A stretch of DNA of 24,131 nt from positions 1 through 24,131 of the IMG/VR virus record IMGVR_UViG_3300023174_000620. One strand, written 5' to 3'. A model generated the notes under the pieces. It made no database searches and was not told where the DNA came from. It worked only from the letters and a program-made list of their open reading frames with translations. Below, piece after piece: positions 1-24,131 of the stretch (position 1 is the first letter of the stretch; every line of letters begins with the position of its first letter). The translations under genes and the position numbers were made by a program. The DNA is from a virus.

Positions 1-1037
1 CTGCCCATATAGGCTTGGTTTGCTGCTGTGCGGATGCCGACGCCTTGCTGCGCAACATTGCTGGCAAAAGTGCGGCGTTCGTTTTCCCTGGCGGTGGCGA
101 ATCGGTCGCGGTTGAGAAGCTCGGCTGCCATGGCGGATTGGCCGAGGCCGAGGCCACGGGCGGATGAGGCGGCGCGGGAGGATTGGATGGCGTCGCGGCT
201 CTGCTCGGCTGAGAGGGAGCGGCCGAGGGCGAGGTCGTTTGCGGCTTGGCCTTCCAGTTGGCCGAGGAGCCCATTGCCTCGGGCTTCATTCATAAGGCCG
301 CGCTCTGCGGCGCTGGCGCGGATGTTGTTAGAAGATACACTATCGACCGGTCCGGCCTGTGCGGCGCGTATGCGCTGGGCTTGGATTTGATCGGCGTTGT
401 AGCCTGCAGGGCCTTGCACATCGTTGACTTGCCCGAGGCGGGCGTAGTCCATCTGGCCCACATCGGCTACGCGGGAGCCGGTTACTTGGTCGGCGGCGAC
501 ATTCTGAGAGGAAATCTGGTCGGGCCGGTAGAGTTGGCCCATCGCCAGTTGGTTCAGCCGGGCTTGGGCAGGGTCGTTGTAGGCTGCTACGCGGTCGGCG
601 ACTTGGCCGACTTGGCTGTAGCTCTGTCCAAGCTGGGCGGAGGATGTTCCGGCATCTCGGATGTTTTGGTTGGCTGCGGCCGTGTATGTGCTGTCTTGTA
701 GTTTCTTGGCGATGTCGCCGGTGTTTTCGATGGCTTGGTCGCTGAGTCGGCCAGCGGTATCCACGGCGGTATTGGCCTGCGCCTGAGCATTTGCTTGGGC
801 GTAGCCGGAGATGGCAGCCATCTCTTCAGCGAGGCTGCGAGGCTGCGGGGTTGGCGGGGCGCTCATACCGCCCATGCCCATGCCGCCGGTGGACATTCCT
901 CCGCCGGACATTGCTGCACTCATGGCGGGTGCACTCATTGCTGCACTCATCGCGGGGGCTGCGCTCATCGCGCCAGCGCCGCCTCCGCCGCCGGACATTG
1001 CCCCTCCTCCGCCGCTGTTGCTCATGTTCATTGCCAT
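1..1037 (-). CDS. Gly/Met/Ala-rich virion protein, C-terminus outside window
   Basis: An open frame starts at the ATG at 1035-1037 and runs without a stop to the left edge, giving at least 345 residues. The first 60 residues are low complexity, built from Met-Ser steps with Gly, Ala and Pro (for example AMSAAPAMSAAMSAP). The rest is rich in Ala, Gln, Asn and Ser, looks largely helical and has almost no Cys. The start lies 4 bases after the stop of the SET gene, with an AGGA about 8 bases upstream. Its position after the fibre and nozzle genes and its composition suggest a structural protein, perhaps an internal or ejected one. That role is inference, as I see no enzymatic motif. The overlapping plus-strand frames here are GC-driven shadows. 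Confidence 0.75.
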   Translation of the reverse strand, partial: MAMNMSNSGGGGAMSGGGGGAGAMSAAPAMSAAMSAPAMSAAMSGGGMSTGGMGMGGMSAPPTPQPRSLAEEMAAISGYAQANAQAQANTAVDTAGRLSDQAIENTGDIAKKLQDSTYTAAANQNIRDAGTSSAQLGQSYSQVGQVADRVAAYNDPAQARLNQLAMGQLYRPDQISSQNVAADQVTGSRVADVGQMDYARLGQVNDVQGPAGYNADQIQAQRIRAAQAGPVDSVSSNNIRASAAERGLMNEARGNGLLGQLEGQAANDLALGRSLSAEQSRDAIQSSRAASSARGLGLGQSAMAAELLNRDRFATARENERRTFASNVAQQGVGIRTAANQAYMG

Positions 1038-1041
1038 AGGA

Positions 1042-1440
1042 TTATTCCTTTTCTAAGAAGTGCTTGGCGTTTTCTGCGCCGTAGTTGAGGGTGATCTCTT
1101 CGCCTGCGGCGATGTCGCGTAGGGCGTAGTGCCGCACCAGTTCATTCACCTGGTCGATCTCGTGGCTGGCGTTGGGGGTGTCGTGGTGGTTGTAGAGGGG
1201 AGCGAGGCCGAAGCCGAGGATGCTTGTGGAGTCGTCGAGGTAGTAGCTGTAGGTCTCGCAGGCGGGGGCTTTGGCGAGTTGCTTCTTCGGCACGCAGGCG
1301 TAGGGAGCTTCCTCGAGCACTTCGTGCTTGGCGATGGGGGCCGTGGCGAAGACACCCCACCGGTGCAAAGGGGAGCGGCGCACGGCGAGCTTGGTCGCGT
1401 GGTAGGGCTCTGGGCGGAGCATGGTGGGGGCGGGGGTCAT
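1042..1440 (-). CDS. SET-domain protein, putative protein lysine methyltransferase
   Basis: This is a 132-residue protein that is almost entirely one SET fold. Visible motifs are GVFA at residues 29-32 (usually GxG.FA), the cofactor and active-site segment NHHDTPNA at 84-91, and GEEITLNYG at 113-121. The last is the usual (G)EEI.(Y)G end of the domain, with its catalytic Tyr. SET enzymes move a methyl group from S-adenosylmethionine to protein lysines. No pre-SET or Cys-rich post-SET region is present, so it resembles small free-standing viral or bacterial SET proteins. Its ATG overlaps the fibre stop by 4 bases (ATGA), and the next virion gene starts 4 bases after its stop. It should therefore be made together with tail proteins. 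The target is unknown; virion or host proteins are both possible. Confidence 0.85.
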   Translation of the reverse strand: MTPAPTMLRPEPYHATKLAVRRSPLHRWGVFATAPIAKHEVLEEAPYACVPKKQLAKAPACETYSYYLDDSTSILGFGLAPLYNHHDTPNASHEIDQVNELVRHYALRDIAAGEEITLNYGAENAKHFLEKE

Positions 1441-2339
1441 AGGGATTCGAGGGAGGCGACGCGGGCGGCTAGTTCTTGGACGGCGGCGACGAGGAGCGGG
1501 ACGAGTTTGCTTTGGTCAATGCCTTGGTAGATTGGCTTGCCGTCAGAATCGACTTCATCTTTGGTGCCGGTGACTGATTCGGGCACAACGGATTGCGCTT
1601 CGTGGGCAAGGAAGCCGTCTATTTTAGATGCGGCAGGGTCGGTCAGCCAGTTAAACCGGCGGACGGGTATTTGTAACAAGCGAGCTACGGCGTCTGTCAG
1701 TGGCTCTATGTTGGTTTTGAGGCGATAATCGGAGGACGTGTTGTAGGAAACAGAATTACCTGTACCTTTTACAATAGAGCCAGCTGCTTGATAGTTGTCG
1801 CCCCAAAAAACCATAAAACTATTTGGGAAAGTATCGTTTTCATTTACGCCTACTCTAAATCCATTTATTGTTCCGAATGATCCTTTTTGGGCACTAATAG
1901 CTCCACCGCTGTCTCGGGCGACGATAGTGTTAGCCGTGTTGGCGCTGGTGGCAGTAGTGCGGGCATTAGCGAGAGTTCCCGCAGTTATGTCGCTGGCTTG
2001 GTGCGTGTGCGTAGTCGGCGTCCTTGCATCCGACAGGCGGAAGTCGTTTGTGATGACCGCAGTGCCGGTGATGGCGCTCGGTGCAATACCCGTGGCTGGC
2101 GCATAGCTTCCAAGTGGTTGTTTGCCTGCTAGCTCGCTTGTGAGATTGGTCACCGCAGATTGCGCCACTTTGTTGGCCGTAGTAATTTGTGCAAGTTTGG
2201 TGTCGGCGATGGCAGCACTGGCAGAAATGTCGGCGTTGACAATGTTGATGACGGTGGCGGCTTCCACCAACGAGTGGAGGCTGCCAGGGGTAACAAGTTC
2301 GCCGTCTCTGAAGGTTTTGCCTTTATTAAGAGTTGCCAT
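1437..2339 (-). CDS. Tail fibre/spike with C-terminal S74 self-cleaving chaperone
   Basis: This 300-residue protein has a repetitive Ala/Thr/Ser-rich shaft. It includes SDARTPTTHTHQASDI near residues 103-118, a segment common in phage fibres. Residues about 200-300 form a Peptidase_S74 domain: SSDYRLKTNI at 202-211 holds the expected Ser and Lys, GFLAHEAQ follows at 242-249, and the end is helical and coiled-coil-like. In this family the domain helps the fibre trimerise and then cuts itself off. The start is 2 bases after the nozzle gene's stop. Residues about 150-205 (roughly 1730-1890) are AT-rich compared with their flanks, which suggests an exchanged receptor-binding segment. Family assignment of the C-terminus is firm; the receptor is unknown. 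Confidence 0.9.
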   Translation of the reverse strand: MATLNKGKTFRDGELVTPGSLHSLVEAATVINIVNADISASAAIADTKLAQITTANKVAQSAVTNLTSELAGKQPLGSYAPATGIAPSAITGTAVITNDFRLSDARTPTTHTHQASDITAGTLANARTTATSANTANTIVARDSGGAISAQKGSFGTINGFRVGVNENDTFPNSFMVFWGDNYQAAGSIVKGTGNSVSYNTSSDYRLKTNIEPLTDAVARLLQIPVRRFNWLTDPAASKIDGFLAHEAQSVVPESVTGTKDEVDSDGKPIYQGIDQSKLVPLLVAAVQELAARVASLESL

Positions 2340-2341
2340 AT

Positions 2342-4222
2342 TTAGTTGAGGGTGCGGGTTTCGGTGGGGTCGAGAGGGGAGCGAGTGGCTTCGGCGCTGA
2401 TTTGACGCAATATGGGGCGGCCGCTTTGCGTTGCAAAACGGAGGTCGAGCCCGGTGGCTTTACAGCGCAGGGGGGCTTTGAGCGTGTAATCCTCCTCGTC
2501 GCCGGTGGTGTTCTCCAGGGAGGCGACTTGAAAATCAGCATCGTAGTCAGTCGTTATGGCATCAAGCGTGCAAGCGGAGGCGTCTGGTAGGAGCACGCTG
2601 GCCTTAGCGCGGGTCAGGCGCTTTGTGTTGAGGCTCCCCCACCCGTAGCGGCGAGTGATGAGTTCGGCTTGGATTTCGGTGTAGAGGTTTTGCGCGTTGG
2701 CGAATGGCACTTCGTCGCCGTAGTCGAGCTCATCAAGGAGAAAGAGTGTGCCTGCGCGGCTGGCAACAAAGAGGCGGCGCTGGCTGTCGTAAGTGGCGAC
2801 CAGTAGCTCGTCAAGGTTAATAGCGTAGGTATCGCGGCTCTCCCATTGCTGGTTTAGAGCGTTCCAAAGGAAAAGAGTATTGTTGGCCGTGGCGTTCTCA
2901 CCGATGGGCACGGCGAGGTAATAGCGATTGTTCCACCAACGGCCTACGGCAAGGTATGCGTAGTCGCTACTAATTTCGTCGATCTGGTCGGCAATGGAGT
3001 CCGAGAGAGGCTGGGTGTTGGCCCGGAGCTTGAGGTCGAGCTGGGTGTCGAGGCGGTAAACTCCGGCGTCAGAAAGAAAGAAAACAAATTGCCCAGCCGT
3101 CTGGATCGAGCGGCGGGCTACGCATCCGATCTCGTCGGTGAGGAGCGTGAGGCGGGAAACGGCGGAGTCCACCGTAAAGGTGTCGCCTGTTGCATTACTG
3201 GTGTCAGTGAGGTTGGCAAGCCAGATGCTATTACGCATAAAAACCAGCGCTTGGCCTTCGACCCATGGGTGAATGGCGACGAGGTAGTCGTTGCTTCCCT
3301 GGTTAGCGCGGAAGCTCTGAAAAAACGGATCGTAGAGGTCGGGGTCCAGAACATCCGAGATGGCCACGGTGTCTCGGCCGTCGGGGATCCAGAGTCTGTT
3401 TCCGATGTAGCTGGCCCAACCGGTGGAGCGCAGGGTTTTAAATGTTACCCCCTCGGCAGGCACGCCTGAGTCGGCGCGGTAGAACCCTGATGAATCAAAC
3501 CACAAAGGAGCCTTGACGCGGCGGATTGCAATGTCGGCGGCGATATCCGGCAGTGTGCCAGCAGGCACTGAGATGGTAAAAGAATTTGTGGTCGCGGTGA
3601 GAATGTCGAACTCATGGCCTTGGAATGCCGCCACATTCCCATACTCGATCCGCACGCGCTGCCCCGCAGCAAGTCCATGGGCGGTAATGAAAACGGTAGC
3701 CATGGTGCCAGAGACCGCAATGCCACTTGAGTCGGTGTATTTCCAATCGTAGGCCGGGAGCGTCATGTCTGCTTTGCGCAGGAGGTAAAAACGATTAAAT
3801 GCCTGGAGCGTCGAGACGCTATCCGTGGGCTCGATAATTTCCCCAGACGGATAGTTGATCTCCTCGATAGGCTCGTTCTGCCGGTACAGAAAAGCTGAGG
3901 TCGGCCCGCAAAGGACGATGTATTCATTCTCGTCGTCGTAGTTCGGCGAGCTGAAAACGCCCGAGGCAAAGATGCCGCCGCTGTAGATCGTGCGCACGAT
4001 GGCCTTAGCATTCAGCACGAAGGGCAGAGTTAGCGGTTGCGTGCCTACGGAGATACCATCGCCCAACCGCTTCGCGCCCTTGCGTGTCTGCGCCACGCCT
4101 CGGTCAAGTCGCATGTTTTCGGCATACTGGATCATACCCGGTTGCAGTTGCAGCGGGTTCAAGCGGGAGGCCATGCCGAGGAATCCGGCATCGCCTTCGA
4201 CTATGGTTTGATCGTCGGGCAT
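2342..4222 (-). CDS. Tail nozzle/tubular-type structural protein (beta-propeller-like)
   Basis: This is a 626-residue protein. Its N-terminus (MASRLNPLQLQPGMIQYAEN at about 17-36, then MRLDRGVAQTRKG) matches the usual opening of long podoviral tail proteins, where a 'places-to-values' sentence about loci is followed by an RxGxxxTRxG motif. The remainder is beta-rich with repeated segments such as NRLWIPDGRD, NSIWLANLTD and GTLFLLDELD spaced like propeller blades. By analogy with T7 gp12 or P22 gp10-type proteins it would form the tail tube or nozzle. It precedes the S74 fibre by 2 bases, which fits fibre attachment to the tail tip. The ATG at 4222 lies 8 bases after a TATAAT and has no purine-rich ribosome site. 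Confidence 0.75.
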   Translation of the reverse strand: MPDDQTIVEGDAGFLGMASRLNPLQLQPGMIQYAENMRLDRGVAQTRKGAKRLGDGISVGTQPLTLPFVLNAKAIVRTIYSGGIFASGVFSSPNYDDENEYIVLCGPTSAFLYRQNEPIEEINYPSGEIIEPTDSVSTLQAFNRFYLLRKADMTLPAYDWKYTDSSGIAVSGTMATVFITAHGLAAGQRVRIEYGNVAAFQGHEFDILTATTNSFTISVPAGTLPDIAADIAIRRVKAPLWFDSSGFYRADSGVPAEGVTFKTLRSTGWASYIGNRLWIPDGRDTVAISDVLDPDLYDPFFQSFRANQGSNDYLVAIHPWVEGQALVFMRNSIWLANLTDTSNATGDTFTVDSAVSRLTLLTDEIGCVARRSIQTAGQFVFFLSDAGVYRLDTQLDLKLRANTQPLSDSIADQIDEISSDYAYLAVGRWWNNRYYLAVPIGENATANNTLFLWNALNQQWESRDTYAINLDELLVATYDSQRRLFVASRAGTLFLLDELDYGDEVPFANAQNLYTEIQAELITRRYGWGSLNTKRLTRAKASVLLPDASACTLDAITTDYDADFQVASLENTTGDEEDYTLKAPLRCKATGLDLRFATQSGRPILRQISAEATRSPLDPTETRTLN

Positions 4223-4230
4223 CTACTTTG

Positions 4231-4251
4231 ATTATAGGGTGAGCGTGTCAA
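4231..4251 (-). promoter_or_regulatory. TTGACAC...TATAAT motif before nozzle gene (copy A)
   Basis: On the minus strand TTGACA (4246-4251) is followed after 9 bases by TATAAT (4231-4236), and the nozzle ATG is 8 bases further on. The same arrangement with a similar spacer occurs at 10764-10784. The 9-base gap is too short for a normal sigma-70 promoter. The TATAAT alone is placed where a -10 box would give a leaderless or near-leaderless mRNA. The motif overlaps the end of the upstream winged-helix gene. Confidence 0.45.
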
Positions 4252-4675
4252 GCATCCCTCGAATGGCGAGGGATGATAATTTTGACTCTCCACGCCATCG
4301 GCATCGGGCGGCAATTTCGCTCGGGCGCAGATGTCGATAACGAACGCACGTCTGCCGCACTCGGTCGAGAAGGTGTGCGGGGATGCCAGGGACTGCTTGC
4401 GTGGTGGGCGGCTTGGATTTAGCTGGCTGGGTTTTGTCAGAAACCTGCTTGGTTTTCCCTGCCTGTCGGTATCCTGTTTGATATAGAAGTTGGCGACTGC
4501 CTTCCTGCCAGTGAGGGAATGTTTGTTTCTCGACCAGGCCTTCTCGGATCGAGGCGGCGAGGATTTTGGCGACTTCGCTTGGCTCGCAATCGAGGTCTGC
4601 GGCAATTTCGTCAGTGGTGCTCCAGCCGGGCGGAAGCGAGTTGGATTTTTTGGCTAGGTGTTTCCAGGTGCTCAT
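4232..4675 (-). CDS. Winged-helix DNA-binding-like protein
   Basis: This 147-residue protein has a helix-turn-helix region at about residues 18-52: WSTTDEIAADLDCEPSEVAK followed by ILAASIREGLVEKQTF, the pattern of a MarR-like winged helix with a wing after the recognition helix. A Lys/Pro/Thr-rich linker follows (about 70-95), and a second short helical segment with LRPSEIAARCRW (about 118-129) could be another DNA-contacting helix. Its ATG overlaps the metallophosphoesterase stop by 4 bases. It might regulate late genes or act as a small-terminase-like DNA binder. Neither role can be shown here, and no small terminase is otherwise recognised in the window. Confidence 0.65.
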   Translation of the reverse strand: MSTWKHLAKKSNSLPPGWSTTDEIAADLDCEPSEVAKILAASIREGLVEKQTFPHWQEGSRQLLYQTGYRQAGKTKQVSDKTQPAKSKPPTTQAVPGIPAHLLDRVRQTCVRYRHLRPSEIAARCRWRGESKLSSLAIRGMLDTLTL

Positions 4676-5679
4676 AGGTAGATGGGGGCTGTCATGGTCC
4701 TGCCGCGCTTTTTATCCAGGAGGAAATAGGTCTGCGTGGGGGGCTCGAAGCTCGCCTTGATGCTTAACGCGTAAGCGTTGTAGCCGATGAGGCTGCCGTT
4801 GCAGAGCCAGTGCCGGTTCTGCTGGTATTGGTGCCAGTGCCCAAAGAGGTCAAGGTCGGCTCGGTTCGGCGACTTATTCCAGCTTGCGATAGCTTTCTCT
4901 GTTGGGATGGTAAGGCCGCCGATGCCGCCTTGAAATTTAAGCCCGTCTCCGTGGTGGAATCGCAGGCGGCGGTCATAGACCGTCATAAAATTAAAATAGC
5001 TGTCGGCAATCTGCCATTCGATCTGTTGGTCTCCGTGGAAACGGCCTTCGAGGATGCGATACAACAACCACTCGTAACTATGCGCCGCACCTGTGGCGTG
5101 GCGAGTTTTGATCGTCGTGCGGCCATGGTTGCCATAGCTGGTGGGAAGCAAGATTCGCTTGAAGTGCGGCTTGAGCGTAGCGAGGCCGTCTGCCAGCCGG
5201 TCTTGCAGCCAGAGGATGACTTGCGTCGGCGTCTTGCTATTCGACTCCGCAAGTTCTTCGTGAATCAAGCCGCTCATCAAATCGCCGCCGAGCCACAAAA
5301 CGAGATCGTCGATCTTGGCGCCGTGGCGCTCGATCTCGGTGAGGCGGGCTATGGTGGAGAAAAATTTCTCAATGCGGGTCTTGGCGATGGGCAGGCGGTA
5401 TTCGTTGAGGCCGTTGACCGATGCCGCTTCCACCGTCTCTTCCACATGCCAATCGCTGGCCAGCGCGATGGCGACAGCCTCGGCCTTGTCGTTCATGTTG
5501 ACCGAGAGCGGCTGCGGCCGGATGCGTGTCTTGCCGAGCGATAGCGCAATGCCGAGTTGCTTCTCCAGCGACTCGACGCTGGCCTGGTATTGAGCGAGCT
5601 TGGCCTTGAGCGCATCGACTTCGGTCTTGTGCGCCTTGTCCGCCTGCTCGCGGGCTATTGCTGACCAAGATGTTTTCAT
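4672..5679 (-). CDS. Calcineurin-like metallophosphoesterase
   Basis: This 335-residue protein carries the metal-binding motifs of the family in order: SDWH at residues 75-78 (DxH), GGDLMSG at 131-137 (GD), GNHGR at 183-187 (GNH), FHHGD at 241-245 and GHWHQ at 280-284 (GHxH). Residues about 10-50 form a charged coiled coil. These enzymes use two metal ions to cut phosphomonoesters or phosphodiesters, including nucleic acids (the Mre11/SbcD branch). It is coupled by ATGA overlaps to the acidic small protein upstream and the winged-helix protein downstream, and sits between lysis and tail genes. A DNA end-processing role is possible but is only inferred. Confidence 0.88.
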   Translation of the reverse strand: MKTSWSAIAREQADKAHKTEVDALKAKLAQYQASVESLEKQLGIALSLGKTRIRPQPLSVNMNDKAEAVAIALASDWHVEETVEAASVNGLNEYRLPIAKTRIEKFFSTIARLTEIERHGAKIDDLVLWLGGDLMSGLIHEELAESNSKTPTQVILWLQDRLADGLATLKPHFKRILLPTSYGNHGRTTIKTRHATGAAHSYEWLLYRILEGRFHGDQQIEWQIADSYFNFMTVYDRRLRFHHGDGLKFQGGIGGLTIPTEKAIASWNKSPNRADLDLFGHWHQYQQNRHWLCNGSLIGYNAYALSIKASFEPPTQTYFLLDKKRGRTMTAPIYL

Positions 5680-5924
5680 ACTTCTTCCTCCTCCTCGTCG
5701 TCTTCAAAATCATCGCACGGCCACAGCAAATCCTCGCATTCTTGAGCGATGGCTTTGGCCGCATACTCATTCCCGAATTTGAAATCCATGTAGTAGGTCT
5801 TTCCGTCTCCCTCCCAACTGACGACACAGATGCCGACATCGAAGTGCTCGGCCAGAATATTGCGAACCTTGAGCAATACCGCCTCGCGGTCTTCGGGAGG
5901 TTGGTTTTTGGGTTTTCGGCTCAT
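5676..5924 (-). CDS. Small acidic-tailed protein of unknown function
   Basis: This is an 82-residue protein starting at the ATG that overlaps the endolysin stop (ATGA). The N-terminus is basic (MSRKPKNQPPEDR), the middle is a mixed alpha/beta segment (VLLKVRNILAEHFDVGICVV, then WEGDGKTYYMDFKFGN), and the tail is a run of acidic residues ending DDEEEEEV. No family is recognised. The layout resembles small phage proteins that bind nucleic acid or an enzyme partner, and it is coupled to the metallophosphoesterase by another ATGA overlap, so a partner role is possible. Confidence 0.75.
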   Translation of the reverse strand: MSRKPKNQPPEDREAVLLKVRNILAEHFDVGICVVSWEGDGKTYYMDFKFGNEYAAKAIAQECEDLLWPCDDFEDDEEEEEV

Positions 5925-6433
5925 GCGGTTTTCGGGTGGATTCGGATGAAATTTCGGGCGAGGGATTTGGCTCTCGTCTTGCGCCACACTCCGTCTCCTG
6001 TCGCGCTGTCGCGGTCGCCGCGTCCGTTGGTGTTCCCTTCCACCGTGATGAGCTGCGAACCGGTGTCGAATTCCACTATGCCGACATGCGAGAAATCAAA
6101 AACAACGAGATCGCCAGGTTGAGCGCGGACATCTTCGGGCAGGATGGTGGTGGTCTTCGGGCGGTTTTTGGACCACCCGAGGAACCCATAGGCCAGCGCA
6201 GTCTTGGGACGCCACTCATCGAGCGGGCGGGAGGTATTTAGCCAGCCCAGTACACCAGGCTCGGCAAGCCATTTTGAAATGCACCAGTCCACAAACGCCG
6301 CGCACCATGGCCATGAAGCAGGCTTCAAGTCGGTGGCTTTTTGGTAGGTGCGTACAGCCGTGCCGTTGTTGTTGCCGCCCTCTTCTCTCACGCCGATTTG
6401 CTCGGCGGCAATCTCGGCGAGCCGGTGAATCAT
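5921..6433 (-). CDS. Endolysin, CHAP-like cysteine amidase/peptidase
   Basis: This is a 170-residue protein. WPWCAAFVDWC at residues 41-51 holds the likely nucleophile Cys44, FSHVGIVEF at 114-122 holds the catalytic His116, and VEGNTNG at 131-137 is the usual third block of CHAP/NlpC-like lysins. These enzymes cut peptide or amide bonds in peptidoglycan. There is no separate wall-binding domain and no signal peptide, so it would depend on a holin. I chose the ATG at 6433 because it overlaps the lipoprotein stop (ATGA), although the frame stays open further upstream. Two holin-like genes and a lipoprotein directly precede it, which supports the call. Confidence 0.88.
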   Translation of the reverse strand: MIHRLAEIAAEQIGVREEGGNNNGTAVRTYQKATDLKPASWPWCAAFVDWCISKWLAEPGVLGWLNTSRPLDEWRPKTALAYGFLGWSKNRPKTTTILPEDVRAQPGDLVVFDFSHVGIVEFDTGSQLITVEGNTNGRGDRDSATGDGVWRKTRAKSLARNFIRIHPKTA

Positions 6434-6606
6434 TTGCTGGATGTTGTTTTGGGAAGCTCCGGCAGGGCGTAGCAGAATGTGCCGTAGTCCGTCGTGAGGC
6501 AGACTTGTGGGTTGCGCATGCTGGCGCATCCCCCGAGGAGCAGGAGCGCTCCTACGGCAAAGGCGGTTGCAATCAAGCCGGTTACGATCTGGGCGGGAGG
6601 GATCAT
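6430..6606 (-). CDS. Small lipoprotein, Rz1/o-spanin-like
   Basis: This 58-residue frame has a hydrophobic N-terminus (about residues 6-24) ending in a lipobox, LLGGCAS with the lipidated Cys at 27. A short Cys- and Pro-containing tail of about 30 residues follows. It overlaps the second holin-like gene by ATGA at its start and the endolysin by ATGA at its end, so it fills the gap between them exactly. In Gram-negative phages a small outer-membrane lipoprotein in this position is usually an o-spanin that helps breach the outer membrane. No separate inner-membrane i-spanin is seen, so it could work alone or with one of the holin-like proteins. Lipobox and position are visible; spanin function is inferred. 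Confidence 0.75.
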   Translation of the reverse strand: MIPPAQIVTGLIATAFAVGALLLLGGCASMRNPQVCLTTDYGTFCYALPELPKTTSSK

Positions 6607-6767
6607 TTTTCCTTTCGGAAGACTTCGATCAAGCCAATCACGGCGGCCACTGCGGCAGCGATGGCGTTGACCTGGGCGGGATCTACTGCGATGCCACCGA
6701 GACCGGCCAGAATGGCGAGGCCGCGAAATGTCGAGGGTTCTTTGAGGCGGGCGAGGATGTTATTCAT
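6603..6767 (-). CDS. Second holin-like small membrane protein
   Basis: This is a 54-residue protein beginning MNNILARLKEPSTFRGLAIL. It has two hydrophobic segments, about residues 15-27 and 34-49, and a basic end, VFRKEK. The LKEPSTxxGLA opening is typical of small phage holins in lysis cassettes. The ATG at 6767 overlaps the first holin-like gene by 8 bases, and the stop overlaps the lipoprotein start by ATGA. It could be the working holin, or a partner or antiholin of the first protein; the sequence does not decide. Confidence 0.72.
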   Translation of the reverse strand: MNNILARLKEPSTFRGLAILAGLGGIAVDPAQVNAIAAAVAAVIGLIEVFRKEK

Positions 6768-6942
6768 GGGGGTGCTTTTTGTTGCGGAGAATGGCGTAGA
6801 GGGAAGCGAGACCGACGAGGCAGCCGATGACAAGCGAGGCCACACGCAGCCACGCTTCCAGTTCCGGCAGCATGGAGAGCGTGATGCCGCTCGCCGTAGC
6901 AAGCAGGCCGGTGAAGGAGGCTGTGGCTTGGTGCGTGTCCAT
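6760..6942 (-). CDS. Holin-like small membrane protein
   Basis: This is a 60-residue protein. A moderately hydrophobic segment at about residues 8-26 is followed by a strong membrane helix at about 33-52 (RVASLVIGCLVGLASLYAIL). It ends in a short charged tail, RNKKHPHE. Small size, membrane segments, a charged C-terminus and a place at the head of the lysis genes are the usual features of holins, which form the membrane hole that frees the endolysin. It starts 2 bases after the stop of the repeat-rich fibre protein. Confidence 0.7.
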   Translation of the reverse strand: MDTHQATASFTGLLATASGITLSMLPELEAWLRVASLVIGCLVGLASLYAILRNKKHPHE

Positions 6943-6944
6943 TG

Positions 6945-7811
6945 TTAGCTGAGGGCGGCTGCCAGCTGCGCTCCGGTTGTGCTGACGGTTGAAACCTGCG
7001 CGAGGCGGTCTGTGTTGAGCAGATCCGTCTTGGCTTTTATGGCGGTGATGTTGGCCGATGGGATGTCGCCGGTCGCTGCTGGCGATGCGGGAAGGTTGTC
7101 GGTCTTAGCCTTGATTGCGGCGATATCCGAGTTGCTTGGCGCTGTGTAGGCGCTGGCGGCAAGGCGGGTGCTCACGGCTGCATCGACTCGAGCAAGTTCG
7201 GTGGCGAGCTCGGCGCGGACTGCGCTGGCGGTTGCCGCTGCGGTTGGTGCTGCGCTCGGGGCGGTGTAGCCGGAAGTGGCGAGGCGTGTGCTGGTGGCGA
7301 CATCTACGCGAGCAAGTTCGGTGGCGAGCTCGGTACGAACTTGGCTGGCAATAGCTGCTGCGGTTGGGACGGTGGGCGCATTCGTAAGCGTGGTGACCGT
7401 TCCTCCGGTGATCTCCTTGGTTGCGGCTCCCCACACTGCTGTCGCGTTCTGTGCTGCGGTTGGCGCGGTGCTCGGCGCTGTGTAGCCACTTGTTGCAAGT
7501 CGGCTAGAGACCGTTCCGTCAAGATTTTCAACCCCGGCACGACCTAGCACCCATAGCGAGGGGATGTGTTGCGCGTCAACCGTTGAATCAGTTGTTTTGA
7601 AAATTGCCGCATACTCTCCCTCTGCTGAATTGTTTGACGACAAGGTGTAGCCATAAAGGCCTCCGCCTATTGCTGTGGCGCTGCCGCCGGTAACAATTTG
7701 CGTTCCGCTTGGATTGTAGACATCTACGGTTACGGTTAAACCAGTCGTGCCTGTTTTATTTGCTGTAAAAAAAGCAACAAATTTTACTGAGTTGGATACT
7801 TGTTCGATCAT
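6945..7811 (-). CDS. Repeat-rich fibre/baseplate-type virion protein
   Basis: This is a 288-residue protein. The first 90 residues form a beta-rich domain (KFVAFFTANKTGTTGLTVTV, GGGLYGYTLSS), and the rest is a helical shaft of near-repeats: TELATELARVDVATSTRLAT, then SGYTAPSAAPTAA, then AELATELARVDAAVSTRLAA. The repeat length is 40 residues, with a third, worn copy. Such shafts are common in fibres of environmental phages. No enzymatic motif is visible. The first part of the gene is AT-richer than the shaft and adjoins the AT-rich island. Its stop is 2 bases before the first holin-like gene. Confidence 0.75.
   Translation of the reverse strand: MIEQVSNSVKFVAFFTANKTGTTGLTVTVDVYNPSGTQIVTGGSATAIGGGLYGYTLSSNNSAEGEYAAIFKTTDSTVDAQHIPSLWVLGRAGVENLDGTVSSRLATSGYTAPSTAPTAAQNATAVWGAATKEITGGTVTTLTNAPTVPTAAAIASQVRTELATELARVDVATSTRLATSGYTAPSAAPTAAATASAVRAELATELARVDAAVSTRLAASAYTAPSNSDIAAIKAKTDNLPASPAATGDIPSANITAIKAKTDLLNTDRLAQVSTVSTTGAQLAAALS
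7141..7380 (-). repeat. Two 120-base tandem repeats inside fibre gene
   Basis: The segments 7141-7260 and 7261-7380 align at an exact 120-base offset. The best match is CGAGCAAGTTCGGTGGCGAG at about 7189 and again at about 7309, and a weaker third copy lies near 7450-7510. They encode the 40-residue fibre repeat. Confidence 0.8.
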
Positions 7812-7812
7812 G

Positions 7813-8070
7813 TTAGTTGTTTGTTATTTGTTTGTTTACAAGAAATTCTTGATATTGTTTTTCTGAAATTTCAAGGACATTAGCTTTAATAAACTCATTA
7901 GCAATTAATGGCATTGCTGCAATTAAAATATTTCCATTATTGTCAGTAGGGGCTTCATTTGCTGGAGCAAACCATGTTTGTGCGGCGTTTGACGGATAAC
8001 CAGAAGTTTTATCCATAATTGCTCTAATTGTCTCGTAAGTTACTAAATCAGTTTTGAAATATTTATTCAT
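7813..8070 (-). CDS. Small protein of unknown function in AT-rich island
   Basis: This is an 85-residue protein, MNKYFKTDLVTYETIRAIMD onward, ending in LVNKQITNN. It starts directly after the LamG gene stop (TAA then ATG) and ends just before the fibre gene at 7811. It appears mostly helical, with no signal peptide or metal motif. Its codons are A/T-rich, unlike most of the window but like the LamG gene, so the two probably arrived together. I do not recognise a family; a fibre-associated or chaperone role is only a guess from position. Confidence 0.7.
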   Translation of the reverse strand: MNKYFKTDLVTYETIRAIMDKTSGYPSNAAQTWFAPANEAPTDNNGNILIAAMPLIANEFIKANVLEISEKQYQEFLVNKQITNN

Positions 8071-8874
8071 TTAATATAAAGCCCATTTTGCATTCAAATA
8101 TGACTCAATAGATTGACGCTGACTTGTTGTTAAAGCCTTATCATAAACTAGTATTTCAGAAACGTCTCCATTTAGAAAAAACGGAAATGATTTGTCCCAT
8201 GTAGTTGTTCCAATGGACGCAACTAAGGGAGTATTAGTTGTTGCATTAAATGCCGACACATTCAAAGTTTGCTCATTTGCGCCATTTAACAAATACCGAG
8301 CCGTGCCTGATCCTAATGGAGCTATGCAAGAGTGAATATTGAAATTATCGGTTCTAGTTATTGAAATTGTTCCAGTTCCTGATCTAGGGTCCCAAGTAAA
8401 TGAATCAGGAGAGCTAGTAAATCCAAGTTGCGTTAATCTGCTTGCAGTGTTTACATCAAGATTTTTTCCAATACCAAAAATCCAAGTATAGTTTCCGTAT
8501 ATGTTTGATGCAGAATTATTTCTTTTACAAACAATAAACATGCTGTATTGAGAAACAGATGTAAAATTGCTTTGCAACCAATCGTTAGATCCGTCAAATC
8601 TTAGTACGTTTTTTCCATTTTTAATTGACGTTTTTAACACTGGTCTTGAATTAGCCGTTGATTGCGTAGCATGCCTGCCATTTCCAGATTTATCTTGCCA
8701 CCGTGCAACAGCAGATCCATCAGCAGTGACTAAAGAGCCGCCAGACGTTGCATCAAAAATTGTAGAAACATCAGCTGCGTCTAGCCAAAGTTGTAAACCG
8801 GATGTGCGCATTGGAATAGGCAATATGCTTCCCAACTTTAGTGGTGATAGTTGTCCGTAAAGTGGTGTGATCAC
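8071..8874 (-). CDS. LamG-like (concanavalin-type) fibre protein
   Basis: This is a 267-residue protein using a GTG start that overlaps the previous stop (GTGA). After about 25 residues comes a lectin-like region: LQLWLDAADVSTIFD, VARWQDKSGNGRHA, VLRFDGSNDWLQS, then beta strands, and near the end GDVSEILVYDKALTTSQRQS with YLNAKWALY. This is the LamG / concanavalin A-like pattern often met in extracellular and phage fibre proteins, where it binds sugars. The gene is strikingly AT-rich compared with its GC-rich neighbours, a sign of recent exchange. A host-surface binding role is likely from family and context. Confidence 0.82.
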   Translation of the reverse strand: MITPLYGQLSPLKLGSILPIPMRTSGLQLWLDAADVSTIFDATSGGSLVTADGSAVARWQDKSGNGRHATQSTANSRPVLKTSIKNGKNVLRFDGSNDWLQSNFTSVSQYSMFIVCKRNNSASNIYGNYTWIFGIGKNLDVNTASRLTQLGFTSSPDSFTWDPRSGTGTISITRTDNFNIHSCIAPLGSGTARYLLNGANEQTLNVSAFNATTNTPLVASIGTTTWDKSFPFFLNGDVSEILVYDKALTTSQRQSIESYLNAKWALY

Positions 8875-9236
8875 TGGTAAGAAAGGTTTCCCTTGTTCGA
8901 CCACGCGCCGGTGGCAGATTGCTCCAAAATAACATCGCCTGCGGAGTTGGTGGAAATTTTGTAAATGACCCATGCCGTGGAATCCTCGGCGGGGCCAGTG
9001 GCGGGGTAGTCGTCCCAGGCTAGACGGCCGAGATAGAGCTCGGAGGCTGTAGCCGCTGAAAGAAAAAGGTGCGTACCAGGGTCTGGCTGGCCGATTCGAA
9101 AGACGGTGCCTGCGGAGTCTTTAGAGTAAAGTTTCCGGTCGGCGGTGTTGAGAGCGAGCTCTCCTACGGCAAGCTGGTTAGCTGCTGGAGCGCGTCCCGA
9201 TACAGACGAGCGTTTGACTTGAATGGTGGTTGGCAT
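8871..9236 (-). CDS. Fibre protein with Mtd-type N-terminal domain
   Basis: This is a 121-residue protein opening with IQVKRSSVSGRAPAANQLAV, then GELALNTADRKLYSKDSAG. That is the short N-terminal domain common to phage tropism determinants and fibres (Ile-Lys-Arg start, GELA-N-D-LY core). The rest is beta-rich and contains AWVIYKISTNSAGDVILEQS. It starts after a 57-base gap holding a hairpin and overlaps the LamG gene at its end, so it may be the adaptor on which the LamG protein sits. No reverse transcriptase or variable repeat is present, so this is not a diversity-generating system. Confidence 0.72.
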   Translation of the reverse strand: MPTTIQVKRSSVSGRAPAANQLAVGELALNTADRKLYSKDSAGTVFRIGQPDPGTHLFLSAATASELYLGRLAWDDYPATGPAEDSTAWVIYKISTNSAGDVILEQSATGAWSNKGNLSYQ

Positions 9237-9251
9237 GGGCCAGTGGGTTCT

Positions 9252-9277
9252 GCGCCGGAGGAATGGACCTCCGACGC
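9252..9277 (-). other. Strong 10-bp RNA hairpin between fibre genes
   Basis: On the minus strand, GCGTCGGAGG and CCTCCGGCGC pair over 10 base pairs (one G-U) around a 6-base loop. No T-run follows, so it is not a standard terminator. It sits in the 57-base gap before the fibre gene at 9236. Confidence 0.6.
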
Positions 9278-9293
9278 AGATTGTGGGTGGGGT

Positions 9294-10145
9294 TTAGAAT
9301 GAACCGCCGTCGAAGCTGATGCCGTCGATGCTGCCGCCGGTGATGGCGACGTTGTTAGCATTCTGAGTGGACATCGTGCCGAGGGAGGCTGCCGTGCTCT
9401 CGAGGCTCGTGACGCGACCGGAGAGGGCTGAGTCAGCGGAACTACGAGTGGATGCCTCTGCGTCGATGTTGCTTTGCAGGGTGGAGTCCGCTGCGGCACG
9501 TGTGGATGCCTCGCTGGTGACAAGACCGGTGACGGTCGTGATAGCAGAAGCCCGTGTCGATGCCTCCGAATTGATGTTGCTTTGCAGCGTGGAATCCGCG
9601 CTTGTGCGGGCCGACACTTCGGCTGCGAGGGCAGCGTTGTTGCTGGAGACGTAACCGGCAAAAACCGAGTCATTCTCTACGTCAACGCTGTTGATGAGGG
9701 TGACGATTTCCGCGAAGCTGTCTTTGTCAGCCTGGGAAGCAGAGAGGATCGCGTCAACGCGATTCTTCTCGGTCGTGATTTTGGCGTCAAGAGCATTGTC
9801 GCCAGAAACGCGGGAGGAAGCTTCCGCTGAAACGGCTGCGGCTCTGTCGCTGATCTCACTTGCCAGATTGGCGGCTACGAGGCTTTCGGCTGCTGTCGCA
9901 CGTGAAATCTCGCTTGCGAGGTTTGTGGTCAGCGTGCTGTCAGCGGCGATGCGGGCGGATTGCTCGCTCGAAAGCTGGGCGCTGGTGGCGAAGTGGCCTT
10001 CACCGGCGATGACGACCGATGTGGTGCCGTTGCCGATGTAAAGTTTGTTGTCAACGAAGCTGTGTGCGAGTTCGCCGAGGGCGAGGCCGGTAGGGGCGCC
10101 GGAGGAACCTGTCAAACGGCGTTTGATGCGGAGGGTATTTGCCAT
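9294..10145 (-). CDS. Long repeat fibre protein with Mtd-type N-terminus
   Basis: This is a 283-residue protein. Residues 1-45 (LRIKRRLTGSSGAPTGLALG, then ELAHSFVDNKLYIGNG) form the same N-terminal domain as the protein at 8871-9236. Residues 55-250 are a helical Ala/Ser/Thr shaft of near-repeats such as EASTRAAADSTLQSNIDAEA. The C-terminus (NVAITGGSIDGISFDGGSF) is a short beta tip common at fibre ends. It is probably a trimeric coiled-coil fibre or its shaft. The leader CATAAAATAATACC before the ATG resembles that of the capsid gene and lacks a ribosome site. Confidence 0.8.
   Translation of the reverse strand: MANTLRIKRRLTGSSGAPTGLALGELAHSFVDNKLYIGNGTTSVVIAGEGHFATSAQLSSEQSARIAADSTLTTNLASEISRATAAESLVAANLASEISDRAAAVSAEASSRVSGDNALDAKITTEKNRVDAILSASQADKDSFAEIVTLINSVDVENDSVFAGYVSSNNAALAAEVSARTSADSTLQSNINSEASTRASAITTVTGLVTSEASTRAAADSTLQSNIDAEASTRSSADSALSGRVTSLESTAASLGTMSTQNANNVAITGGSIDGISFDGGSF
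9451..9599 (-). repeat. Imperfect 108-base repeats in fibre shaft
   Basis: The segments 9451-9491 and 9559-9599 match closely at a 108-base (36-residue) offset, both containing TTGATGTTGCTTTGCAG-like plus-strand sequence. They encode the STLQSNI shaft units. Confidence 0.65.
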
Positions 10146-10189
10146 GGTATTATTTTATGGAGGGGGTTGTTGTTACTGCGGGGTTAATC

Positions 10190-10462
10190 CTAAAACTCAC
10201 CGCCGTCCGAGTCGGCGACGATGGGCGTGTAGGAAAGTGTGCCTGGCTCCCAGCGGTGTGGGACATTGTTGTCGGCTGAAAAATATATGCGCGCCACGAC
10301 ACCGGTGGCAGGAAAGTCGGCGAGAGTCGGGAAGCGCTGCACGTCGTCGAAATCGTCGGGGATCATTGTTCCGCTGATTTGACCCGAGGAGTCGAGTTGC
10401 GCGACCTGAGCGGTCGTGCTGATCATGTTTCCGGTGAGAGGGTCGAAGTTGACTTGCGACAT
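10190..10462 (-). CDS. Small fibre-associated virion protein
   Basis: This is a 90-residue protein. DFPATGVVARIYFSADNNVP followed by HRWEPGTLSYTPI is a motif of many phage fibre proteins, of the 'short ... iY.a.dt...yrW' type, forming a compact beta unit. It starts 3 bases after the stop of the 95-residue gene and is followed by a 44-base gap before the long fibre. It is likely a fibre adaptor or tip piece. No enzyme motif is visible. Confidence 0.7.
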   Translation of the reverse strand: MSQVNFDPLTGNMISTTAQVAQLDSSGQISGTMIPDDFDDVQRFPTLADFPATGVVARIYFSADNNVPHRWEPGTLSYTPIVADSDGGEF

Positions 10463-10465
10463 GGT

Positions 10466-10753
10466 TTACGCAAATGGAGGATACTGAATGAAGGAAGATT
10501 TAAGCTGGGCGTTGTCGGTCGCGGGAACGCCACCGAAATAGGTCATCCTAATCCGGGCGACTGCGGTTCCGCTAAAGCTGTATTCGGTGTAGTCGGTATT
10601 GTTCGTGGCCCCGACTTTAAAGACTTCAAACTTGTCGTAGAGAGGAACGGCGAAACCTGTGGTTACCCGCAGAGCCCCATCAGGAGTGGCTTGCACGGGT
10701 TGCACGATGCCCGATGATGAGCGAGCGGCGATCTGAATGGTGGGGTTACTCAT
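10466..10753 (-). CDS. Small beta-rich virion protein
   Basis: This is a 95-residue protein (MSNPTIQIAARSSSGIVQPV onward) that looks wholly beta-structured, with FEVFKVGATNNTDYTEYSFS in the middle. It has no signal peptide. It is the first gene after the head-tail adaptor and lies directly behind the TTGACAC/TATACT motif, with the ATG 10 bases after TATACT. Position suggests a tail or fibre component. I do not recognise the family. Confidence 0.65.
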   Translation of the reverse strand: MSNPTIQIAARSSSGIVQPVQATPDGALRVTTGFAVPLYDKFEVFKVGATNNTDYTEYSFSGTAVARIRMTYFGGVPATDNAQLKSSFIQYPPFA

Positions 10754-10763
10754 ATCTAATTTA

Positions 10764-10784
10764 AGTATAGGGGTGGCGTGTCAA
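10764..10784 (-). promoter_or_regulatory. TTGACAC...TATACT motif before fibre block (copy B)
   Basis: On the minus strand TTGACA (10779-10784) and TATACT (10764-10769) are separated by 9 bases. The spacer CGCCACCCC resembles the CGCTCACCC of copy A at 4231-4251. The downstream ATG is 10 bases away in copy B and 8 in copy A. It lies in the 37-base gap after the adaptor gene, which fits a start signal for the fibre block. Confidence 0.45.
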
Positions 10785-10790
10785 TAGGGG

Positions 10791-11738
10791 TTATTGGAAG
10801 CTGGCGGAGTAGCGGCGCACCTCGCCTCGGCGAAGCCAGGCGTCGTCCATGCGTTGTTGCAGGATGCCTTCGGCGCGAGAGAACTGGTAGTTGGCTTTGT
10901 CCATCTGGCCGTCCTCCGAAAGCGTCTCAGCGAGCGCGTAGAACTTGAGGTAATCGGCGAGGAAAGCTGGAATGCGGTGGCGTAGCCAGAACTCCTCATT
11001 CGTCGGGAAATTGCCAGTCGTGTCAGCGATAGCCTCGTAGCAATCGCCGGTGGTGTTGTAGAAAACGAGGTCGCCCGCTGCGTAAGCCGTGGAGCTATTG
11101 AAAGCGGTGCTGGTGAATTTTGGCTGAGGCAGTGAGAACTCCACATACACCGGACCCGAGACATAATTCTTGTCGATGATGACGAGGCTGTCGCCGGTGA
11201 CGACAAATTCCAATTTCTGCGTCATCGCATACTCGCTTGGCTTGTCGGCGTAAACCGCGACAACGTGCCCGATAGGCGTCTGCCCTGTCTGGATGAGCGG
11301 AATGTATGGCAACGCATCTTCGGCAGCTTCGTTGCCGGAATCTTCCACATAGCTTGCCGTAGTGCGGTCGTTCCACGCCACATTCAGCGCGGTGTCGATA
11401 TTGGAAACCTCGCCGCTTGTCGTCGTGCTTACCCGCTTGATGCGCCACACAAACTCGGAAAATTCGGAGCCCTGCACAGCGCGGCCAATGTAGGAAGTGG
11501 TGCCCTGGTAGTCGTGCTCGTAGGTGTAGCCGCCTTCGGAAAAGCCTGTGCCCAGCACAACGCGCTGCTCCGTGTAGTTTGTCTCCGGCCAGTCGAAGAA
11601 GGTCCAAGCCGTCGCGGCAGCGGTGGTCAAATACTCCGCCAGCGCTGTGGCTTGAGAAGCCATAAGCGGCTGCGCAGGGTCGATGCCCATGCGGGAAATC
11701 ACGCCATCGCGGACGGTGCGGTAGGGGGTTACCTTCAT
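10791..11738 (-). CDS. Head-tail adaptor-like protein with carbohydrate-module-like insert
   Basis: This is a 315-residue protein coupled to the portal gene by an ATGA overlap. The C-terminal helices (ADYLKFYALAETLSEDGQMD, then YQFSRAEGILQQRMDD) resemble adaptor or connector proteins that sit below the portal. Residues about 209-254 (STAYAAGDLVFYNTTGDCYE, then AIADTTGNFP and FW) look like a small chitin-binding (CBM5/12-type) module of the kind seen in phage structural proteins. The N-terminus is helical and contains the WTFFDWPETNYTEQRVV segment. Function is inferred from place and fold pattern. Confidence 0.68.
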   Translation of the reverse strand: MKVTPYRTVRDGVISRMGIDPAQPLMASQATALAEYLTTAAATAWTFFDWPETNYTEQRVVLGTGFSEGGYTYEHDYQGTTSYIGRAVQGSEFSEFVWRIKRVSTTTSGEVSNIDTALNVAWNDRTTASYVEDSGNEAAEDALPYIPLIQTGQTPIGHVVAVYADKPSEYAMTQKLEFVVTGDSLVIIDKNYVSGPVYVEFSLPQPKFTSTAFNSSTAYAAGDLVFYNTTGDCYEAIADTTGNFPTNEEFWLRHRIPAFLADYLKFYALAETLSEDGQMDKANYQFSRAEGILQQRMDDAWLRRGEVRRYSASFQ

Positions 11739-13828
11739 TGCGCGCCTCCTTGTTGCAACGCGGGCAGAGTGCCTTGGCGGCCAATCTGGGCGTTTTGCTG
11801 TTGCTGGAGCTGGAAATTGAAACCCTTCAAGCGGGCGTCGATCATGTTGCGGAAAATCTCATCCTGCTGGTAGCGCTGCTGCACGGCAGGGTTGGCTTGG
11901 ATGATGCCTTGGAGGACTTGAGCGCGAAGCTGGTGGTTTTGTCCTTCGGCGGGTAGCTCCGGCTCGGTGCCTGCGGCAATCTTGGTGTAAGCCAGTTGTT
12001 CCTCGTTGGCCTCGATAGCGGCGGCAGGGCCTGGGTCGCGCACCAAAATATCGGCGAGGTTTGGATCCACGGCGGCCATGATGAATTTGACAAGTCCGGC
12101 GCGGTCGATAACTCCGGCGACATCCATCGGCACGATGGCTTGGCTGATATAATTCAGCTTCACGCCGAGAGCTTCGGCGTCGAGGTTCTTGGCGTCCCAA
12201 TCCACGATGAGGTCGAACTTGCCCTGAATGCTCTCGCGGTCAGCCTGGAAGGGGAGAGCCTGTCCGCCGGAGACGCGCAGGATTTGCACGGGCAGCATGT
12301 ATTGCTGCATGAGTTGGTAGGTCTGCGTGACGATGGCTTTGAAATCGCGCAGCCAGCGGTCCACCGTATGCTGTTGGACAAGGGCGGCGTAGTTGGGATC
12401 AACTCCCTCGCCTGCCATGCCGAAGTATTCGTTCACATCGCGGCGCACGGCGCGTTCGATCTCGATGGTGCCCTGGTCAAACGGCGGGGGCTGCATCCAA
12501 CCAAACTCATTTGGTCGGCGTTCGGGGATTTGCACGGCTGGGCCGAGGATGATGTCGAGCTTGCCACGATTGGCAGGCACGCGCATGGGCGGGAGGATGG
12601 CGATACCGGCGCGGTCGGTGCGGTAGTCGCGCTGGGTTTTAATCTCCGCCTGCATGGTCGAGACAATCTCAGGGATGCCACGACTTTCTACGAGGCATCG
12701 CGTTACACGCTCGCGGGGCAGCTCTATGAAAGGATATTCTCCGTGCGAGTAGGGGGATATTTCCTCCTTGGCAAAGATGTCCACATTGGGGTGCATGACG
12801 CGGCACATAACCTTGGTGGCACCGGTCTCCTCATCGGTCTCTTTGCTGTAGACATGCCAGATTTCGATGAGGTCTCGGTAATCTTGGAAAAGGATATTAT
12901 CGTGCCGATTGTGGTTCTGCTGCATGTAAACCGGCCAAAGGCTTGCGCCTTTATAGTTTTCGGCTTTCTCGTAAAATTCCTCAGGGTAGCCATCGGTAAG
13001 CGTGCGTTCCTCCAACTCCTCGCATGTGATCATTTCGCGGCGGGCGACCCACGGCGCACGCTGTAGGTCGTATGTGGCTGTGGGCCAGATCACATCATTG
13101 AACGGCTCCAATGCGGTCCACTCGGGCTTGCTTTCAAAAACATAAGGCTCCGTATATTCCACCGTGCCGCCTTCGCGGAGTTTGCGTATATTTGCCGCTG
13201 TGCCAGTGCCGGGGGCGAATTGCTCGGCCATCTCGATTGCCACATCCTCTTGCAGCGGATCAAGGATTGCGCCGATAAACATGGCCATCGGCGAGTTCGG
13301 GTCGCCCTGCTCTTGAGCCATGAGGATGATGTCTTCGAGGCTCACCGACTTCTGCTCAATACGCGTGCTGGTTTTCCAAAAAACCCCCATCACAGCCAGG
13401 CCATAGGTGGCGCGGATATTTAGGGCGATTTCCAGCTCGCGCCGGAGGTCGGAAGCGCAGTGAGTGAAGAGCATCCACTTCAACACGCTCTCAGCGGCCG
13501 TGCGCGTCAAGGCGTCGGTGGACTCCACCGGCATCATTTGCAAGCGGGCAGCAAAAGTTGATGTTAGGCAAAGCTGCATCTCACGGTTGCAAACCAAATC
13601 CGCAAGGCGTATGCGGCAATCGCTCGAACCTTCCCATGGAAAAACATTCTTTCCGTAATTGGTTGCCCACTTTTTACCGTCAATCGATTGCCCATCCCAT
13701 AGAGCCATGCGCGTGTCGTAGTTTCGAGCACGCTTTGAGGAAAACCACGAACCATCACGAGAAGCCGTCGTAAGCTGGCCAATCCAGTATTTCGGGTCTC
13801 GATCAATCTTGTCGTCGTCGTGCATCAT
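11735..13828 (-). CDS. Portal protein, large podovirus type
   Basis: This protein has 697 residues from the ATG at 13828 and is close in length to the P22 portal (725). The frame stays open upstream, but only a TTG near 13936 is available, and it abuts the tRNA. Portal-like features include a helical, Arg/Glu-rich body, YGLAVMGVFWKTSTRIEQKS, VFESKPEWTALEPFNDVIWP and AEIKTQRDYRTDRAGIAILP, and a Gln-rich C-terminus (FNFQLQQQQNAQIGRQG). The portal is the 12-subunit ring through which DNA enters and leaves the head. No ribosome site precedes the ATG. It lies downstream of the capsid gene, the reverse of the usual portal-scaffold-capsid order. Confidence 0.8.
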   Translation of the reverse strand: MMHDDDKIDRDPKYWIGQLTTASRDGSWFSSKRARNYDTRMALWDGQSIDGKKWATNYGKNVFPWEGSSDCRIRLADLVCNREMQLCLTSTFAARLQMMPVESTDALTRTAAESVLKWMLFTHCASDLRRELEIALNIRATYGLAVMGVFWKTSTRIEQKSVSLEDIILMAQEQGDPNSPMAMFIGAILDPLQEDVAIEMAEQFAPGTGTAANIRKLREGGTVEYTEPYVFESKPEWTALEPFNDVIWPTATYDLQRAPWVARREMITCEELEERTLTDGYPEEFYEKAENYKGASLWPVYMQQNHNRHDNILFQDYRDLIEIWHVYSKETDEETGATKVMCRVMHPNVDIFAKEEISPYSHGEYPFIELPRERVTRCLVESRGIPEIVSTMQAEIKTQRDYRTDRAGIAILPPMRVPANRGKLDIILGPAVQIPERRPNEFGWMQPPPFDQGTIEIERAVRRDVNEYFGMAGEGVDPNYAALVQQHTVDRWLRDFKAIVTQTYQLMQQYMLPVQILRVSGGQALPFQADRESIQGKFDLIVDWDAKNLDAEALGVKLNYISQAIVPMDVAGVIDRAGLVKFIMAAVDPNLADILVRDPGPAAAIEANEEQLAYTKIAAGTEPELPAEGQNHQLRAQVLQGIIQANPAVQQRYQQDEIFRNMIDARLKGFNFQLQQQQNAQIGRQGTLPALQQGGAQ

Positions 13829-13938
13829 GCGAGGAAAGAGTTTCCAGAGGCCGTTTTTGATGCGGTTACGGCCAGCGCGAAAGGAATAACCAGGGAAAAA
13901 AACAATAAAACCCCGCCGCAATGCGTGGACTGGCAAAA

Positions 13939-14012
13939 TGGTAGCAGGCCACGGAATTGAACCGTGTTCCCGAGGGTATGGGCCTCGTGAGTTGCCGTCT
14001 CTCTCGCCTGCA
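13939..14012 (-). tRNA. tRNA with CAT anticodon (Met type, initiator-like)
   Basis: The 74-base minus-strand segment folds as a cloverleaf. The acceptor stem is TGCAGGC/GCCTGCT with a T1-T72 mismatch, then A73 and an encoded CCA. The D stem is GAG/CTC with a GG-containing loop. The anticodon stem is CGAGG/CCTCG with loop CCCATAC (anticodon CAT at 13978-13980), the variable loop is GGAA, and the T arm is CACGG-TTCAATT-CCGTG. A mismatch at 1:72 and an A11:T24 pair are marks of bacterial initiator tRNA. Against that, the anticodon stem has A-T at 29:41, and C33 and G8 replace the usual T. It could also be elongator Met, an Ile (lysidine) tRNA or a decaying copy. Confidence 0.75.
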
Positions 14013-14027
14013 TTTTAGAAAGTGAAA

Positions 14028-14375
14028 TCATGCCGCTTTGAGGCCCGGCATGAGGAGCATGGTCTTGCCTGTGCCGCCGCACTTGACGACGCACTGGGGG
14101 TAGTTCCGCTTGAACCATGGGATGAAGTCTGGGTCGTTCCAGCAACCAGGAAGTTGCCAGTTCCAGAAATGGTAAATCTGAGCGTCGATGGAGAGAGTCA
14201 AAGCGCCTACGCCTTCGATGGCACGGAGGTCTTGTTTGGCGTGGTCGGCGGCGATGAGGTGCTGGCGGGCGTCGGCCTGCACAGCTTGGGAGTTCCATGC
14301 GGCGAGGAGTTCGTTCTTTACGCCCTCAGCCACTTCGCCAGGGATGTCGCTTAACGCTTCCTTGAGTATTTCCAT
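14028..14375 (-). CDS. Unknown protein between capsid and portal genes
   Basis: This is a 115-residue protein. The first 60 residues are helical (ILKEALSDIPGEVAEGVKNE, then LLAAWNSQAVQADARQHL), followed by a Trp/Tyr-rich segment (YHFWNWQLPGCWNDPDFIPW) and a Gly/Lys-rich end, CGGTGKTMLLMPGLKAA. The GGTGKT string resembles a Walker A loop but has no surrounding P-loop fold, so I do not call it an ATPase. It follows the terminator-like hairpin after the capsid gene and precedes the tRNA by 15 bases. Head decoration or completion is possible from position only. Confidence 0.7.
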   Translation of the reverse strand: MEILKEALSDIPGEVAEGVKNELLAAWNSQAVQADARQHLIAADHAKQDLRAIEGVGALTLSIDAQIYHFWNWQLPGCWNDPDFIPWFKRNYPQCVVKCGGTGKTMLLMPGLKAA

Positions 14376-14379
14376 TGTG

Positions 14380-14436
14380 AAAAAAGGGGAGCCCCGATTG
14401 CCGGTGGCCTGTCCCGAGACGAGGGGCCACCGGCAA
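14380..14436 (-). terminator. Terminator-like double hairpin after capsid gene
   Basis: The 12-base arms TTGCCGGTGGCC and GGCCACCGGCAA (plus strand 14398-14409 and 14425-14436) pair perfectly. On the minus strand they are followed by a small GGGGCTCCCC stem and then six T residues (14380-14385). It lies in the 77-base gap after the capsid stop and probably ends part of the capsid transcripts, giving more capsid than portal mRNA. Confidence 0.8.
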
Positions 14437-14452
14437 GGGCTGGGGGGCGGGA

Positions 14453-15463
14453 TTACGCAGTGGCTGCGAATTTTCCGAGAACCTGCGGGTTGCTCACTGC
14501 TACGCCGAAGATGGCGTCGCAGAAGCCACGGCGGCCACCGCCACGGTCTTCAAGCTCTTCCATACGAGGCTTGCGATTGAAGCCGATGGAAACGAGGTCC
14601 ATATCGAGCACATATCCGCGAGCGGCCGAGACGGCTGCTGCCGCGCCATGGGCGAGGTAGGTGGACACGTGAAGGCTCAAAATTCCGAAGTCACCTTCAT
14701 AAATATCAATCGTGTTCATGATTTTCTTGTCCTCAACATTGCTGTTGAAGGTGCGGACGCTGGACATGACATTCGTCGAGCCAGTCTGAGTGCGGATGAA
14801 GTTTGTGAACGCACGCTTGAGGGCGACGCCGCAAACGAGGTCGTAGTTGCGACGAGCGCGGCGCACGCCGTAGATGGACTGAAGCACGTCGATGACATTG
14901 TTCTCAGTGAGAGAAGCCGTGGCAGTCGTGTTGATCGAAGCCGCTGGGGTGCGGAACGCGGCATCCACTGCGGTGGCTGTGTCGGATTGCGCTGTCGAGC
15001 TGATCCATGAGCCAACGCCACGGGTCTTGTAGGGAGCTGCGCCGGACTGCACTTGGCTGTCGTTGTCGGAGCCCATGATGGCCTCGATGTCGATCTTCAG
15101 CTCAACGATGGCTTTGGCAGCGGATTTGTTGAAAGCCTGCTTGCGGCCAACGCCTGCAAGGTCGGCGACATTCTCAACAAGGTCGTCCACCTGGAACGAA
15201 CGGCGCACCTTCTGAATGCGGCCACTAAGGAGAACGCGGTTAGCGTGCTCGTCGTCGAAGCTGGTCACGTCATCGTTAGCAAGGACGCCTGCGGTCTGCG
15301 GGTCGTTGTAGCGGTCGGCGGGCCATTGGAAGAGCACATTTGTTGGCTCCTTGGCTTTTTTGCACATGGAGAAAAGCGGTGTGTCGCCTGGTTCGATGAG
15401 CACCATTGCGTCGGAAAGATCCTCGCGCTGGCCTTTAACTGTAGTGATGGGGGTTGCTGCCAT
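14453..15463 (-). CDS. Major capsid protein, SU10/DUF5309 type
   Basis: This is a 336-residue protein. The N-terminus GQREDLSDAMVLIEPGDTPL, then FSM, is the hallmark start of the SU10/DUF5309 major capsid family, with an HK97-type fold expected. NVLFQWPADRYNDPQTAGVL, then DDEHANRVLLSGRIQKVRRS, continues the match. The C-terminus contains FNRKPRMEELEDRGGGRRGF. Length is typical. It is preceded by the scaffold-like gene (35-base gap) and followed by a terminator-like hairpin, the common arrangement for the most abundant virion protein. The leader CCAAAATACTACT before the ATG has no ribosome site. Confidence 0.85.
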   Translation of the reverse strand: MAATPITTVKGQREDLSDAMVLIEPGDTPLFSMCKKAKEPTNVLFQWPADRYNDPQTAGVLANDDVTSFDDEHANRVLLSGRIQKVRRSFQVDDLVENVADLAGVGRKQAFNKSAAKAIVELKIDIEAIMGSDNDSQVQSGAAPYKTRGVGSWISSTAQSDTATAVDAAFRTPAASINTTATASLTENNVIDVLQSIYGVRRARRNYDLVCGVALKRAFTNFIRTQTGSTNVMSSVRTFNSNVEDKKIMNTIDIYEGDFGILSLHVSTYLAHGAAAAVSAARGYVLDMDLVSIGFNRKPRMEELEDRGGGRRGFCDAIFGVAVSNPQVLGKFAATA

Positions 15464-15498
15464 AGTAGTATTTTGGGGGGATTAGGTTTGTGGGTTGG

Positions 15499-16551
15499 TT
15501 AGTTGAAAAGTGAGGCGACGAAATTCTCGGCGGCATCACGGTTGCCAGACTTCTTCAACGCTTCGAGCGGGTCGGCTTTCGTTTTGGTTTTTGGGGCGGC
15601 TGAGGGGCTGACAACTTTGGGAGCGACGGCTGGCTTGGCGGCTGCCGGTGCGGCAGGCTTGGCCTTGGCTGTGGCGGCTTTCTTTTGGATCGCCTCGGCT
15701 TGCTGGAAGCGGAGGGCTTGTCCACGAATGGCGTCACCGATGATTAGCTCCAGATTCGGTAGCTTGGCGATGCCGGGATACGCTTGCAGCGTAGCCATCA
15801 TCATTTGCCTGGCCTGGGATTCCTCTTGGAACAACTCGGGGTAAACCTGTCGCGCTTCCTGCTGGAAACTCTCGCGCTGGGCGAGGTAGTTCCGGCGGGC
15901 GGGCTCGGCCTTGAGAATCTGGCGAGCTACTCGCAGGCGTTCTTGGAGCTCTTGCTTGGTGAACTTGCGGGTGCTGCCGTCTCCCATAGGCACTTCCACT
16001 TCGCCGCCTTCGTAGTCGGCTTTGGCAATGAGATCGGGCACATTGTCGAGCACGGTATTGGCTGCGGCGAGTCGGCTTTCAAGGGCTTCGGCGCTGGTCA
16101 CATCCGCCAATGGGTCGGCGGCATCTTGGACCACGATAGGCTGGGCGCGAGTGAGCGCATCCTTGGCGGCAGCGAGTTCGGCTTGCAGGCTGGTGGCTTG
16201 CTCCTCGGCGCTTTTGGCGCGGGCGGTGAGCTTGTCCACTCGCTTGGCGAGCTTCTTCACGGCGGGGGCTTCGGCAGACTCAGGGTCTTCCTCGGCGGTC
16301 TCGTCGGCGTCTTCCTCGGTGGCGTCTTCGTGTTGTTCAGTCGAATCGGACGGATCAGACAAGTCCTCGGTGGACTCGGCGGGATCGGCGTCTTCGGGCT
16401 GATCTTCTGGGGTGTTGTCAGTTGGGGTCTCATCCGCGACTGCTTCCTGGTCGGCCTCAGGGGCCGCCGGAGTCTCATCAATGGTCGGGAGCTTGACTCC
16501 CAGCGCGTCGATGACTTCGCCGATGCTGAATGCTGTTTCTGTCTGTTCCAT
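15499..16551 (-). CDS. Scaffolding-like protein
   Basis: This is a 350-residue protein from the ATG at 16551. Residues about 30-105 are strongly acidic and Pro-rich (for example EEDADETAEEDPESAE), followed by a coiled coil (KLAKRVDKLTARAKSAEEQA, then TSLQAELAAAK). A helical middle and an Ala/Lys/Pro-rich basic C-terminus with KTKTKADPLEALKKSGNRDA come after. An acidic, coiled-coil protein with a basic tail directly before the capsid gene is the standard scaffold pattern; the basic tail would contact capsid subunits. The frame extends 6 codons to a TTG, but the ATG is preferred. Confidence 0.78.
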   Translation of the reverse strand: MEQTETAFSIGEVIDALGVKLPTIDETPAAPEADQEAVADETPTDNTPEDQPEDADPAESTEDLSDPSDSTEQHEDATEEDADETAEEDPESAEAPAVKKLAKRVDKLTARAKSAEEQATSLQAELAAAKDALTRAQPIVVQDAADPLADVTSAEALESRLAAANTVLDNVPDLIAKADYEGGEVEVPMGDGSTRKFTKQELQERLRVARQILKAEPARRNYLAQRESFQQEARQVYPELFQEESQARQMMMATLQAYPGIAKLPNLELIIGDAIRGQALRFQQAEAIQKKAATAKAKPAAPAAAKPAVAPKVVSPSAAPKTKTKADPLEALKKSGNRDAAENFVASLFN

Positions 16552-16700
16552 GGTTTGTGTTGCGTCCAAGTCGCGGTGTCAGAACTAAGGTGGTTGCCAG
16601 CACGCACGGGTTCCACGCACTGGCGGCGAGCAGTTCAGCACTCGCGCTGAGAAATGATATGCCTTCTAAAAATGCAGAGCGGAAGAGGCTCGCGCCGTAA

Positions 16701-16740
16701 TTGACCGAAACCGACAGGAATCGACCGAAATCGACCGAAA
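16701..16740. repeat. Four tandem 10-base repeats (TCGACCGAAA type)
   Basis: The plus strand reads ttgaccgaaa, ccgacaggaa, tcgaccgaaa, tcgaccgaaa in perfect 10-base phase; the last two units are identical. One repeat per helical turn suggests a protein-binding array. It lies in the only sizeable gap of the window (16552-16749), between the packaging and DNA-binding genes and the scaffold gene, where a promoter, operator or packaging site would be plausible. The rest of the gap holds a possible weak -10 (CATATCAT near 16658) and no gene. Confidence 0.7.
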
Positions 16741-16749
16741 AAATTCCAA

Positions 16750-16986
16750 TTATTTCTTGGACTCAAACGCCTCGGCGCGGGTGCGCTCGATCTCTTCGCG
16801 CAGGGTGCGAAGGGCTTCCAAGCCGCCTGCGCTGTGGGCGAGCAGGCCGGGGTTCTGTGCGGTTTGCGGCATGCAGGTAATCTCGGCGGCGTCTTCGATG
16901 GCGTCGGTTATTTTTGCGATGACGCTGCGAAACCAAAGTTCCTCGGGCGGCACGCACCATGCGGCTTGTAGGTCTTCGGCACTCAT
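16750..16986 (-). CDS. Small unknown protein with coiled-coil end
   Basis: This is a 78-residue protein. Its ATG shares one base with the stop of the SSB-like gene (TGATG). The N-terminal part (EDLQAAWCVPPEELWFRSVI) is helical, the middle has CMPQTAQNPGLLAHSAGG, and the end is a charged helix (ALRTLREEIERTRAEAFESK). There is no signal peptide or recognised motif. Its place before the repeat array and the scaffold gene would fit a small packaging or head-completion protein, but I do not recognise it. Confidence 0.7.
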   Translation of the reverse strand: MSAEDLQAAWCVPPEELWFRSVIAKITDAIEDAAEITCMPQTAQNPGLLAHSAGGLEALRTLREEIERTRAEAFESKK

Positions 16987-17240
16987 CAAAAGGGAATGTC
17001 GGGAGACTCCGAGAGCGGCACAGCAACCGGCTCGGCAGCGGAATCCTCGCGTGGCTTCTTCTCCTCAAAGTAGAGCTTGAAATACTTTTCGCCAGAATCG
17101 CGGCTCTCGTTCACATACGCGCTGATCCAATACTGGCGGCCCTCAATCGTGCAGGAGCCTTTGTGCGTGGGCTGCGTTTCCTTTTCCTTTTTCTTGTTTC
17201 GGCTCAGAGAGCCATGGTTGTCGGTGCGCTTGGTGCTCAT
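16986..17240 (-). CDS. SSB-like protein with acidic DIPF tail
   Basis: This is an 84-residue protein. GSLSRNKKKEKETQPTHKGS, then the strands CTIEGRQYWISAYV and GEKYFKLYFEEKK, match a small OB-like family of phage and plasmid proteins (DUF736-like pattern). The C-terminus ends in SPDIPF, like the tip of bacterial SSB proteins (DDDIPF) that docks helicases and other repair partners. It probably binds single-stranded DNA; the fold call is by pattern only. It is coupled to the helix-turn-helix gene upstream by ATGA and lies far from the helicase gene, behind the terminase. Confidence 0.7.
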   Translation of the reverse strand: MSTKRTDNHGSLSRNKKKEKETQPTHKGSCTIEGRQYWISAYVNESRDSGEKYFKLYFEEKKPREDSAAEPVAVPLSESPDIPF

Positions 17241-17407
17241 GCCAGTTTTTCCAGATCAGTTAAACGATACCAGGCGCGGGTTCCGCGTTTGCGTATCGGT
17301 TTGATTATTGAGTTTTCGACAAGCGTTCGGAGCTGTCTTTCCGTTACGCCCAATCGGGCCATGACATCGCGGCGGCGGAGTAATTTCATGCTGGTTCTAT
17401 TGTGCAT
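17237..17407 (-). CDS. Small MerR/excisionase-like helix-turn-helix protein
   Basis: This protein has 56 residues from the ATG at 17407, or 50 from the ATG at 17389 (the more family-like start, MKLLRRRDVMARLGV). The body RRDVMARLGVTERQLRTLVE, then NSIIKPIRKRGTRAWYRLTD, is the standard single-domain winged helix-turn-helix of excisionase and MerR-type proteins. It begins 7 bases after the terminase stop, and a TTGACAC string lies in that junction. It might be a regulator of late genes or a DNA-bending packaging factor. No integrase is present, so an excision role is unlikely. Confidence 0.78.
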   Translation of the reverse strand: MHNRTSMKLLRRRDVMARLGVTERQLRTLVENSIIKPIRKRGTRAWYRLTDLEKLA

Positions 17408-17414
17408 GCCGGTG

Positions 17415-19118
17415 TCAATAGCAGCCGCCTCCTCGGGTGCGCAGCGAGGCAGGGTCTTCGTATTCCACGCCGGAGAGCGTGATGTAGCGCAGTATGTCGA
17501 TCCAGTCTTTAGTCGCGCCGCGTTTTCCGTCGGCTCCGGTCCAGGTCTTGAGGGCGTAGATGAGGTTTTGGCAACGCTCGCTGATGTAGAGTCGCGGTGA
17601 GTTGAGGGCATCCACCGGCGCTTCGTCGTTGTAGGCGAGCCAGTCGTTAATGAGCGTGACGCCTTCGACGATGGCTTGCCCACTGGTGGCGCGGAAGTCG
17701 AGACCGATACGGTCGCTGCATTGCTCAATGAGCGTGCGCACGCCCTCCTGCGTCATCGTCGGCGTGTTGCCATAGCGCGAGTCCATCCAACGCTCGGCGG
17801 GCTCGGTGCCGTCGGCTTTCTCAGCGGCCTCGATAAGGCGCTTGTAGTCCTCGAAGCCAAACCCCGCACAGGCTTTTTGCGCGGGCCCAGGGCGGCCGTC
17901 TTGGAGCTTGCCATCCGCCTCAGCCCAAGGGCCGGGATAGCCGATGCCTTCGATGTATTCGATTTGGTCGGGAAACTCACGGAAGACCCAGCACCGGCCA
18001 TCCGGCGTGAAACGAATCCACAGCATCGCCCAAGTTTTCCCTTCGCCTGGATCGACAAAATGGAAGACCGTCCCATCCTTCGGAATTCGGTCGTAGGGCA
18101 CGACATGGACATCTTCGCGGAATTTCGGGAACATCGACATCCGCGCCTTGGTCGGCACGCCGTAGGCACGCATCAGGATGCGCTCGCGGTTGCTGCCGCG
18201 TAGCTCCGTCTCCATGGCCTCGGGGTTTCCGTAGGGGTTGTCCGAGGTGTGGAAATAAACGACACGGGCTTTCTCCCTCACGCATTGCTGGATGCGCGGC
18301 ACTTGCTCCACGCCGATCAAGTTGCCATCGCGGTAGCGCGGCAGGAGCGGGGCGTCGCATTCCTCCAGCGTCTTTGCTCCATCGAGGTATTCTTTGACGG
18401 TTGTTGTGTAGCCTTCCACCGGAGTGAAGCCGATGCCGAGTTCACCGTCTCGCGTGAGCAAACGGAAGCGCAGGGCTTCGAGCCAATCCGGCGTCACCAA
18501 TTCATCCGCCCACACGAAATTCAACTCGGCACCTTCAATCGAGGTGACATCCATCGAGTAGAACTTGAACCAACACTGCGAGCCATTCGGCAGCACAAAA
18601 GAGTTCTCAGTGAAGCCGCCTTTCTGTGAGTAGGTGATATTTGCTACCGCGCCCTTCTTGAGCTTACCGCTGGCGGAGGGCTTCCATTCTTTCGGCAGGT
18701 ATTCCCACAAATAGGGCTGTTGGTTTTGAATGGATGCCGCCTCCGTGGATTGCAGGCACCACACCTTTGCGCCCGGCGTGTTCACCAAATGCTGCATCGC
18801 CCTCCGTGCAAAGTAGCGCGACTTGCCCGAGCGGTTGCCGCCGAGGATAAGCAGCTCCGTGACACCCTTCGGGAATCTCTCCCGCAACGCCGCATAAGCC
18901 GCATCCGCCCGCTCCCAAGCCGGATTCAGCCAGCCATAGCGCCAAGGGTCCTCCACCATGCGGGCGATCTGCTCCTCCCGCTCGCGGTGAATGGCAAGCA
19001 ACTGCGCCTCCGTAGCGGCGACTTTCTGGCCTTGATACCGAACAACAAACCGTCCATCGGCCAACCGGCCTTCAACCTCGATGAGCGGGATAACAGGATT
19101 TTGCGTTTGGGGGATCAT
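17415..19118 (-). CDS. terL: Terminase large subunit (TerL)
   Basis: This is a 567-residue protein from the ATG at 19118, which overlaps the previous stop by ATGA. Walker A is GGNRSGKS at residues 93-100. Walker B with the catalytic Glu is NFVWADE at 200-206. The coupling motif follows (GELGIGFTPVEGYTTT). The C-terminal nuclease starts at HFVDPGEGKTWAMLW, with Asp in the first metal site, and YIEGIGYPGPW and LIEQCSDRIGLDFRA further on. TerL is the ATP-driven motor and nuclease that packs and cuts DNA at the portal. Length is normal. No small terminase is recognised next to it; the winged-helix protein at 4232 and the small HTH at 17237 are possible candidates. Confidence 0.9.
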   Translation of the reverse strand: MIPQTQNPVIPLIEVEGRLADGRFVVRYQGQKVAATEAQLLAIHREREEQIARMVEDPWRYGWLNPAWERADAAYAALRERFPKGVTELLILGGNRSGKSRYFARRAMQHLVNTPGAKVWCLQSTEAASIQNQQPYLWEYLPKEWKPSASGKLKKGAVANITYSQKGGFTENSFVLPNGSQCWFKFYSMDVTSIEGAELNFVWADELVTPDWLEALRFRLLTRDGELGIGFTPVEGYTTTVKEYLDGAKTLEECDAPLLPRYRDGNLIGVEQVPRIQQCVREKARVVYFHTSDNPYGNPEAMETELRGSNRERILMRAYGVPTKARMSMFPKFREDVHVVPYDRIPKDGTVFHFVDPGEGKTWAMLWIRFTPDGRCWVFREFPDQIEYIEGIGYPGPWAEADGKLQDGRPGPAQKACAGFGFEDYKRLIEAAEKADGTEPAERWMDSRYGNTPTMTQEGVRTLIEQCSDRIGLDFRATSGQAIVEGVTLINDWLAYNDEAPVDALNSPRLYISERCQNLIYALKTWTGADGKRGATKDWIDILRYITLSGVEYEDPASLRTRGGGCY

Positions 19119-19297
19119 GGGCGTTTCAAAAGAGGCTGCAAAATTTTCGCCTTCGTTTTGTAGCCAAGCCGCACGCAAGTTTCGTGAGCTTCACGCAAAA
19201 CAGCACTCTCAGGATAAACGCCCGTCATGCGGAAATACTTGGTTTGAACCCGCAAATCATCAGCGGATGTATGCACCAGACAATCTACTTCTTTCAT
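19115..19297 (-). CDS. Small unknown protein upstream of terminase
   Basis: This is a 60-residue protein. SADDLRVQTKYFRMTGVYPE, then SAVLREAHETCVRLGYKTKA, has the look of two or three helices with a basic end (KILQPLLKRP). It is coupled at both ends by ATGA overlaps, to the gene at 19294 and to TerL, so it would be made in step with TerL. A terminase partner is possible but no small-terminase motif is visible. Confidence 0.65.
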   Translation of the reverse strand: MKEVDCLVHTSADDLRVQTKYFRMTGVYPESAVLREAHETCVRLGYKTKAKILQPLLKRP

Positions 19298-19476
19298 TTT
19301 GCAGCCCTTTTCAGTTCGTGTTCATGCAGGCTCAACCAGGCAACGGCCTTGCCAGCATCACCGACATCATCGACCGTGACGCACAGGTCGGAGATAACCC
19401 CGGCATCTTGCAGGAGATTGAGCGCATGAGTGGCGTCGATCCGCCGGCGAGCGATGTAATCGCGGAGGGAGTTCAC
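19294..19476 (-). CDS. Small unknown protein, GTG start
   Basis: This is a 60-residue protein starting at a GTG that overlaps the previous stop (GTGA), with GGAGG 7 bases upstream. The frame is open further upstream to an ATG, but the overlap and ribosome site favour this start. Sequence: VNSLRDYIARRRIDATHALN, then LLQDAGVISDLCVTVDDVGD, a helix followed by an alternating segment. The last part (AVAWLSLHEHELKRAAK) is helical and ends basic. No family is recognised. Confidence 0.65.
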   Translation of the reverse strand: MNSLRDYIARRRIDATHALNLLQDAGVISDLCVTVDDVGDAGKAVAWLSLHEHELKRAAK

Positions 19477-19667
19477 TTCGCAGCCTCCTTTTCGTATCTC
19501 CCATTTTTCCAAAGCCATAGCTCACGGCTCACCGTCTCCAGCTTGTCGTTGTCATCGCGCAAGTTTTTCCGCAGCGTGCGGATCACGCTGGTAAGGTTCA
19601 TGTTTTCCTCTATGAGCTTTTCGACTTCCGCTTGAAGTCGCCGGTTTTCGCTTAAAAATTCACTCAT
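19473..19667 (-). CDS. Small coiled-coil protein
   Basis: This is a 64-residue protein, nearly all helix with a heptad-like Leu/Ile/Val pattern: LSENRRLQAEVEKLIEENMN, then LTSVIRTLRKNLRDDNDKLE. I chose the ATG at 19667 for its GGAGG site 7 bases upstream, which lies inside the end of the previous gene (8-base overlap). A dimerising coiled coil is expected. The role is unknown. Confidence 0.68.
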   Translation of the reverse strand: MSEFLSENRRLQAEVEKLIEENMNLTSVIRTLRKNLRDDNDKLETVSRELWLWKNGRYEKEAAK

Positions 19668-19845
19668 CGCTGGCCTCCTCTTTGAGTTGATCGACAAAAT
19701 CCCATGCCTGCTTTGCTCGAAGGTCGAAATACCTGGCCATGAGATGCGCCACGCCTTGTAATGTGGTTTCTTCTGCGGTGCAGAACTCCTCAACCAGGCA
19801 GGCTATCTGGCCGAGCATGACCCCGTGTTTTTGTTCGTCACTCAT
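19660..19845 (-). CDS. Small helical unknown protein
   Basis: This is a 61-residue protein (MSDEQKHGVMLGQIACLVEE onward, then FCTAEETTLQGVAHLMARYF), overlapping the previous gene by ATGA. It looks like two amphipathic helices and ends in an acidic stretch, LKEEASDE. There are no known motifs. It is part of a run of five small coupled genes before TerL (20087-19115). Confidence 0.65.
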   Translation of the reverse strand: MSDEQKHGVMLGQIACLVEEFCTAEETTLQGVAHLMARYFDLRAKQAWDFVDQLKEEASDE

Positions 19846-20087
19846 AATTCGCTTTCAAAAGTTCGCGCCTTCACGATCAACCGCCGGGCATTTTCCATGA
19901 GGTCGAAGAAAACCTCTTGCTCGCCGATGTCTCGGGTGTATTCCGGTGGTTTTGCGTAGGTGAGGACGGCGCGCAGATTGGCCGCCAGATCCACGGAAAG
20001 TTTGCAACAATGCTGCACTCCTGGGTGATCCTGCCATTCACGATGGCAGGCCGGGCATGAGATTGCGGAATCAGATAGTATTGACAT
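19842..20087 (-). CDS. Small zinc-finger-like unknown protein
   Basis: This is an 81-residue protein. CPACHREWQDHPGVQHCC at about 11-28 could bind one zinc ion through Cys and His. The rest is helical (KLSVDLAANLRAVLTYAKPP, then a Phe-rich segment). It overlaps the previous gene by 17 bases and the next by ATGA. No family is recognised. Confidence 0.62.
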   Translation of the reverse strand: MSILSDSAISCPACHREWQDHPGVQHCCKLSVDLAANLRAVLTYAKPPEYTRDIGEQEVFFDLMENARRLIVKARTFESEL

Positions 20088-20364
20088 AATTAGGGTGCTC
20101 GGAGGGTTTTTGATTCATTTGAGAAAGACTCAGCTCAATGTCGCGAATCTCACTCTCGATCTCCGCCAGCATCGACCACTGCTCGCGGGTGTAGGTGCTT
20201 GAAAACGGAAACGAACACTTAGAAAATTTGCCGTTCTCGAAGACAATCAAAACTTTGCCTATAGTGTCCGCATTGCGAAATGGCCCCAATGGTTCAGGCA
20301 TGCTTGGAAATAAGTCGAAATGATATTCCGTGATGTTGCGTGTGGATTTGTGGATGATGTTCAT
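20071..20364 (-). CDS. Unknown protein after helicase gene
   Basis: This is a 97-residue protein (MNIIHKSTRNITEYHFDLFP onward). The first half looks beta-rich (GKVLIVFENGKFSKCSFPFS) and the second is helical (REQWSMLAEIESEIRDIELS). The start is 11 bases after the DnaB stop, in an A-rich leader without a ribosome site. No motif is recognised. A helicase-associated role is possible only from the neighbour. Confidence 0.6.
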   Translation of the reverse strand: MNIIHKSTRNITEYHFDLFPSMPEPLGPFRNADTIGKVLIVFENGKFSKCSFPFSSTYTREQWSMLAEIESEIRDIELSLSQMNQKPSEHPNYVNTI

Positions 20365-20375
20365 GGTGTTAGTTT

Positions 20376-21743
20376 TTACTTCTGTCTTTCGTTCTGGTTG
20401 TTGCTATACGCCTTCTCTGTCACATTTTTAAAAAGGGTGTGCTGGCCGATAAAGTTGAGTTTAATCTCCGGCGTGGGGCCGTTTCTTTGTTTTGCCAAGA
20501 TGAGCAGGGTGTTGTGATCCATCGGCTCGTCGTCGGCGTCGGATTTTTTCTTGTTTTTGTCCAGGCGGTGGATGAGGAGCACGGTGTCGGCGTCTTGCTC
20601 GATGCTGCCGGACTCGCGGAGGTTTGAGAGCTTCGGCTTGGAGCCTTCGTCGGCGTCGCGGTTGAGCTGCGCCAGGGCGATGATGGGGACGTTGAGCTCC
20701 TTGGCCGTGGTCTTAAGCGCCTTGGAAATCTCGCTGACCTCGAGCGCCCGGCTCTCGCTTGCTCGCTTGGAGCTGCCGTGCATGAATTGCAGGTAATCGA
20801 CTACGATCAGGCCTAGTCCGTGCTGCGACTTAGCCCTCCTCGCTCGGCTGCGAAACTGCGCCACGGTGAGGCCCGGCGTGTCGTCGAGGTAGAGCTTGCT
20901 CTTGACTAGCCGGGTGGCTGCGCCGGAGACGTTGCCCATGGCTCTGCCGTCAAAAAAACCGTCGCGTGTGCGCTGGAGGTCCAAGCCCGCCTCGGAGCAG
21001 ATGGCTCGGGTCATGAGCTCGGTGCTGGGCATTTCAACAGAAAAGACCAGCGTCGGTACGGCATTTTGCATGGAGGCGTGGAGGGCTATCTGCATGCCAA
21101 GGGCTGATTTGCCACAGGCAGGGCGGGCGGCGATGATGATTAACTGCCCACCAAGCAACCCGCCGGTGGAGCGGTCCAGATCGTGGATGCCGGTCTCGAG
21201 CCCCACGGTCTCCCCACGGCTGTGATAAACCTTCTCGATATGCTCCACGGCGGCCAGCACGGCGCTTTTGCAATGCGAGACGGGGTTTTCCCTTGTCGAG
21301 TGGTCGCGGAGGGCATACAGGGCCTGCTCGCAGCGTTCTTGGGCATCCTCCGTGGTGAGTGCATAGTCGTTTGCAGCCTCGGCCATAGCGAGGGCGGCTT
21401 GTCGCATGGCGCGGCGTTTCCACACATCGAGCACCTCGGCAGCGTAGTGCCGCCAGTTCATGGTGATGGCTACTTCCTGCACCAGATCAGTAAGATAGGC
21501 ATAGCCGCCGCACTCCTCAAGCTGGCCGACTTTCTCCAACTCAGTCGTAACCAAGATAAGATCCACCGGCCGGGCGGCCTGCCGCATGGTGGCAATGCTG
21601 GCCATGATGCTCTGGTGCGCGGGCGAGACAAACTGCTCGGGCGTGAGCGCCTCGAGCACGCTATCGGCCGTACGGCCGTCGGTGATCGCCGCGCCGACTA
21701 CGGCTTTTTCGGCGATTTGATTTTCGGGAAGGGTGTTTTTCAT
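20376..21743 (-). CDS. dnaB: DnaB-type replicative helicase
   Basis: This is a 455-residue protein, the normal length for the family. Residues 1-100 form the N-terminal domain, with the DnaB-like opening LPENQIAEKAVVGAAI. Walker A is ARPACGKSA (206-214), Walker B is LIVVDYLQ (312-319), and QLNRDADEGSKPKLSNLRES (359-378), then GSIEQDAD, forms the family's signature block before the arginine-finger region. It unwinds the replication fork as a hexamer. It overlaps the small gene upstream by ATGA and lies just after the initiator-like gene, as a phage replication module usually does. Confidence 0.93.
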   Translation of the reverse strand: MKNTLPENQIAEKAVVGAAITDGRTADSVLEALTPEQFVSPAHQSIMASIATMRQAARPVDLILVTTELEKVGQLEECGGYAYLTDLVQEVAITMNWRHYAAEVLDVWKRRAMRQAALAMAEAANDYALTTEDAQERCEQALYALRDHSTRENPVSHCKSAVLAAVEHIEKVYHSRGETVGLETGIHDLDRSTGGLLGGQLIIIAARPACGKSALGMQIALHASMQNAVPTLVFSVEMPSTELMTRAICSEAGLDLQRTRDGFFDGRAMGNVSGAATRLVKSKLYLDDTPGLTVAQFRSRARRAKSQHGLGLIVVDYLQFMHGSSKRASESRALEVSEISKALKTTAKELNVPIIALAQLNRDADEGSKPKLSNLRESGSIEQDADTVLLIHRLDKNKKKSDADDEPMDHNTLLILAKQRNGPTPEIKLNFIGQHTLFKNVTEKAYSNNQNERQK

Positions 21744-21913
21744 TTTTTGTGAATCTTGGGTGCCGCCATCGAGTTAGCCTTGCGGAGCGAAGATCCGAAG
21801 CCGAAGAGGTGAAAAACCTTGCAGCAAACGGTGGGGTTAGCCTCATACCCGATGAGGCGGAATTGCTCGGCCCCGTCGTCGCTCACCACAGGCGATCCGT
21901 CGGGATGGGTCAT
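21740..21913 (-). CDS. Small unknown protein between initiator and helicase genes
   Basis: This is a 57-residue frame, MTHPDGSPVVSDDGAEQFRL onward, then IGYEANPTVCCKVFHLFGFG, with a basic end (KANSMAAPKIHKK). It overlaps the previous stop by ATGA and the helicase start by ATGA. Those overlaps, which are typical of this operon, are the main evidence that it is real. No membrane segment or known motif is visible. Confidence 0.68.
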   Translation of the reverse strand: MTHPDGSPVVSDDGAEQFRLIGYEANPTVCCKVFHLFGFGSSLRKANSMAAPKIHKK

Positions 21914-22068
21914 GGGGTGTAGATGGGATCTTCAAGCGGACGGCTCTCATAAGTGCCGACCTGCCAGCGGAGGAAGTCATTGACGGCTTCCTCGTTGTGT
22001 CGGGTCACAACACAGATGTCGCCGGTTGCGGTGTATTTTGTTTCAAGCGTTTCGATTACATTTATCAT
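21910..22068 (-). CDS. Small unknown protein
   Basis: This is a 52-residue protein starting at the ATG at 22068, 16 bases after the initiator-like gene's stop. A longer frame from a GTG at 22116 would overlap that gene and is less likely. The sequence (MINVIETLETKYTATGDICV, then VTRHNEEAVNDFLRWQVGTY) is short with mixed strands and a helix. No ribosome site is evident in the A-rich leader. Function unknown. Confidence 0.6.
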   Translation of the reverse strand: MINVIETLETKYTATGDICVVTRHNEEAVNDFLRWQVGTYESRPLEDPIYTP

Positions 22069-22084
22069 GTTGGTGTTTTTATTT

Positions 22085-22987
22085 TTATACTGCTGTGAGT
22101 TCGCGTTGTTTTTCACGGACCCAAAATTTCATGCTGTCGGGAAGAAGCGCCCAGGTGGTGAGGTTCACTTCAGGAAATTCCGTCTCGATAAGATCACGCC
22201 AGCCATCGGGTTCCGTAGAAACAGTAGCCGTTGCGCTCACGCTCGCCCCGCTGCGCCCGGCCCAATCCCGCGCCCGGCTCACTTCGGTGAGGATGTTATT
22301 CAAAAGCGTAGCTAAGTCCTTGCGGCGAAACTGCGCCGCCGCGCCTTCTTTTTGCCGATAGGCCCATTCGAGGAACCGCCAATCCTCTTCGCTCACGGCC
22401 GCCGCCGCTTTTTTATTTTTCTCCCAAGCACGGCTCGAGGAGGAATCAAGAGGTGTCGAGTCTCGATGGTTGAAGAGGTTTCGGAATCGGGTCAGGGCAG
22501 GATGCGTCGTTTCTGACTTTGAAGTTTCTTCGATTTCCAACTCCATGTCCCCTTGGGGGACTATAGGGGTATTATCTATTCTATTCTTATCTAGCTTCGC
22601 ATGGTGTTCGCTTTCCGTTCGCATTGGTTGCGAACAGGAATCCTTTGGCTTGCGAACAAACTGCATACGCTTTGCCTCAGTAGACCGCCTTTTTGCAGAA
22701 GCTCCATTATGCTCATCGAAGCGTGCAATCTCCACGCCGTCTTCGCTTTCCAAAATCCAGCCGATTTTCACCAAGGCGGCCCCGAGCCCTTTCAATCCCG
22801 TCTTGCGGTCGATAGCTCCGAGGGAGAGCCCTTCCAGCCGTCCATCCGTGCTCTGATCGTCGGCCATTGACCATATCCAATACAGCCCGCCGATGACCTC
22901 GCGCTCGGGCTTGTTTGTGATGTCGCAAATCTTGGCGATCCGAGGATCATCCCAAAGGTTGCTACGCATTTTTATCCAGTTTGACAT
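22085..22987 (-). CDS. Phage replication initiator-like winged-helix protein
   Basis: This is a 300-residue protein. Residues 1-80 (WIKMRSNLWDDPRIAKICDI, then REVIGGLYWIWSMADDQS and LVKIGWILESEDGVEI) are the winged-helix N-terminus seen in phage replisome organiser and O-like proteins. Residues 80-170 are a basic, low-complexity linker, and residues 180-300 form a helical DnaD-like C-terminal region (EEDWRFLEWAYRQKEGAAAQ, then RRKDLATLLNNILTE). Such proteins bind the phage origin and load DnaB helicase, which is encoded two genes on. The gene starts 2 bases after the previous stop. Confidence 0.75.
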   Translation of the reverse strand: MSNWIKMRSNLWDDPRIAKICDITNKPEREVIGGLYWIWSMADDQSTDGRLEGLSLGAIDRKTGLKGLGAALVKIGWILESEDGVEIARFDEHNGASAKRRSTEAKRMQFVRKPKDSCSQPMRTESEHHAKLDKNRIDNTPIVPQGDMELEIEETSKSETTHPALTRFRNLFNHRDSTPLDSSSSRAWEKNKKAAAAVSEEDWRFLEWAYRQKEGAAAQFRRKDLATLLNNILTEVSRARDWAGRSGASVSATATVSTEPDGWRDLIETEFPEVNLTTWALLPDSMKFWVREKQRELTAV

Positions 22988-22989
22988 AC

Positions 22990-23202
22990 TTATTTTTTAT
23001 TTCCAAATTGAAGCCTATTTTCCCACCAGACGCTGCGCGTCCGGACCCCGCGACTTTCCAACCAGCGGTCGCAGGCAGCCGAGATCGCCCGGCTGTCGCT
23101 CACCGAGATCCAGCCCACCCGCGCATCGCCCTGCGATAAGGATTGCACAGAGTTTGACTGCGCTCTCTGAGTCTGGTGCTGGTCGTAGTCCACGCCTCTC
23201 AT
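22990..23202 (-). CDS. Small basic unknown protein
   Basis: This is a 70-residue protein from the ATG at 23202, which overlaps the exonuclease stop by ATGA and has AGGAGG 7 bases upstream. The sequence (MRGVDYDQHQTQRAQSNSVQ, then VGWISVSDSRAISAACDRWL) is basic with a helix near the end. Nothing resembles a known family. It lies between the exonuclease and the initiator-like gene. Confidence 0.62.
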   Translation of the reverse strand: MRGVDYDQHQTQRAQSNSVQSLSQGDARVGWISVSDSRAISAACDRWLESRGVRTRSVWWENRLQFGNKK

Positions 23203-23783
23203 GCAGCGTCCTCCTGAGTGCGCGGGGACATCTCGACAAGCCTTCGCAGGCGGTGAAAGCACGCCAACGTCATGAGCGCATCCTCCAGCGCGTTGTGCGT
23301 CTTCCCTGAGCGTGAGAATCCAAGCGCCGCCGCAATATGGTCCAGAGACAGGCGAGGCTGCCCATCCTTACCCACCGGCAGGGCAAGAGCGTCCGCCTCG
23401 TAGGCGAGCCACGCTGCCGCTTGTAGGTCCACCATCTTGCCCATAGGCCAAGTCAGGAAATTGCGAGCAAACGCTGCCCGCAGGAAGTCACGGTCGAAGG
23501 CGACATTGCAGCCAGCCATCACCGAGAACCGGCGCGTGCCCAGCCACAAGGCGAGATCCTGCATCACATCCAGCTCCGGCCGCCCGTTTTTTTCCAGAAA
23601 ATCGAGCGTAAAGCCATTCTTCGCCAGCGCCTCCGGCTCACAAAGCCACTCCGGATTTGGCTTAATAATCGCAGTAAACGCTTCGTTATCCAAGGAATCC
23701 ACCGCCGCCACGCTAAGAAGCGCATTCTTCGAGGGATCAAATCCCCCCGTCTCTGTGTCGATGACAATCAATCGCGTCTTCAT
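23199..23783 (-). CDS. DEDDh-family 3'-5' exonuclease
   Basis: This is a 194-residue protein from the ATG at 23783, which overlaps the previous stop by ATGA behind a GGAGG site. The frame is open 12 codons further, but that start is not supported. Motif I is VIDTETGG (Asp9, Glu11), motif II is CNVAFDRDF (Asp97), and motif III is HNALEDAL (His163, Asp168). These form the DEDDh site that holds two metal ions. Like the epsilon proofreading subunit and RNase T, such enzymes trim 3' ends of DNA or RNA. No DNA polymerase is in view, so it could proofread a host or phage polymerase or degrade DNA. Confidence 0.9.
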   Translation of the reverse strand: MKTRLIVIDTETGGFDPSKNALLSVAAVDSLDNEAFTAIIKPNPEWLCEPEALAKNGFTLDFLEKNGRPELDVMQDLALWLGTRRFSVMAGCNVAFDRDFLRAAFARNFLTWPMGKMVDLQAAAWLAYEADALALPVGKDGQPRLSLDHIAAALGFSRSGKTHNALEDALMTLACFHRLRRLVEMSPRTQEDAA

Positions 23784-24010
23784 TTCGCCTCCTTCGGGGG
23801 ATTCGGCAACGGCATCCAATCCAAAACAGCCTCCTCCTCGTGAATGCGAGCCCCAAGAATATTGCGCCAGACATCGCCATCAATGAATCCCGTCCAAACC
23901 TCGCCACCCAGGATGTGGATGATGACCGTCTCGCCATCGTCGGGAAGCGTCACTGAAGCATCCGTCCACTTCATCTCCGTGTCCTCTGTGTCCTCTGTGG
24001 TTAATTTCAT
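23780..24010 (-). CDS. DUF551-like small protein with repeat-derived start
   Basis: This is a 76-residue protein. From the second Met (position 13) it reads MKWTDASVTLPDDGETVIIH and ends DWMPLPNPPKEAK. That is the DUF551-type layout (W..A...P.DGE at the front and WMPLP.PP at the end), common in phages and of unknown function. The first 12 residues (MKLTTEDTEDTE) are encoded by a short tandem repeat that seems to be an insertion (see 23972-24010). A strong site, GGGAGG, precedes the first ATG. Its stop overlaps the exonuclease start (ATGA). Confidence 0.82.
   Translation of the reverse strand: MKLTTEDTEDTEMKWTDASVTLPDDGETVIIHILGGEVWTGFIDGDVWRNILGARIHEEEAVLDWMPLPNPPKEAK
23972..24010 (-). repeat. 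In-frame 36-base insertion of tandem ACACAGAGG units
   Basis: On the minus strand the stretch between the two ATGAA copies (24006-24010 and 23970-23974) is a 31-base insert made of ACACAGAGG-type units. Together with one ATGAA this adds 36 bases, or 12 codons. Deleting insert and one copy leaves GGGAGG, four bases and the ATG of MKWTDAS, an ideal start. Multicopy sequences of this type occur in the genomes of several environmental bacteria. Confidence 0.7.
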
Positions 24011-24131
24011 TTTACCTCCCTCGCGTCAGGAACCGAATAAATCTCAACGCAATCTCCGACTTGGCGCGTAAACGCATTCCTTCCATCAGCTTTTGCGCTT
24101 TTGCCCAAGGCTTCTGCAATGTCGGCAAAAT
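24007..24131 (-). CDS. C-terminal part of an unknown protein (runs off right edge)
   Basis: The last 40 codons of an open frame are visible, ending at a TGA that overlaps the next ATG by 4 bases. The residues (FADIAEALGKSAKADGRNAF, then TRQVGDCVEIYSVPDAREVK) include a helix-like start and a short strand at the end. The overlap pattern and the absence of stops support it. The family cannot be judged from this much. Confidence 0.62.
   Translation of the reverse strand, partial: FADIAEALGKSAKADGRNAFTRQVGDCVEIYSVPDAREVK

Follow-up and report, generated by a model that had tools for sequence, protein, structure and literature searches.

A Phage vSET-like Protein Is Co-Inherited with a Lysine-Free Methionine-Repeat Tail

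Introduction

SET-domain enzymes are lysine methyltransferases, and in one case a histidine methyltransferase, that act mostly on eukaryotic chromatin. The viral enzyme vSET (A612L) of PBCV-1 is an H3K27 methyltransferase. An actin peptide with the H73M change is methylated by SETD3, which binds it 76-fold tighter (PMC8537074), and SETD2 is sequestered by the H3K36M histone, which occupies its lysine channel (PMC5335568). Among phages, Stenotrophomonas phage Ps15 has an annotated SET protein (PMC9025141). In T7, the mostly positive N-terminus of gp7.3 surrounds the DNA end within the tail channel (PMC11784390).

The phage locus described here pairs a vSET-like SET protein with P1, a virion-region protein whose N-terminal tail is rich in methionine. 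Inheritance of the SET gene together with this lysine-free tail suggests that the enzyme acts on methionine and not on lysine. The SET fold itself is old, and what is new is the enzyme-plus-tail system; no description of a SET/Met-tail pairing was found in the open-access literature.

Genomic Context of the SET Gene

The window, which is the whole stretch of DNA analyzed (24,131 bases), is an IMG/VR virus record whose phage genes all lie on the minus strand. Its genes encode an SU10-type major capsid protein, a terminase, DnaB, a CHAP endolysin, and an S74 fiber. The nearest annotated phage, C75C1, shares about 32% in the capsid protein and terminase.

In the direction of transcription, the virion structural protein P626 (2342..4222; PHROG 3287) is followed by a tail fiber with a C-terminal S74 intramolecular chaperone (1437..2339; Pfam Peptidase_S74, E 5.6e-11; PHROGs tail fiber), the predicted SET-domain methyltransferase (1042..1440), and P1 (1..1037), all on the minus strand. 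Only the 5' part of P1 is present and the gene runs off the window; homologues 55-85% identical to its translation lie directly after SET in related phages. As the original prediction stated, the SET gene is coupled to the fiber stop: the SET ATG (1440-1438) and the fiber TGA (1439-1437) overlap and read ATGA (1437..1440, minus strand). The Gly/Met-rich virion gene that it placed 4 bases after SET is P1, which starts at 1037 after a gap at 1038-1041.

More than 50 related viral contigs have a conserved SET gene, and the order P626, S74 fiber, SET, P1 is kept in nearly all of the 53 viral loci of the first scan. P626 serves as the clade marker for comparing SET-positive with SET-negative phages.

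A tRNA-Met (CAT) gene lies between the portal gene and a small ORF (13943-14011, minus strand). It was considered as an aid to translation of the Met-rich protein and rejected as part of the system, since a tRNA is present in 1 of 16 related records.

The SET Protein

The minus-strand ORF encodes a free-standing SET protein of 132 residues, in agreement with the original reading of its motifs. Pfam SET matches it at E 3.3e-13 (50.4 bits; cut-off, 22.4), the GVFA, NH..PN, GEEI, and YG motifs are all present, and PBCV-1 vSET is its best PDB match by sequence (E 3.6e-13). The AlphaFold model has a mean pLDDT of 90.3. A comparison with SET structures had been proposed, and it returns the SET fold: the top Foldseek match is again vSET (3kma; E 9e-10, TM 0.89 by target length), and the model has 344 PDB matches at E ≤ 0.001, of which those listed are SET enzymes.

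In an alignment of 29 phage and cellular homologues, the NH, E, and YG positions are invariant or nearly so, and the NH...PN and Y-G motifs singled out by the original prediction are kept. G29, F31, N84, E115, and Y120 are invariant in the same alignment. The catalytic tyrosine is retained, with Y120 equivalent to vSET Y105. In vSET, Y105 and Y109 are aromatic residues that close the lysine channel; by sequence alignment only, the position of Y109 is taken by Asn124.

The SET protein is under purifying selection and is among the best-conserved proteins of the window's phage group, with a median within-group dN/dS of 0.08, compared with 0.14 for P626, 0.28 for P1, and 0.31 for the fiber. Its synonymous divergence (dS 0.25) is below that of its neighbors (0.5-1.0), which suggests spread by recombination. 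A search for close relatives of the SET protein found none in isolated phages; its only two hits are both records of one 735-kb metagenomic phage genome. The SET of this huge phage (L055, 7974-8366) and its close homologues L329 and L330 carry an aromatic YW pair after YG that is missing in the SETs with Met tails.

The Methionine-Repeat Tail of P1

P1 of clade 1, the window's group, is Gln-rich, is about 600 to 980 residues long where complete, and is not located beside the portal. Every SET-positive phage of the group has [A/G]-Met-[S/G] repeats at the start of P1, for example MAMNMSNSGGGGGMSGGGGGAMSAAPAMSAAMS, and these form its N-terminal tail. In the window, the tail covers about residues 1-62 (852..1037, minus strand), is free of lysine, and reads MAMNMSNSGGGGAMSGGGGGAGAMSAAPAMSAAMSAPAMSAAMSGGGMSTGGMGMGGMSAP. 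Tails hold 6-19 Met each. Among the 600 internal Met of 44 distinct tails of the group, 589 are preceded by A, G, or N and 598 are followed by S, G, or N; Met-Ser pairs number 470, compared with 105 in shuffled tails. The Ser codon after Met is AGY in 226 cases and TCN in 244, and this rough equality indicates selection on the protein motif rather than on a DNA repeat.

Gly-richness was ruled out as the key feature of the tail. Some tails (L031, L015, and L012) have lost most of their Gly and retain A-M-S, which makes Met the constant feature. The A-M-S-A-P context resembles the A-R-K-S-A-P context of histone H3K27, the target site of vSET, with Lys replaced by Met. The AlphaFold model of P1 is poor (pLDDT 46).

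The original prediction described the neighbor of SET as bearing Gln and Lys, and this does not apply to the P1 tail. The 44 tails together contain one Lys, no His, and no Cys. At least 10 complete tailed P1 proteins, several of them 700-970 residues long, contain no lysine at all, and thus offer no acceptor to a lysine methyltransferase acting on its neighbor. Lysine methylation of P1 is excluded in these phages, and if SET works on P1, its acceptor there cannot be lysine. The depletion is limited to P1: P626, the fiber, and the exonuclease hardly differ in lysine content between SET-positive and SET-negative phages, which rules out a general avoidance of lysine.

Co-Inheritance in the Window's Group

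Met was counted in the N-terminal 80 residues of P1 only, because the C-termini of SET-less P1 proteins also hold Met. The Met-repeat tail is present in 72 of 72 SET-positive loci and in 0 of 16 SET-negative loci of clade 1: each of the former has a 25-residue stretch with 5 Met or more, and none of the latter exceeds 2 Met in such a stretch. The N-terminal 80 residues contain 0-3 lysines in SET-positive loci and 5-12 in SET-negative loci. SET-less P1 homologues (33-86% identical where matched) contain more lysine, usually in a lysine-rich N-terminus, and start with MGKKKKSKQ, MSKKKK, MAKKKK, or other non-repeat N-termini; at some SET-less loci (L116, L225-L227) the N-terminus is only weakly basic, which counts against the function proposed below.

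The N-termini also bear on a possible acceptor other than a side chain. Residue 2 of the tails seen is a small one (A, G, P, or S). Removal of the first Met would therefore probably leave an exposed amine, and SET could methylate this free N-terminal amine of P1. The proteins that start with MGKKKK, MSKKKK, or MAKKKK are equally exposed and have no SET, and a single terminal site does not account for 6-19 Met per tail, which makes this very improbable.

SET and tail are inherited together. The SET state switches 9 times on the P626 tree, and the tail switches with it in 7 of 7 independent pairs on well-supported branches, with none against (sign test, p 0.016). SET is absent from the whole of the longest SET-less records (36-60 kb), and no Met-repeat tail was found elsewhere in the three of them that were covered nearly whole. 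Because SET and tail are adjacent and one recombination event moves both, co-switching within the clade is partly expected from linkage.

Recurrence in Other Phages

The arrangement recurs in two other clades: as in clade 1, the tail lies directly downstream of SET and is gone where SET is gone. In clade 3, which is unrelated to clade 1, L222 and L221 are close relatives. L222 carries SET and a Met tail (MGGMGGGG...; MGGMGGGGGGGMGGGG), and L221 has no SET and a different N-terminus (MSKKQAAKQEARQ...; MSKKQAAKQEARQEAKQ). The two loci have almost the same set of flanking genes, and the rest of the tailed protein is common to both. In clade 2, which is T7-like, the tailed gene lies directly before the portal, the position of gp7.3 in T7. 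Both SET loci of this clade (L070, L071) have a Gly/Met tail. Of the informative SET-less loci, 44 of 46 fail a loose Met count; the other two (L159, L195) pass it with sequences that are not repeats, so that none has a repeat tail. L139 is tailed, and its contig ends before the SET site.

A further scan added L310-L317 and L319-L321, in which a Met-rich gene starts 25 to 140 bases after SET. Among these, L313 appeared tail-less at first look, which reflects a collapsed repeat assembly. Its repeat tail is collapsed with a frameshift at about 10400 in the metagenome assembly, and tail lengths in such contigs are unreliable.

Across 2.7 Mb of viral loci gathered via SET or via relatives, SET is the gene directly upstream of 95 of the 99 Gly/Met-rich ORFs. 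Of the remaining four, one is L139 and one is the window's own copy, present in opposite orientation; L072 and L326 account for the rest, with SET directly after a fiber that holds a Gly/Met tract. The location of the tract in a fiber in L072 counts against the function proposed below. A SET-independent scan of viral contigs for GMSGGGG returned mostly single motifs in other proteins among the matches listed; eight Met-repeat tails were also among the matches listed, and all eight accompany a SET. No Met-tail neighbor was found beside cellular SETs (0 of 80 loci).

The original prediction also named the fiber as a possible target. Clades 2 and 3 have SET without an adjacent fiber, yet with a Met-rich gene, and the fiber was therefore rejected as a consistent partner. 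The original interpretation is supported in part, as a true SET lies among virion genes and is tied to the adjacent one; lysine methylation of that neighbor is not supported. A host chromatin or surface protein is a possible target.

SET and tail could also be joined by linkage only, in which case SET would methylate a lysine on another phage or host protein and the Met tail would be an independent low-complexity segment that travels by adjacency. The 4 to ~140 bp between them allow recombination to move both, and the low dS of SET relative to its neighbors fits such spread. However, every Met-repeat tail found at a locus with a covered SET site came with a SET, across clades whose SETs are only ~45-50% identical. 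The Met-Ser context is conserved despite differing codons, and the loss of lysine is limited to P1. Some related SETs have no Met tail, in keeping with linkage only, and on balance this explanation is rather unlikely.

These tail-less members of the SET family are the marine group, L082, and the huge phage LR756501, and for L082 and the marine group the sequence covered around SET contains no Met-rich tail. The family is thus not bound to Met tails, and those SETs must have other targets. In the marine contigs (L074-L081, L322-L327), the related SET lies near a DNA polymerase gene, in some of them with an integrase-like gene; the Met-rich tail is absent from the sequence covered in two of these contigs. 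In other phages, SET adjoins an oxygenase-like sequence (L332, 9389-10952; L335, 9185-10252), to which it is possibly fused in L335.

The phage clades are not mirrored in the SET tree, where the SET of the T7-like L070 falls with those of L310-L314 and the SET of L069 with that of L320. This discordance supports transfer as a cassette. A single clade of Met-tail SETs is neither shown nor rejected by a tree test (p-AU 0.25).

The SET-less N-termini of two unrelated clades (L221, 5648-6394; L144, 2937-3998) share a small basic segment that is helix-turn-helix-like (GKSAxQIQxxxG). In L314, this segment is kept behind the Met tail.

Proposed Function

Regardless of the chemistry, the tail is probably a substrate or partner of SET. 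The comparison of loci points to a co-inherited two-gene cassette, and as the leading but tentative reading, SET would methylate the tail Met to a cationic sulfonium. The Met tail would take the place of the lysine-rich N-terminus seen in SET-less relatives. SET would place each tail Met in its lysine channel and transfer the methyl group of SAM to the Met sulfur, which would produce a chain of S-methylmethionine sulfoniums. That the sulfur is the acceptor is plausible rather than probable; the catalytic tyrosine and the fold of SET are those of ordinary lysine methyltransferases, which counts against it.

A sulfonium chain would carry fixed positive charge and could do the job of a basic tail, as in T7 gp7.3. 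The basic N-termini of clades 1 and 3 have a net charge of +2 to +9 over 80 residues, and sulfoniums on 6-19 Met would give a comparable charge. It is doubtful that positive charge is the purpose of the modification: a lysine-rich segment is retained behind the Met tail in L071 and L314, and charge replacement is thus not universal. Also rather unlikely is the complete proposal, in which a natural SET protein-methionine methyltransferase produces a poly-sulfonium tail that replaces a basic tail contacting the DNA end, with the cassette having spread between unrelated phages.

The tail Met could instead be pseudosubstrates that hold the SET active site, so that many SET copies would be packaged, carried into the host, and there methylate host lysines. 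SET enzymes are sequestered by K-to-M peptides that occupy their active sites (PMC5335568), vSET, the closest solved homologue, is packaged in PBCV-1 virions (PMC7019647), and T7 gp7.3 is ejected together with the DNA (PMC11784390). Multivalent repeats are suitable for such docking, but they far outnumber what one docking site needs, and docking for injection is unlikely.

What these phages inherit together is a vSET-like enzyme and a segment that offers Met in a histone-like context without lysine. If SET modifies the tail, this would be a natural system of protein-methionine methylation and would give the virion fixed positive charge by a new route. Should SET do no more than dock there, the phages would be making natural use of the K-to-M trap described for cancer histones. 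Two small proteins would be enough to test either possibility.

Comparison with Known Systems

PBCV-1 vSET (A612L; PDB 1n3j/3kma) is the best match to the window SET by sequence and by fold, with 30% identity. Both are virus-encoded, free-standing SET proteins of ~120 residues that lack the zinc-binding post-SET segment. They differ in origin, since vSET comes from an algal virus and the window SET from a phage, and in partner, which is histone H3 for vSET and a lysine-free tail for the window SET. By alignment only, they also differ four residues after the catalytic tyrosine, where vSET has the aromatic Y109 and the window SET has Asn.

SETD3, the actin His73 methyltransferase, is likewise a SET enzyme, one that takes an acceptor other than lysine and can methylate Met in a peptide (PMC8537074). 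Unlike the window SET, it is much larger and has an iSET and an LSMT substrate-binding domain. To our knowledge, Met methylation by SETD3 is limited to an altered peptide.

The likeness to T7 gp7.3 lies in the basic start shared with SET-less versions of the tailed gene in the T7-like clade, and in the position of the gene before the portal. P1 of clade 1, in contrast, is much longer than gp7.3, Gln-rich, and not beside the portal. The oncohistones H3K27M and H3K36M resemble the tail in presenting Met to a SET active site, and in H3K27M the Met is followed by S-A-P, as in many tail repeats. Unlike the tail, which is a natural repeat, the oncohistones are inhibitory mutants in eukaryotes.
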